A DNA stretch of 53,784 nt from Candidatus Cloacimonadota bacterium (GTDB taxonomy: Bacteria; Cloacimonadota; Cloacimonadia; Cloacimonadales; TCS61). Under the pieces are notes generated by a model. That model saw only the letters and a list, made by a program, of their open reading frames with translations, ran no database searches and had not been told where the DNA came from. Location: contig JAIPJH010000010.1 in assembly GCA_021734245.1 (NCBI GenBank), positions 1 to 53,784 of the forward strand, written 5' to 3'. Shown one piece after another: positions 1 to 53,784 of this stretch; the first letter of the stretch is position 1; each line of letters starts with the position of its first letter. Position numbers and translations under genes: made by a program.

Positions 1-46
1 GTCCGTGCAATAATTCACTATCCATATTAATTTGTATCTGAGTCAT
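1..46 (-). CDS. N-terminal fragment of a probable IS256/Mutator-type transposase (runs off the window)
   Basis: A strong ribosome binding site (AAGGAGGAG) precedes an ATG whose complement is at 44-46. The visible product starts MTQIQINMDSELLHG and then leaves the window. The 15 residues resemble the start of IS256-family transposases (a short polar beta segment followed by D-x-E-L-L-x-x-L), but this is too little sequence for a firm assignment. The possible inverted repeat upstream supports the reading. Alternative: any small protein with a similar N-terminus. Confidence 0.5.
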   Translation of the reverse strand, partial: MTQIQINMDSELLHG

Positions 47-138
47 TATTCTCCTCCTTGTTTTTGTTTTGGCAAATCCAATTTACAAGGATTGAATTTT
101 GGCTCAAATTCTTTTTACACCATTTTTAGGACTCTATC
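1..138 (-). mobile_element. Probable end of an IS256-family insertion sequence
   Basis: The window starts inside a minus-strand gene whose first residues resemble the N-terminus of Mutator/IS256 transposases. About 65-90 bp upstream of its start codon, at about 112-137, lies a sequence that on the minus strand reads as GAGTCC, an A-rich spacer, then GGTGTAAA. This resembles, from memory, the terminal inverted repeats of IS256-family elements. The other end is outside the window, so target duplication and completeness cannot be judged. Confidence 0.4.
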
Positions 139-181
139 AAGCGGAAGACAAACAAGAATAAAAAAGTCATAAGGAGAAAGA

Positions 182-571
182 ATGAAAAGAAATATTGTAA
201 TATTAATACTATTGATAACCGTTTTATCTGGTTGTGCAGTTATTGGAGGAGCAAAATACAGGTATCGTAAAATTGCTGAAGGACTGCACGGAACCTGGGA
301 AGAATCCGGCGGTACAATTTATAAGATCGAAGTTATGGATGAACTGGTAAATATAATTTCCATCGTAGATAGTGACGGTGAAGCATTTGAAGTTCAAGAA
401 ACGAAATGGGAAGAAGGGATTTTAAGCTGGACGTATCTTGTTCCTTCTACCGAATATGTAGTAAATATGCATAGCACAGCCATTACAGAAGACACCATCA
501 TCTGCGATTGGCAAAATGATTATGCCGAAGGATCAGAAACACTTACAAAAATATCTGATGTAATAGAGTGA
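182..571 (+). CDS. Small lipoprotein of unknown function
   Basis: 129 residues. The N-terminus is a classic type II signal peptide: MKR, a run of Ile/Leu, then the lipobox LSGC with the acylated cysteine at residue 18. The mature part is acidic and Trp/Thr rich, and its alternating pattern suggests a small beta-sheet domain like those of many lipocalin-like lipoproteins; no family is recognised. The ATG is preceded by AAGGAGAAAG. It is monocistronic, with a strong hairpin terminator just after the stop. It is expected to be anchored in the envelope of a diderm cell. Confidence 0.8.
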   Translation: MKRNIVILILLITVLSGCAVIGGAKYRYRKIAEGLHGTWEESGGTIYKIEVMDELVNIISIVDSDGEAFEVQETKWEEGILSWTYLVPSTEYVVNMHSTAITEDTIICDWQNDYAEGSETLTKISDVIE

Positions 572-588
572 TCTGAAAAAAAATCTTT

Positions 589-630
589 AAACCTTCCAGG
601 ATTTGCAAAACCTGGAAGGTTTTTTATTTA
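589..630. terminator. Bidirectional intrinsic terminator between convergent genes
   Basis: An 11-bp perfect stem (590-600 with 611-621) encloses a 10-nt loop. It is followed by a T-run on the plus strand (to 626) and preceded by an A-run at 576-583, which becomes a T-run on the minus strand. It lies exactly between the convergent genes at 182-571 and 634-1515 and probably serves both. Confidence 0.9.
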
Positions 631-633
631 TTT

Positions 634-1515
634 TTATTTGATCAAACTGATCTTTCTGGTCTGAATATGATTTCCTACCTCTAATCTGCAATTATAAATT
701 CCACTAGAAACAGCTTTACCAGAATCATCTTTTCCGTTCCAGACAATTTGATGATCTGTTGATTGAGAGATTTGGAGATTGGAAAATCTTTTTACTATTT
801 GTCCTTTTAAATTGAAGATTGTCATCTCCGCATCTTCCGAGACACCAGTGGTTAAATTGAAAGAAATTGTCGTGGAAGGATTGAACGGATTCGGATAGTT
901 TGAAAGTGAAGTAATTGGATTCAGCACATCATCGGCAGCAGTGTCCAAAGTCACGTTCAAAAATGGCTGCAGATCTGCATTTACAGCTTCTTTGGAATTG
1001 AATTTACTGTGTCTCTGACCAGCATCAGCAATAATCACAAAACCATAATTCGGTTCATTTGCATATAACCAGTGATTTACGTAATCGGTAAGATCTATCT
1101 GAAACCAGGTGTCCTGCGTTCCTGCCGGACCTGAAAATGAAAAGGGAAAACCACTTGTATCAACGTATTGAATAAAAGTATGCTCATCCCAGCTGTCTTC
1201 GTCCCACTCTTCATTAATCCTGTAGATCATGGCAGAAGTAATTCCACCTCCACCACCGCAGGAAAAGAATCTGTGAATATTCAAAGTTGCCGATTCGATA
1301 AAAATTCCCATCAATCCGGAAACATCAAATCTCATCATGATCTGTTCTTCTTCTGTAGCTGTTTCACAATTTACATATAACTCTGCTTCCGGATGTGCTG
1401 CTCCACCAGTTATGCAGTCTGTGTACATATCATCAGAAGGTGCAATCTGTACTTCCTGACAAAATATTGAAACTGCAAAAATGGATATCATAATAGTGAT
1501 AATAAATTTCTTCAT
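634..1515 (-). CDS. Secreted DNRLRE-domain protein with C-terminal sorting (FlgD/T9SS-like) domain
   Basis: The start was moved to the ATG at 1515, which has AAAGGAGAG directly upstream; the product is 293 residues. An N-terminal signal peptide (MKKFIITIMISIFAVSIFC) is followed by a DNRLRE-type carbohydrate-associated beta domain (about residues 20-195), with the motif MMRFDVSG, a Gly-rich loop, and the WFQIDLTDYVNHWL and GFVIIAD segments. Residues 205-293 form a C-terminal module starting SNYPNPFNPSTT and ending in a basic ISLIK tail. That is the sorting domain seen in Bacteroidota, Cloacimonadota and relatives, where it directs proteins to the type IX-like export route. It probably sits on the cell surface. 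The substrate is unknown. Confidence 0.85.
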   Translation of the reverse strand: MKKFIITIMISIFAVSIFCQEVQIAPSDDMYTDCITGGAAHPEAELYVNCETATEEEQIMMRFDVSGLMGIFIESATLNIHRFFSCGGGGGITSAMIYRINEEWDEDSWDEHTFIQYVDTSGFPFSFSGPAGTQDTWFQIDLTDYVNHWLYANEPNYGFVIIADAGQRHSKFNSKEAVNADLQPFLNVTLDTAADDVLNPITSLSNYPNPFNPSTTISFNLTTGVSEDAEMTIFNLKGQIVKRFSNLQISQSTDHQIVWNGKDDSGKAVSSGIYNCRLEVGNHIQTRKISLIK

Positions 1516-1548
1516 CTTCTCTCCTTTTTTTGAAATCAAATACTTTAT

Positions 1549-2139
1549 CTAATATAATAATCCAAAGTCAAAATCCCTTCCCAGATAGCTCTGCCAGTCT
1601 GCAAAGCTGCCTTCCTGAGGATCGTTCTCGCTGTAAATGAGCCGATAATCTCCATGCTGCTGCAAGTCTATGAAAATATAAGTAAGATATTCCACAATTC
1701 TATATTTCCAGATCTCATAATCTTTTTGAGCATATTTTGTGTTCATGGAAGTGGCTCGTTTAATGATCTCGTACGGCTGCCCATGACGAATATATATCCT
1801 GCCCCGATCTGTATTCCAGCCGGATTTGAAATGAGTAAAATGAGCATTACAATATTCTATCCTCGTCTTTATCTGATCTAAAAATTCGTTTTGCTCTGTA
1901 GTAGGATCAAGATCATTGGCTTTCCAGAAAGTAGCCAGGTAACGCCATTTATCTTCCTCACTTAGTTTTTTGTAATATTTTTTCTGCTGATAGGTTAAGA
2001 AATAGCTGGCAAGCTTGTATTCATCTTTCAGATTTTCGAAAACTTTGTGATTTTCTTTGGGTTCATCAACTTCTTGTTTTTGAGCTGATAAACTAAATAA
2101 AATAGCGATTAAAAGTGCGAAAATTATTGTTTTTTTCAT
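1549..2139 (-). CDS. Exported GWxTD domain protein
   Basis: 196 residues with a cleavable signal peptide (residues 1-19, ending SLSAQ). The central motif GWNTDRGRIYIRHGQP (residues 107-122) is the hallmark of the GWxTD domain, a family of unknown function common in Bacteroidota, Cloacimonadota and related phyla. Full-length GWxTD proteins are often 400-500 residues with an N-terminal beta domain. This one is a short form holding only the helical segment around YLTYQQKKYYKKL and the GWxTD core. The start has GGAAG 8 nt upstream. It overlaps the preceding transporter gene by 4 nt (ATGA), implying translational coupling. Confidence 0.85.
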   Translation of the reverse strand: MKKTIIFALLIAILFSLSAQKQEVDEPKENHKVFENLKDEYKLASYFLTYQQKKYYKKLSEEDKWRYLATFWKANDLDPTTEQNEFLDQIKTRIEYCNAHFTHFKSGWNTDRGRIYIRHGQPYEIIKRATSMNTKYAQKDYEIWKYRIVEYLTYIFIDLQQHGDYRLIYSENDPQEGSFADWQSYLGRDFDFGLLY

Positions 2140-3053
2140 CGAATTTTCTTCCTTTTATAACTTATTTCAACAACTGCCAGGATCATGATTATTGCGCTGA
2201 TCCACTGCACAAGTGATAATTTGTGATCATTTATCAAATAGTCAAACAGTATTGCAGAAATGGGAAAAAACAATTCACAAATAGTCGAAACCATTGCTTT
2301 CACTTTATTCAATCCGAAATAGAAGAGAAAGATCGCTCCTGAACCGGTAGTTACAGCGATAATCAGGAAATACATAAGATGATCTGTTGTTATATTTTGG
2401 AATTCGCCAATAGCTCCGGTGAGAAGAACATAAATGAACATTATAATCGCAGTAAATCCAAAACGATAGAAATTAGTTGTGTAATAGGGAAATTTATTAA
2501 GAGCTTTCTTGCCAAAAACAGTAGCACTTCCAAAAGAAAAAGCCGCAATTACAGCCCAGATAGATGCTTGAATAAGATCAGCATCTTCAATCGCATGAGG
2601 AAGGTGAAAACCAAAAGTAAGTGTATAGCTTGCTCCAATAGCAATAACAGCCCATAAAACAAAATTCTTCTCAATCTTTTCTTTCAGGAAAATAGCAGCT
2701 AAAATGATGGCAAATATGGGTTGAAGTTTTTGCAGTAGTACTACCACCGAAAGATGCTGGAAATGTACCAGGAAAAGTGCTTTAACAATTGCCAGAGTTC
2801 CCAGGGCACCTCCAAAAAAGGATAATGCCAGTAAAGTAGCCAGATCTGTTTTCGTAAACGTTTTGATCTTTTTATATTCTTTGAACAGGAATGTATTCAT
2901 CAGAACAAATGGCACCAGATGCAGCATAAATACCACGAATCCTACATTTAAGCTGAACAATCTTGGAGTGAGTACAACTCCATCAAATCCCCACATAATT
3001 GCAGCCAGGATGATGGCTGTGGCTCCGATATATCTTTTTTTATTTTCGTTCAT
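2136..3053 (-). CDS. EamA/DMT-superfamily transporter, two-domain
   Basis: 305 residues with about ten hydrophobic segments arranged as two EamA repeats (about residues 10-145 and 160-298), the normal length for drug/metabolite transporters of the inner membrane. The end of the first repeat carries the usual VVLLQKLQPIFAIILAAIFL pattern, followed by KEKI. The substrate cannot be read from the sequence; relatives export amino acids, nucleotides or drugs. The C-terminal ISYKRKKIR tail is cytoplasmic and basic. The ATG has AAAGGAAAAA upstream. It is co-directional with the GWxTD gene (4-nt overlap) and with the single-domain EamA gene, from which it is separated by a REP-type palindrome. Confidence 0.9.
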   Translation of the reverse strand: MNENKKRYIGATAIILAAIMWGFDGVVLTPRLFSLNVGFVVFMLHLVPFVLMNTFLFKEYKKIKTFTKTDLATLLALSFFGGALGTLAIVKALFLVHFQHLSVVVLLQKLQPIFAIILAAIFLKEKIEKNFVLWAVIAIGASYTLTFGFHLPHAIEDADLIQASIWAVIAAFSFGSATVFGKKALNKFPYYTTNFYRFGFTAIIMFIYVLLTGAIGEFQNITTDHLMYFLIIAVTTGSGAIFLFYFGLNKVKAMVSTICELFFPISAILFDYLINDHKLSLVQWISAIIMILAVVEISYKRKKIR

Positions 3054-3070
3054 ATTTTTCCTTTATCATC

Positions 3071-3160
3071 GAACTTGCCTGAAAGCGAAGTCTTCAGGTA
3101 AGGACGGATGATCATTTATCAATTGTCCTTAACCCACACTTCGTTTTGGGTCAATTCCAG
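3071..3160 (+). repeat. REP-doublet palindrome, copy A (divergent)
   Basis: Two hairpins in inverted orientation: stem CCTGAA/TTCAGG near the left end and stem ACCCA/TGGGT near the right end. The outer flanks are GAACTTG and CAATTC, and the inner flanks are TAAGGA and TCCTTA. Compared with copies C-F both inner flanks changed together (TAAGAA became TAAGGA), and the first stem has a compensated base-pair swap. It lies between two EamA genes. Confidence 0.85.
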
Positions 3161-3164
3161 TTTA

Positions 3165-3587
3165 CTATATCGTTAAAATCACAATTCCGCCAACCGTCAT
3201 CAGCATGCCGATAATATTCTTGGTGGTAATCGGTTCGCCGCCCAGCAAAATTCCCATCAAAGCACCAAACAAGGGTGAAGTAAACGCGATCGGCATCACT
3301 TTGCTCAGCGGTGCTCCTTTGATCGCCATGTAAAAACAGAGCATTCCAACAGAACCTGCAACCACGCCGCCACCGATGATCATGTAAGTAAGAGCTTTTC
3401 CACCGGCATGAGCTACAGTTTTCCAATGTGGATAACTGGCAATTGAAAGCACAATAAGTGCAATAAACGTTCTGATCGTAATTCCCATCTGCGGAGACAG
3501 TTTTCCCAGATGTAAACCTTTCTTTTCGAAATAACCGCCAACTCCCCAGGCTATTGCCGTGAGCAGCGCAAATAATTGTGGCTTCAT
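3165..3587 (-). CDS. Single-domain EamA-family membrane protein
   Basis: 140 residues with about five transmembrane helices, equal to one EamA repeat. The N-terminal MKPQLFALLTAIAWGVGGYFEKKGL and C-terminal LLGGEPITTKNIIGM segments are typical of single-repeat EamA transporters, which act as dimers in the inner membrane. The start has a weak AAGGGAAAAAT site. It ends only 4 bp from REP copy A and begins close to copy B, so it is bracketed by two repeats and could have been moved or duplicated with them. A longer overlapping frame (3151-3621) has no family features and is not a gene. Confidence 0.85.
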   Translation of the reverse strand: MKPQLFALLTAIAWGVGGYFEKKGLHLGKLSPQMGITIRTFIALIVLSIASYPHWKTVAHAGGKALTYMIIGGGVVAGSVGMLCFYMAIKGAPLSKVMPIAFTSPLFGALMGILLGGEPITTKNIIGMLMTVGGIVILTI

Positions 3588-3605
3588 ATTTTTCCCTTTT
3601 TTCGT

Positions 3606-3692
3606 AATTGCCTGAATGCACAGGCTTCAGGTAAGAACAGATAAATATTTATAGTTGTTCTTAACCCAAACTTTCTATTGGGTCAAGACCAG
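3606..3692 (+). repeat. REP-doublet palindrome, copy B (overlaps the end of a gene)
   Basis: Stem CCTGAA/TTCAGG, inner flanks TAAGAAC/GTTCTTA, second stem ACCCAA/TTGGGT, right flank CAAGAC. Its right half, 3661-3692, encodes the last nine or so residues and the stop codon of the dehydrogenase gene on the opposite strand. Confidence 0.85.
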
Positions 3693-4818
3693 CTTCAGTC
3701 CTGCTAACTTTATATTTTATTCCTCTCTCTTCCTGATATTTCAACATTTTTTCCAGGCAGCCTGTTTCTGCTCCGACGAATTCGGGTGGATTTATCCCAA
3801 CTTTCTTAAAATCTCCATTCAAAATCAGATCAACCGCCGCTGTAGCAGAATAGCCTGTCGTTCTGGCCATAGATGAAATGCCGGTTTCTTCATCATATCT
3901 ATCCAAAAGATCATATTGATAGCAAACTCTCTTTTCCTGTTCTTTTCCGGCAATAATTATTTTCATCACAGTAAATTCCGGTTCATCTTTTTCCAGTTTC
4001 CACTGCTTGAAAAGCAGCTTTGCTGTCAGCTCGATCGGCTTGATCTTCCTGCCTTTTACTTCTATCTCATCTTCAGCAAAGAAACCGCTTTCACGCAGCA
4101 TTTTCATGTAATCGATATGACCGGGAAAACGCATGGTTTTTTCGATCATATTAGGAATTTTCATGGTGAAAAGCAGGGATCGCAGACCATCTGTATTGAA
4201 AGCTTCCAAAGTTCCGATCTCAGCGAATTCCATAAATTCTGGTTCGGAAAGAGCAGGCTTTGTAACCAATTTTCCATCTCTGATATATCTTGCCGGTCGC
4301 GTATACTCTTCTATCACATCGATGGGAGAGAACGGCGCTTTATATTGAAAGGGTAAGGTTCTTTTTTGCGGCAAGCCACCTACGTAACATTCATAACTTT
4401 CCACCTGCATCATGGCATTGTGATGTCCCAGGATCACATTTCCCATGCCGGGTGCTACCCCGCAATCCACGATTGCTATCAAATTCTTCGATTTTGCCTG
4501 CTCATCCAGTTCAAAACAATCTTCCGGAAAGAAAGAAATATCAACGATGTTTTTGCCGGATTCGATCACGGTTTTCGTGGTTTGAAATCCCATGAAACCC
4601 GGAACAGCATTTACCACCAGATCAGCTTTAGTTATAGCTTTTAGAATATTTTCAGCTTTGGAAAGATCGAGTTTTTCAATTGAAATGTTGTTTCTTCCAG
4701 CAACTGATTTGAGATTTTCTTTGCTTACATCAACCGAAAGAACTTTGTGCTTTTTTGCCAGATCCAGAGCAATTGCACTTCCCACCATACCACAACCAAG
4801 AACTGTGATTTTTGCCAT
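3661..4818 (-). CDS. Saccharopine dehydrogenase-family oxidoreductase (possible lysine 6-dehydrogenase)
   Basis: 385 residues. The N-terminal Rossmann fold opens with the dinucleotide-binding motif GCGMVGSA (residues 8-15), followed by VVNAVPGF and DCGVAPGMGN. The C-terminal half matches the saccharopine dehydrogenase C domain (ECYVGGLPQ, FNTDGLRSLL, KTMRFPGHIDYMKML). Length and layout match NAD(P)-dependent lysine dehydrogenases and related carboxynorspermidine/saccharopine dehydrogenases; the exact substrate is not determinable. The start is adjacent to a weak CAGGAGAAAC site. The last residues (GLDPIESLG) and the stop codon are supplied by REP copy B, so the native C-terminus was probably replaced when that element inserted. 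Confidence 0.85.
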   Translation of the reverse strand: MAKITVLGCGMVGSAIALDLAKKHKVLSVDVSKENLKSVAGRNNISIEKLDLSKAENILKAITKADLVVNAVPGFMGFQTTKTVIESGKNIVDISFFPEDCFELDEQAKSKNLIAIVDCGVAPGMGNVILGHHNAMMQVESYECYVGGLPQKRTLPFQYKAPFSPIDVIEEYTRPARYIRDGKLVTKPALSEPEFMEFAEIGTLEAFNTDGLRSLLFTMKIPNMIEKTMRFPGHIDYMKMLRESGFFAEDEIEVKGRKIKPIELTAKLLFKQWKLEKDEPEFTVMKIIIAGKEQEKRVCYQYDLLDRYDEETGISSMARTTGYSATAAVDLILNGDFKKVGINPPEFVGAETGCLEKMLKYQEERGIKYKVSRTEAGLDPIESLG

Positions 4819-4835
4819 CTGTTTCTCCTGAAATT

Positions 4836-5048
4836 TTATCTTATTTTACTACCGTGCCAGCGCAACATCAAAAACATGAGCATTACAGGAAGGAACGTTC
4901 CAATTACCGAAATCAATCCTACAAAAGCAAATTTGAAGATCAAAGCTACGGCAATTAGAATTATTTTCCATTTTAATACAATCTCATCATTTGTAACAAA
5001 TTTTACCAAAATAAATAAAGCTGCTGCTGATGCTGCTATACCAACCAA
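4836..5048 (-). CDS. Small integral membrane protein, unknown function
   Basis: 70 residues, with about two to three hydrophobic segments and a short basic tail (RWHGSKIR). The start codon is TTG. It is supported by a perfect GGAGG placed 5 nt upstream, which makes the gene believable despite its size. It lies just upstream of, and in the same direction as, the saccharopine-dehydrogenase-like gene, 17 nt away, so the two are probably cotranscribed. No family is recognised. Confidence 0.65.
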   Translation of the reverse strand: MVGIAASAAALFILVKFVTNDEIVLKWKIILIAVALIFKFAFVGLISVIGTFLPVMLMFLMLRWHGSKIR

Positions 5049-5200
5049 TATTACCTCCGAAAATTATTCAAGTTGAAAGTTCAATTTGATGCTTGGAAAG
5101 TCAAATAAAAATATTTATCCAAAATACACAATTAAAACAAATGATAGGTTTCGTAGGAATGAGGTTATTGTTAAACGTTTTCTTGTTAACTACTGATATT

Positions 5201-5237
5201 AACTTTGCGAAGATCAAGAAAAGCAAGAAGTTCGAAA
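5201..5237 (+). repeat. Short dispersed repeat (GCGAAGATCAAGAAAAGC type)
   Basis: A 35-nt unit found again at 5571-5605 (nearly identical) and, more diverged, at 8539-8575. It appears at the junctions of the larger repeat blocks and is part of a mosaic rather than a gene. Confidence 0.7.
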
Positions 5238-5274
5238 AGATGAAACTTGGTAAAAACCCTCAGCCTCCGCAAGC

Positions 5275-5387
5275 GGAGACAGCTCCCTAACCAGGGAGCG
5301 AATTAGGAAATCTGAAAGAACAAAACCTCGCGAAGATCGAGAAAAAAGGTTTCGTGTAATTCGGTGAAAATCGGTGGCAAAATAAAG
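5275..5387 (+). repeat. Dispersed intergenic repeat type 3, copy 1
   Basis: About 110 bp, starting GGAGACAGCTCCCTAACC and ending in GTGGCAAAATAAA. A second copy lies at 8428-8539. It carries the hairpin GCTCCCT/AGGGAGC. Directly before it, CTCCGC/GCGGAG forms another perfect hairpin. Confidence 0.8.
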
Positions 5388-5390
5388 AAA

Positions 5391-5571
5391 ATTCTTAAAT
5401 TTGACTATCACCGTGGTAGAGCCAAGGTGTATTTCGCTAAATTTATTTCAGCAAGCTGAAAATCGAATTTTCATTATTTACCCCTCTCCGGCAACTGCCG
5501 GATCTCCCCTCAAACAGGGGAGAAAATTTGGAAAACCCCGATGTAGAGCAGCGAGGAATTCTTTCGATTAA
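5391..5571 (+). repeat. Dispersed intergenic repeat type 2, copy 1
   Basis: 181 bp, from ATTCTTAAATTTGACTATC to TTCTTTCGATTAAA. It is almost identical over its length to 27763-27944, and its first 120 bp recur inverted at 48270-48391. It contains the perfect hairpin TTTCAGC-AA-GCTGAAA and, at 5481-5522, a double hairpin of the CCCCTCT...AGGGGAG type. Confidence 0.9.
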
Positions 5572-5632
5572 ACTTTGCGAAGATCAAGAAAAGCAAGAAG
5601 TTCGACAACGTCTGGTAGTTGAAAGAATATCA

Positions 5633-5729
5633 GCATCTTGCAGATGCACTCTTCGAAGGGTATTTTTGCACGATCTGAGAGATCGTGATACAGAGAGTTT
5701 TCTCGTTACAAAGCTCTGGTTTTGTAACG
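5633..5729. other. Run of three perfect short hairpins
   Basis: Within 97 bp lie three perfect stem-loops: GCATCT/AGATGC (5633-5647), CACGATCT/AGATCGTG (5669-5687) and CGTTACAAA/TTTGTAACG (5704-5729). No convincing reading frame covers them, although a short weak one exists. They may be decayed REP-like units or a structured RNA. Confidence 0.5.
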
Positions 5730-5789
5730 TACGATTTCCGCAACTCCAGCTGCCATTTACATATAATTTATGCTATAAAACGTGAGTAA

Positions 5790-5844
5790 AACCTTGAAAA
5801 GGTCTAATTGCCAGATTTTCTCCGAATGTAACCTTTTCAAGGTT
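5790..5844 (-). terminator. Long-stem hairpin, possible terminator of the M42 peptidase gene
   Basis: A 14-bp stem (5790-5803 with 5831-5844) and a 27-nt loop, 15 bp beyond the peptidase stop. Read on the minus strand it is followed only by TTTTA, so termination may be weak. It could also be a repeat-derived palindrome. Confidence 0.5.
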
Positions 5845-5859
5845 CTGCTAATTTATTAT

Positions 5860-6888
5860 TTATTTCTTCAAATATAATACCAGCAATTTCAAGGTGTTTT
5901 CCAGACCTTCTTTATGCGTTCTTTCATAACCGTGTGAAGCAGAAACTCCCGGGCCGATGAGAGCATGTTTTATATCAAAACCAGCTCGCAATGTTGCTTC
6001 TACATCTGAGCCGTAAAACGGATAAATATCAACAGCATATTGCAGTTTATTTTCCTTTGCCAGTTGAATAAGTTTGGTTGTTACATCATAATCGTAAGGC
6101 CCGCCGGAATCTTTGGCACAAATGGAAACTTTGTGTTCATCTGTTTCCAGATCGTCGCCAACCGCTCCCATATCAACTGAGATCATTTCTTCCACATTAA
6201 CCGGAATACCGGAAGATCCACCATGACCAACTTCTTCGTAAGTAGTGAAAAGCAGATAGACTTTTCGGGAAAGTTCGATCTTTTTATCGGCAACCATTTG
6301 GGCAAATGCCAACAATGTTCCTGCACTGGCTTTGTCATCCAGGTGACGACTTTTAATGAATCCATTTTTTGTAACGATTGTTCGAGGATTCAGTGAAATA
6401 AAATCACCGGTTGAAATTCCCAGTTTCTTCACATCTTCTGCTGAATCTACTTTTTCATCGATCACCACTTCCAGGGTTTTATCATCACGTTTTGCTTTTG
6501 CCAATTCTGCATTCACATGAGCTGCAGGTTCACACATCTGAAAAGTACCGGTAAATTCTTTTCCATCCCTGTTATGGATAATGCAGTTTTCTGCTTCTAC
6601 GTTATTTCCCGGGTAGCCGCCGATCTTGGTAAAACGCAACCTTCCATTACTTTTTATGGCTCGCACCATTGCTCCCAAAGTGTCTACATGAGCTGCCAAA
6701 ACAACTGCTTCACCTTTTCCACCCAGATCTACGATCACCGATTTTTTGCGGGAATATTGCGGTTCAAATCCCATTTTCTTAAGCTCATTAATTAAATATT
6801 CTGTAGCTTTGATCGTGAAACCACTGGGGCTGGGAATGCGACATAAAGTTTCGGTTTGCTTTACTGCCAGATTAACATATTTCTTCAT
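5860..6888 (-). CDS. M42-family metallo-aminopeptidase
   Basis: 342 residues, the usual length for M42 (glutamyl/leucyl aminopeptidase, tetrahedral aminopeptidase) enzymes. The dinuclear-metal and catalytic motifs are all present: AAHVDT (His67, Asp69), SRHLDDKAS, the catalytic TYEEVGHGG, VDMGAVGDD, and SASHGYERTH near the C-terminus. It would be cytoplasmic and degrade peptides, in keeping with an amino-acid-using anaerobe. The start has GGAG 5 nt upstream. The next upstream gene, a secreted GyrI-like protein, ends 14 nt before it, so the two may share a transcript. Confidence 0.95.
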   Translation of the reverse strand: MKKYVNLAVKQTETLCRIPSPSGFTIKATEYLINELKKMGFEPQYSRKKSVIVDLGGKGEAVVLAAHVDTLGAMVRAIKSNGRLRFTKIGGYPGNNVEAENCIIHNRDGKEFTGTFQMCEPAAHVNAELAKAKRDDKTLEVVIDEKVDSAEDVKKLGISTGDFISLNPRTIVTKNGFIKSRHLDDKASAGTLLAFAQMVADKKIELSRKVYLLFTTYEEVGHGGSSGIPVNVEEMISVDMGAVGDDLETDEHKVSICAKDSGGPYDYDVTTKLIQLAKENKLQYAVDIYPFYGSDVEATLRAGFDIKHALIGPGVSASHGYERTHKEGLENTLKLLVLYLKK

Positions 6889-6902
6889 CTCTTCTCCAAT
6901 TA

Positions 6903-7469
6903 TTATTCATTTTCTACAAGTGGAACATAAATATACATTTTGGAATCATCGCTATCCATTTCAAATTCTTCACCATACCATTCCATATCAACTTTGTTTG
7001 TATCGTATTCGTAACCGGATTCCGGCAGCCATTCCATAAAAATATAATCGTAGATTTTACCAAGATTTTCCAATTTTCCCTTATAAGTAAATTTTGCATA
7101 CAACCCTTCTGGCACACTTTTCCAACAAATTCCTTCAGGAAGTTTCTTCACCTTTTTTACAGGATAACCAACCAAATGAAAATAATGATATTCCATCTTC
7201 TCAGGATCTTCGCTGATAACATTGGAACCATAAGATATTCCCACGCCAACATTTTCAAATTTCTGGTATTCAACTTCCTCGGCTCGTTCCATGAATCTTT
7301 CCCATAAATTGCCGATAAGATTAAGATTATTGCTCATGTAGGATTGTATTCCTACCACTTTCATTTCATCCAAATTTACAAATTCAGGAGTCCATTCTTC
7401 GGTTTTTGTTTCTTCGGCAAAACATAGAAAAATTGATAAAATAAATAATATGGAAATAGTTCTTTTCAT
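6903..7469 (-). CDS. Exported GyrI-like (AraC effector-binding-like) small-molecule binding protein
   Basis: 188 residues. Residues 1-18 form a signal peptide (MKRTISILFILSIFLCFA). The mature part matches the GyrI-like/AraC effector-binding fold: VVGIQSYMSN at the first strand, GVGISYGS, the YHYFHLVGYPVKKVKKLPEG segment, then a Lys/Phe-rich strand and the terminal IYVPLVENE that closes the SHS2 barrel. Most family members are cytoplasmic and attached to a regulator domain; here the domain is alone and exported. Ligand unknown. The start has GGAGGAGAG. Confidence 0.8.
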   Translation of the reverse strand: MKRTISILFILSIFLCFAEETKTEEWTPEFVNLDEMKVVGIQSYMSNNLNLIGNLWERFMERAEEVEYQKFENVGVGISYGSNVISEDPEKMEYHYFHLVGYPVKKVKKLPEGICWKSVPEGLYAKFTYKGKLENLGKIYDYIFMEWLPESGYEYDTNKVDMEWYGEEFEMDSDDSKMYIYVPLVENE

Positions 7470-7615
7470 CTCTCCTCCAATTTTTTAACAATCAAAAAAA
7501 TTTTTTTTTGGAAGAAAATCGTCAAGTATTTACTATTATTGTATTTATTATCTGGTTAGTTATTTATATAGCCTTTTGATTATACACAGAAAAAATTATT
7601 AAAAATCTGCTAAAT

Positions 7616-8170
7616 TTATACAACTACAAATTGCATATCACTTTTGAGCATGGAATAGAGTTTGATATCCATATATTCATCGCCAACCAGGATTTTTTCT
7701 CTTAAAATTCCCTCTAAAATCAAGCCTGCTTTTTCCAGAACTTTGGCTGCTGCCTTGTTTTCTTTCAAACAGAATGCTTCAATTCTATTTATGTCGGTTT
7801 TATCAAAAATAAATGATAAGATTTTAAGTAAGGCTTCTGTCATCATGCCTTTACGATGATGTTTTGGAAGCAGCATATAATGCATTTCTACGCAATTAAA
7901 TTCTTCTTTGTAATTAAAAAATTCCACTACACCAATCAGATGGTTATCTTCTTTTAATTCAATACCAAAACAGCTGGGATGATTCATATTATAAGAATCT
8001 CGAACTTCTGTAATGTAGGCCTCGATCTCATCCATATCATCCAGATGATTCCAGATCATTTTTTTATCCATTTCTGAATTAGTCAGCAATTCGAAAAGAT
8101 CTTCTTTATCGTCTCCTGATATCTTTCTCAGAATCAGTCTTTTTGTTTCCAATGTTGGATTATAACTCAT
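7616..8170 (-). CDS. GNAT-family N-acetyltransferase (RimJ/RimL type)
   Basis: 184 residues. The N-terminal LETKRLILRKISGDD is the standard opening of RimJ/RimL-like acetyltransferases. The acetyl-CoA binding loop appears as LPKHHRKGMMTEAL, and the C-terminal NKAAAKVLEKAGLILEGILRE motif is typical. Relatives acetylate ribosomal protein N-termini, antibiotics or small amines; the substrate here is unknown. The start has AAGGAG 8 nt upstream. No operon partner is evident. Confidence 0.9.
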   Translation of the reverse strand: MSYNPTLETKRLILRKISGDDKEDLFELLTNSEMDKKMIWNHLDDMDEIEAYITEVRDSYNMNHPSCFGIELKEDNHLIGVVEFFNYKEEFNCVEMHYMLLPKHHRKGMMTEALLKILSFIFDKTDINRIEAFCLKENKAAAKVLEKAGLILEGILREKILVGDEYMDIKLYSMLKSDMQFVVV

Positions 8171-8427
8171 TAGAAATCTCCTTTTATAATATAGTTCACA
8201 AATTTCGAAACCGGTATTCTTTGTCCATTAAAATTTAAGAAATAAAACATCTCATAATTCTGATGTAATCTATAATTAATGTTGCATTTAGAATTTATGA
8301 ACGATTATTCAATTTATTGTTGGATCATTAAAAAATGTGCTTACTGATTTTTTCCAAACACTATTTAATTCAAATCTATGATAAGACTCAGAAACCTTGC
8401 AGCGCAAAATCTTCACCCTCCTCATAT
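8171..8427. other. AT-rich intergenic DNA, nothing recognised
   Basis: The region upstream of the acetyltransferase gene up to a type 3 repeat. It has no hairpin, RNA gene or convincing frame, and probably holds the acetyltransferase promoter. Confidence 0.5.
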
Positions 8428-8575
8428 GGAGACAGCTCCCTAACCAGGGAGCGAATTAGGAAATCTGAAAGAACAAAACCTCGCCAAGATCAAAAAAATG
8501 GGTTTCGTATAATTCGGTGAATATCGGTGGCAAAATAAACCTTGCGAAGGTCGAGTAAAGCAAGAAGTTCGAAAA
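8428..8575 (+). repeat. Dispersed intergenic repeat type 3, copy 2, with short-repeat tail
   Basis: 8428-8539 repeats 5275-5387 (GGAGACAG ... GTGGCAAAATAAA), and 8539-8575 repeats the short unit of 5201-5237 and 5571-5605. A small hairpin AACCTT/AAGGTT (8574-8588) overlaps the polA stop codon. Confidence 0.8.
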
Positions 8576-8586
8576 CCTTCGAAAGG

Positions 8587-11349
8587 TTAGTGTGCTTCGA
8601 ACCAGTTTTCGCCGATTCCGATATCTACAACCAGCGGTACGATTTCCGAATATTCTTGGGGAAGAGCATTTTCCATTTCAGTTTTTATCAGCATCTTTGC
8701 TTCTTCTAATTTTTCTTTTTTCACTTCAAAAACCAATTCATCATGAACCTGCATGATCATTTTGATATCATCGTTATCTTCTATCTTTTCCTGCAATTTG
8801 ATCATGGCGATTTTTATGATATCGGCAGCACTGCCCTGAATCGGCATATTTGTGGCAACGCGAGCTGCTTCACTCACTCTCTGACGGTTGGAACTGCTCA
8901 AACCAGGAAGAAACAGTTTTCTGCCAAAGATCGTTTCGGCATAACCTTTTCTGGTTGCATCTTCTATGCTTTTTTGAATGTGATTCTGGATTGTGGGAAA
9001 TTTACTGAAATAATTATCAATGAATTCCTGAGCTTCCTTGCGCGTAATTTCCAATTCATTGGACACGCGAAAAGCTCCCATGCCGTACATCAAACCAAAA
9101 TTGATGATCTTGGCATAACGTCGCTGATCTGCTGTAACTTCCTCCTGCGGAATTTCATAAATAATGCTGGCTGTTTCGCTGTGAATATCTTTTTTCTGCT
9201 GGAAAGCATTGATCATTTTTTCATCTTTGGATAGCATTGCCAATATGCGCAATTCGATCTGGGAATAATCGGCAGCTATCAGGATTTTATCATCACCTTC
9301 TGCCACAAAAGCGTACCGAATCTCTTTGCCCATTTCGCTGCGAACAGGAATGTTCTGCATATTAGGATTTGTACTGGAAAGCCTGCCGGTGGAAGCCACA
9401 GTTTGATTGAACGAAGAATGAACTCGACCCGTTTCTGGATTTACAAGTTTGGGAAGAGCAGTAACGTAAGTAGATTCCAATTTGGACAGCATGCGATATT
9501 CCATCAATTTCCGGGCAATTTCATGATCTTTTGCCAATGTTTCCAGAACAGTTACATCGGTTGAATAACCTGTCTTGGTTTTCTTGACCGGTGGAATTCC
9601 CAGATCATCAAACAACACCTTTCCCAGCTGTTGCGTGGAATTTATATTAAATTGCGAGCCGGCAATTTCATAGATCTCTTTGGTCAATTTCCCGATGCGT
9701 TTTTGATTTGCCTTAGACATTTTATCCAAAATATCCACATCGATTTTCACACCGTTCTGTTGCATTTTTGCCAGCGAATAAAACAGCGGCATTTCTATAT
9801 TTTTGAAGAGGTTGTAAAGATCTGCTTTGATCAGTTTATCTTCGTAAATTTTATAAAGTCGAAATGTGATATTGGCATCCTCAGCAGCATAATCACAAGC
9901 CTGGCTGGTAGGAACCAGATCGAACGTGATCTGCTTCTTTCCCACTCCGATCAAATCTTTTATCGGGATCATTTCGTGATCGAATTCTTCTTTGCTGCAG
10001 GCATCCAGAGAATGGCGCGAAGTTGGACGCAGCAGATAATCAGCAATCATTGTATCGAAGATTTCATTCTCGATCTTCCAACCTGCTCTTTCCAGAACCA
10101 GGTAATCATATTTAATGTTGTGGGCAATTATCAGTTTTCCTTTTAAAATTTTTGGTAATTCATCCAAAACCATTTCTACTGGAACATTATCTGCCATTTG
10201 ATGTGCAATTGTAATGTAATAAGCTTTCTCAGAATTTGTGCAGATTGAGATTCCTACCAGTTTTGCCAGCAGCGGATCGGTGGAAGTGGTTTCGGTATCC
10301 AAAGCTACAACATCAGCTTCTTTAATTTCCTTCAGCAGGTTTTGGAATGCTTCTATTTTGTCGATCAGGATTGCTTTAAAATTGATTCCTGTTTTTGGAG
10401 GAGTTTTTGCTGAATCCTGAGAAATAAAATCAAACTCTTCTTTGAATTCTTCCTTTTTTTCTTCAATTTTATTTTGGATTACCGGATCATTGAAAGTAAG
10501 AATTTTTTTGGCAGTATTTCTCAATTCATATTCTTTTAAAAAAGGTATGGAATTTGCCAACTTAGCTTTGTCAAAACAGAAAGTTCGCTCATCTGCAATA
10601 TCTATTGGAACATCACGAACAATGGTTGCCAGTTTTTTGGAAAGAAATGCTTCTTCCTTGTATTCGATAAGTTTTTTCTTAGTACCTTTTGCTGAAATAT
10701 TTTCGATATTTTCATAGATATTTTCCAGAGTTTTGTATTCTTTTATAAGCTTTGTTGCGCCTTTTGGCCCGATTCCCTTCACGCCGGGAATATTATCGGC
10801 ACTGTCGCCGCAGATCGCCAGATAATCGATGAACTGCTTGGGTTTCAAACCATATTTTTCTATTACAGCTTCTTCATCCATCACCATTTCTTTGGATGGA
10901 TCATAAAGCAAAACATTATCATCGACAAGTTGGGCAAAATCTTTGTCACCCGTCACGATAATCACATCAAATTCATGCTTGAATTTTTCGGCCAGAGTTG
11001 CCAGAACATCATCTGCTTCGTAGCCGGCACAGGAAATTTCATTCAGTCCGATCAGTTTAAAAAAATCTTTGATCGGTTCCACCTGCTCGTGCAGTTCTTC
11101 CGGGGCTGGAGGACGATTTGCTTTGTAGGTGTCAGTAATTTCATGTCGGAAAGTTTTTTCTCTTCGATCAAAAGAGATCGCCACATGATCCAGATTATAA
11201 CGTTCCACCAAACGCAGAAAAGCATTGATGGTACCGTAAATAGCGCTGGTATTTTGTCCTTTGCTGTTATAAAGCGGATTGCGGATAAAAGCAAAGAATG
11301 ATCTATAAATGATCGCTGTTCCGTCGATTAAAAATAACTTTTTTTTCAT
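8587..11349 (-). CDS. polA: DNA polymerase I
   Basis: 920 residues from the ATG at 11349, chosen because AGGAG lies 8 nt upstream; a TTG two codons earlier is too close. The N-terminal 5' nuclease domain has LFLIDGTAIIYRSFF, the metal-binding GYEADD and IVTGDKD, and GVKGIGPKGA. The proofreading exonuclease is intact: VALDTETTSTDP (DxE), AHNIKYD and YAAEDA. The polymerase domain has motif A (AADYSQIELR), motif B (RRYAKIINFGLMYG, with Phe at the sugar-discriminating position) and motif C (QVHDELVFE). It acts in replication gap-filling and repair. A REP copy and the RAYT gene lie just upstream. Confidence 0.98.
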   Translation of the reverse strand: MKKKLFLIDGTAIIYRSFFAFIRNPLYNSKGQNTSAIYGTINAFLRLVERYNLDHVAISFDRREKTFRHEITDTYKANRPPAPEELHEQVEPIKDFFKLIGLNEISCAGYEADDVLATLAEKFKHEFDVIIVTGDKDFAQLVDDNVLLYDPSKEMVMDEEAVIEKYGLKPKQFIDYLAICGDSADNIPGVKGIGPKGATKLIKEYKTLENIYENIENISAKGTKKKLIEYKEEAFLSKKLATIVRDVPIDIADERTFCFDKAKLANSIPFLKEYELRNTAKKILTFNDPVIQNKIEEKKEEFKEEFDFISQDSAKTPPKTGINFKAILIDKIEAFQNLLKEIKEADVVALDTETTSTDPLLAKLVGISICTNSEKAYYITIAHQMADNVPVEMVLDELPKILKGKLIIAHNIKYDYLVLERAGWKIENEIFDTMIADYLLRPTSRHSLDACSKEEFDHEMIPIKDLIGVGKKQITFDLVPTSQACDYAAEDANITFRLYKIYEDKLIKADLYNLFKNIEMPLFYSLAKMQQNGVKIDVDILDKMSKANQKRIGKLTKEIYEIAGSQFNINSTQQLGKVLFDDLGIPPVKKTKTGYSTDVTVLETLAKDHEIARKLMEYRMLSKLESTYVTALPKLVNPETGRVHSSFNQTVASTGRLSSTNPNMQNIPVRSEMGKEIRYAFVAEGDDKILIAADYSQIELRILAMLSKDEKMINAFQQKKDIHSETASIIYEIPQEEVTADQRRYAKIINFGLMYGMGAFRVSNELEITRKEAQEFIDNYFSKFPTIQNHIQKSIEDATRKGYAETIFGRKLFLPGLSSSNRQRVSEAARVATNMPIQGSAADIIKIAMIKLQEKIEDNDDIKMIMQVHDELVFEVKKEKLEEAKMLIKTEMENALPQEYSEIVPLVVDIGIGENWFEAH

Positions 11350-11370
11350 TATCAAAACTCCTATTAGTCC

Positions 11371-11466
11371 GAACTTGCCATTCTTGCCTCAATGCGCAGG
11401 CTTGAGGTAAGAATGGATATAATTTCCACTGTTCTTAACCCAAACTTCGTTTTGGGTCAAGTCCAG
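11371..11466 (+). repeat. REP-doublet palindrome, copy C (3' side of the RAYT gene)
   Basis: Stems CCTCAA/TTGAGG and ACCCAAA/TTTGGGT with inner flanks TAAGAA/TTCTTA and right flank CAAGTC. The left end carries a 12-nt extension in which the ACTTGCC start is partly doubled. It ends 8 bp from the stop codon of the transposase gene. Confidence 0.9.
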
Positions 11467-11474
11467 TCGTCTTA

Positions 11475-12050
11475 TTATTCAAACAATAATTTATTAAACT
11501 CTTTTTCTTCAATATATTCTTCATATTCTCTAATTGTTTGTTCATAATTTTCTAATTCATCTGCGAATATTTCTTTAAACTCAGGAAAAAATAACCTTGA
11601 TTTTCCTTTCCCAGACCAACCAAGATAATTTGAATACTTCCAATCAACTAAATCTTTTACCAATCCAGCTTTAATAGGATTGAAATGTATATATTTACAT
11701 AATTGTACAAAATAATTATTTGATTTTACACGAATATGTTGAAGTGGCCCTTGAAAAAGCGTTCCTTTCCTTTTATATTTAGAATTAAAATGCAAAACAT
11801 ACGGACGGAAACTGGAATCAAAAAGTTTGAATACAGGAATATTACCATCCTGCCGTAAAAAGAAATGAAAGTGATTTGGCATTAAACAAAAAGCTACTAT
11901 CGATGCAGGAATTTCGGTAAGTTTGTTTTCGAATCGAGATAAAAAATACTCATAATCTTCATTTTCGTTAAATAGTAATTCCTGATTTACAGCTCGATTG
12001 TAAATATGAAAAAACTCATCTTTAACAAATTCTTCTTGTTTGCACCTCAT
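11475..12050 (-). CDS. REP-associated tyrosine transposase (RAYT, Y1/HUH superfamily)
   Basis: 191 residues, the normal size for RAYTs. The HUH metal site is NHFHFFL (His60 and His62), after the LMPN segment usual for this family. The catalytic tyrosine is Tyr120 within CKYIHFNPIKAGLV, and GTLFQG (96-101) matches the conserved loop that precedes it. RAYTs are single-strand DNA endonucleases/transposases that recognise REP hairpins and are thought to spread them. Here the gene is bracketed by copies C and D of a two-hairpin palindrome that occurs six times in the window, which is the expected RAYT context. It has no obvious SD. Confidence 0.93.
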   Translation of the reverse strand: MRCKQEEFVKDEFFHIYNRAVNQELLFNENEDYEYFLSRFENKLTEIPASIVAFCLMPNHFHFFLRQDGNIPVFKLFDSSFRPYVLHFNSKYKRKGTLFQGPLQHIRVKSNNYFVQLCKYIHFNPIKAGLVKDLVDWKYSNYLGWSGKGKSRLFFPEFKEIFADELENYEQTIREYEEYIEEKEFNKLLFE

Positions 12051-12070
12051 TAATCTTTCTCCACTGTTCC

Positions 12071-12158
12071 CAGACTTGCCTCAATGCGCAGGCTTGAGGT
12101 AAGAATGGCTTCATTCCACACTGTTCTTAACCCAAACTTCGTTTTGGGTCAAGTCCAG
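12071..12158 (+). repeat. REP-doublet palindrome, copy D (5' side of the RAYT gene)
   Basis: The reference copy. REP 1 is GACTTG (12073), stem CCTCAA/TTGAGG, then TAAGAA (to 12105). An 18-nt linker follows. REP 2, on the other strand, has the same GACTTG and TAAGAA flanks around stem ACCCAAA/TTTGGGT (12124-12155). It lies 20 bp upstream of the transposase start codon. Confidence 0.92.
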
Positions 12159-12210
12159 CACTTTTTCGATTTGAATTCTGGCGGTTTTTGTGTCTATGAA
12201 ATTTTTTGCT

Positions 12211-12238
12211 TTGACATCACATTTCCTTTTGATAATAA
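12211..12238 (+). promoter_or_regulatory. Possible promoter of the aldehyde ferredoxin oxidoreductase gene
   Basis: A consensus TTGACA at 12211-12216 is followed after 16 bp by TAATAA. A perfect TATAAT at 12243-12248 is 26 bp away, too far to pair with it. It lies between REP copy D and the gene's AGGAGA site. Confidence 0.35.
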
Positions 12239-12268
12239 ATGTTATAATAAATTTTACAGGAGAATTTT

Positions 12269-14143
12269 ATGGAAGCAATGATTAAAGTTTTAGTAGTAAA
12301 TGTGAATACTTCATTTTATCGAGTAGACCGCTACAAGCTCGGAGATTTTTTTGGCCCTGTCGATCTGGGCTTGCATCTGGCAGGAAAATTGAACAGCTTA
12401 AATATTGGAACAGGATTGTTTGCTGGTTCGATCCTGCCTGGATCAAATCGCCTGATCTTTTCCGGTTTTTCTCCCTGCTGGGGAGGATTTTATATTTCTT
12501 CCATGGGTGGTGCCGGTTTGGAATTCAATAACTTGGGAATCAACCTGCTGGCAATCGTCGGAAAAGCTGCTCAACCATCTATTTTATATCTGAATCGTGA
12601 TCACGGCGAAGAAATCCAGTTGGAAATTTATCCTGTAAATTCAGCTAATATCTGGAATCAAAAGGAAAAAGGTGTTTACTCGATGATGGATCAAGTCTAT
12701 AAAAATTACGGAAAGAATTTCGGTTCCAATCCCCGCATTTTAGCAGTTGGGCCTTCCGCAGCAAAAACCGATATGGGAGCGATCTGTTCTGTGCCAATTA
12801 AAAACGATAAACTTACACATATCGATACCTGGGCAGGTAGAGGAGGGTTTGGTTCCAAGCTGTATCAGGAACATGGAATTGCTTCGATCATTTATGGCGG
12901 GACCCATCTGGAAGAAGATTTTCGCGATCGTTCTGTGGCTGATAAATGGTTCAAAGACAAGTATAATCAAATTCTGGCAGTAAAAGATTTTGAAGCAACA
13001 ACCAAGTACCGCTTCGATCCTAAATTTCAAACCGGTGGTACTCTGGGAGTGAATTATGCTAACGTTTCAGGAAAATTGATTGCCTTCAATTATAAAAGTA
13101 TTTATTACTCGGAAGAAGAAAGGTTGGATATTCATAAAAAATTCATTTTAGATCATTATCTGAAGCAATTCAATGAAGAAACAATAAAAACGAAACAGCA
13201 GAAAACCTGCGGAGAACCATGCGCAGCTTTGTGCAAGAAGATGCACGGAAAATACAAAAAAGATTATGAACCTTATCAAACCCTGGGACCACTTTGCGGA
13301 ATTTTCGATCAACGAGCTGCAGAAAAACTGGTTCATCATGCCGATATGCTGGGCTTTGATGCAATTTCCGTCGGAGGAGTTTTAGCCTGGTTGATGGAAT
13401 GCGTGAACGAAGACTTGCTTACTTTAGAAGAAGTTGGCATTTCCCAAAAACCTAAATTCGATACCAAGGATTTTGGTGTGATAGAAGATTCCAAGAGAAA
13501 TGCTGAAATTGGTATTGAATTGCTGGATTCGATTATTCAGAAAAGAGGAATTTTAGACTTCCAGGAAGGAGCCCGGAAATTTGGCCGCCGACTTTCCCGC
13601 AAAAAAGGGAAAGCAATACTGGATAAATTTATTTACATCGCTTTTGCCCGAAAAGGCTGGATGGTTCCCAATCAATATTGGACTCCCGGCGTTCTTTCGC
13701 CAATGGCGATAATGGGAAAATATTACATGTACTATGGAAACGAATTCTTCAAACCCAGAGATCTGGGAAGATTGGCTGCTGAAAGATTTATGGCCGAACT
13801 GGTGATGGATAATCTTGGTATTTGCCGATTTCATCGAGGCTGGGCGGAAGAAATGCTGCCGGAGATCATGGAAAAAATTTACCAGCTGAAAGATGATTTT
13901 ATAAATAGTGTAAATATGACGGCTTCCCGCATCAACAGCCGAAACTCCAGCGTATTCTGGGAGTCGGAAAGAGATTTTGATTTCGTAATGAAGTTTATGG
14001 AAAGAAAGATCGAGATCGAAAAAGATGACGATCCGTATTTGAAAGAATGGTTAGAAAAATTCAAGAACAATAAATTTGAAGCTGGTTTGGAATTCTGGTA
14101 TGAAATTCATAAAGGGATTCAAGAATCGTTGAAAGAATTTTGA
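12269..14143 (+). CDS. Aldehyde ferredoxin oxidoreductase-family tungsten/molybdopterin enzyme
   Basis: 624 residues, the usual length for AOR enzymes, which oxidise aldehydes to carboxylic acids with ferredoxin, or run in reverse. The N-terminal domain has the pterin-binding SMGGAGLEFNNLG and WAGRGGFGSKL segments. The [4Fe-4S] cysteines are CGEPCAALC plus a fourth in DNLGICRFHRGW. The spacing of the first three is CX3CX3C rather than the CX2CX3C of the Pyrococcus enzyme, and the GGFGSKL region is shorter than usual, so it belongs to a divergent branch with unknown substrate. The start has AGGAGA 5 nt upstream. It is flanked on both sides by REP elements, with copy E starting 10 bp after the stop. 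Confidence 0.9.
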   Translation: MEAMIKVLVVNVNTSFYRVDRYKLGDFFGPVDLGLHLAGKLNSLNIGTGLFAGSILPGSNRLIFSGFSPCWGGFYISSMGGAGLEFNNLGINLLAIVGKAAQPSILYLNRDHGEEIQLEIYPVNSANIWNQKEKGVYSMMDQVYKNYGKNFGSNPRILAVGPSAAKTDMGAICSVPIKNDKLTHIDTWAGRGGFGSKLYQEHGIASIIYGGTHLEEDFRDRSVADKWFKDKYNQILAVKDFEATTKYRFDPKFQTGGTLGVNYANVSGKLIAFNYKSIYYSEEERLDIHKKFILDHYLKQFNEETIKTKQQKTCGEPCAALCKKMHGKYKKDYEPYQTLGPLCGIFDQRAAEKLVHHADMLGFDAISVGGVLAWLMECVNEDLLTLEEVGISQKPKFDTKDFGVIEDSKRNAEIGIELLDSIIQKRGILDFQEGARKFGRRLSRKKGKAILDKFIYIAFARKGWMVPNQYWTPGVLSPMAIMGKYYMYYGNEFFKPRDLGRLAAERFMAELVMDNLGICRFHRGWAEEMLPEIMEKIYQLKDDFINSVNMTASRINSRNSSVFWESERDFDFVMKFMERKIEIEKDDDPYLKEWLEKFKNNKFEAGLEFWYEIHKGIQESLKEF

Positions 14144-14153
14144 CAAGAAAATC

Positions 14154-14239
14154 AGATTTGTTTGAATGTGCAGGCTTGAGGTAAGAATGGCTTCATTCCA
14201 CACTGTTCTTAACCCAAACTTCATATTGGGTCAAGTCCA
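14154..14239 (+). repeat. REP-doublet palindrome, copy E (left stem decayed)
   Basis: From the GCAGGCTTGAGG segment onward it is almost identical to copies D and F, but the left half of stem 1 has degenerated (TTTGAA instead of CTCAA). It forms a head-to-tail tandem with copy F. Confidence 0.88.
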
Positions 14240-14244
14240 ATACT

Positions 14245-14333
14245 CCAGACTTGCCTCAATGCGCAGGCTTGAGGTAAGAATGGCTTCATTCCACACTGTT
14301 CTTAACCCAAACTTCGTATTGGGTCAAGTCCAG
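14245..14333 (+). repeat. REP-doublet palindrome, copy F
   Basis: An intact copy: GACTTG, CCTCAA/TTGAGG, TAAGAA, the same 18-nt linker as copy D, TTCTTA, ACCCAA/TTGGGT, CAAGTC. It is 5 bp from copy E and just upstream of the HipBST operators. Confidence 0.92.
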
Positions 14334-14343
14334 CGATGAAATT

Positions 14344-14357
14344 TTCGTTAAAATGAA
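14344..14357. promoter_or_regulatory. Probable HipB operator 1
   Basis: TTCGTTAAAATGAA, an inverted repeat with one mismatch. It is followed by AAT just as in operator 2 at 14406-14419. The two are 62 bp apart and flank the likely promoter region of hipBST. Confidence 0.6.
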
Positions 14358-14405
14358 AATATTGCTTGCATCTCTCACAAACATAATTAATTTTTACATC
14401 AGTTA

Positions 14406-14419
14406 TTCATTAAAATGAA
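14406..14419. promoter_or_regulatory. Probable HipB operator 2
   Basis: TTCATT-AA-AATGAA, a perfect 14-bp palindrome ending 12 bp before the hipB start codon and almost touching its GAGG ribosome binding site. Its 17-bp extended sequence matches operator 1 at 16 positions. Autorepression by the HTH protein HipB is the likely purpose. Confidence 0.65.
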
Positions 14420-14431
14420 AATGAGGCTAAA

Positions 14432-14641
14432 ATGAGAATTGATGAGCTGGGTAAATTGATTAAACAACGAAGAAAAATCTTGCGAATCAACCAACAGGAT
14501 CTGGCTGAGATTTCCGAGATCGCTTTGCACACGATCAGCGACATCGAATCGGGAAAAGGTAATCCAACTTTACTGGTTATAAATAAACTTTGTGAAATAC
14601 TGGGTTTAGAACTTCAGATCAAAGTTAAAGGCAATGAATAA
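14432..14641 (+). CDS. hipB: HipB-like XRE-family antitoxin/DNA-binding regulator
   Basis: 69 residues, one Cro/C1-type helix-turn-helix domain: IDELGKLIKQRRK, the recognition region QDLAEISEIALHTISDIESGK and the closing PTLLVINKLCEILGL. This is the usual size of HipB. It should bind the palindromes at 14344 and 14406 and repress the operon, probably with the other two proteins. The start has GAGG 5 nt upstream. The stop overlaps the hipS start (TAATG), implying coupled translation. In characterised HipBST modules HipB also helps neutralise the kinase, although HipS is the main antitoxin. Confidence 0.9.
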   Translation: MRIDELGKLIKQRRKILRINQQDLAEISEIALHTISDIESGKGNPTLLVINKLCEILGLELQIKVKGNE

Positions 14642-14958
14642 TGCAAGCTCAAGTTTATTATAAAAATAAATTTGCTGGAATTCTCAGTAAAATAGATTCA
14701 GGTTTTTCTTTCGTTTACGATGATAGTTTTTTATCAGATTCAGATTCCAAATCAATCAGTCTTACACTTCCTAAGCAAAAAAAAGAATTTCAATCTCAAT
14801 ATCTTTTTCCTTTTTTTCATGGTTTACTCACCGAAGGTTTTGCTTCTCAAATCCAATCTCGCAAATTAAAGATCGATGAAAACGATTATTTCAAAAGACT
14901 TATTGAAACTGCAAACAATGACACAATAGGTTGTGTAACCATCGGTGAAAACAAATGA
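14641..14958 (+). CDS. hipS: HipS-like antitoxin (HipA N-terminal subdomain as a separate protein)
   Basis: 105 residues, matching the N-subdomain 1 that opens classical HipA: VYYKNKFAGILSKIDSGFSFVYDDSFL, then SISLTLPKQKKEF, YLFPFFHGLLTEG and the terminal DTIGCVTIGE. In single-chain HipA this piece is fused to the kinase; here it is a separate gene placed between the HTH gene and the kinase gene. That is the hipB-hipS-hipT order described for the E. coli O127 HipBST system, where HipS is the antitoxin. It overlaps hipB by one base and hipT by four (ATGA). Confidence 0.88.
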   Translation: MQAQVYYKNKFAGILSKIDSGFSFVYDDSFLSDSDSKSISLTLPKQKKEFQSQYLFPFFHGLLTEGFASQIQSRKLKIDENDYFKRLIETANNDTIGCVTIGENK

Positions 14959-15917
14959 ATAGATGCTTTGGTTGCTTTAAAAAAATTCGCTCGAAACATT
15001 ACTGTAATGCATGTTCACGAAGATTGTTTGATGGCAAAATTCCCACATTAAATTTGAAGAAAACTGATTTTCAAACTGTTAGATACGAACTGATCGACCA
15101 TTTTTCCATTTCGGGAGTGCAGGATAAAATCTCATTGAAATTAGTAAGAAATGAACTGCAACCCACATCCGAAAATGGCGAATATATTTTAAAACCGGTA
15201 CCTGAACTAAATGTTCCAAAATTGCAAAATGATATTCCTGCCAACGAACATCTGACGATGCAGATTGCCAGACAAATCTTCAAGATCAAAACGGCAGAAA
15301 ATGCCTTGATTACTTTCCAAGATGAAGAATTCGCTTATATAACCAAGCGTTTCGATAGAAACAACAAAGAAAAATTACGACAGGAAGATTTTTGTCAGTT
15401 AACCGAAAAATCACCTGAATCACATGGCAAAAATTTCAAATACGACGGAAGTTATGAAAAGCTCGGTAATGTGATAAAAAGATTTTGTGCTGCCAGTAAA
15501 ATTGAAATTGAAAAACTATTCAAACTAATTCTATTCAATTATGTTTTTGGTAATGGTGATTCTCATCTCAAAAACTTTTCATTAATTGAAACTCAAAACG
15601 AAGACTTTATTCTTTCCCCAGCTTACGATCTGACCAACACAAATATTCATTTCCCAAATGAAAGCAGAATGGCTTTGGAAATGTTTGACGATTTTGAATC
15701 GAAATTTTATAGAAATAATGGATTTTCTGGAAAAGAAGATTTTTTAAAATTAGCTGAGTTTTATGAAATAAAAGAAAAACGTGCAATCAAAATGATAAGA
15801 GAATTCCCTGAAAAGAAAGAAAGTGTTAATAAATTGATCGAAGCTTCTTTTTTAAGCGAAAAGGCTAAAGAAAAATATATGATTGTTTTTCATGATAGAT
15901 TGAAAGCGATTAGTTAA
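14955..15917 (+). CDS. hipT: HipT-like serine/threonine kinase toxin
   Basis: 320 residues. The N-terminus has four cysteines in two CxxC pairs (residues 4, 7, 17, 20), a likely zinc ribbon often seen in short HipA kinases. Then comes the SISGVQDK loop (from residue 51), whose two serines match the SIS autophosphorylation motif of E. coli HipT. The catalytic loop is GNGDSHLKN (Asp202) and the metal-binding motif AYDLTN (Asp225). HipT of E. coli phosphorylates tryptophanyl-tRNA synthetase; whether this one does is unknown. The kinase residues are complete, so it is probably active. The start overlaps the hipS stop. Confidence 0.9.
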   Translation: MNRCFGCFKKIRSKHYCNACSRRLFDGKIPTLNLKKTDFQTVRYELIDHFSISGVQDKISLKLVRNELQPTSENGEYILKPVPELNVPKLQNDIPANEHLTMQIARQIFKIKTAENALITFQDEEFAYITKRFDRNNKEKLRQEDFCQLTEKSPESHGKNFKYDGSYEKLGNVIKRFCAASKIEIEKLFKLILFNYVFGNGDSHLKNFSLIETQNEDFILSPAYDLTNTNIHFPNESRMALEMFDDFESKFYRNNGFSGKEDFLKLAEFYEIKEKRAIKMIREFPEKKESVNKLIEASFLSEKAKEKYMIVFHDRLKAIS

Positions 15918-15934
15918 ATTAATTGGAGAAAGTT

Positions 15935-16966
15935 ATGCAAACCGAAACCAAAATAATCTGTACGATCGGGCCGGCAAGTTCCAGTGAATTGACACTATTG
16001 GGATTAGCCGGAGCCGGCATGAATGTGGCAAGACTTAACATGAGTCATGGTGATTATAAAACTCATCAGCAAGTTATCGATAACATAAACAAATTGAATA
16101 CAGAACATGATCTGCAGATAAAGATTTTGATGGATCTGGAAGGTTACCGTATTCGTATTGCTAAGTTAGAACATCCTGTAAAAGTGGAAAAAGATGAAGA
16201 ATTATTGCTTTCTTCAATTAGATGTGAAACAGACAAAAAATGCATAGCTTTTGATTACGATGGAGATTTGAATCTGGTTCCCCAAAATTCTGATCTTTTT
16301 ATCGATGATGGACATCTGCGTTTCAAGATTTTGGAAATTAAAGAAAATTCTCTGCTATTGAAAACGATTTTCGGTGGAACTATTAAATCCCGCAAAGGAA
16401 TCAACATTCCAGATCTTACACTACCCAACGCATTTTTGAATGAGCAGGATAAAGCAGATATAAAATTCGGGGTGGAAAATAATGTCGATCTCATTGCCCA
16501 ATCTTTTGTCTGCAATGCGCAAAACATCGAACTGGTGAGAAGCGAAATTGAAAAACTCGCTGGAAAATGCGGCGTTTTCGCCAAGATCGAAAATGCAGCT
16601 GGCGTTAAAAATATCGATTCGATTATTGACGTTTGCGATGGCATCATGGTGGCTCGCGGAGATTTGGGAATCAGCCTGCCGGTTTACAAAGTTCCGGCTA
16701 TTCAAAAATATATCATCAGCCGCTGCAGTAGAAAAAAGAAGCACGTGATCATCGCTACCCAAATGCTGGAAAGTATGCTGGATTCACTCTATCCCACTCG
16801 CGCTGAAGTTTCCGATATTGCCAACGCTATTTACGACAAAGCCGATTACCTGATGCTCTCTGCCGAAACTGCGGTTGGTAAATATCCAGTGCAAACCGTG
16901 GAGATGATGCGAAAAATCATTGAATATACAGAAGATAGTATTTATATTCAGCCGGAGCTGAAATGA
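15935..16966 (+). CDS. Pyruvate kinase, short form without C-terminal domain
   Basis: 343 residues from the ATG at 15935, which has GGAG 6 nt upstream. The barrel motifs are recognisable: IICTIGPAS, VARLNMSHG, the altered DLEGYRIRI (normally DxKGPEIR), GGTIKSRKGINIPD, the catalytic AKIENAAGV, MVARGDLGI, ATQMLESML, PTRAEVSDIANA and MLSAETAVGKYP. The protein stops right after the barrel and lacks the usual ~120-residue C-terminal allosteric domain. It would convert phosphoenolpyruvate and ADP to pyruvate and ATP. A second PK-like protein at 48700 also lacks that domain. The stop overlaps the next gene by 4 nt (ATGA). Confidence 0.9.
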   Translation: MQTETKIICTIGPASSSELTLLGLAGAGMNVARLNMSHGDYKTHQQVIDNINKLNTEHDLQIKILMDLEGYRIRIAKLEHPVKVEKDEELLLSSIRCETDKKCIAFDYDGDLNLVPQNSDLFIDDGHLRFKILEIKENSLLLKTIFGGTIKSRKGINIPDLTLPNAFLNEQDKADIKFGVENNVDLIAQSFVCNAQNIELVRSEIEKLAGKCGVFAKIENAAGVKNIDSIIDVCDGIMVARGDLGISLPVYKVPAIQKYIISRCSRKKKHVIIATQMLESMLDSLYPTRAEVSDIANAIYDKADYLMLSAETAVGKYPVQTVEMMRKIIEYTEDSIYIQPELK

Positions 16967-17544
16967 AAAAAACATTTATATTTATCTCTGGATCAATTCT
17001 CTTAATTCTCACATCCTGCTCTTCCATGAACAGCTTTCAATCTCCCAATGTAACACCAGAAGGTAAGTATGAAGTTGGAGCTGGTAGTTCATTTATTTTA
17101 AACAATGATCATTCCACATTGATCAATATTGAATGCTTTGGAAGAATTGGCTTGAATATGAGAAGTGATGTTGGAATAAAAGTGTTTGGATTACCGGGAC
17201 TCAGTGGTGGTTTGATGGCAGATTACAAATATCAGATTATTGAAAACCCCGTTTACGTTTCTGTCGAACTGGGAGCATCATACTGCTATACAAAAGACCT
17301 GAATTATTATGATATCTATCCGATGTTGATTGCGGGAAGTGAAAGATTTTACGGAGGTTATCGGGGCATTTACCGCAATGGCGTAGACGATGATGCCAAA
17401 GTTGAATTTAACAATTATATGAATAGCTTTTTTCTTGGATGTAAAACTGGACCAGGACCATACCTTCGACCGGAAATTGCCTTCTTCACACACGATTTCA
17501 AACACGGCTTTTTCATTTTTGGATTGGCTCTACAATTCAAGTAA
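16963..17544 (+). CDS. Lipoprotein with predicted beta-barrel-like body
   Basis: 193 residues. The signal peptide ends in the lipobox LTSC (Cys at about residue 19). The rest alternates short beta strands rich in Gly and aromatic residues (GLPGLSGGLMADYKYQI, PVYVSVELGASY) and ends GLALQFK, a pattern seen in small outer-membrane barrels. No family is recognised. It overlaps the pyruvate kinase gene by 4 nt and is therefore probably cotranslated with it, though no functional link is evident. Confidence 0.75.
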   Translation: MKKTFIFISGSILLILTSCSSMNSFQSPNVTPEGKYEVGAGSSFILNNDHSTLINIECFGRIGLNMRSDVGIKVFGLPGLSGGLMADYKYQIIENPVYVSVELGASYCYTKDLNYYDIYPMLIAGSERFYGGYRGIYRNGVDDDAKVEFNNYMNSFFLGCKTGPGPYLRPEIAFFTHDFKHGFFIFGLALQFK

Positions 17545-17607
17545 TTATTATTTTCAATTTGACACAATAAAACCAGATCATCTTATTCACAACAAGTGAG
17601 GTGATCT

Positions 17608-18708
17608 ATGAAAAAAATTGTTGTATTTTTTGTTTTAGTTGTAATTATTTTTGGATGTTCAAACTCCCGCAAATCACTACTAAAACTTTCCGATCTGAAA
17701 ACTGAACAGGAAGATTGGGAGTTGGTCTATGCCGATTCTCCTACAGATTCCGGTTATCAGAAATTTAACCATGATAAGTGGCTGATGTACTATCTGCACT
17801 GGCGTCCTTTAACCGAAGAACGCAAAAATATTTCCACCGAATATGTACGTGAATTGATGCTTTCTTTCTGGGGACCAAATATGCCTTTCACTATAACGAG
17901 CGATGGCGGTGAAACAGAAATTGGCGGACATCAGGCTTTTTACATCGACGGCACACTTTTCAATGAAATGGTAAGAACTCGTTTTATCGTGTGGAACTGC
18001 CTCGAAACCAATCGACAATTCATTTCCGATTGCAACATAAATCAAACCATGAACACTTCTCCTGACCTTTTTGACCTGGAACTGGAAATCACCAAAACTG
18101 TTTCCAGTCACGGTCAGGAAGTTTCCCAAAATCCGAATTTACCAAAGCTCTTCAAATCAGAAGAATTTAATATTTCCTTTTATATTCCCGAACATTGGAA
18201 TACAGCTATTTTTCCTCATGCCGGCTGGTATCCTGATGGCGTAACCAAAGATAGCGGCAGTTTCTGGACTTTGATAACTGATCCGGAAAAAAGTATTGAA
18301 GTTCTTTGGCAACCTCAAACAGAATTAACCGAAGAGAATCTTCAAAAATTCATTTCTAAAACAGAAGAAACCGAATTCCAACAGGGAGAATTATTTTCCA
18401 GCTGCGATAGTGTGAAGATTTCCAACCTAAATATCGAATCCGATCTGATCATCGCGGATTGCACCCAATATTATACTCACAAACAAACTGTTCAGGAACA
18501 GGAATATGTTTGGAACGATCATTACATAGGCAAAGTTTTTATGTTCAATCGGCATAAAGAAACTTATCTCATCGCAGCAACCATTCTGGTTAATACAGAA
18601 GTGATGGGAGTGCAAGTGAATTTGAAGCCATCCCAGAAAACAATAGATGAGTTTATCCAGGAAAAACTGTATGGAAATATTGAATTTCTGCAAGATACAG
18701 CGAGTTAA
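17608..18708 (+). CDS. Lipoprotein of unknown function
   Basis: 366 residues. It has a short signal peptide with lipobox IFGC (Cys17), then a polar body rich in Trp, Thr and Glu. Two parts can be seen: residues 30-170, with PFTITSDGGETEIGGHQAFY, and residues 185-360, with FYIPEHWNTAIFPHAGWYPD and KIEVLWQPQT-like strands. No known domain is recognised. The start is well supported by GTGAGGTGATC. A TTGACA lies at 17559-17564 upstream, a possible -35 element. Confidence 0.75.
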   Translation: MKKIVVFFVLVVIIFGCSNSRKSLLKLSDLKTEQEDWELVYADSPTDSGYQKFNHDKWLMYYLHWRPLTEERKNISTEYVRELMLSFWGPNMPFTITSDGGETEIGGHQAFYIDGTLFNEMVRTRFIVWNCLETNRQFISDCNINQTMNTSPDLFDLELEITKTVSSHGQEVSQNPNLPKLFKSEEFNISFYIPEHWNTAIFPHAGWYPDGVTKDSGSFWTLITDPEKSIEVLWQPQTELTEENLQKFISKTEETEFQQGELFSSCDSVKISNLNIESDLIIADCTQYYTHKQTVQEQEYVWNDHYIGKVFMFNRHKETYLIAATILVNTEVMGVQVNLKPSQKTIDEFIQEKLYGNIEFLQDTAS

Positions 18709-18789
18709 TCATACTACCTTGAATTAATCTTTTGACAGAGTACTGATCTTCCAAATTAATTGAATCGAAAAGTAAATTAAGGAAAAATT

Positions 18790-20052
18790 ATGGAACGCAA
18801 AATTTCGGTAGATCTGGGAAATCTCATCCTGTCATTTTCCGATTCGATGGACTTGGCAAGTCCAGAGCTTACACAACATCAGCAGAGAACAGCTCTGATT
18901 GTGTGGGAAATTTGCAAACTTGCAAATCTTTCAACTGAACGTCTTGAAAACATTTTTACCGCTGCTCTTATTCATGATATTGGAGCCTTTTCACTGGAAG
19001 AAAAAGCTTCTCTGATGCAGGCAGAGAACATCAATACGGAAGAACATTGCATTCGTGGCCAGAAACTGCTGAGAAAAACACCCTGGCTGAGAGATTCTGC
19101 TAGAATTATACGCTATCACCACACTCCCATCAGAGAGTGGAATCAAGCAATTTATGTAGCTCATGTTTTCGATTCGCAAATTTTATATTTATCAGATTAT
19201 GTGGAACGTCAGATCGATCGAAATCAATTCATTCTTTACCAACATTATAATATCATAGAAAAAGTAAAAAAACTGAGTGGAGTAGAATTTCATCCTCAGA
19301 TAGTAGAACTTTTTCTGGAAACTAGTGATCGGGAGGAATTCTGGCTGGATCTGATTTCTCCGAGGCTTTATTCAATCTTGCAAGCTGGACCATTTAGAGA
19401 AATCAAAGTAAATATGCAGGAGCTTATGAATATCTCAGAGCTTTTCCGTAATATCATCGATCTCCGATCACGGTTTACTTCTACTCATTCCAGTGGAGTT
19501 GCTGCAGCTTCATCCAAACTGGCAGAAAAATTTGGCTTTACTCAAATGGAAATCGATATGATGCAGATTGCCGGAAATCTGCACGATATAGGAAAGCTGG
19601 CTATTCCCAACGAGATCTTGAACAAACGTTCCAGCCTGACCAGACCAGAAATTGAGATCATGAAATCGCATACTTACTACACTTATACCATCATCAATAA
19701 AATTTCCGGTTTGGAACAAATTGCCCGTTGGGCTGCTTATCATCACGAAAAACTGGATGGCAGCGGCTATCCGTTCCGATGTAGAGCAAAAGAACTTTCT
19801 TCCGGTGCGCGCATCATGGCAGTTGCCGATATTTTTACGGCTTTAGCGGAAAATCGTCCTTATCGAAAAGGAATGGATCAAAAGGAAATTGTGCGAATCA
19901 TGCGTCAGTTTGCTGATAGAAGTCTTATCGATAGTAAATTGGTAAGATTGTTGTTATTCAACTATGATGAAGTTCTGGATCATGTAAAAACTCAACAGAG
20001 AATTGCCAGAAATTTTTACGAAAATCAGTTTGAAATTAAAGATGTTCAATAA
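18790..20052 (+). CDS. HD / HD-GYP tandem phosphohydrolase (probable c-di-GMP phosphodiesterase)
   Basis: 420 residues. The N-terminal HD domain (about 25-170) has LIHDIGAFS and RYHHTPI. The C-terminal HD-GYP domain (about 220-400) has GNLHDIGKLAIP, the LTRPEIEIMKSH segment and HHEKLDGSGYP, with ARIMAVADIFTALAENRPYR. The intact HD and GYP motifs predict hydrolysis of cyclic di-GMP or a related dinucleotide. There is no receiver or membrane domain, so the N-terminal HD unit may be the sensory part. The start has AAGGAAA. A TTGACA at 18732-18737 may be its -35 element. Confidence 0.92.
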   Translation: MERKISVDLGNLILSFSDSMDLASPELTQHQQRTALIVWEICKLANLSTERLENIFTAALIHDIGAFSLEEKASLMQAENINTEEHCIRGQKLLRKTPWLRDSARIIRYHHTPIREWNQAIYVAHVFDSQILYLSDYVERQIDRNQFILYQHYNIIEKVKKLSGVEFHPQIVELFLETSDREEFWLDLISPRLYSILQAGPFREIKVNMQELMNISELFRNIIDLRSRFTSTHSSGVAAASSKLAEKFGFTQMEIDMMQIAGNLHDIGKLAIPNEILNKRSSLTRPEIEIMKSHTYYTYTIINKISGLEQIARWAAYHHEKLDGSGYPFRCRAKELSSGARIMAVADIFTALAENRPYRKGMDQKEIVRIMRQFADRSLIDSKLVRLLLFNYDEVLDHVKTQQRIARNFYENQFEIKDVQ

Positions 20053-20080
20053 GCTGTAATCTGTAAAAACAGGAGGAAGA

Positions 20081-20878
20081 ATGGAAGTTTTCTGGCTAAA
20101 ATCTGCATCGTTTTTTTTGATATTTATCACTGGTTTAACTGGTGGTTTCTTTGCGCATTGGCTTTCCAAAAGATCAAATAGTAAAATTATCTTTTCGTTG
20201 GGAAATGCTTTTGCCGGTGGAGTTTTTCTGGGTGCCGGCCTTATTCACATGCTCCCCGATGCTCAATCGGGATTTGCAGCTATTTCTTCTAATTCCGATT
20301 ATCCCTGGTTTGCGGTAATCTGTATCGCAGGTTTTTTAACTATTTTCTTTCTGGAAAGAGTACTGCTGCATCATTCTCATGACTCTGTTCCTGAAACTGA
20401 TAACATTGCTGTAAACAATAATCCTTCCAGAATTTTATATCCATACGTTCTCATGTTTATTCTTTCTATTCATTCCATCATTGCCGGAATTGCTTTGGGA
20501 ATTGAAGAAAAGGCAATCCAGGCAATTGTTATTTTGCTGGCAGTTTTGGCACACAAAGGAACTGCAGCTTTTGCTTTGGGAGTGAGTATGCTGCGAAATA
20601 ATACAGATAAAAAGAAATACAGATCTATGATAACTTTCTTTTCGTTTATGACTCCGCTGGGAATAATGCTGGGATATCTTTTTTCTGTTTTACTTTCAGG
20701 AAGTTCAGAGCAGATTTTTGAAGCAATCTTTGACGCTTTAGCAGCTGGAACTTTTATCTATGTTGCTGTCATGGATATTCTGGATGAAGAGTTTACGATC
20801 AGGGAAAAACTGATCACTAAATTCAGTTTCGTTTTAGTGGGATTGGCCATTATGGCTGTGGTTGCTATTTGGACATAA
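20081..20878 (+). CDS. ZIP-family divalent metal transporter
   Basis: 265 residues with about eight transmembrane segments. The ZIP signature is clear: HMLPDA in TM2, HSIIAGIALGIEE in TM4 and AHKGTAAFALG in TM5, which supply the histidines of the binuclear metal site. A short His-containing loop (HHSHDS) lies between TM3 and TM4, as in zinc and iron importers. It should take up Zn(II), Fe(II) or Mn(II) across the inner membrane. The start has AGGAGGAAGA, and the gap to the HD-GYP gene is only 28 nt, so the two are probably cotranscribed. Confidence 0.9.
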   Translation: MEVFWLKSASFFLIFITGLTGGFFAHWLSKRSNSKIIFSLGNAFAGGVFLGAGLIHMLPDAQSGFAAISSNSDYPWFAVICIAGFLTIFFLERVLLHHSHDSVPETDNIAVNNNPSRILYPYVLMFILSIHSIIAGIALGIEEKAIQAIVILLAVLAHKGTAAFALGVSMLRNNTDKKKYRSMITFFSFMTPLGIMLGYLFSVLLSGSSEQIFEAIFDALAAGTFIYVAVMDILDEEFTIREKLITKFSFVLVGLAIMAVVAIWT

Positions 20879-21041
20879 ATTTGTTAATTTTTTTATAGAT
20901 TATCTAATCGATTATTTCATAAATCCTATAGATATAAATATTTTTGTTGCCAAAATATATTGTTTAAGTTTTTTTTCGTTGTTAGATGAAAAATGTTTTG
21001 TAAGCTGAAAAAAGAAATGTATTTAAAAAGCGGGAAGTGAT

Positions 21042-22508
21042 ATGAGAAGCGTTCCAGCCTTAATTATAGTTATTATCGGTGTTGTTGCCATTATCGGTGT
21101 TGTTGCTTTCGTAATAGCCAGTATAGCACACAATTATTCTGAAGTCGAAATGCAGGCAGGACAGCAAATGCAGGAAACATCCAATTTACCGGAATTGAAC
21201 CAGAACATGTTTATTCTACAATTGTTCTCCAGCAAAAATTATTCACGCATCGAACATCAGAAACAGAAATTGGAAAAAGCCGGTTATAACATGATCGTGA
21301 CCAAAACAATGAAAGAAAATGAAATTTTGTATCGTTTGCGTTTGGAAGGTCTTTACGGCAAGAATGAAGCTTTGGCGATAGGAGAAGAGATAAAGCAGAA
21401 GTTTCCGTCCATCCAGAATTACTGGCTCGATCAGATCGGAACTGAAGAATCTGTATCCGAACATATTGCCGAACAAAACCTGGTGGAAGAAGTTGATGAC
21501 AGCGAAGTTGCCCAAGATCAGCAAACAGAGCAGCCATCAGAAACAAATCAGCAGACAGAGCAGAAGCAAACCACATATCAACCCATAACTCAAACTTCCG
21601 GTAAACAGTATGAAGTGCAATTAATGGCCAGCAGCAATTATGCCAAGATCGAAGAAGCAAAAGCCGCTTTATCACGCTTGGGATATAACACAAAAATCTT
21701 AAATCTGCGAGAAGGAAAAAAGATCGTTTATCGCCTGCGATTAAGTGATATGTATTCGGAATCTCAGGGAAAAGCTCTTGGCGATAAGATCATCAAAGAA
21801 TCACCACTAATTTCTGGATATTGGCTGGACGAAATGGAAAATGGAAAATCCGTTCAAAACCAGAATCAGATTTCCAAAACAACGGAACCAGTAAAACAGC
21901 AACAGACAAAAACTTATACAGGAGCCAAGAACTACGAAGTTCAATTCCTGGCAAACACCAAACTGGATTTTGTGCAAAACCGTAAGCAAGAACTGGAAAA
22001 TAAAGGTTACCGAGCTAAGATATTGACTGTGGTTATCAATGGAACAACTTATTATCGTTTGCGATTGGCTGATGCTTATTCCAAAGCTCAAGCTGAAGAT
22101 ATCGGTAAGCAGGTGAAACGTGATATTGGTTTCGTAAAAGATTACTGGGTTGTAAAGAAAACAGCAAATGATCGGGTTTATACTCAAACTACCAACACAC
22201 AGCAAAATACAAGAAAAGAAGAACCGAAGGTACCCAAAACCGAACCACCTGTAGTGGAAGAAACTGTTGTATCCGATGGAGATGCAGAATCTAAAATTGT
22301 TGATTACTCCGCTTCCTGTAATGCCAATGACGTGAATATTCGAACAGGTCCGGGAATGCAGCATGAAGTCGATCCGATCGGAAAACTGATGCAGGGAATC
22401 ACTGTTTTCGTGGTAGAAGAAAAAGGCGATTGGGCTCGTTTTACAATAACTCCAAACGACGAATCATGGTCGGGTTGGGTTCGTTTACGCTACCTGGATA
22501 AGAATTAA
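21042..22508 (+). CDS. Membrane-anchored protein with three SPOR domains and a C-terminal SH3 domain
   Basis: 488 residues. One transmembrane segment lies at residues 4-28. Three SPOR repeats begin near residues 54, 188 and 296, each with the pattern Y/F-x-x-Q-L/F, then a helix, GY, a strand, YRLRL and YWL. Gln/Thr-rich linkers separate them. Residues 425-488 are a bacterial SH3 domain (NVNIRTGPG-type motif, ending SGWVRLRYLDKN). SPOR domains bind denuded septal peptidoglycan, so a role in division or cell-wall remodelling is likely. Three copies in one chain is unusual. Start RBS is weak (GGGAAGTG). Confidence 0.88.
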   Translation: MRSVPALIIVIIGVVAIIGVVAFVIASIAHNYSEVEMQAGQQMQETSNLPELNQNMFILQLFSSKNYSRIEHQKQKLEKAGYNMIVTKTMKENEILYRLRLEGLYGKNEALAIGEEIKQKFPSIQNYWLDQIGTEESVSEHIAEQNLVEEVDDSEVAQDQQTEQPSETNQQTEQKQTTYQPITQTSGKQYEVQLMASSNYAKIEEAKAALSRLGYNTKILNLREGKKIVYRLRLSDMYSESQGKALGDKIIKESPLISGYWLDEMENGKSVQNQNQISKTTEPVKQQQTKTYTGAKNYEVQFLANTKLDFVQNRKQELENKGYRAKILTVVINGTTYYRLRLADAYSKAQAEDIGKQVKRDIGFVKDYWVVKKTANDRVYTQTTNTQQNTRKEEPKVPKTEPPVVEETVVSDGDAESKIVDYSASCNANDVNIRTGPGMQHEVDPIGKLMQGITVFVVEEKGDWARFTITPNDESWSGWVRLRYLDKN

Positions 22509-22528
22509 TCGAATTTTAGAGTAATAAA

Positions 22529-22759
22529 TTGAACTGGATCAGATTTTGGCCAATTCTACTAACTGTAGCATTAGCTATTTTCGTTTTTATAACAAAAGAA
22601 CATATTTGGAAGAAGATTATCGCTATTCTAATTCCTGTTGTCATTTTACTGATAAAGTATTTATCATCAAATATCACTATAGAAATTTTATGTACTTATG
22701 GATTGATTATCTATTTCATTTTATTGCTGATATATTATCGAAATAAAGGTGTAGTTTAA
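22529..22759 (+). CDS. Small hydrophobic membrane protein
   Basis: 76 residues with three hydrophobic segments (WPILLTVALAIFVFI, IIAILIPVVILLI, YGLIIYFILLLIYY) and a basic end. The only reasonable start is TTG at 22529 with no clear ribosome binding site. Confidence comes from its membrane pattern and from its stop being directly followed by the ATG of the next gene, consistent with coupled translation. Function unknown. Confidence 0.5.
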   Translation: MNWIRFWPILLTVALAIFVFITKEHIWKKIIAILIPVVILLIKYLSSNITIEILCTYGLIIYFILLLIYYRNKGVV

Positions 22760-23356
22760 ATGAATAAAATATTAATATTTTCAATTATTTTAGCAACTCT
22801 GCTTATTTGCAGTTGCACAGGAAAAGCCATGTTCAAAGAAATTAAAACCAATACAGATCAATTGCAGAATTTAACTATAATGGGATACGGCACAGGAAGT
22901 TCTAAAAGCCCCAATCTGGCAAAAGCAAAAGCCAAAACCTACGCCTTTGCCAACCTCGCAGAACAAATTTCCGGCAAAAATTTCAGTTATCAGAAAAACA
23001 ATGGTTCAATTACATTCAAAACTAACACTCAGGCAACCATCAGCGGTTCCGAAGAAGTAGCATCGGTCTACATCGGAGATCACACTTACTTCACGATCCT
23101 ATCCACAAAATTTTCCCGAGAAAATAGTTCAACAAACGATTCCTGGCTGCTGGATACTGAATATAAAACCCAAGATCTGGAAAAAAGTTTTATCGAAAAA
23201 TATCAGCAGGCTGTTCAACAGGTTATTGATAAACGATTTTCAAACATAAATCGTTTGGAAGGCAGATTATTCCTCACAAATATCGATGTGCAATATGATG
23301 AATCTTCAAAGCAGTTTTCAGTAAAAATGCAGGTTCTGATAGTGGTTGAAGGTTAG
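22760..23356 (+). CDS. LPP20-like lipoprotein
   Basis: 198 residues. The signal peptide ends in a lipobox at CSC (LLICSC, Cys19). The mature part starts a YGTGSSKSPNLAKAKAKTYAFANLAEQISG segment, which is the conserved start of LPP20-family envelope lipoproteins (G-x-G, then a helix of alternating Ala/Lys), followed by a set of beta strands and a C-terminal helix QQAVQQVIDKRF. The family was first seen as a Helicobacter lipoprotein; its role is unclear. The upstream membrane-protein gene abuts it, and a convergent TPR gene ends 7 bp away. Confidence 0.8.
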   Translation: MNKILIFSIILATLLICSCTGKAMFKEIKTNTDQLQNLTIMGYGTGSSKSPNLAKAKAKTYAFANLAEQISGKNFSYQKNNGSITFKTNTQATISGSEEVASVYIGDHTYFTILSTKFSRENSSTNDSWLLDTEYKTQDLEKSFIEKYQQAVQQVIDKRFSNINRLEGRLFLTNIDVQYDESSKQFSVKMQVLIVVEG

Positions 23357-23363
23357 ATATTAC

Positions 23364-24182
23364 CTACTCTTTCTTCTCAGTTTTTTTCCTGAAATATTTC
23401 ATGGCATCTTCTATCATAGCCATGCCGCGATAGGTTTGCCCCACATGAAAATTAGAAGTGAGTTCATCCAGACTGGCTTCCTTTTTGTGTGAACTCACAC
23501 CGTAAGAATAAAGCATTTCCTGATCTGTAACCAGCAGATCAACTTCAGCCTGAGCTCCTTTGTGTTCAGGATTCAATACCAAAACTCGTTCAAAGCATTC
23601 CAAAGCTTTTTCGATCTGTTTCAAGCCAAGATATGCCAGCCCCAGATGATACTGAACAGCCACAGCTTTGTCATCTTGCTTCACTATTTCTTCGAGCAGT
23701 TTCACCGCTTCTTTAAAACGTCCTGCCGCTTTCAATGAAATCGACATTTGATAATAACCCAGAGTTGAGTTCCTACTATGCTTGTGCAGTTCTTTGAAGG
23801 AATTGATGGCAGCATCGATATTGCCGCGATGATAGTAACTGAGACCTTTCCAGTAGTGCGCCATATATAAATCCGGTTCATTGGTACTGATCTCGTTGAA
23901 GCACTCAATTGCTTTCTGGAAATCTGTGTAACGAAAATAACAAATTCCCAACTTGTAAAATGCCAGACTGTATTTTGGTTCCATCTCGATAACTTGCTGA
24001 TAAAACTTGATTGAATCCTTCAAATCACCCAGCAGATAATGCAGTTCGGCAAGGTTATAGATCACATCGATCTCTGCGGGATTTTCATTTAAAATTTCCT
24101 GATATATTGATATCGCTTTTTTCAGCTGTCCATGCATTTTATATTTTTCTGCCTGTTTCAGTTTTGTTTGAAAATCTGCCAT
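23364..24182 (-). CDS. Tetratricopeptide-repeat protein
   Basis: 272 residues built mainly of TPR units of 34 residues from about residue 6 to 220: IDVIYNLAELHYLLGDLKDS, ALAFYKLG-type, MAHYWKGLSYYHRGNIDAAI and AVQYHLGLAYLGLKQIEKAL. No signal peptide is present, so it is cytoplasmic and probably a protein-interaction scaffold. The last 50 residues (SHKKEASLDELTSNFHVGQT) are non-TPR. The start has AAGGAG 6 nt upstream. It is monocistronic, with a terminator for the next gene just upstream. Confidence 0.88.
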   Translation of the reverse strand: MADFQTKLKQAEKYKMHGQLKKAISIYQEILNENPAEIDVIYNLAELHYLLGDLKDSIKFYQQVIEMEPKYSLAFYKLGICYFRYTDFQKAIECFNEISTNEPDLYMAHYWKGLSYYHRGNIDAAINSFKELHKHSRNSTLGYYQMSISLKAAGRFKEAVKLLEEIVKQDDKAVAVQYHLGLAYLGLKQIEKALECFERVLVLNPEHKGAQAEVDLLVTDQEMLYSYGVSSHKKEASLDELTSNFHVGQTYRGMAMIEDAMKYFRKKTEKKE

Positions 24183-24260
24183 TTGAACTCCTTAAAACAC
24201 AATAAATTAAACATCAAATAAACTTTTCAAAATTCATGATAAGTTTATCCAATTTTGATG

Positions 24261-24296
24261 TAAAGAAAAAAAGCGCACAAAAAATATGTGCGCTTT
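24261..24296 (-). terminator. Intrinsic terminator of the malic enzyme gene
   Basis: A 10-bp perfect stem (24270-24279 with 24287-24296) and a 7-nt loop, followed on the minus strand by a T-rich tract. It begins 20 bp after the malic enzyme stop codon. Confidence 0.92.
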
Positions 24297-24315
24297 CATA
24301 ATATCATTATTACTC

Positions 24316-25770
24316 TTATTTCACTTCCTCGATAGCCCACTGGATGGCATTTTGCAACATTTCATCTTTGGGGCTTTCAATGAATCCGGTTTCCATCAGT
24401 TTTTTAGTCATACTTCTGGAATAATCGATATCGGTTTTGGCTTTCTGGAATGCTTCATCCCAGGTCATCTCGATTCGAGCAACTCCGTCTTTGATTGCCT
24501 GCATTGCCACATCAGCAGCTTCCACAGCAAAAACACCTGATTCATCCATTGTGGGAACAATATTCTCTGGATTTATGCCGCGTTTTTCAGCATAATTTGC
24601 CAGTGAATGGGCAGCAGCAATTGCCATATTATCGGTTACTTTTTTGGCACGAACCAGCAGAGCACCTTTCAAAATTCCTGGAAATCCCAGAGAATTGTTT
24701 ACCTGGTTCGGAAAATCTCCGCGACCGGTAGCAGCAATAAAAGCTCCTGCTTCTTTGGCTGCATAAGGATAAATTTCCGGAACAGGATTAGCGCAGGTGA
24801 AAACAATAGATTTTTCTGCCATTGAACTGATCCATTCCGGTTTAACTGTGTCTGGACCTGGTTTACTTAGAGCGATCATCACATCGGCTCCTTTACAGGC
24901 TTCGGCAAAAGATTCAATTTTTTCAGGATTTGTACTTTCACACAGTTCCCATTTGCGATAGAAGCGTTTATCTGCTTTGATATCTTCTCTACCTGTATGA
25001 AGTCCGCCTTTGGAATCGAAGAGATACATTTTTCGGGGATCTCCACCGGCAGCAATTATCAGTCGTGCAATAGTCGTATTAGAAGCTCCAGCACCCAGCA
25101 TTACTATTTTCACATCTTCGATCTTCTTTTCAGCCAGTTTCAGCGCATTGATCAATCCGGCCAGTGTAACGCAAGCTGTTCCCTGAGCATCATCGTGCCA
25201 AACAGGAATTATACATTCCTCGCGCAAAGTATCCAGAACTTTGTAGCAGTTAGGCTGAGAAATATCTTCCAAATTAACCGCTCCAAAACTGTGCTGACAC
25301 ATCTTTACGAATTCGATGATCTTATCAGGATCGTTTTTGCCGTTTTCATCTTTACTGTCCACGCAAAGTGCTACCCCGTCTACTCCACCCAGATATTTCA
25401 TCAGGAAAGCTTTTCCTTCCATCACGCCGAGTCCACCGGGAGGTGTACAATCGCCATCACCCAGCACACGAGTGGAATCGCTGACTACAGCAACCAGGTT
25501 ACCACGGTTGGAAAGCTCGAAACTGGTGTCGTTGTTATCACGGATCGTGGTAGAAATTTTGGAAACTCCGGGTGTGTACCACACATTGAACCAGTTAAAA
25601 CCAAAAACACCGGCTTTGGGAACGGTCTGGATTTTTCCACCGTAGAATTTGTGAGCATCTTCAGCCAGTTTTTTCAGGAACAGTGTTTTGGCTTTGGCGA
25701 TCTGTTCCTGCGAAAATTCATCGGGAAAAACTTCATTCAAATTTGTTAAATCCATCTTCAACTTTTTCAT
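24316..25770 (-). CDS. Malic enzyme (oxaloacetate-decarboxylating malate dehydrogenase)
   Basis: 484 residues. It shows the prokaryotic malic enzyme pattern: the active-site tyrosine region NVWYTPGVS, DSTRVLGDGD, the metal ligands of VWHDDAQGTACVTLAGL, the Rossmann motif MLGAGASNTTIA, FTCANPVPEIYP and ATGRGDFPNQVNNSLGFPG. It converts malate to pyruvate and CO2, or the reverse, with NAD(P). No C-terminal phosphotransacetylase-like domain is present. The start has AGGAG 7 nt upstream. Its neighbours upstream are the two fumarase genes, so fumarate to malate to pyruvate is encoded together. A strong terminator follows. Confidence 0.95.
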   Translation of the reverse strand: MKKLKMDLTNLNEVFPDEFSQEQIAKAKTLFLKKLAEDAHKFYGGKIQTVPKAGVFGFNWFNVWYTPGVSKISTTIRDNNDTSFELSNRGNLVAVVSDSTRVLGDGDCTPPGGLGVMEGKAFLMKYLGGVDGVALCVDSKDENGKNDPDKIIEFVKMCQHSFGAVNLEDISQPNCYKVLDTLREECIIPVWHDDAQGTACVTLAGLINALKLAEKKIEDVKIVMLGAGASNTTIARLIIAAGGDPRKMYLFDSKGGLHTGREDIKADKRFYRKWELCESTNPEKIESFAEACKGADVMIALSKPGPDTVKPEWISSMAEKSIVFTCANPVPEIYPYAAKEAGAFIAATGRGDFPNQVNNSLGFPGILKGALLVRAKKVTDNMAIAAAHSLANYAEKRGINPENIVPTMDESGVFAVEAADVAMQAIKDGVARIEMTWDEAFQKAKTDIDYSRSMTKKLMETGFIESPKDEMLQNAIQWAIEEVK

Positions 25771-25934
25771 TGGAAATCTCCTATTAACTTTATTTGCAAT
25801 TATTTATCAATACTATCCTTCGATACTATTCAGTAAACTGAATCACTCAGGATTACATTATTACTTCATTTTAAAAAACCTCACTATCACACTGAGTAAT
25901 ACCTGCGACGTATCGAAATGCGAACCATCAGATT

Positions 25935-26489
25935 CTATTTCTGATACTGTTTCACGCCTTCTTTATAAATGTCGTTTCCCTTTACATCATTTGCCACAAT
26001 GCAGGGAAAATTCTCCACTTTCATCTCGCGAATCGCTTCAGTTCCCAGATCTTCATAGGCAATTACTTTTGCTTCTTTTATCGATTCTGCCACCACAACG
26101 GCAGCTCCACCGATTGCGGCAAAATAGACAGCCTTATTTTTCTGCATGGAATCGATAACAGCCTGGTTGCGAGGTCCTTTTCCGATCATACCTTTTAATC
26201 CAGCATCCATTAAAATCGGAGCATAAGGATCCATGCGATAACTGGTTGTCGGCCCGGCAGAACCGATCGGTTTTCCTGGAGGAGCCGGTGCTGGTCCTAC
26301 ATAATAAATCACCTGACCCTTGATATCAAAAGGCAATTCTTTTCCAGCTTCCACCAATTCTACTAAACGTTTATGCGCTGCATCTCTTCCGGTATAAATC
26401 GTGCCGGAAATATAAACTTTATCTCCAATCTGAAGTTTTTCCAGATCTTCACTTGTTAAAGGTGTTTTTAAATAAACTGTATTTTCCAT
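25935..26489 (-). CDS. Class I fumarate hydratase, beta subunit
   Basis: 184 residues from the ATG at 26489, which has AAGGAGATACA upstream; an in-frame extension to 26573 lacks support. It has the swivel-type beta domain of two-subunit fumarases/tartrate dehydratases: DKVYISGTIYTGRDAAHKR, YYVGPAPAPPGKPIGSAGPT, TSYRMDPYAPILMDAGLKG and MIGKGPR. With the alpha subunit it interconverts fumarate and malate. A 181-bp gap with an inverted repeat separates it from the alpha gene, larger than usual for this pair. Confidence 0.93.
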   Translation of the reverse strand: MENTVYLKTPLTSEDLEKLQIGDKVYISGTIYTGRDAAHKRLVELVEAGKELPFDIKGQVIYYVGPAPAPPGKPIGSAGPTTSYRMDPYAPILMDAGLKGMIGKGPRNQAVIDSMQKNKAVYFAAIGGAAVVVAESIKEAKVIAYEDLGTEAIREMKVENFPCIVANDVKGNDIYKEGVKQYQK

Positions 26490-26504
26490 TGTATCTCCTT
26501 TATA

Positions 26505-26656
26505 AGCAACGAACAAAACCCGTCTTACTGAGGAAATCTTCAAAGAAACTTCTTCCGCAGAAGCTCGCTTCAATTTGAAGGCATTCCTGAGAACAATTTG
26601 CAGGATTCGTCAGGATATCTTGCAAAAAGTTAGTTTTGTTAGTGTTGTTCGCTGCT
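26505..26656. repeat. Small sequence bounded by imperfect inverted repeats, between the two fumarase genes
   Basis: The left end AGCAACGAACAAAA and the right end TTGTTCGCTGCT are inverted repeats with about one mismatch in 12. The inside holds small hairpins such as CTTCT/AGAAG. No target duplication is clear. It may be a miniature inserted element or chance. Confidence 0.35.
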
Positions 26657-26670
26657 GACATAATTTATTA

Positions 26671-27516
26671 TCAAATCACTGCACTTTTATGTCGTGCTGC
26701 ATGACATTGCACATTTACAGCAACAGGCATGGAAGCTATATGACACGGTTTGGTAAGTATTTGAACTCCCAGAGCTGTGGTTCTGCCGCCCAAACCCTGC
26801 GGACCAATTCCCAGATTATTAATTTTTTCCAGGATTTCTTTTTCTACTTTCGCCCATTTAGGATCAGGATTTTCTTCATCCAAATCTCTTAATAAGGCTT
26901 TTTTGGCCAAAAGCGCACTTTGTTCAAAATTTCCACCCAATCCAACTCCAACCACTATTGGAGGGCAGGGATTACCACCGGAACGAGCAATGCGATCGAC
27001 TACAAATTCGACTACACCTTCTATTCCATCAGCGGCTTTCATCATCTTAACTTCGCTCATGTTTTCACTACCGCCGCCCTTGGGAGCGATCGTGATCTTG
27101 ATCTTTTCGCCGGGAACTATATCGGTGTAAATGATTGCCGGAGTGTTATCCTTTGTATTCACACGATCGATGATCGGATCATCCACCATCGATTTGCGCA
27201 GATAACCTTCTTTGTAACCTTGCCGAACTCCTTCATTTATCGCTTCATAAAGATCACCACCAACCAGATGAATATCCTGACCGATTTCCAGGAAAGTAAC
27301 CGCAATTCCGGTGTCCTGACAGATCGGCATTTTCTCCTGAGCAGCCAGTTCATAATTTTGCAGAAGAATATCCAGTACTTCCTTTCCGGTAGGAGATTCT
27401 TCTTTCTCTTTCATCTGTTTGATCCGATTGATAACATCTTCTCCCATGTAAAAGTTAGCATCGATGCATAACTTTTTAACGATCGGGATCAAATCTTTCA
27501 CATTCACTTCTCGCAT
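26671..27516 (-). CDS. Class I fumarate hydratase, alpha subunit
   Basis: 281 residues. It has the [4Fe-4S] ligand motifs of class I fumarases: PICQDTGIAVTF, SGGNPCPPIVVGVGLGG and the C-terminal VNVQCHAARHKS, with APKGGGSENMS and NLGIGPQGLGGRTTALGVQI. The oxygen-sensitive cluster fits an anaerobe. It works with the beta subunit encoded downstream. The start has AGAGGTGAG upstream. It lies below the sucCD/hydrogenase block but is separated from it by 740 bp of repeats, so it is probably a separate transcription unit. Confidence 0.95.
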   Translation of the reverse strand: MREVNVKDLIPIVKKLCIDANFYMGEDVINRIKQMKEKEESPTGKEVLDILLQNYELAAQEKMPICQDTGIAVTFLEIGQDIHLVGGDLYEAINEGVRQGYKEGYLRKSMVDDPIIDRVNTKDNTPAIIYTDIVPGEKIKITIAPKGGGSENMSEVKMMKAADGIEGVVEFVVDRIARSGGNPCPPIVVGVGLGGNFEQSALLAKKALLRDLDEENPDPKWAKVEKEILEKINNLGIGPQGLGGRTTALGVQILTKPCHIASMPVAVNVQCHAARHKSAVI

Positions 27517-27687
27517 GATCTCACCTCTTTATTATAATTCATTTACTTCCTTATTTTCATACCTCTCGAAAATCACAATTTACAAATCTCAAATTACAAA
27601 TAAGTTCCAAATTCAAAATAAAAAAATTTCAAACACATGATTTCATAATCTACATTTTATATGTTTAAATTTCCTTTTTTTATTAAA

Positions 27688-27728
27688 CCCCTCTACGGCT
27701 AAAGCCGCATCTCCCCTTGTCAGGGGAG
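27688..27728 (+). repeat. CCCCTCT-type double-hairpin element
   Basis: CCCCTCT, a small hairpin (ACGGCT/AGCCGC-like), then CTCCCC/GGGGAG. The same layout occurs at 5481-5522, 27853-27894, 30797-30841 and 48561-48590. Confidence 0.75.
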
Positions 27729-27762
27729 AATTTCTTCGATTAAAAAAAAACTAATAAAGAAC

Positions 27763-27944
27763 ATTCTTAAATTTGACTATCACCGTGGCAGAGCCAAGGT
27801 GTATTTTGCTAAATTTATTTCAGCAAGCTGAAAATCGAATTTTCATTATTTACCCCTCTACGGCTAAAGCCGCATCTCCCCTCAAACAGGGGAGAAAATT
27901 TGGAAAACCCCGATGCAGAGCAGCGAGGAATTCTTTCGATTAAA
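27763..27944 (+). repeat. Dispersed intergenic repeat type 2, copy 2
   Basis: 182 bp, almost identical to 5391-5571, including the TTTCAGC-AA-GCTGAAA hairpin and an internal CCCCTCT-type double hairpin at 27853-27894. It is directly followed by the truncated four-helix-bundle gene. Confidence 0.9.
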
Positions 27945-27983
27945 AGACTATTCTTTTCTTTCATTTTTCTTTCAAATCCTCTT

Positions 27984-28181
27984 TCACTTCCCCCTGTCAA
28001 GGGGGAACAAGGGGGTTAATGCTTTCATCACTTGCTTTCCATCTTCTTGGTTAGCTATAGTATATGGCAGTGTTTTCACAAAAAGACAAATGTTTTTGGC
28101 AAAAAGAAATGTCCTTTCTTCCAAATCGTAAAATTTCTTTTGTCCGGTTTCAGGATTCATTCTATTTCCAAAAATTAACAC
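27984..28181 (-). pseudogene. Truncated four-helix-bundle (23S rRNA intervening-sequence type) protein
   Basis: The minus-strand frame encodes KKFYDLEERTFLFAKNICLF and VKTLPYTIANQEDGKQVMKA. This matches the first helices of the small four-helix-bundle family (S23/IVP type), which normally runs on to about 120 residues with a conserved SGSVGANYIEA segment. That part is missing. After VMKA the frame runs into a repeat (TTCCCCCT ... AAGGGGG, 27991-28016) and stops. So an intact gene was cut at its 3' side by repeat DNA. The start is either GTG at 28181 or ATG at 28160. Confidence 0.7.
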
Positions 28182-28258
28182 TTTCGATCAATGTTTTTGC
28201 TGTTTCGAATTTGAGCTTTTGATAATTGTGAATAATTTGGTACTTGTCATTTGGAATT

Positions 28259-29128
28259 TCACTTCAGTGCTTCTTTCACCTTCTTACCAATTTCTGCCGG
28301 AGAATCACAAACAATTACACCTGCAGCAGTAAGTGCATCCATTTTTTCTTTAGCTGTGCCTTTGCTGCCGGCAATTATCGCTCCGGCATGTCCCATTCGT
28401 TTACCTTTGGGAGCGGTTTGTCCGGCGATGAAAGCTACAACAGGTTTAGAGAAATTTTCTTTAATATATTTAGCTGCCTGGATTTCCAGATCTCCACCGA
28501 TTTCACCAATAATAACAACTGCATCGGTTTCAGGATCTTTTTCAAAATGTTTCAACAGATCGATGTAGGTGCTGCCGATAATGGGATCACCACCGATACC
28601 AATTGCTGTGGTAATACCCAACCCAGCTTCTACAACCTGATTGGCAGCTTCGTAAGTGAGTGTACCGGATTTGGAGATCACGCCCACATTTCCTTTTTGG
28701 AAAACAACTCCCGGCATAATACCAACCTTGGCTTCCTCGGCCGAAATAATTCCCGGACAGTTGGGACCGATAAGAGTAGCACCACATTTCTGAACAAACT
28801 TCTTAGCTACCATCATATCAGCTACCGGAATTCCCTCTGTGATGCAGACGATCACGTTGATGCCGGCTTCAGCAGCTTCCAGCACAGCATCGGCAGAAAA
28901 AGCAGGTGGAACGAAAATAATACTGGTATTAGCACCGGCTTTTTCCACAGCTTCACGAACAGTATTGAATACAGGTTTCTCCAGATGGATTTGACCGCCT
29001 TTTCCAGGCGTTACTCCTGCTACGATATTCGTACCGTAATCCATACACTGCTGAGAATGGAAAGTTCCTTCTTTGCCAGTGAAACCTTGAACAACAACTT
29101 TGGAATCTTTATTCACTAAAATACTCAT
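28259..29128 (-). CDS. sucD: Succinate-CoA ligase, alpha subunit
   Basis: 289 residues from the ATG at 29128, with GGGAG 7 nt upstream; a GTG two codons earlier is too close. It has the CoA-binding domain start ([16 protein letters not shown]), [28 protein letters not shown] and GGDPIIGS. The phosphorylated active-site histidine is in [10 protein letters not shown]. With SucC it makes ATP (or GTP) from succinyl-CoA, the only visible substrate-level phosphorylation step of this block. It is the last gene of a 15-gene minus-strand series that begins at korD. Confidence 0.97.
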
Positions 29129-29130
29129 GA

Positions 29131-30300
29131 TCACACTCCCTTGGCAGCATTTACAGCTTTTACTGCACCATCCGCCAGATCGTTAGCTGTAATGATATTT
29201 TCAATATTTGCAGATTGTAATATTTTGGCAGCTTCGGCTGAATTTGTGCCATCCAGACGAACAATTAACGGAACTTTTACTTGCGTCTTCTCAGTGGCTT
29301 CCAGAATGCCATTGGCAATTCTATCACAGCGCACGATTCCTCCAAAAATATTCACGAAAATAGCTTTCACGTTGGGATCGCGCAGAATAATCTCAAAACC
29401 TTTTGCTACAGTTTCAGCACTGGCTGCACCGCCCACATCCAGAAAGTTAGCAGGTTCGCCGCCACTTAATTTGATGATATCCATCGTTGACATTGCCAGT
29501 CCGGCTCCATTCACCATACAGCCAACATTTCCATCCAGTTTCACATAATTCAATCCGAAATTTCCTGCTTCAGTTTCGGTTGGTTCTTCTTCATCCAGAT
29601 CGCGCATTGCTTTGATGTCGGGATGACGATAAAGCGCATTATCATCAAATCCCATTTTTGCATCTAAAGCTACAAATTGATCTTCGGGTGTCAGTACCAG
29701 CGGATTGATCTCGATCAGGCTGGCATCGTTCTGGGAGTAAACCTGATAAAGAGCTTTGGCAAATTTACCGAAAGATTTGATCTGAGGTTTGGAGAGCTGC
29801 AATCCAAAAGCAAGTTTTCTGGCATGAAATGGTTGAAATCCGATTAGTGGATCGATAGATACTTTGATGATCTTTTCCGGAGTTTCAGCAGCAACTTTTT
29901 CGATTTCTACTCCACCTTCGGATGAAGCCATCATCACCGGCATTTCACTGGTTCTATCTAAAACCATTCCCAGATAATATTCTTTTTTGATATCCACACC
30001 ACCGGCAATGAAGATCTTCTTAACCAGTTTTCCAGCTGGACCGGTTTGATGAGTAACAAGTGTCATTCCCAACATGTTTTTGGAAATTTCTTCTACTTCC
30101 TCGATGCTTCTGGCAAGTTTTACACCGCCGCCTTTTCCGCGTCCACCGGCGTGGATTTGAGCTTTGATCACCCAGAAATTTCCAGCGCTCTTTTCTGCCG
30201 CTTTCCTGGCTTCGGCTGCATCTTCGATCATAATGCCCGATTGAATGGGGATGCCATGATCGGCAAAGATCTGCTTAGCCTGATATTCATGAATATTCAT
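29131..30300 (-). CDS. sucC: Succinate-CoA ligase [ADP-forming], beta subunit
   Basis: 389 residues, the standard length. The ATP-grasp domain starts [19 protein letters not shown] and has [30 protein letters not shown] and [16 protein letters not shown]. The C-terminal CoA-ligase domain has [28 protein letters not shown] and [12 protein letters not shown]. It pairs with SucD 2 nt downstream. The start has a perfect GGAGG. Its place after kor and the FrdAB-like genes fits 2-oxoglutarate or methylmalonyl-CoA derived succinyl-CoA being turned into succinate. Confidence 0.97.
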
Positions 30301-30328
30301 TGAACCTCCGATTAATTTTTAAACTAAA

Positions 30329-30784
30329 CTATTTCAAATTATTTTCTTCTATCACAATCTTTGCAACTTCAGGGATTGCTTTTGCAACTTCAATTGTGCA
30401 TTCTTCCGAAAAAGTGGATGTATCACAAACTTCTACAGCATAAACTTTAATCTCCTCAGGAAGATCGGCTTTTTCCTTTTTCATAATATCAAATGCTTCG
30501 AAAAGACTGATGTCGTGCGGAGAAGAATGATGCATGGTTCTACTGAATTCATCAAATGTAAATCGATGTAACGTTCCCGGAACTGATTTGCCTGTTTTGA
30601 TGGAATCGATCAGGATCAATTTTTGGTAGCCGATGATCTCATCCACCACTCGGAAACCAGCCGCGCTTGCTTCCAGCACATCGATCTCCCTGCACTTCTT
30701 TTCGATCTCAAAAGCAATATGAATTCCCACTCCATCATCGGAGAGGATTGTGTTACCAAGCCCTAGAACAAGAGTTTTTTGCAT
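30329..30784 (-). CDS. Hydrogenase maturation protease (HyaD/HycI family)
   Basis: 151 residues. The nickel-sensing site is recognisable in LVLGLGNTILSDDGVGIH (Asp at about 16) and LILIDSIKTG, followed by the HHSSPHD segment. These endopeptidases remove the C-terminal peptide of the [NiFe] large subunit after nickel insertion. Its likely substrate is MvhA, encoded 78 nt upstream in the same direction, which still carries a 26-residue extension after its last nickel motif. No clear ribosome binding site is present; a CCCCTCT-type repeat fills the gap upstream. Confidence 0.9.
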   Translation of the reverse strand: MQKTLVLGLGNTILSDDGVGIHIAFEIEKKCREIDVLEASAAGFRVVDEIIGYQKLILIDSIKTGKSVPGTLHRFTFDEFSRTMHHSSPHDISLFEAFDIMKKEKADLPEEIKVYAVEVCDTSTFSEECTIEVAKAIPEVAKIVIEENNLK

Positions 30785-30796
30785 TTTTATTTAAAA

Positions 30797-30841
30797 CCCC
30801 TCTTGGAAACTATGTTTCCCTTCTCCCCTTCAAAAGGGGAG
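30797..30841 (+). repeat. CCCCTCT-type double-hairpin element inside the hydrogenase operon
   Basis: CCCCTCT, then GGAAAC/GTTTCC, then CTCCCCTT/AAGGGGAG. It lies in the 78-bp gap between mvhA and the maturation protease gene, so it is transcribed within the operon. Confidence 0.75.
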
Positions 30842-30862
30842 CAATAAGGATTTTCTGAGTAT

Positions 30863-32326
30863 CTAATCCCTCGTTATCGTTTTAACTTTATTTTTGTCTT
30901 TATCGTAAATGTTCACCTTCAGCGGCATTTTACCTGGCAGAGAATGTGTAGCACAAGCCAGGCAGGGATCGTAAGGACGGAAAGCCATTTCGATCATATT
31001 CAAAATTCCATCGTTGAACTCTCCGTTTTTGATCAGGCTCTGGGCTGCTTTGGCAATTGACATGGACATGGCTGCTGAATTCCCAACAGTAGCAACGATC
31101 AAATTAACTCCAGTCACCATTCCCTGTTCATCGGTTTTGTAATGATGGATCAGAGTTCCGCGAGGAGCCTCCACAATTCCTATACCTTCTTTTGGTGTAT
31201 CGGTTGGAATGTTGCGAATATCAGTGCTGGTAATAGTTTTATCTTCCAGTAATTGAACCATGTGCTCGGCTGCAAACAGAACTTCGATAAGTCTTGCCCA
31301 ATGGAATGCAAGCGTATGATGAGCTGGTTTTCCGCCCAGAATTTTGTACATCTTTTCATATTCTTTCTGAGCTAGAGGAGTTGCCATTCCATCCGCCACA
31401 TTTAAACGAGCCAATGGAGCTACGCGGTAAACACCACTATCCTTGCCATCAGTGAATCCCTTCCAACCTACATTTTTCAGATATGGGAATTTGATGTAAC
31501 TCCAGGGTTCCACACGTTCCACAATGTGATCGAGATAATCTTTTGGAGCAAATTTCGCTATTTCTTTTCCATCAGGATCGACCACTCTCAATTTTCCATC
31601 ATAAAAATCGGGATGATTATTTTCATCCACCAGTCCCATGTAATAGGTTTCATGTTTGTAGATATCGCCCACGATCAGATCGACGTAAGTTTTGTTTTTT
31701 AGAACTACATCATCAAAAATCTTAAGTGCAAACTGGGCAAAATCCACACTGTCTCTGGCAATCTGCAGAAATTCTTTTCGCTGATCTTCGGTTATACCTT
31801 TGGAAACTCCACCGGGAAGTCCGCAAACAGGATGAATTACACGTCCGCCTAAAGTAGTTATAACAGAGCGCATTCTTCTACGAATATCGATAACTTTCTT
31901 ACCGATTTCTACACCAACTTTTCCCACGACACCCAGAATATTTCTTTCGCCGGGTGCAGCATCGGGACCGACAACGAAGTCTGGTCCACCTAAAAAGAAA
32001 AAGTGCAGTAGATGATCTTCCATCATGAAAGCATCATAAATCACACGTCTCACTTTAACTGCTGTTTCAGTAGGTTTTACATTATAAACTGCATCCACAG
32101 CTTTGGTGGCAGCCATGTGATGCGTTGTGGGGCAAACACCGCAGATACGTGGTGTGATTCTAGGCAGTTCTTCTACAGGCCTTCCCACGCAGAATTGCTC
32201 GAAACCTTTCAGTTCAGGAACCTGCAGATAAGCATTGGTTGCATTTCCCTTTTCATCCAGGAAAATTTCGATTTTGCCATGACCTTCCAATCTGGTGATA
32301 GGATCTATAGTTATTTTCTTTGCCAT
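30863..32326 (-). CDS. mvhA: Cytoplasmic [NiFe] hydrogenase large subunit, MvhA/F420-nonreducing type (group 3c-like)
   Basis: 487 residues. Both nickel-binding motifs are complete: RICGVCPTTHH near residue 60 and DPCLACATH at 453-461. The 26 residues after His461 are the peptide cut off in maturation. The N-terminal ITIDPITRLEGHGKIEIFL is typical. With MvhG and MvhD it forms the Mvh module that takes electrons from H2, or delivers them to protons, for HdrA. There is no membrane anchor or Tat signal in the operon, so it is cytoplasmic. The start is 1 nt after the mvhG stop. Confidence 0.95.
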   Translation of the reverse strand: MAKKITIDPITRLEGHGKIEIFLDEKGNATNAYLQVPELKGFEQFCVGRPVEELPRITPRICGVCPTTHHMAATKAVDAVYNVKPTETAVKVRRVIYDAFMMEDHLLHFFFLGGPDFVVGPDAAPGERNILGVVGKVGVEIGKKVIDIRRRMRSVITTLGGRVIHPVCGLPGGVSKGITEDQRKEFLQIARDSVDFAQFALKIFDDVVLKNKTYVDLIVGDIYKHETYYMGLVDENNHPDFYDGKLRVVDPDGKEIAKFAPKDYLDHIVERVEPWSYIKFPYLKNVGWKGFTDGKDSGVYRVAPLARLNVADGMATPLAQKEYEKMYKILGGKPAHHTLAFHWARLIEVLFAAEHMVQLLEDKTITSTDIRNIPTDTPKEGIGIVEAPRGTLIHHYKTDEQGMVTGVNLIVATVGNSAAMSMSIAKAAQSLIKNGEFNDGILNMIEMAFRPYDPCLACATHSLPGKMPLKVNIYDKDKNKVKTITRD

Positions 32327-32327
32327 A

Positions 32328-33332
32328 TTATTTATCCTCGTTAATTCGTTTTCTTTTCAACATGGAAATGGGTAGCGAAAAACGATAGAAAGTGCCAGCA
32401 GGATCGGGAATTTGTTCCATTAATCTATCTACATCGGCATCTTTCATTTCTTCTTCGCCTTCCAATCCGACTATTGAAGCTAAAGCAGAAACCATTTTAG
32501 CTCCTACATCCAGAACTCCAGGAGGTGGCCCGTAACAACCGCGACAAGGCATATTGGCACTGATGCAGCGACCGTCTCCTTCTTCTTTGCAGCCAAATCT
32601 TGTAACTGGTCCCATGCAGATAATTCCCTGAGCCAGAAAACATTTTTCTGGATCGGGCTGAGTTGTAGCAACTCGATAAATTTTATCAATACTGAGTTTC
32701 TCCGGTTTGCTATCGTTTCTGCTGCAGATATCGCACAAAGACTTGGCGGGAGCCAGCACAGTTCCCTTGGCAGGAAGATCACCGGATAGAATTTTATTAA
32801 TTGCATTCATGGTAAGGTATGGCTCTGGAGAGCAGCCGGGAAGATAATAATCTACATCTATAACCTGATCCAGGCTTTTCACAGTGTTATGAAATTTAGG
32901 AAGTGTCAGTTCACCTTCTTCTACTTGCCAGCGCTGCTGAGGAACAATTCCATCAGGATTTTCTACCGAAGGACAACTCTTGCCATAGGAAGATTCGAAG
33001 ATCGTTTCTTTATCCCAGAAATTTGCCAATCCGGGAATTCCACCCATGTGAGAACAAGCACCAAAAGAAACCACGATCTTTGATTTCTTGCGCAGCAGTT
33101 TGGCCATTTCCTCGTTTTCTTCGGTTCGGATCGCACCGTTTATAAAAGAAACCGTGATCTCACCTTTTTTCATATTTCTTACATCTTCATATTTAAAGTC
33201 CATCGCACAGGGCCAGAAAACGATATTTACCAGATCTGCAACTTTTAAAATATCTTCGTTCAAATCCACGATCGCTTCTTCGCAGCCGCCACAGGATGCA
33301 CACCAGTAAAAGGCAACTTTGGGTTTTGCCAT
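32328..33332 (-). CDS. mvhG: [NiFe] hydrogenase small subunit, MvhG type
   Basis: 334 residues from the ATG at 33332 with GGAGG upstream; TTG codons further upstream overlap that site. It starts KVAFYWCASCGGCEEAIVDL, with the proximal-cluster cysteines, and continues with FGACSHMGGIPG and LPGCSPEPY. The C-terminal half has many cysteines (CDICSRN, FGCKEEGDGRC, MPCRGCYGPPPG) for the medial and distal clusters. No twin-arginine signal is present, as expected for a group 3 enzyme. It partners MvhA and passes electrons to MvhD. Confidence 0.93.
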   Translation of the reverse strand: MAKPKVAFYWCASCGGCEEAIVDLNEDILKVADLVNIVFWPCAMDFKYEDVRNMKKGEITVSFINGAIRTEENEEMAKLLRKKSKIVVSFGACSHMGGIPGLANFWDKETIFESSYGKSCPSVENPDGIVPQQRWQVEEGELTLPKFHNTVKSLDQVIDVDYYLPGCSPEPYLTMNAINKILSGDLPAKGTVLAPAKSLCDICSRNDSKPEKLSIDKIYRVATTQPDPEKCFLAQGIICMGPVTRFGCKEEGDGRCISANMPCRGCYGPPPGVLDVGAKMVSALASIVGLEGEEEMKDADVDRLMEQIPDPAGTFYRFSLPISMLKRKRINEDK

Positions 33333-33348
33333 CAAAACCTCCAATTCC

Positions 33349-35019
33349 TTAAATTAAAGTTCCCTGATATTCCGTCGCCAACTGTTTTGCTTTGACGTGA
33401 TCCGGAATGTAATCAGGCAGGATTACGGGCGATATTTTTTTCTTATCGATTCCCAGTTTATCCACTTCTTTGATATAATCTTCTACGTGTTTCAGACTCA
33501 TTTTTCCAAGTTTAACACCTTTCTTCACTTTAGCAGCAGCATTTGTTCCGGCTCTGCGGCCAAATACCACAATATCCAACTGGGAATTTCCCATCAGACG
33601 ATTGCGGCCATGCACGCCACCGGAAGCTTCTCCCGCTACGAATAGCCCAGGAATAGATGTTTCGGCATTGGCATCGATTTCCAGCCCACCATTTTGGTAA
33701 TGAAGAGTTGGATAAACCAGCATCGGATATTTTGTAATATCTATATCAAATCGCTTGTACTGACGCAGCATGGCAGGAAGATATCTTTCAATCGTTCCTT
33801 CTCCTACCAGTAATTCAATGAGAGGAGAATCCAGCCAGATACCACGCAAACCGGAAGGAGTTTCCACTCCCAGCCCTTTATCACATTCTCGAATAAAAGC
33901 CGATGCTTCAATGTCTCTTGGTTCAAGCGGATAAACAAATAATTCACCATCTTTATTTACCGGCTGCGCTCCTAAACCACGAATTTTTTCTGTGCACAGA
34001 AAACCAACTATCTGTTCCGGAAAAACTGCTCCGGTTGGATGATATTGAACCGAATCCATATACATCAATTTTGCACCGGCTCTATAACCCATTACCAGGC
34101 CATCAGCTGTTGCGCCATAATGATTGGTAGTTTCAAAGCCACGTACATGCAGCCGTCCAAAACCACCGGTTGCAATTATAACTGATTTAGCTTTAACAAT
34201 GGAAAATTGTTTATTTTCCATGTGATAAAGAATAGCTCCGGCACAATTTCCTTTATTATCTAAGATCAATTCTGTGGCTGATGTATATTCAATGAAATTT
34301 ATTTTTTCGGGACGATTCTGAACTTCGTCACGCAGCACACGGCAGATTGCAGCACCGGTATAATCTCGTGCAGAATGCATTCTGTTACGGCAGGTGCCAC
34401 CACCCGATTTCACCATCATCGAGCCATCCGAATTTTTATCGAACATCACACCCAGATCTTCCAACCACTTAATAGAAGGAGCTGCATCTTTTACCAGGGC
34501 TTCCACCAGTTCCGGTTTATTATCGAAGTGACCGCCACCAATTACATCCAGGTAATGCAAAGTTGGATTGTCATCCAATTGATCGGCTGCCTGAATTCCA
34601 CCCTGAGCCATCATCGAGTTGGAATCTCCCAGACGCAATTTTGTTACCAGAGTAACTTCTGCTCCGCCGTTGGAAGCTTCGATAGCAGCAGAAAGACCAG
34701 CAGAACCAGCTCCGATAATGAGAACATCTGTTTCAATTTCGATTTTATCCAGATCGAAAGTATCGGGATGATTGCGTGGATAAGATTCCATAATATCCAC
34801 AACTTCGTTTACCATTTTCTCGCCTTTATTCGGTCCGATCCTGAGTTCTCGCAAAGCATCACTCTGATAGTCGGGATGATATTTATCCAGAACTTCTTTA
34901 CGCTCCTGCTCTGTCATTCCAGGAAAAACTTCCTTCCCGAGTTTCTTGGCAAGTTCCAATCGCTTGGGCCGGGTTTTCTCGACCATTTTAATGGACTCCA
35001 TCATATATTTAGGATACAT
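33349..35019 (-). CDS. FrdA/SdhA-like FAD flavoprotein embedded in the Mvh-Hdr operon (fumarate reductase / succinate dehydrogenase-like)
   Basis: 556 residues. An N-terminal ~90-residue helical extension is followed by the FAD motif VLIIGAGSAGLSAAIEA. Catalytic-site motifs of the fumarate reductase family are kept: VQYHPTGAV, TEKIRGLGA (the E-x-x-R pair), PRDIEASAF (the proton-donor arginine position) and HGRNRLMGNSQLD. This predicts fumarate/succinate chemistry; L-aspartate oxidase is an alternative but unlikely here, without nadA/nadC. There is no signal peptide. It is encoded between mvhG and the FrdB-like Fe-S protein, with no membrane anchor gene. The start region is preceded by a partial duplication of its own start. 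Confidence 0.85.
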   Translation of the reverse strand: MYPKYMMESIKMVEKTRPKRLELAKKLGKEVFPGMTEQERKEVLDKYHPDYQSDALRELRIGPNKGEKMVNEVVDIMESYPRNHPDTFDLDKIEIETDVLIIGAGSAGLSAAIEASNGGAEVTLVTKLRLGDSNSMMAQGGIQAADQLDDNPTLHYLDVIGGGHFDNKPELVEALVKDAAPSIKWLEDLGVMFDKNSDGSMMVKSGGGTCRNRMHSARDYTGAAICRVLRDEVQNRPEKINFIEYTSATELILDNKGNCAGAILYHMENKQFSIVKAKSVIIATGGFGRLHVRGFETTNHYGATADGLVMGYRAGAKLMYMDSVQYHPTGAVFPEQIVGFLCTEKIRGLGAQPVNKDGELFVYPLEPRDIEASAFIRECDKGLGVETPSGLRGIWLDSPLIELLVGEGTIERYLPAMLRQYKRFDIDITKYPMLVYPTLHYQNGGLEIDANAETSIPGLFVAGEASGGVHGRNRLMGNSQLDIVVFGRRAGTNAAAKVKKGVKLGKMSLKHVEDYIKEVDKLGIDKKKISPVILPDYIPDHVKAKQLATEYQGTLI

Positions 35020-35062
35020 GTTGCACTCCTGTATTTTTTTTAGGATACATATTGATCTCCCT

Positions 35063-35749
35063 CTATGAAATTTTAATTTCGCGTTTGTAATATTTTTTCG
35101 AAAGTTTATCTTTCGGCATCGCTTTCATTTTATCGATTTCTTTATCGTATTTGCCCTTTTCCAGTTCTTTCAAGCGTGCTTCAAGTTCAGGACTTTTTGG
35201 TGCCAGGTATTTGGCATAAAGTCGGCGAGCCAGGATGGCATTGTTGTATTGCACGATTTCAGCAGGACAGCGCAATGCACAAAGTCCACAGCGAATGCAG
35301 TCGAAAGAAAGATTTGCAGCTCGCTTTATATCTCCCCGAATAATTGCCTGGATATAATCCATCACCTGAATTTCCTGAGGACAGGCTTTTGTACAGGTAT
35401 TGCAGGAAACACAACGGAATACATTCGGAAACAATTCAGTAAAGGTACTTACATCTGCTTCCAGTTCGTTCAAATCGTATATCGGTTTCTCAGCTGGAAC
35501 AAAAGGTATCATGGCAATTGCCATTCCTTCTGTTACCACAGTTTGACAAGCCAAACCGCCCTGCAGTTTATAATCACCTTTTTCTCGATAAACCGTGGCA
35601 CAGGCACCGCAATATCCTTCTCGGCAGCCAACACCTTTTTTCAATTGGAAACCCGCATACTCCATAGCAGAAATAATGGTGGAACCTTCGGGAACTTTGA
35701 ATAGCTCTCCACCAATATAAACGTTTATCATCTCTCTTTTATCGCCCAT
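35063..35749 (-). CDS. FrdB-like iron-sulfur protein ([2Fe-2S] plus two [4Fe-4S] motifs)
   Basis: 228 residues. The N-terminal ferredoxin domain holds a plant-type [2Fe-2S] site with cysteines at 42, 47, 50 and 68 (KKGVGCREGYCGAC ... LACQ). The second domain has two complete four-cysteine sets, CVSCNTCTKACP (113-123) and CIRCGLCALRCP (151-161). In FrdB/SdhB one site usually binds [3Fe-4S]; here both sets look like [4Fe-4S]. The C-terminal 40 residues are charged and have no CCG domain, unlike TfrB of methanogens, where that part is fused. It probably wires the FrdA-like flavoprotein to Hdr/Mvh. It starts 3 nt after the mvhD stop. Confidence 0.87.
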   Translation of the reverse strand: MGDKREMINVYIGGELFKVPEGSTIISAMEYAGFQLKKGVGCREGYCGACATVYREKGDYKLQGGLACQTVVTEGMAIAMIPFVPAEKPIYDLNELEADVSTFTELFPNVFRCVSCNTCTKACPQEIQVMDYIQAIIRGDIKRAANLSFDCIRCGLCALRCPAEIVQYNNAILARRLYAKYLAPKSPELEARLKELEKGKYDKEIDKMKAMPKDKLSKKYYKREIKIS

Positions 35750-35752
35750 TAG

Positions 35753-36211
35753 CTATTCTCCTCCTTTTATCTCGGATTTGGTTTTTCTATCCAAATCTTC
35801 ACTAGCCAATTTTGGAAGCGGTCCCAAATTTCTGATTGATTCTATAAATTCTCTCATCGTGTTGGCAAACTTGTTACCTTCACTGGCCGAAATCCATTCC
35901 AAACGCAATCTTTCGGGATCGATACCCATTTGCTTCAGCATGGCTTTCAATAAAATCACACGACGTTTGGTTTTGTAATTTCCAGTTTGATAATGGCAGT
36001 CACCAGGATGGCAGCCGCCGATAAAAACTCCATCACTTCCATTTTTGAAAGCATATAAAATGTGCTCAGGATCGATCCTGGAAGAACACAAAGTTTTAAT
36101 GACCACTCCATTGGGAGGATATTGTAACCGAGAAGTTCCTGCCAGATCTGCTCCTGCATAGGTACACCATTTGCACAGGAAGCAAACGATCTTTGGTTCA
36201 AATTTTCTCAT
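35753..36211 (-). CDS. mvhD: MvhD-like hydrogenase/Hdr linker iron-sulfur subunit
   Basis: 153 residues or fewer, from the ATG at 36211 (GGAA 6 nt upstream; the earlier GTG overlaps that site). It has the MvhD pattern: IVCFLCKWCTYAGADLAGTS, then TLCSSRIDP and GGCHPGDCHYQTGNYKTKRR, with conserved cysteines for a [2Fe-2S] cluster. MvhD connects the hydrogenase MvhAG to HdrA. Here it is encoded directly after hdrA and before the FrdB-like gene, separated from mvhG/mvhA by the FrdAB-like pair. That split is the unusual feature of this operon. Confidence 0.93.
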   Translation of the reverse strand: MRKFEPKIVCFLCKWCTYAGADLAGTSRLQYPPNGVVIKTLCSSRIDPEHILYAFKNGSDGVFIGGCHPGDCHYQTGNYKTKRRVILLKAMLKQMGIDPERLRLEWISASEGNKFANTMREFIESIRNLGPLPKLASEDLDRKTKSEIKGGE

Positions 36212-36227
36212 ATTCACTTCCTTATAT

Positions 36228-38174
36228 TTAATTTAATATTACGTTTATCATGTTCAAAATCTGATCGTCGGTAAGGTTCTTCTGTTGAGATGCACCAGAT
36301 GGACAAGCCGCAATGCAGGCTCCACAACCTTCACAAAGAATATCGTTCACTTCTGCGATCATATTATCATTCAAAATACGTGCTCCATACGGACACGTTC
36401 CAATACAAATACCGCAACCAGAACATTTATTATCATCCACGGTAGCGATGATCGGCTCGTGCTGAACTTCATCCTGCGACATCAGAGCAAGAATTTTGGC
36501 AGCTGCACCAGAAGCCTGAGAAATTGCATCAGGAATATCTTTTGGACCTTGACCTGCACCTGCCAGAAAAAATCCCGACTGCAAACTTTCCAGAGGTCGC
36601 AGCTTTGGATGAGCTTCGCTCAAGAAGCCATCTTTATCGGTTCCTATTTTCAAATTCTTGAACAGATCTTTCGCTCCTTCACTGGGAACCATAGATTGTG
36701 CCAGAACCACCAGATCAGCTTTCACGGTTACTTTTTTGCCTGTGAGAGTATCCATTCCGTGCACAACCATTTTGTCGCCTTCTTTATATACTTTTGCCAC
36801 TTTACCGCGAATATAGATTATGCCGTCCTCTTTAACGCCTTCCTGAATGAATTCCTCATAGCGCTTACCGCCAGAACGGATATCGATATAGAAAACATAA
36901 GGTTGTCCGTCGTGAACTTTATGCTTGTAAAGCTTGGCATGTTTAAGCGTGTACATGCAGCAGATCTTGGAGCAGTAAGCATTGTGTCTTTCAGGATCAC
37001 GCGAGCCGGAACATTGAATGAAAACAACCTCTTTGGGAACTTTACCATCAGAAGGACGCAGCATCTTTCCACCGGTTGGGCCGGTAGCAGAGAGAATTCT
37101 TTCGAACTGCAGTCCGTTCATGACGTCAGGATATTTTCCGTAACCATATTCCGGAATATTCTCCACAGGATAAAGATCGTATCCTGTTGCTACTATGATC
37201 GCACCGATATCTTCCTTGAAAATTTCAGGTTTTTTATCGTAATCGATCGCTTCCGGTAAACACACTTTTTTACATTCACCACAGGCAATTGGTTCAAAAC
37301 CAAGACAGTGCTCCGTATCGATCGTGTAAGTAGACGGAATAGCCTGCGGAAATGGAACATAGATAGCTCTGCGATAATCCAGTCCTTCATCGTATTCGCT
37401 GGGAACAACTACCGGACAGCTATCAGTACAATCATCGCATAGTGTACATTTTTCGGGATCTACAAACTGCGGTTGACGTTTTATCTTCGCTTTGAAATTT
37501 CCCATAAAACCGGAAATTTCTTCCAATTCACTATTCACATAAAGTTTTATATTTTTGTGTTTTCCCAGCTGTACCATTTTTGGAGTAAGAATACATTGTG
37601 AACAATCCAAAGTGGGAAATGTTTCCGATAACTGGATCATGTGTCCACCGATCGAAGGTTTCTTTTCTACCATGATCACTTCATAACCGCCATCTGCAAT
37701 GTCCAATGCTGCCTGAATTCCGGCAATTCCTCCACCAATTATAAGAACACGTTTGGTAAGAGGAGCTTTCACAGGATCCAACGCCTGGTTCAGTTTGGCT
37801 TTTTCCACAGCGGTCTTTATGATCAATTCCGCTTTCCTGGTTGCTTCTTCTTTTACATTGTGGACCCAGCTGCACTGCTCTCGAATATTACCGATTTCCA
37901 GCTGATATTTGTTAACTCCCACTTCCGAGATAGCATCCTGGAAGGTCGATTCGTGCAATGTTGGTGAACATGCTGCTACAACCACTCCATCCAGTTTATG
38001 CTTTTCGATAGCCTCTTTTATCAGGTTCTGCCCAGGATCGGAACACATGAACATATAGTTCTCGATATGAGCAACTCCCGGATATTCGGCTAGTTTCTCA
38101 GTGAGGAGTTCAACATCAACGGTGTCGGCAATATTAACACCACAATGACAAATAAATACACCGATTCTTTTCAT
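36228..38174 (-). CDS. hdrA: Heterodisulfide reductase subunit A-like protein (bifurcating flavoprotein)
   Basis: 648 residues, the length of stand-alone HdrA. An N-terminal domain with CHCG near residue 10 is followed by the FAD motif LIIGGGIAGIQAA (147-152 core). The HdrA cysteine signature TLDCSQCILTPKM comes next, then a [4Fe-4S] set at 243-253, a further cysteine cluster near CLGFEPIACGECKKVC, and two C-terminal ferredoxin motifs (584-594 and 614-624). HdrA carries the FAD that bifurcates electrons between ferredoxin and a high-potential acceptor in methanogens. All cofactor motifs are present. Start RBS is GAGGATAC. Confidence 0.95.
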   Translation of the reverse strand: MKRIGVFICHCGVNIADTVDVELLTEKLAEYPGVAHIENYMFMCSDPGQNLIKEAIEKHKLDGVVVAACSPTLHESTFQDAISEVGVNKYQLEIGNIREQCSWVHNVKEEATRKAELIIKTAVEKAKLNQALDPVKAPLTKRVLIIGGGIAGIQAALDIADGGYEVIMVEKKPSIGGHMIQLSETFPTLDCSQCILTPKMVQLGKHKNIKLYVNSELEEISGFMGNFKAKIKRQPQFVDPEKCTLCDDCTDSCPVVVPSEYDEGLDYRRAIYVPFPQAIPSTYTIDTEHCLGFEPIACGECKKVCLPEAIDYDKKPEIFKEDIGAIIVATGYDLYPVENIPEYGYGKYPDVMNGLQFERILSATGPTGGKMLRPSDGKVPKEVVFIQCSGSRDPERHNAYCSKICCMYTLKHAKLYKHKVHDGQPYVFYIDIRSGGKRYEEFIQEGVKEDGIIYIRGKVAKVYKEGDKMVVHGMDTLTGKKVTVKADLVVLAQSMVPSEGAKDLFKNLKIGTDKDGFLSEAHPKLRPLESLQSGFFLAGAGQGPKDIPDAISQASGAAAKILALMSQDEVQHEPIIATVDDNKCSGCGICIGTCPYGARILNDNMIAEVNDILCEGCGACIAACPSGASQQKNLTDDQILNMINVILN

Positions 38175-38199
38175 TGTATCCTCTATTTATTTTTTATTA

Positions 38200-39078
38200 T
38201 CATATCAATTTTTTCTCTATCAAAAGCGGCTCGGGATTCACATCGTGCTGCTTAGTCCATGCTTTTTTCCAACTTGCTCCCAGGGCAACAGACATTAATT
38301 CTGTAAAATAGAAAACAGGAATTTTGTTGAAATCGGTATGCTGCTTTTCTATTTCTTTCTGCAGGAAGTCAAGATTGTAAGCACAAAGCGGACAGCTGGT
38401 CATAATGGCATCACAACCGGCATTCCGTGCTGATTGCAGAATCTCATAAACTCGCATCACGCTAACATCTTTCTTTGTTAGCGTTTGATATGCACCACAG
38501 CATTCCAATTTATAAATATAATCAATCGGTTCTGCACCCAGAGTTTCGATCAGGTTTTCCATGATGGAGGGATCTTCAAAATCGTCGATAGCATATTTCT
38601 GAGGACGCACCAGCAGACAGCCGTAATAAGCTCCAACTTTCAAGCCTTTCAGCGGATTTGACACTTTTTCTTTGATATTTTCAAACTTTATGCGCTGCTG
38701 CAAAATGGAAAGCAGATGATAAATTTCCACCGTTCCCTGATATTCTGCTTCTTCCATATACATAAATTTATTTACTTTATCCAGATTATCAGGATCGTTT
38801 TCCACAAAATCTTTTGATTGCTTAAGTGTATTGTAGCACATGCTGCACATGGCTACCAATTCTTTTAAATCCTGTTTTTCGGCTCTCAGCAAATTGCGAA
38901 TGGAAGAAAGCTGCAGCATCAGATCGTCGCTGCTCATGGAAAATACAGTTCCACAGCAAACCCAATCTTTCATTTCCTCCAGCTGATAATCCAGTTTTTC
39001 CAAAGCTTCTTTTGCAGAATCCTCAAAATGCTTGGCATTTGCTTTTAGTGTACAGCCAGGATAATAAGGTAATTTCAT
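38200..39078 (-). CDS. hdrB: Heterodisulfide reductase subunit B-like protein (two CCG domains)
   Basis: 292 residues. It has two cysteine-rich CCG domains: YYPGCTLK ... WVCCGTVF ... CSMCYNTL in the first half, and YYGCLL ... LECCGAYQ ... SCPLCAYNL in the second. In methanogens these bind the noncubane [4Fe-4S] clusters that split the CoM-S-S-CoB disulfide. This organism is a bacterium and no CoM/CoB genes are visible, so the acceptor must be different or HdrB must act as an electron conduit. It lies between hdrC and hdrA, with a GGGAGG site at its start. Confidence 0.92.
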   Translation of the reverse strand: MKLPYYPGCTLKANAKHFEDSAKEALEKLDYQLEEMKDWVCCGTVFSMSSDDLMLQLSSIRNLLRAEKQDLKELVAMCSMCYNTLKQSKDFVENDPDNLDKVNKFMYMEEAEYQGTVEIYHLLSILQQRIKFENIKEKVSNPLKGLKVGAYYGCLLVRPQKYAIDDFEDPSIMENLIETLGAEPIDYIYKLECCGAYQTLTKKDVSVMRVYEILQSARNAGCDAIMTSCPLCAYNLDFLQKEIEKQHTDFNKIPVFYFTELMSVALGASWKKAWTKQHDVNPEPLLIEKKLI

Positions 39079-39094
39079 TTATTTCCTCCCTGCC

Positions 39095-39502
39095 TTAACC
39101 TGTTAGTTTTCTCATTGCGCACACCAAAAGAATGGGAGGCAATTCATCTTTATTTTCCACGTCCAATTTCCTGGGATCTACAATTCCCAAACCTGCCCGC
39201 AAATTTATAGTTCGGAAGGCTTCCATCAGTTTTGCTACATCGATGCCTTTAGGACAACGTGAGGAACATTGCAGGCAAGTGGAACAAACCCAGATAGTTT
39301 CGCTTTCCAGGATATCCTGAATTTTTCCATACTGAGCTAATCGTAAAACCTGATTGGGATTGATATCCATATAATCTACTACCGGACAGCCGGATGAACA
39401 ATTTCCGCATTGATAGCAGTCGAACACATCCTGACCCGAAATTTCGTGGAGTTTCTGTACTAATTCATTTTTTATTTCTTTTCTGGAAATTTCTGTGAAC
39501 AT
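39095..39502 (-). CDS. hdrC: Heterodisulfide reductase subunit C-like ferredoxin
   Basis: 135 residues from the ATG at 39502, chosen for its GGGAG site 6 nt upstream. It carries two complete [4Fe-4S] motifs, CYQCGNCSSGCP and CSTCLQCSSRCP, separated by the usual helix DINPNQVLRLAQYGKIQDIL, then the MEAFRTINLRAGLG tail common in HdrC. It links HdrB to HdrA. The start lies 1 nt after the korC stop, so korDABC and hdrCBA are one unit. Confidence 0.92.
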   Translation of the reverse strand: MFTEISRKEIKNELVQKLHEISGQDVFDCYQCGNCSSGCPVVDYMDINPNQVLRLAQYGKIQDILESETIWVCSTCLQCSSRCPKGIDVAKLMEAFRTINLRAGLGIVDPRKLDVENKDELPPILLVCAMRKLTG

Positions 39503-39503
39503 A

Positions 39504-40073
39504 TCAATCTCCCTTATAATCGTAACCAATTTGGAAAGCTTTCATATTCAGTTCGGTAAATTTGGCAGGAACTGATTTTTTGATCGCACTTTTCATAGCT
39601 TCGTAAGTAGCAACTTTGGCTTGAGCAGTAGCGAATCCCAGCATCACAATATTTGCCACGATCTTTTTACCGAGTTCTTCTGCCAGTCGAGTTGCCGGTA
39701 TCGATTTTACTGTTAGATTTTTTGGCGGTTGCAGATTTTTCACCAAATCACTATCATAAAGTAAGATACCTTTATCTTTCAGGATGCCTATAAACTTATC
39801 GTAACTTTCCTGGCTCATAGCGATCAGCACATCGGCTTCATCAACCATAGGATAATCAACTTCATTATCAGAAATAATTACCTGTGAGCTGCAAGCACCT
39901 CCACGAGCTTCTGGCCCATATGACTGCGTCATGGAAGCTTGTTTGCCATCAAAAATGGTCGCCGCCTGCCCCACGATGAATGAAGAAAGAATGATACCCT
40001 GACCACCGAATCCGGAAATTTTAACTCGTAATTCAGTCGTCAGGTTAGTTTCTTTTTTATGTGAATTATCCAT
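39504..40073 (-). CDS. korC: 2-oxoacid:ferredoxin oxidoreductase, gamma subunit (set 1)
   Basis: 189 residues. The gamma-subunit pattern is RVKISGFGGQGIILSSFIVG and SMTQSYGPEARGGACSSQVI, where the G-x-G-G-Q-G loop and the PEARGG segment are diagnostic. The second of two adjacent ATGs (40073) fits the AGGAGG site better. It is the third catalytic gene of a four-gene set with korD, korA and korB. Probable substrate is 2-oxoglutarate, judged from the linkage with sucCD at the end of the operon, but indolepyruvate or branched-chain 2-oxoacids cannot be excluded. Confidence 0.92.
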   Translation of the reverse strand: MDNSHKKETNLTTELRVKISGFGGQGIILSSFIVGQAATIFDGKQASMTQSYGPEARGGACSSQVIISDNEVDYPMVDEADVLIAMSQESYDKFIGILKDKGILLYDSDLVKNLQPPKNLTVKSIPATRLAEELGKKIVANIVMLGFATAQAKVATYEAMKSAIKKSVPAKFTELNMKAFQIGYDYKGD

Positions 40074-40081
40074 CATTCCTC

Positions 40082-40951
40082 CTAATATTGTGTTTTTTTA
40101 TCTTCCACATAAAGTGGATGTCTTTTAACTTTGCGGGAAATTCCCTTTTGTACGTTTTCCCAGAAAGTTAATTTTTCTTCATTAACAAACACACCACAAA
40201 CCATTTCTCCATCCATATCCAAAGGAATTTCTGTGGGATTTGCACTGTGGTCGATAATAGCTCTTTGCTTATATTCCTGAAGTAGATCTAATCCTGTTCC
40301 GCCCTTGTTCTTGCGAGCAAAAACCGTCGAACATGGTGATACGATTTCCATAAAACAAAAACCTTTTTTATTCGCCATCACTTCTACAGAATCCTGAATT
40401 CGCTGCAGATGAAGTGCCGTCCAGCGAGCAACATAAGAAGCTCCGGCAGCAGCAGCAAGACCAACCAAATTGAAAGGGTGTTCATAATTTCCATAAGGAG
40501 CTGTAGAACTATACGCTTCCAAAGGTGTAGTCGGAGCATTCTGCCCACCAGTCATACCATAGATAAAATTATTGACACAGATAACATTTAAATCCAGATT
40601 CCTTCTAGCAGCATGGATTAGATGATTACCACCAATTGCAAAAAGGTCACCATCGCCGGAAATTACAGCAACTGTAAGATCGCGATTGGCCATTTTTAAA
40701 CCTGTGGCAAAAGGAATTGCTCGTCCGTGAGTAGTATGATAAGAATCCAATTTTACATAACCTGCCACACGTCCGGTACAACCGATTCCAGAGACAACAA
40801 CAACTTTATTCAGATCTATTCCTGCTCTTTTCATTCCTTTCATAAAAGCGGTAACAACACTTCCCAATCCGCATGATGAACACCAGATGTGCGGCATTCT
40901 ATCCATTCGCAGATATTGTTCCATTGGATGTTTCGGTTCATTATTTTGCAT
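40082..40951 (-). CDS. korB: 2-oxoacid:ferredoxin oxidoreductase, beta subunit (set 1)
   Basis: 289 residues. The thiamine diphosphate motif is VISGDGDLFAIGGNHLIHAA followed by NNFIYGMTGGQNAPTTP. The cluster cysteines are in WCSSCGLGSVV and SGIGCTGR. A short C-terminal extension reaches VKRHPLYVEDKKTQY. With the alpha subunit it decarboxylates a 2-oxoacid and passes two electrons to ferredoxin, forming an acyl-CoA. The start overlaps the korA end by 11 nt, behind GAGGTGG. Confidence 0.95.
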   Translation of the reverse strand: MQNNEPKHPMEQYLRMDRMPHIWCSSCGLGSVVTAFMKGMKRAGIDLNKVVVVSGIGCTGRVAGYVKLDSYHTTHGRAIPFATGLKMANRDLTVAVISGDGDLFAIGGNHLIHAARRNLDLNVICVNNFIYGMTGGQNAPTTPLEAYSSTAPYGNYEHPFNLVGLAAAAGASYVARWTALHLQRIQDSVEVMANKKGFCFMEIVSPCSTVFARKNKGGTGLDLLQEYKQRAIIDHSANPTEIPLDMDGEMVCGVFVNEEKLTFWENVQKGISRKVKRHPLYVEDKKTQY

Positions 40952-42095
40952 AAGCCACCTCTTCTATAGCTCTGGCTATATCTTCGGGTTTGTGAAGTCC
41001 TCCACCAGGATGGGGAACAGAAATCGTTTTTACACAACCTGCACATCTTTCCACATCGATGACAACTTGTCCCATGTTTATTTCAGGAACCACGAAACCT
41101 TTGACTTTTTTTGCCAGATCACGGATTTTCTGTTCCGGGAAAGGCCAAACAGTTATCAATCGCAGATAACCAACTTTAATGCCCTTCTTCTTTGCCAGAT
41201 TGATACCGGGAACCACAGTTCTGGAAGTTATTCCATAGGAAACAACAATCACATCCGCTCCTTCCAGGTCTCTTTCTTCTACCATACTTATGTCATCGAT
41301 GTTCTTCTTGATCTTATCGATAAGACGATTCACAAGTTGCACATGACATTTTTCACTCATGTCGGGATAGCCGCGATGATCGTGTGTGAGACCGGTTGAA
41401 TGATAAAGATAACCATCACCTGCTTTGGCAAAATCGGGAACCCAATCGCCTTTTTTTATTTCATAAGGATGATAATCTTCCGGTTTTTTATCTGTGTATT
41501 TTCGGTCGATAATTTCTAATTCTTCTACCGGAGGAATTACAACTTTTTCCGTCATATGACCAACCACCGCATCCGACATCACAAATACCGGTAAACGATA
41601 TTTTTCGGAAAAATTGAATGCTTTCACAGTCAGATCGAAATATTCCTGTGGGGATTTGGGAGCTAAAGCAATAACACCATAATCTCCATGCGATCCAAAT
41701 CTGGCCTGCATCATGTCCGATTGTCCCCAGGATGTTGGCAATCCTGTAGAAGGTGATCCTCGCTGCACATTTACGATAACGCAAGGAGCTTCCATCATAA
41801 TTCCCAAACCGATATTCTCAAGCATCAAAGAAATTCCGGGTCCGGAACTTGCTGTCATCGATTTTACGCCAGCCCAGGATGCTCCCAGAATGGAAGCCAT
41901 GGATCCGATCTCATCTTCGAACTGAACGAATGCTCCTCCTACTTGTGGTAGTCGAAATGCCATTCTTTCAGCAATTTCTGAGGCTGGAGTGATGGGATAT
42001 CCACCAAAGAAACGACAACCTGCAGATACTGCAGCTTCGGCACAAGCAACATTACCCTGTAGAAAAAACTCTCCATGTAAATTACTCTGTTTCAA
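40941..42095 (-). CDS. korA: 2-oxoacid:ferredoxin oxidoreductase, alpha subunit (set 1)
   Basis: 384 residues. The start is most likely TTG at 42095, with GGAGG 6 nt upstream; the frame stays open further upstream but that part overlaps korD and has no ribosome binding site. This start overlaps the end of korD by 14 nt. The alpha subunit pattern is clear: LQGNVACAEAAVSAGCRFFG, YPITPASEI, FEDEIGSMASILGASWAG, TASSGPGISLM and MVVPEIN-like GFVVPEINMGQVVIDVERC. It holds the transketolase-like domains I and II and pairs with KorB. Confidence 0.93.
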   Translation of the reverse strand: MKQSNLHGEFFLQGNVACAEAAVSAGCRFFGGYPITPASEIAERMAFRLPQVGGAFVQFEDEIGSMASILGASWAGVKSMTASSGPGISLMLENIGLGIMMEAPCVIVNVQRGSPSTGLPTSWGQSDMMQARFGSHGDYGVIALAPKSPQEYFDLTVKAFNFSEKYRLPVFVMSDAVVGHMTEKVVIPPVEELEIIDRKYTDKKPEDYHPYEIKKGDWVPDFAKAGDGYLYHSTGLTHDHRGYPDMSEKCHVQLVNRLIDKIKKNIDDISMVEERDLEGADVIVVSYGITSRTVVPGINLAKKKGIKVGYLRLITVWPFPEQKIRDLAKKVKGFVVPEINMGQVVIDVERCAGCVKTISVPHPGGGLHKPEDIARAIEEVAYAK

Positions 42096-42357
42096 CTTTG
42101 TCCTCCTTTCGGATAATGAAGATTGCAGAATCGGGACAGATATTTTCGCACAAACCATCGTAAGTACATTTATCCCGATCTACTACAATTGGCGGATGAT
42201 ATCCTTTTTTGTTAAAATCCGTGGAGAGTTCCAGCACTCCATTGGGACAAAATTCAATACAAAACGAACAGCCTTTACAGCGATCCGGAATGATATAAAT
42301 CTCGCCATCAACAACTTTTGGCTTTTCTTTGCCAAAAGGCTTTTCCCAATACTTCAT
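42082..42357 (-). CDS. korD: 2-oxoacid:ferredoxin oxidoreductase, delta subunit (ferredoxin, set 1)
   Basis: 91 residues with two [4Fe-4S] motifs: CKGCSFCIEFCPNGVL and a second, CTYDGLCENICPDSAI, in which the first spacing is longer (CX4-5C). It is the ferredoxin subunit that relays electrons from the alpha/beta core. It is the first gene of the 15-gene block. The start has AGGAG 5 nt upstream, with a possible -10 (TATAAT) only about 30 nt away. Confidence 0.92.
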   Translation of the reverse strand: MKYWEKPFGKEKPKVVDGEIYIIPDRCKGCSFCIEFCPNGVLELSTDFNKKGYHPPIVVDRDKCTYDGLCENICPDSAIFIIRKEDKVETE

Positions 42358-42387
42358 AGATTCTCCTGTTTATTTTATTGATTATTC

Positions 42388-42393
42388 ATTATA
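42388..42393 (-). promoter_or_regulatory. Possible -10 element for the kor-hdr-mvh-suc operon
   Basis: A perfect TATAAT on the minus strand, 24 nt before the korD AGGAG site. The matching -35 region would fall within the hairpin at 42402-42436, so the terminator of the upstream operon and this promoter would overlap. Confidence 0.4.
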
Positions 42394-42394
42394 T

Positions 42395-42437
42395 AAAGAA
42401 AAAAGCAGACTTCCTGTTTTTATGGAAACCTGCTTTC
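42395..42437 (-). terminator. Hairpin terminator between the two Kor operons
   Basis: A stem AAAGCAG/CTGCTTT (42402-42408 with 42430-42436) with an inner TTCC/GGAA pair. On the minus strand it is followed by TTTTTTCTTT. It should end transcription from the mce operon, but it lies 45-80 nt upstream of korD and could act as an attenuator. Confidence 0.7.
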
Positions 42438-42439
42438 GA

Positions 42440-42760
42440 ATTAAATTTTTATCAACACGTTCAAGCAATTATAAATGTATGATGCTATCATCTGATGAGG
42501 GTTTTCGGGTATTTGTATGAAAGGATTGATGTGTGCGAGAACCTTTCTCTGCAACTTCAAAAAATCTCCCGTGCTACAAACTTTAAGATAATCAATTACA
42601 TTTTAACAAAATCATTAATTAAATTATCTTTTTTTAACGTTGCGAAATGCCGACAAAGGTAACTGTTGTCAATCTTTAAATTATTATTTTTTCTGCCGAT
42701 TACATTGAATGACATTCATTGTTTGCATAATTTAATAAATTTCAATATTTTACCCTTCAA
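42440..42760. other. AT-rich region between the mce and korD genes, nothing recognised
   Basis: About 320 bp with no convincing frame, tRNA or repeat. It could be an untranslated region of the mce operon. Confidence 0.5.
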
Positions 42761-43174
42761 TTATTGATGTTCTTCACACAATTCTAATAATATACCATGC
42801 GTAGATTTCGGATGTAAAAAAGCTATATCAGCATTGTGTGCGCCGGATCGCGGTTCTTTATCGATCAGTCTGATTCCCTGGTTTTCCAATTCCGTCAGAC
42901 GATCTTGTAAATTATCTGTGGATAGAGCGATGTGATGAATTCCTTCACCTTTTTTCTCTAAATATTTCGCTACAGTACTTTCAGAAGAGGTTGGTTCCAA
43001 AAGTTCTATCCTCACCTCTCCAATTGAGATGAAAGCCACTTTTACTTTTTGAGATTCCACAATTTCTACAGCTTCGATTTCTAAATCCAATTTTTCGTAA
43101 AACTTAGCTGCTTCTTCGATGCTGTGAACTGCAATTCCGATATGGCTTATCTTCTTAACTGCGGTTGTTGGCAT
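42761..43174 (-). CDS. mce: Methylmalonyl-CoA epimerase
   Basis: 137 residues, one VOC/glyoxalase-type metalloenzyme. The family pattern is KKISHIGIAVHSIEEAAKFY, EVRIELLEPTSSES, GIHHIALSTDNL, and the C-terminal LHPKSTHGILLELCEEH, which supply the metal-binding His/His/Glu. It interconverts the two enantiomers of methylmalonyl-CoA, a step between propionyl-CoA and succinyl-CoA. The start overlaps the stop of the korC-like gene, so it is cotranslated with set 2 of the 2-oxoacid oxidoreductase. Confidence 0.95.
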   Translation of the reverse strand: MPTTAVKKISHIGIAVHSIEEAAKFYEKLDLEIEAVEIVESQKVKVAFISIGEVRIELLEPTSSESTVAKYLEKKGEGIHHIALSTDNLQDRLTELENQGIRLIDKEPRSGAHNADIAFLHPKSTHGILLELCEEHQ

Positions 43175-43734
43175 TATGCTTCTTCCGAATAAGTATCTGC
43201 CAACTTTCTTCCCAATCTCATTGCCTTTAAATTCATGTCTACGTATTGAGGTTTTACAGATTCTGTTACAGCTTTTTTCAAGGAAGCTTCACTCACAACT
43301 CCCGTAACTTTGACCAGGAAAGCCAGAGACATAATGTTTGTAGGAAGTGGTGAGCCTAATTCTTTGGTTGCGATTTCGGTAAATGGAAGTTCATAAACTT
43401 CAGTATCCATCAGAGAAATATTTTTAACGAAGGTATTATCGGCGATGAGAATTCCATCATCATTCAGGTTGAAAGCAAATTTATCGTAAGCTTCCTGGGT
43501 GAGAGCAAGAAGAACGTCAAAACGCGTAGCTTCGGGAAAGTAAAATACTTCATTACTGATGATAACATCCGCCCTGCTGGCTCCACCGCGAGATTCGGGT
43601 CCGTAACTTTGAGTTTGAGTAACGCGTACTTTATCTAAAACAGCAGCTCTTGCCAGGATTATTCCCGCAGTTATCAAGCCCTGACCGCCGCTGCCGCTCA
43701 ATCTTATTTCTGTCTTGAATTTCTTTTTACTCAT
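43174..43734 (-). CDS. 2-oxoacid:ferredoxin oxidoreductase, gamma subunit (set 2)
   Basis: 186 residues. It has EIRLSGSGGQGLITAGIILARAA and TQTQSYGPESRGGASRADVI, the gamma subunit signatures. It resembles the set 1 protein but is clearly not a recent copy. It overlaps mce and the beta subunit gene (TAATG junctions), giving a tightly coupled operon. Substrate is undetermined; branched-chain 2-oxoacids, 2-oxobutyrate or 2-oxoglutarate are options. Confidence 0.92.
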   Translation of the reverse strand: MSKKKFKTEIRLSGSGGQGLITAGIILARAAVLDKVRVTQTQSYGPESRGGASRADVIISNEVFYFPEATRFDVLLALTQEAYDKFAFNLNDDGILIADNTFVKNISLMDTEVYELPFTEIATKELGSPLPTNIMSLAFLVKVTGVVSEASLKKAVTESVKPQYVDMNLKAMRLGRKLADTYSEEA

Positions 43735-44576
43735 TATTTATCTCCCGCTTCTGGCTTTAGAGATTGCATAAGGTTTTCGTAGGCTTCTGTATATTCCTGC
43801 CTTTCTTCCTGCACCAAAATTCCTCTGGTAATCTTATCTTCTTTTTTATCATCAGGAAGTTTTTCATAAGCTTTTACAGGGATCACATTTTCTTTCATCC
43901 ACAACATCATTTTGGAAGCATCACCTTTACGATTCAAACGACCGTAAATTACAGGACAGGCACTCACAATTTCGATCACGGAAAATCCTTTATGCTGCAA
44001 TCCTGCCCGGATAAAATTCTGTGCTTCCTGGGCGTGGAAAGCAGATGTTCTGGCTACAAAAGTTGCACCGGAACCTTTAGCAAGCCGGCAAATGTCAAAA
44101 GTCGGATCTATATTGCCATACATGGAGGTTGTTGCTCTAGCTCCGATAGGAGTGGTAGGAGAAAACTGCCCACCAGTCATTCCATAAATATTGTTGTTTA
44201 TCAAAATAACTGTGAGATCTAAATTTCGGCGAGCAGCATGAATAAAATGATTTCCACCGATCGCTGTTGCATCACCATCTCCAGTTACCACGATCACTTT
44301 CATTTCCGGTTTATACATCTTTATTCCGGTAGCGTAGGCAATCGCTCGGCCGTGCAAGCTGTGAAGAGTATTGAAATCTACATAAACCGGCATTCTACTG
44401 GAACAACCGATTCCTGAGACCATGGCTATGTCATCTTTTTTGTAATCAAGTTGTGCGATAGCTCGAATTGTTGATCCCAAAACTATTCCGTTACTGCATC
44501 CTGCACACCATACATGTGGAAATTTTTTATCATGACGAAGATACTGATGAATTTTCTTTTGAGGTATTTTTTCCAT
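43734..44576 (-). CDS. 2-oxoacid:ferredoxin oxidoreductase, beta subunit (set 2)
   Basis: 280 residues. Thiamine diphosphate binding is seen in VVTGDGDATAIGGNHFIHAA and NNNIYGMTGGQFSPTTP. The cysteines are in VWCAGCSNGIVLG and SGIGCSSRMP. It couples with the alpha subunit encoded 1 nt upstream. A GGAGG site precedes the start. It is comparable in length to the set 1 protein (289). Confidence 0.95.
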   Translation of the reverse strand: MEKIPQKKIHQYLRHDKKFPHVWCAGCSNGIVLGSTIRAIAQLDYKKDDIAMVSGIGCSSRMPVYVDFNTLHSLHGRAIAYATGIKMYKPEMKVIVVTGDGDATAIGGNHFIHAARRNLDLTVILINNNIYGMTGGQFSPTTPIGARATTSMYGNIDPTFDICRLAKGSGATFVARTSAFHAQEAQNFIRAGLQHKGFSVIEIVSACPVIYGRLNRKGDASKMMLWMKENVIPVKAYEKLPDDKKEDKITRGILVQEERQEYTEAYENLMQSLKPEAGDK

Positions 44577-44577
44577 T

Positions 44578-45747
44578 TTACTTTACCTCCTTTATTGTTG
44601 CCAATATCTCATCCGGTGTTATCAATTGCCCCGAAAATTTTTGAATTTCTATTATGTTCTTAGTTTTTCTAATATCGTAATTCCAGATTCCACCCATCAC
44701 TCTTTTCAGTTCATTGGAAAGCTGTCCTTCATTCAATTCGGGAACGATAACTGCTTTCTTGTCTCCCAGATATTTTTTTACTGCCCGATCGGGGAAAGGC
44801 CAGATCGTAAGTGGTCGCAACATTCCTACTTTCACGCCTTTTCTACGAGCCATTACCACAGCTTCTTTGGCTGCCCTGGATGTGATTCCAGCAGCAAATA
44901 TTGCAATTTTGGCATCATCCATCTGGAAGCTTTCAATCTGTACAATGTCATCGATATTATTAACTATTTTCTTCTGTAGTCGAACTGACATAGACTGTAC
45001 CTCTGAGCCAAGGTTGGTAGGAAATCCGTTTGAGTCATGAGCAAGGCCGGTTACATGATAACGATAACCTTCGCCAAAGCTTGCCATCGGCATTGGATAT
45101 TTGGGATTTTCAGGATAATGCTTATACCATTCAGGTGGAATGCTGGGCTGAATTCTTTTAAGTATTTTTATTTTGGAAAGGTCGGGAAGTTCTATTGTTT
45201 CTCTCATGTGACCGAGAACTTCATCGGAAAGTAGTACAACACAAGTTCGATATTTTTCTGCCAGATTCATAGCGCGAATGGCTAACTCATAGCTTTCTTT
45301 TACCGAATTCGGATACAAAACTATTGCTGGTGCATCGCCGTGATTTCCCCAGCGAGACTGCATAATATCTGCCTGTGAAGGTTTGGTCGGAGAACCGGTG
45401 CTTGGTCCGCCGCGCATCACGTTCACGACTACGCAGGGTGTTTCTGTCATCTTTGCAAAACCGATTCCTTCCGTCATCAAGGAAAATCCTGGGCCGCTGG
45501 TTGCAGTCATCGTTTTTGCTCCTGCCAAAGACGCTCCAATAATTGCAGAAATACTGGCGATTTCATCTTCCATTTGAATGAATTTTCCACCACGTTTGGG
45601 AAGTTCGCGAGAACACAATTCTGCAATTTCGGTAGAAGGTGTGATCGGATAGCCGGCAAAAAAGTCTAACCCGGCATCCAAAGTTCCACGAGCAATTGCT
45701 TCGTTTCCCTGCATCAAAACTGTATTTCTGGTTTTTTCTTTTACCAT
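44578..45747 (-). CDS. 2-oxoacid:ferredoxin oxidoreductase, alpha subunit (set 2)
   Basis: 389 residues. It shows MQGNEAIARGTLDAGLDFFAG, YPITPSTEI, QMEDEIASISAIIGASLAG, TATSGPGFSLMTEG and IVPELNEGQLSNEL, the alpha subunit pattern of 2-oxoglutarate/2-oxoisovalerate ferredoxin oxidoreductases. The start has GGAGGGC. It lies 9 nt after the ferredoxin gene and completes a second full delta-alpha-beta-gamma set. Confidence 0.95.
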   Translation of the reverse strand: MVKEKTRNTVLMQGNEAIARGTLDAGLDFFAGYPITPSTEIAELCSRELPKRGGKFIQMEDEIASISAIIGASLAGAKTMTATSGPGFSLMTEGIGFAKMTETPCVVVNVMRGGPSTGSPTKPSQADIMQSRWGNHGDAPAIVLYPNSVKESYELAIRAMNLAEKYRTCVVLLSDEVLGHMRETIELPDLSKIKILKRIQPSIPPEWYKHYPENPKYPMPMASFGEGYRYHVTGLAHDSNGFPTNLGSEVQSMSVRLQKKIVNNIDDIVQIESFQMDDAKIAIFAAGITSRAAKEAVVMARRKGVKVGMLRPLTIWPFPDRAVKKYLGDKKAVIVPELNEGQLSNELKRVMGGIWNYDIRKTKNIIEIQKFSGQLITPDEILATIKEVK

Positions 45748-45756
45748 TCTGCCCTC

Positions 45757-46068
45757 CTACCTTTTGGCTCCGGTTATGGCGAAATCAGGACATAATTTAT
45801 CACAGGTTTCGCAGTGAACACATTTTTCCGGATGCGGAACATAGGGTGATCCGTCCGGTTTTCTGCCTAAAGCACCCGTAGGACAGAAGGTAACGCAAAT
45901 TCCACATTTCTTACACCAGTCATAATAAATATAGACCGGATTTTCATTGTAATCGCCGGAAGAAACGATATCGGATTCCACTTCCATTTTGGCAGAAGAA
46001 TCTTCTGATCGGATTATTATTCCTTCCTTGTGCTTTTCCACGTTCTTCGTTTTCTTATTAATTCCCAT
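45757..46068 (-). CDS. 2-oxoacid:ferredoxin oxidoreductase, delta subunit (ferredoxin, set 2)
   Basis: 103 residues. An N-terminal charged region of about 45 residues precedes two [4Fe-4S] motifs, CKKCGICVTFCPTGAL and CVHCETCDKLCPDFAI. This is the delta ferredoxin of the second oxidoreductase and the first gene of its five-gene operon (delta, alpha, beta, gamma, mce). The start has TTGGAGATGAA upstream. The charged extension is not present in the set 1 protein. Confidence 0.92.
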   Translation of the reverse strand: MGINKKTKNVEKHKEGIIIRSEDSSAKMEVESDIVSSGDYNENPVYIYYDWCKKCGICVTFCPTGALGRKPDGSPYVPHPEKCVHCETCDKLCPDFAITGAKR

Positions 46069-46209
46069 TTCATCTCCAAAGAATACAAATTTACACTCTT
46101 ATTCTTGAAACACAAATTTTTCTTTGTTTTTTTGTTTTGATAAGATTTTTTAACTTGTTTATATAATTGAATTTAAGATCTGGTAAAATCATTTTCTTGC
46201 AGGAAATCA

Positions 46210-48204
46210 TCAAATTTCTTTCAGCTCGAAGATCCTGTCTCGCAGTTCCGCAGCCTTTTCAAACTCCAGGTTTTTGGAAGCTTCGAACATCTCCTTTTCC
46301 AACAGTTGTATCACTTTTTCTTTTGAGTCTAAATCCAAGTAATCCATAAAGTTATCTTTATCGGATTTAGCCTCTTTTTCATCCACTTTTTTATAACCGT
46401 CGGCAACACTTGTAGCACCCATTATGTCGTCAATATTTTTTTTGATACTTTCGGGAGTAATCTTATTCTTCAGGTTGAAAGCTATCTGCTTTTCGCGGCG
46501 GCGGTTAGTTTCGTCTATGGTTTGTTTCATGGCAGCTGTGATGTGATCAGCATAGAAAATCACCTTCCCTTTAACGTTTCGGGCTGCTCTTCCAGCTGTT
46601 TGAATCAGGCTGCGGGCAGAACGCAGAAAACCTACTTTATCGGCGTCAAAAATAGCGACCAATGATACTTCCGGCAAATCGAGTCCTTCCCGCAGAAGAT
46701 TGATACCAACCAGCACATCAAATTTATCGGTGCGGAAATCACGGATTATTTTGGAACGTTCAATCGTGCTGACTTCGCTGTGCATATACCGCGTACGAAT
46801 CCCTGCTTTTCCCAGGTATTCGCTGAGATCTTCCGCCATGCGTTTGGTAAGAGTTGTTACCAATATTTTTTCTTTATCGGGAATTCTCTGCCTTATTTGT
46901 TCCATCAGATCATCTACCTGATTCTGCACCGGTTTTACTTCGATTTCAGGATCGAGCAGACCGGTAGGACGAATAACCTGTTCCACAAAAACGCCATCAC
47001 TTTTTTGTAGTTCATAATCGGCAGGAGTGGCAGAAACAAAGATCACCTGATTCTGTTTAGCTTCAAATTCGTGAAATTTGAGTGGACGATTATCAAAAGC
47101 AGAAGGTAAACGAAAACCAAAATCCACCAGGTTTTTCTTGCGAGTATAATCTCCACCATACATGGCATGAACCTGCGGAATGGAAACGTGCGATTCGTCG
47201 ATCACCATCAGGAAATCTTCAGGGAAATAATCCAACAGACAATAAGGCGGATCACCTTTTTTGGCTCCGGTAAGATGGCGTGAATAATTTTCAATTCCAG
47301 AACAAAACCCAAGTTCACGCAGCATTTCCAGATCAAAATTGGTGCGCTGCTCAATGCGTTGAGCTTCCAGCAGCATATTGTTTTTCTCGAAATATTCGAT
47401 ACGATCTTTCAATTCAGCTTTGATCGATTTGATGGCTCGTTCCAAAGCGTGTTTATTCGTTATAAAATGATTTGCCGGATAGATGGGATATTCTTTCACA
47501 ACTTCCAGAACGTGATTGTCCAGAGGATTGATGCGGGAAATTTTTTCGATCTCATCACCGAAGAATTCTACTCGAATTGAATTTTCCAGATAAGCCGGAT
47601 AAATATCGACGATATCTCCATTGACGCGAAAAGCGCCCCGTTCAAAAGCGATGTCGTTGCGCCCGTAATGGATATTCACAAGTTTTGCCAGCAGTTCATC
47701 GCGATCCATGATATCACCGGTTTTGATGCGGATCAATGACTTTCGGTAATCCTGCGGAATTCCCAAACCGTAAATACAGGAAACGCTGGCCACGATGATC
47801 GTGTCGCGCCGTTCGGAAAGACTCATGGTTGCGCGCAAACGCAGCTTTTCGATCTGGCTGTTGATATCGGAATCTTTTTCGATGTAGATATCTTTGCCGG
47901 GAATGTAGGCTTCGGGTTGGTAATAATCGTAGTAACTGATGAAAAATTCCACAGCATTTTGCGGGAAAAGCTGTTTGAATTCTCCGTAAAGTTGAGCTGC
48001 CAGAGTTTTGTTGTGAGAAAGCACCAGAGTTGGTTTATTCACCTTTTCGATAACATTGGCAATGGTGAAAGTTTTACCCGAACCTGTCACACCGAGAAGT
48101 GTCTGATATTTGTTATTATTTTGAATTCCTTCCACCAGCTCTTGAATTGCTTGTGGTTGATCACCTCTGGGTTTATAACTTGATACAACTTTGAATTTTT
48201 CCAT
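46210..48204 (-). CDS. uvrB: UvrABC excinuclease, subunit B
   Basis: 664 residues from the ATG at 48204, chosen for GAAGGAAAT upstream; an in-frame 27-residue extension lacks support. It has the helicase Walker [11 protein letters not shown], the beta-hairpin [15 protein letters not shown], the Walker B-like [48 protein letters not shown] and QTAGRAARN. The C-terminal UVR motif ([20 protein letters not shown]) ends the protein. It loads onto damaged DNA with UvrA in nucleotide excision repair. It lies between two metabolic blocks with no operon partner. Confidence 0.98.
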
Positions 48205-48269
48205 TTTATTTCCTTCTCTTTCCGAACTAAATTCAGCAGTTTTTATGGCAAGATATTTTGTGGGATTTA

Positions 48270-48391
48270 TCCCTCTGTCTGGCAAATGTCAGACAGAGGG
48301 GTAAATAATGAAAATTCGATTTTCAGCTTGCTGAAATAAATTTAGCGAAATACACCTTGGCTCTGCCACGGTGATAGTCAAATTTAAGAAT
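48270..48391 (-). repeat. Dispersed intergenic repeat type 2, copy 3 (inverted, altered end)
   Basis: The core of repeat type 2 (48301-48391) is inverted relative to copies at 5391 and 27763. The usual CCGGCA-type double hairpin end is replaced by an 11-bp perfect stem, CCCTCTGTCTG/CAGACAGAGGG (48271-48281 with 48290-48300). It lies upstream of uvrB. Confidence 0.85.
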
Positions 48392-48464
48392 TTTCTTTAT
48401 TCCCTTCAGAACTTAACTAATGAATATGATTCTTAACGTCATTTTTTTTTGCAGCTCCGAATTG

Positions 48465-48590
48465 TCTCCCTTCGTCAGGGAGAATAAAAGAGGGTTTAGC
48501 AAATCTTATTGAAAACCAATTTACTTTCTTCAAAAAAATCAATTTTTTGCCAAAGCAGAACCCCTCTGTGTCTCCCCTTACAAAGGGGAG
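48465..48590 (+). repeat. Two CCCCTCT-type hairpin elements upstream of the long pyruvate kinase gene
   Basis: 48465-48493 holds CTCCC/GGGAG followed by AGAGGG in inverted orientation. 48561-48590 holds CCCCTCT and CTCCCC/GGGGAG in direct orientation. Between them the DNA is AT-rich without a gene. A minus-strand open frame here (48417-48689) is repeat-derived. Confidence 0.65.
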
Positions 48591-48663
48591 CTTAAAGTAG
48601 ATTTTTTCACTCAACTTATCAAGAAAACATTCCGATGATCTTTGAACAATCGGAAGTTTTGGT

Positions 48664-48692
48664 TTGACAGAAATTAACTGTTCCCACATAAA
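48664..48692 (+). promoter_or_regulatory. Promoter of the long pyruvate kinase-like gene, giving a possibly leaderless mRNA
   Basis: TTGACA at 48664-48669, a 17-bp spacer and CATAAA at 48687-48692. The expected transcription start falls at about 48699-48700, which is the start codon itself. No Shine-Dalgarno sequence precedes that ATG, which fits a leaderless transcript. Confidence 0.5.
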
Positions 48693-48699
48693 AATTCAC

Positions 48700-50493
48700 A
48701 TGAAAAGAAAAGAAAAATTAGCAATTTTATTGGCTGAGATCGAAGACCTGATGTTGTATGTGAAAGAGTGGGAAAAAATATATGCCGATAAGATCGAGCA
48801 GGTTCATCCTGAATATGCTGATGCCGCCAGAAACCTGGTTCATTATTATGCTTTGCGTTCCCAGAAAATAGGCAATTTACAGAAACGGTTAGGCAATTTC
48901 GGTCTTTCCAGGCTCAGTGAATCTGAACCGCATATTATGGCGAGCTTGGCAACGACTCGTTCAATTTTGAAAAGTATGCTGAAGGAAAAGGTGAAATATC
49001 CCAAAGTCCAGCCTTCTTTCAAACGCAGCCGAAAAGCAACTCGCCGCAATGCCAAAGAACTTCTTGGTTATCGCAGTAAAGGACGTCGCTGCCGCATTAT
49101 GGTAACTTTGCCGGGCAAATATTTCGATGATTTTGATCTGATCTACGAACTGGTGGAAAATGGCATGAATTGCGGCAGAATCAATTGTGCTCATGAATCA
49201 CCGGAAGAATGGACGAGAATGATCGAGAATGTAAAGATCGCATCGGAACAACTGCGTAAAACCTGTAAAATTTCCATGGATCTGAGCGGTCCAAAAATTC
49301 GTACTGGTTTTATTGCCAGAGATGCCCGTATCATCAAGATCCGTCATCAGATAGATGCCCTGGGAAATTCCATTTCTCCCATCAAGGTTTTCTTTGGAAA
49401 ATCAGATAATCCCGATTCCAATATTCCCGAAATTCCTCTGCAGAATTATGATGCAAAACTGATAAAGAAAAATGTCGTTCTAAAATACACCGATTCCCGT
49501 TTCAAACAGCGGGAAATCGTGGTTCAGGAAATTTCTGAAAATGGATTTCTGGCAGATCTGGATAAAACAACTTTTTTTGAAACAGATTTTCCCATCCAGA
49601 TAGATGAAGAAAATGCCTTCCTGATAGGAATGCTGGACCAGAAGAAAAAACCGCTATATTTGAAAGAAAACGATATTTTGATAATCATGAAAGAGCAAAC
49701 AACTGCGCAGCGCAAAAAGATAATCACTGACACTGGAGAGATCGAACCGGCTTACATCAGCTGCACAGCTCCGCAGATTTTCGGCATGGTAAAACCGGGA
49801 GAACCTGTGGTTTTCGATGATGGAATTATCGAAGGTTTCATCGAAGAAATGGATGAAGAAGAAATTCAGGTTCGCATTACAAATGTGAAAGGTAAGATTG
49901 GCAAATTGAAGGAAGATAAGGGCATCAACTTTCCGGAAAGTAAGCTGCTGCTGCCCAGCCTATCGCAAAAAGATCTGGATGACCTGCCGTTCATGCTGCA
50001 ATATGCCGATGTTATAAATGTCTCCTTCGTGCAGTTTCCGCAGGATGTTGCTAATCTTACAAAAATAATCAAAGAACAGAATGTAGATAGAAATGTAGGA
50101 TTGATCCTAAAAATTGAAACCAAAACCGGTTTTGACAACTTGCCCGATATCATTTTGGAAGCGATGAAAGTTTACCCGATCGGAGTGATGATCGCGCGCG
50201 GCGATCTGGCGGTGGAAACAGGTTGGGATAAGATCGGTCATATCCAGGAAGAAATTCTATCCTTCTGCAAAGCTGCTCATATCACCAGCATCTGGGCAAC
50301 GCAGGTTCTGGAAAATCTGGCAAAAAAGGGAATTCCTTCTCGCGCTGAAATTACCGACGCCGTGATGGCAACCAGAGCCGATTGCATCATGCTGAATAAA
50401 GGTTCCTATATTTTAAAAGCGATCAAACTTCTGGATAAAATCCTGAGAAATGTGAATAAAAAATCGACTGCCTTAAAGCCGATAGATGATTGA
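48700..50493 (+). CDS. Pyruvate kinase-like protein with N-terminal extension
   Basis: 597 residues from the ATG at 48700; a TTG at 48664 would lie on the -35 element. Residues 1-125 are a helical, basic extension (RKEKLAILLAEIEDLMLYVK). The barrel follows: RIMVTLPGK, GRINCAHESPEEW, the substrate-binding MDLSGPKIRTG, VFDDGIIEG, INVSFVQFPQDV, the catalytic KIETKTGFDNLP, MIARGDLAVETG, IWATQVLENLA and SRAEITDAVMA. An inserted B-like domain (about 210-390) is larger than usual, and the C-terminal allosteric domain is missing. Catalytic residues seem retained, so kinase activity is plausible but the partner substrate could differ. Confidence 0.82.
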   Translation: MKRKEKLAILLAEIEDLMLYVKEWEKIYADKIEQVHPEYADAARNLVHYYALRSQKIGNLQKRLGNFGLSRLSESEPHIMASLATTRSILKSMLKEKVKYPKVQPSFKRSRKATRRNAKELLGYRSKGRRCRIMVTLPGKYFDDFDLIYELVENGMNCGRINCAHESPEEWTRMIENVKIASEQLRKTCKISMDLSGPKIRTGFIARDARIIKIRHQIDALGNSISPIKVFFGKSDNPDSNIPEIPLQNYDAKLIKKNVVLKYTDSRFKQREIVVQEISENGFLADLDKTTFFETDFPIQIDEENAFLIGMLDQKKKPLYLKENDILIIMKEQTTAQRKKIITDTGEIEPAYISCTAPQIFGMVKPGEPVVFDDGIIEGFIEEMDEEEIQVRITNVKGKIGKLKEDKGINFPESKLLLPSLSQKDLDDLPFMLQYADVINVSFVQFPQDVANLTKIIKEQNVDRNVGLILKIETKTGFDNLPDIILEAMKVYPIGVMIARGDLAVETGWDKIGHIQEEILSFCKAAHITSIWATQVLENLAKKGIPSRAEITDAVMATRADCIMLNKGSYILKAIKLLDKILRNVNKKSTALKPIDD

Positions 50494-50523
50494 GATTAGA
50501 ATTTAGATTTTAGAATTCAGAAA

Positions 50524-50553
50524 TTAGAAAAAGGGCGATTTTAAATCGCCCTT
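50524..50553 (-). terminator. Terminator between the convergent pyruvate kinase-like and carboxyltransferase genes
   Basis: A 10-bp stem (50531-50540 with 50544-50553) and a 3-nt loop. The minus strand follows with TTTTT, so it suits the carboxyltransferase operon; the plus-strand side is only AT-rich. After it, 50563-50591 holds three short tandem copies of an ATCTGTGAA-like motif. Confidence 0.85.
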
Positions 50554-50596
50554 AAAATTATCTTAATCTGTGAAATCCGTGTAAATCTGCGAGCTA

Positions 50597-52513
50597 TTAT
50601 TCAGCTTCAACGTGACAGAGAACATCTCCTTTTGCTACGGAATCTCCGGTTTTAAACTTGATAGCTGTGACTTCACCTGTGCAAGGAGCTGCCAGATTAT
50701 TCATCATCTTCATCGCTTCCAGCACCACCAGCGTATCTCCAGCTTTTACTTTATCGCCAATCTTTACGCGGTATTCCACGATCATGCCGGGAATTGGTGC
50801 GACCAGGTTTCCGGTGCTTTCAGAAGATTTTGATTCTTTTTCTTCTGCCTTTTTCTTAGCAGAAACGCTGCTGCTTCGTATATTTGGATCGGCAACTTCC
50901 ACACAGAAATGATCGCCATCCACATAAACATCGAATGACCGCAGATTGACCGGTTTGTCAGATTTGATCTTTGCGACCATATCACCCGAAAGAGCTTTGC
51001 GAACGATCTCATCTTCTTTTTCCACTTCTTCCAATGTTTTTGGTTTTACATCGGCCGGAACCGGTTCCAAACCATATTTCCATTTTAGGAATCTTTTTCC
51101 TGTAACAGGATAAAGAGCACAGATCAGCTCATCATCCAGATTTTTTGCAAGTCCTTTTACTTCTTCCTGAATTGTTGCAAGTTCCGGTTCCAGAGTATCG
51201 CCCGGTTTTCCTGTAATAGGAGTTTCTCCTCTGGGATAATCTTTCAAGGCTTTGGCTTGAACCTCTTTATCGATGGGAAGTGTGGTTTTTCCATACAATC
51301 CAAAACAAAGATCTTTAACCTGTTCTGTTATTTTGGAATATTGTCCTTCCCATTCATCGAAAAGTACATTATTTACAGTTTGAATTCCCACAATTTGACT
51401 GGTAGGAGTTACCAGCGGAACCTGACCGAGTTCTTTGCGAACTTTTGGTAGAGCTTCAAATACATTTTCCAATTTGTGCAATGAATCCATCTGACGCAGC
51501 TGGTTTACCAGGTTGGAAAGCATTCCGCCCGGTGTTTGATGCAGAATCACGTCGATATCGATGATAGCATTTTTTGTGTTATTGGCAAAGTGTTTGTATT
51601 TGGGAATAAATTTTTCCATGGTGCGATCGATCTCGGTAAGTTTATTGATGTCGATTCCACTATCACGATTCGTTCCCAGAAGCGATATTACAATAGGTTC
51701 GATAGCAGGATGCGAAGTGCGATAAGCATAAGGCGCCATGCAGGTATCAACGATATCAACGCCAGCTTCGATTGCCTTAAATATCGCCAGATCACCCATT
51801 CCGGAAGTGAAGTGTGTGTGCAGATGCAGCGGTATATCAGTTTGTTTTTTCAGTTCTCGAATCAGATTGTAAGCATCGTACGGAGAAACCAGCCCAGCCA
51901 TATCTTTGATGCAGATTGTATCCGCACCGAGTTCTTCCAATTTTTTTGCTTTTTCCAGATAATATTCCAGGTTGTATGTTTCGCCGCCCAAACGGGGTTC
52001 GGTGAGAGTGTAGCAGATGGTTCCCTGAAAATGCTTTTTGTTTTTTTTGATAATATTTACCGCAGTCTCGAAATTGCGAAAATCGTTTAAAGCATCGAAA
52101 ACCCTGAAAATATCGATGCCGTTGTCGCAAGCACGTTGAACAAAATTTTCTACTACATCATCGGCATAATTTCTGTAACCTACCAGGTTCTGTCCGCGCA
52201 GCAGCATGGAAAATGGCGTTTTCTTGATATACTTTTTCAGCGTACGAATTCTTTCCCAGGGATCTTCGTTCAAGTAGCGGTGCATTGTATCAAAAGTAGC
52301 TCCGCCCCATACTTCCATACTATAAAAACCAACTTCATCCATCAGTTCTGCCACGGGCAGCATATCTTCGGTTCTACCACGAGTGGCAAACAGTGATTGA
52401 TGTCCGTCTCGCAAACTGACATCCTGAATTTTTATGGGATTTTCTGCTTTCGGTCTAGCGGCGTCGTAGTTCATTTTGGTCATTTCCAAAACGCCGTGTT
52501 TATCGAATTTCAT
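50597..52513 (-). CDS. Oxaloacetate/pyruvate carboxyltransferase (OadA/transcarboxylase 5S-type) fused to a biotin carrier domain
   Basis: 638 residues. The carboxyltransferase barrel has VSLRDGHQSLFATR, MEVWGGATFDTMHRYL, the carbamylated-lysine region CIKDMAGLVSP and the metal ligands LHLHTHFTSGMG. A PYC_OADA helical domain follows. The last 80 residues are a biotinyl domain with VVLEAMKMMN, whose lysine is the biotin site, after a Ser/Lys-rich linker. With the 12S-like subunit next to it, it would transfer a carboxyl group between methylmalonyl-CoA and pyruvate; without a visible membrane beta subunit or biotin carboxylase, this is the best reading. A GGAG site precedes the start. Confidence 0.93.
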   Translation of the reverse strand: MKFDKHGVLEMTKMNYDAARPKAENPIKIQDVSLRDGHQSLFATRGRTEDMLPVAELMDEVGFYSMEVWGGATFDTMHRYLNEDPWERIRTLKKYIKKTPFSMLLRGQNLVGYRNYADDVVENFVQRACDNGIDIFRVFDALNDFRNFETAVNIIKKNKKHFQGTICYTLTEPRLGGETYNLEYYLEKAKKLEELGADTICIKDMAGLVSPYDAYNLIRELKKQTDIPLHLHTHFTSGMGDLAIFKAIEAGVDIVDTCMAPYAYRTSHPAIEPIVISLLGTNRDSGIDINKLTEIDRTMEKFIPKYKHFANNTKNAIIDIDVILHQTPGGMLSNLVNQLRQMDSLHKLENVFEALPKVRKELGQVPLVTPTSQIVGIQTVNNVLFDEWEGQYSKITEQVKDLCFGLYGKTTLPIDKEVQAKALKDYPRGETPITGKPGDTLEPELATIQEEVKGLAKNLDDELICALYPVTGKRFLKWKYGLEPVPADVKPKTLEEVEKEDEIVRKALSGDMVAKIKSDKPVNLRSFDVYVDGDHFCVEVADPNIRSSSVSAKKKAEEKESKSSESTGNLVAPIPGMIVEYRVKIGDKVKAGDTLVVLEAMKMMNNLAAPCTGEVTAIKFKTGDSVAKGDVLCHVEAE

Positions 52514-52531
52514 TTTATTTCTCCTTTGTGA

Positions 52532-52696
52532 TTATCTATTAAATTCTCTTCGTTGAACGAGCTGATTATTTTTCATTATCATCTTCCTGCCGGAAAGAAC
52601 CCACTGGTTTGTCTTTTTCTTTTTAGATTGCTCTTTTTCCTGCTGCAGGAATTGCAGAACTCCAGCGATGGCAGCTTTCAATTTTTTATCTAACAC
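52532..52696 (-). CDS. Small accessory protein of the transcarboxylase/decarboxylase operon
   Basis: 54 residues from GTG at 52696, with AGGAG 7 nt upstream; the in-frame extension to 52759 overlaps the upstream carboxyltransferase gene. The sequence MLDKKLKAAIAGVLQFLQQE is followed by a Lys-rich stretch and a WVLSGRKMIM segment. Small proteins with a similar WxxxGR ending occur next to carboxyltransferase genes in acyl-CoA carboxylase and methylmalonyl-CoA decarboxylase operons. It may be a small structural subunit (epsilon/delta-like) lacking the membrane helix of OadG. Function uncertain. Confidence 0.7.
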   Translation of the reverse strand: MLDKKLKAAIAGVLQFLQQEKEQSKKKKTNQWVLSGRKMIMKNNQLVQRREFNR

Positions 52697-52704
52697 AATA
52701 ACTC

Positions 52705-53784
52705 CTAAACCGGAATATTTCCGTGTTTTTTGGGCGGAAGTGCTTCGCGTTTCGTACACAGAATATCCAGAGCATCGATCAGTCTCATCCTGGTTTCGGA
52801 AGGTAAAATTACAGCATCCACATAACCACGTTCTGCTGCGATGTAAGGAGTATTGAATTTTTCTTCGTAATCTTTGATCTGTTCCTGGCGTTTTACATCA
52901 GGATCGGCGGCTGCTTTTTGCTCTTTACGATAGCTGGAAACCACATTCACAGCACCCTGAGCGCCCATTACAGCAATTTCTGCTGAAGGCCAGGCAAACG
53001 ACATGTCATTTCCCAGATGACGTGAACTCATCGCGATGTAAGCTCCACCATAACTTTTGCGAGTTGTCACGTTCAGTTTAGGAACGGTTGCTTCTGAATA
53101 ACTCCACAATAGTTTTGCTCCATGACGGATAATTCCGTTCCATTCCTGCTCAGTTCCAGGCAGATAACCGGGAACATCCACAAAAGTAATTATCGGCAGA
53201 TTGAAGGCATCACAGAAACGGATGAAGCGAGAAATTTTATCGGAAGCATCGATATCCAGGCAACCAGCCAAAACCATGGGTTGATTGGCAATGATTCCCA
53301 CCGGACGCCCATTTAATCGCGCCATTCCGATAACCGCATTTGCGGCATATAGCTCATGGATCTGCATAAAATCGCCATTATCGACAATTGATTCGATCAC
53401 TTCGATCATGTCATATCCAGCTTTAGGATCGTCAGGAATAACTTCGTCAAGTTCGGTGCACAATCTGGCAGGATTATCACCGGTTTCTTCATAAGGCGGC
53501 TCTTCCAAATTATTACCGGGAATAAAACTGAGAAGAAGCTTAACCTGTTCGATGGCATCTTCGTCACTTTCGCAGGCAAAATGTGCATTTCCACTTTTAG
53601 TATTGTGAGTGACGGCTCCACCCAGATCTTCAAAATTGGTTTCTTCTCCGGTTACCGTTTTGATAACCTGCGGTCCTGTGATGAACATGTGAGCAGTTTC
53701 TTTCACCATCAAGATGAAATCTGTCATGGCGGGAGAATAAACTGCTCCGCCGGCGCAAGGTCCCATTATTATGGAAATCTGCGG
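52705..53784 (-). CDS. Acyl-CoA carboxyltransferase beta-type subunit (PccB/MmdA/12S transcarboxylase), N-terminus outside the window
   Basis: The last 359 residues of a protein normally about 515 long; it is open to the window edge. Motifs are IIMGPCAGGAVYSPA, GPQVIKTVTGE, the second carboxyltransferase half with GIIANQPMVLAGCLDIDAS, FVDVPGYLPGTEQEWNGIIRHGAKLL and RKSYGGAYIAMSSRHLG. It ends KKHGNIPV, the usual C-terminus of propionyl-CoA carboxylase/methylmalonyl-CoA decarboxylase alpha-type subunits. It would bind methylmalonyl-CoA/propionyl-CoA. Together with the small protein and the 5S-like/biotin protein it forms a transcarboxylase-like set. Confidence 0.95.
   Translation of the reverse strand, partial: PQISIIMGPCAGGAVYSPAMTDFILMVKETAHMFITGPQVIKTVTGEETNFEDLGGAVTHNTKSGNAHFACESDEDAIEQVKLLLSFIPGNNLEEPPYEETGDNPARLCTELDEVIPDDPKAGYDMIEVIESIVDNGDFMQIHELYAANAVIGMARLNGRPVGIIANQPMVLAGCLDIDASDKISRFIRFCDAFNLPIITFVDVPGYLPGTEQEWNGIIRHGAKLLWSYSEATVPKLNVTTRKSYGGAYIAMSSRHLGNDMSFAWPSAEIAVMGAQGAVNVVSSYRKEQKAAADPDVKRQEQIKDYEEKFNTPYIAAERGYVDAVILPSETRMRLIDALDILCTKREALPPKKHGNIPV

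Follow-up and report, generated by a model that had tools for sequence, protein, structure and literature searches.

The DNA stretch of 53,784 nucleotides analyzed in this study, hereafter called the window, very probably carries a RAYT/REPIN system (REPtron) of a new, non-GTAG kind. It is placed among the RAYT/REPIN systems because the protein family, the fold, the bracketing of the transposase gene and the dispersed inverted pairs of hairpin units all agree with such a system, and its units are not canonical REPs because they lack the GTAG foot. The observations behind this assignment are the family and predicted fold of the protein, the covariation of the units, the dispersed copies, the bracketing, the tracking of transposase lineages by the repeats and the positions shared with congeners whose elements have other stems. 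The points counted against it are the lack of GTAG, a copy number in the twenties, the elements of relatives G009 and G032 that have no close RAYT, and a PF01797 score below its cut-off. The window is contig C10 and represents 1.7% of a 3.1-Mb assembly of 137 contigs (genome G000), and its nearest named matches are from Candidatus Cloacimonadota. That this phylum has been little studied for REPs and RAYTs, as a sequence-only reading of the window had held, agrees with the literature searched, in which no paper combined Cloacimonadota with REP, RAYT or tyrosine transposase; this absence is weak, as subscription papers were outside the scope of the search.

The gene at positions 11475–12050 on the minus strand has an ATG start and an intact reading frame and encodes a RAYT-type Y1 HUH transposase of 191 amino acid residues. 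The polypeptide contains the RAYT motifs NHFH (residues 59–62, with H60 and H62), FQG, LQH (residues 103–105) and YIHFNP (residues 120–125, with Y120). In a 26-row alignment of relatives, the invariant residues include H60, H62, N89, G96, Y120, N124, P125 and S140. The profile of this 26-member family had a sole credible PDB match, the E. coli REP transposase 4ER8 (E = 5.6e-10). Similarly, a Foldseek search with an AF2 model of the protein (pLDDT 89) returned 4ER8 as the best match (E = 3.9e-9, 18% identity), followed by the ISDra2 and IS608 transposases. Thus, the RAYT identity proposed from the HFH site and Tyr120 is borne out by the match to 4ER8 in profile and fold and by the invariance of these residues. 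The product of 11475–12050 is a RAYT by its motifs, its predicted fold and the dispersed elements that flank it. It is nevertheless a diverged relative. Its PF01797 score was 21.6 bits, just below the curated cut-off of 23, and it is kept out of the NCBIfam equivalog NF047646 (REP_Tyr_transpos) because its score of 60.3 bits falls short of the cut-off of 80. The Pfam search revealed no HTH match in the protein, and PADLOC matched no defence system. The closest relative, from genome G012, was 58% identical. No near-identical copy was found in G000, where other matches were at most 39% identical. The residue at the position of Q104 is Gln in 27 of 28 close relatives and mostly Lys or Arg in other sets. 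Because the region neighbouring the Q104 equivalent contacts GTAG in the E. coli RAYT (PMC6006769), the Q104/LQH region may be regarded as a candidate specificity loop.

The RAYT gene lies between two of six copies of an element of about 90 bp, each of which consists of two inverted REP-like hairpin units. Copy A (3069–3161) is between two EamA-like genes. Copy B (3602–3693) overlaps the 3′ end of a minus-strand gene at 3661–4818, which we take from its translation to be saccharopine-dehydrogenase-like; the final codons of this gene, stop codon included, are supplied by the element (window 3661–3693). Copy C (11378–11467) separates the 3′ side of the RAYT gene from polA, and copy D (12070–12159) is on the 5′ side of the RAYT gene; their distances to the ends of the RAYT gene are 7 and 19 bp. 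Copy E (14152–14241) directly follows an AOR-like gene and is in tandem with copy F (14245–14334), which is 99% identical to D. The bracketing of the RAYT gene by C and D and the six two-hairpin copies in 11 kb had been correctly read from the sequence. All six copies are on the plus strand, where they scored far above the minus strand with a covariance model. The single orientation stated earlier therefore holds for 6/6 copies; however, they amount to about five independent sites, as E and F are in tandem, and the orientation is that within the contig, not that relative to replication.

The covariance model was built from 15 copies, and matches on both strands of one site were counted once. 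At E < 1e-3, it matched the 3.1-Mb assembly at about 23 distinct places. Six of these are in the window and about 17 outside it, as expected of the dispersed inverted hairpin pairs (REPIN/BIME-like) and of the further copies that the earlier reading had called for. The recurrence of the element is not due to chance, because so many places were found at this threshold and six of them fall within 1.7% of the genome. Distinct complete elements, in which a unit is paired with an inverted unit as in a REPIN or BIME, numbered 26. The identities among elements within G000 ranged from 65 to 89%. In addition, the window contains a second repeat family unrelated to the GACTTG element. It comprises 38-bp AACTTTGCGAAGATCAAG units, with a 134-bp stretch repeated at 5253–5386 and 8406–8539 (90% identity) and further occurrences at 5201, 5571 and 8538.

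The units were compared among the elements of G000 and about a dozen relatives. Each unit consists of a variable outer clamp of 3–4 bp, an invariant GA/AA double mismatch, GACTTG opposite YRAG, a variable stem and a loop. For instance, the first unit of copy D (12070–12108, plus strand) has a CCA/TGG clamp, the GA/AA mismatch, CTTG/TAAG and a CCTCAA/TTGAGG stem, and the second, inverted unit (12121–12158, minus strand) has a CTG/CAG clamp, the same mismatch and CTTG/TAAG, and an ACCCAAA/TTTGGGT stem. The hairpin core described earlier was thus confirmed, but the hairpins are longer than described, since the pairing extends beyond the core to CCA/TGG and CTG/CAG. In the relatives, the clamps are mostly CAA/TTG and TTG/CAA; naming left and right units by these two clamps would be unsafe to carry over to the window genome. 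Among 69 units, clamp positions 1–4 were Watson-Crick pairs in 84–93%, compared with 33–50% after shuffling (0/2000), and clamps that had been slid paired in just 14–28%. Among 23 aligned units, 94.7% of the cells were paired and both sides had changed in 10 of 14 pairs. Their covariation score was 0.62, against 0.28 for shuffled units and at most 0.11 for slid ones, a comparison with shuffles that is inflated by relatedness among units. The clamps and stems therefore covary strongly across genera.

The 5′ GACTTG is nearly invariant. The sequence opposite it is more variable (YRAG, G-T pairs being allowed), and such a pattern would fit the reading of the GACTTG strand by a protein. The GT[AG]G tetranucleotide expected at the foot of a REP hairpin is absent from the units, which have no conserved foot and carry GACTTG/YRAGAA inside the stem. 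The earlier view of the units as ordinary REPs was accordingly dropped. Its description of two inverted halves, each with GACTTG, a hairpin of a different stem and TAAGAA, stood except for copy C. The outer arm of this copy is CCATTCTTG instead of CCAGACTTG, by which the GA/AA mismatch has become a perfect palindrome with AAGAATGG. A perfect palindrome of this kind is the outcome that would be expected of quasi-palindrome correction on a folded strand. The single-strand folding of copy D gave z = −3.6. The lowest-energy single-strand fold of a whole element is a four-way junction, and the core pairs fit this junction and the unit hairpins equally well. However, clamp pairing was 92% in the unit hairpins and 17–22% in the junction, and the unit hairpin is preferred as the evolved structure because the clamps do not pair in the junction. 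Both structures may form.

Similar to the window RAYT, most Y1 genes of the phylum are bracketed by repeats of their own. The two 250-bp flanks of each Y1 gene were compared with each other and scored against those of 47 control genes. In the Cloacimonadota set, 34 of 38 Y1 genes exceeded the 95th percentile of the controls (median score 71 vs. 10), and the Y1 genes of other phyla had short shared flanks with a median score of 16. Between genomes, flank similarity tracked RAYT identity (57 RAYTs; rho 0.27; 0/500 permutations). Flank scores above 20 were found in 71% of the RAYT pairs at 60–80% identity and in 0% of those below 40% identity, some of the sharing between close RAYTs possibly reflecting plain synteny. 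Co-resident RAYTs had flanks in common in 1 of 65 pairs. The repeat type thus follows the transposase lineage and not the host genome. Moreover, nine RAYTs in the tree have the window-type unit in their flanks, all nine belonging to one 13-row clade (support 98/93), and the RAYT of G012 is bracketed by elements of the same design with different stems. A further case outside those nine is L024 on C59, a distant Y1 gene of G000 with a window-family element beside it. Among 59 relatives searched with the element model, 15 of the 17 genomes with elements have a RAYT of the window kind (Fisher p = 1e-4; p = 0.012 within the family). The predicted correlation between element and RAYT therefore holds except in two incomplete genomes, G009 (75% complete) and G032 (83% complete), in which elements but no close RAYT were found. 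In G009, a window-type element also forms a six-copy tandem array with a period of about 98 bp beside a pyk-like gene (L137, C208:1883–2433).

Nine Y1 transposase matches were found in G000 (L018–L026, on C27, C31, C73, C7, C96, C123, C59, C10 and C102 in that order), and most of these genes are surrounded by distinct hairpin repeats or arrays of their own. For instance, the gene on C73 lies in tandem CCTTGAAAG/CTGAAAAGCTCTC repeats of about 83 bp, with 32 genome matches to the repeat, and the gene on C7 is found with TTTCCG repeats.

A known system close to it is the E. coli REPtron (TnpAREP with the Y and Z2 REPs, group 2; PDB 4ER8; PMC8266576, PMC6006769). Both have a Y1 HUH protein with HUH and YIHxNP motifs, a gene flanked by inverted pairs of units with different stems, imperfect-palindrome units with two conserved mismatches, and a REP family of their own for each RAYT. 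The window RAYT is, however, 18% identical to the E. coli protein in the structural match and possesses FQ instead of W with E/Q. Its units lack the GTAG foot and have the conserved GACTTG inside the hairpin above the outer clamp, and the element is present in tens of copies, whereas E. coli has hundreds. The HUH, FQ and Y motifs (NHFH, FQ, YIHFNP) place the protein near, but not exactly with, the TIRYTs or TnpAY1 subclass 2.1, whose motifs are NH[YF]H, FQ and Y[IV]HLNP (PMC3733652, PMC6006769). The short flanking repeats of the Patescibacteria relatives of the window RAYT (median score 16) also resemble TIRs. Subclass 2.1 proteins reportedly exceed the 191 residues of the window RAYT and carry an HTH-like domain at the C terminus. 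Moreover, Quentin et al. found no REPs for subclass 2.1 (PMC6006769), whereas the window RAYT has dispersed two-hairpin elements. Similar to the window units, the flanking hairpins of TnpAY1 subclass 2.6 and class 3 are atypical, lack GT[AG]G and have copies elsewhere in the genome (PMC6006769). Different from the window RAYT, subclass 2.6 has WQ and YIH[QN]NP and occurs mainly in Bacteroidetes, and class 3 is characterized by Y...Q and a CnGA foot; this comparison covers the published descriptions of the two groups. The IS200/IS605 elements IS608 and ISDra2 share the catalytic fold and have hairpins at both gene ends. However, the window RAYT has Y---NP and not the Y---Q of class 1, its gene is not itself repeated, and the hairpin elements are dispersed without the gene. 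It was already known that each RAYT has its own REP family (PMC6006769) and that orthologous RAYTs of Pseudomonas and Stenotrophomonas are found with different REP classes (PMC3686654). As far as the literature searched shows, four features are new: the unit with its clamp and double mismatch, the phylum, how many pairs are co-resident, and the exchange of stems at shared positions.

Further comparisons with the congeners G001 and G002 showed that elements occupy the same places in these genomes but have other stems. Site A holds a tandem of other-stem elements in G001 and a relic in G002, and site B holds an other-stem element at the same place in both. In G002, the polA-pyk interval lacks a RAYT and contains a single other-stem element. 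The 59 bp that follow this element match the sequence after copy D (12163–12217, plus strand) at 93% identity and in G002 lie between the single element and pyk. In G000, the order of this interval is C-RAYT-D-AOR-E-F-HTH/HipA-pyk, so that the RAYT gene is between two elements where G002 has one. The polA-side region and pyk are adjacent in G002, and in the window an AOR-like gene, E and F, and an HTH and split HipA module lie between them (12269–15917). An element on C40 is also present in G001. Two elements of G000 at this site (C40:8544–8634 and 9441–9521, L202), whose second hairpin units are identical, surround a HicA/HicB-like toxin-antitoxin pair, and the orthologous place in G001 has one element and measures 236 bp compared with about 1.2 kb with HicAB in G000. 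The identities between orthologous elements of G000 and its congeners were 39–60%, those of the flanking DNA 73–80%. The six copies in the window had been taken to suggest local spread; this is only partly right and, as recent insertion, not supported, since an element also occupies sites A and B and the polA site in G001 and/or G002.

Just outside copy C is a probable relic foot of an older element, CGAACTTG (11370–11377, plus strand). This foot and its flank can be aligned gap-free with the foot of the lone element of G002, a short match of 17/24 by eye. Another apparent older foot lies beside copy B (TTCAGTCCTGC vs. TCAAGTCTTGC, also a short match). The feet of older elements thus seem to persist beside copies B and C. 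Because the congeners have other-stem elements at the same places, it is suggestive, from four sites and short relic matches, that sequences have been replaced at positions that are themselves old. The different stems at shared positions also suggest that new element types mostly replace older elements or land in them. A fuller reading, which we consider rather doubtful, is that the positions are inherited and their hairpins overwritten by the type that the resident RAYT recognizes, with older elements serving as landing or exchange sites at which accessory genes (RAYT, toxin-antitoxin) are gained. For copy C8:45651, neither G001 nor G002 had an orthologous site that could be aligned. A search with the joined flanks of copy C28:673 gave no empty site; it matched an element-free paralogue on C19 and another on C16 in which a repeat of a different family takes the place of the element, both too imprecise for a target or duplication to be called. 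Hence, there is no direct view of insertion. C16 carries this other family where C28 carries the GACTTG element, and at loci L005, L006 and L007 (C28, C97 and C60) as well as at C16:14312–14361, hairpin families that differ from one another form mosaic blocks in the equivalent place after genes with similar C-terminal ends.

The element-gene-element arrangement could also have arisen by homologous recombination. The elements would then be made by the RAYT but old, and the enclosed genes (RAYT, HicAB on C40 and perhaps the AOR-like gene) would have come in by recombination between element copies and not by RAYT-catalyzed transposition. This possibility, to which we give well below an even chance, is compatible with a REPtron and differs from it in the origin of the present arrangement. 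It is consistent with the single congener element at the polA site of G002, without RAYT, and at the C40 site of G001, as well as with the identical second units of the HicAB-flanking copies. The relic foot beside copy C suggests instead a landing inside an older element; moreover, two or three sites only are concerned, and loss in the congener is possible. It is highly improbable that an unrelated DDE transposase moves the elements as ordinary MITEs with terminal inverted repeats and that the RAYT is a bystander inserted between copies. Their inversely repeated ends (GACTTG...CAAGTC) and their size of about 90 bp, which is common among MITEs, speak for this, but RAYT bracketing is general in the phylum and lineage-specific. 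In addition, the conserved parts are two distinct hairpin units, with clamp pairing inside each unit and not between the ends, half-elements with a single unit occur in G000, and no consistent flanking or target duplication was seen by eye at the copies.

Covariation would equally fit RNA, and the elements could be transcribed hairpins conserved as terminators, mRNA stabilizers or regulators. The window copies are all extragenic or at gene ends, with E and F directly 3′ of a gene, and such functions have been proposed for REPs elsewhere (PMC3733652). However, copies A–C are antisense to their genes, E and F are sense and D is between divergent genes, and the element had no Rfam match up to E = 1. 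An RNA role would also leave unexplained why the repeat type tracks the RAYT lineage. As the main explanation, an RNA function is improbable, yet as a secondary role it is compatible with mobility.

For the REPtron preferred here, a mechanism can be proposed in which catalysis and movement are qualified as putative, because they, including single-strand cleavage and target choice, are taken from the family. As a member of the Y1 HUH superfamily, the RAYT would be a single-strand DNA endonuclease and ligase. Where a strand is exposed, probably on the template for lagging-strand synthesis, the two halves of the 90-bp element would each fold into a clamped hairpin. The RAYT would read its own hairpin type, cleave next to the hairpin via Tyr120 and re-join the strands, by which copies of the element would be made or exchanged.

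Most of what is known of RAYT/REP systems concerns GTAG-type repeats in Proteobacteria, Cyanobacteria and Bacteroidetes. Members of the Cloacimonadota, of which there are few cultures, have several RAYT lineages per genome, most with a hairpin family of its own, and in one such lineage the recognition design of the repeat differs: the hairpin is clamped, has an invariant double mismatch and lacks a foot. Natural pairs of enzyme and hairpin are numerous and provide ready variation for studying how an HUH nuclease reads a hairpin, with Q104 as a candidate specificity position. How REPs spread and persist could be tested at the shared positions whose stems have been exchanged, and if the overwriting of inherited positions were true, the RAYT would drive a concerted, in-place turnover of hairpins.
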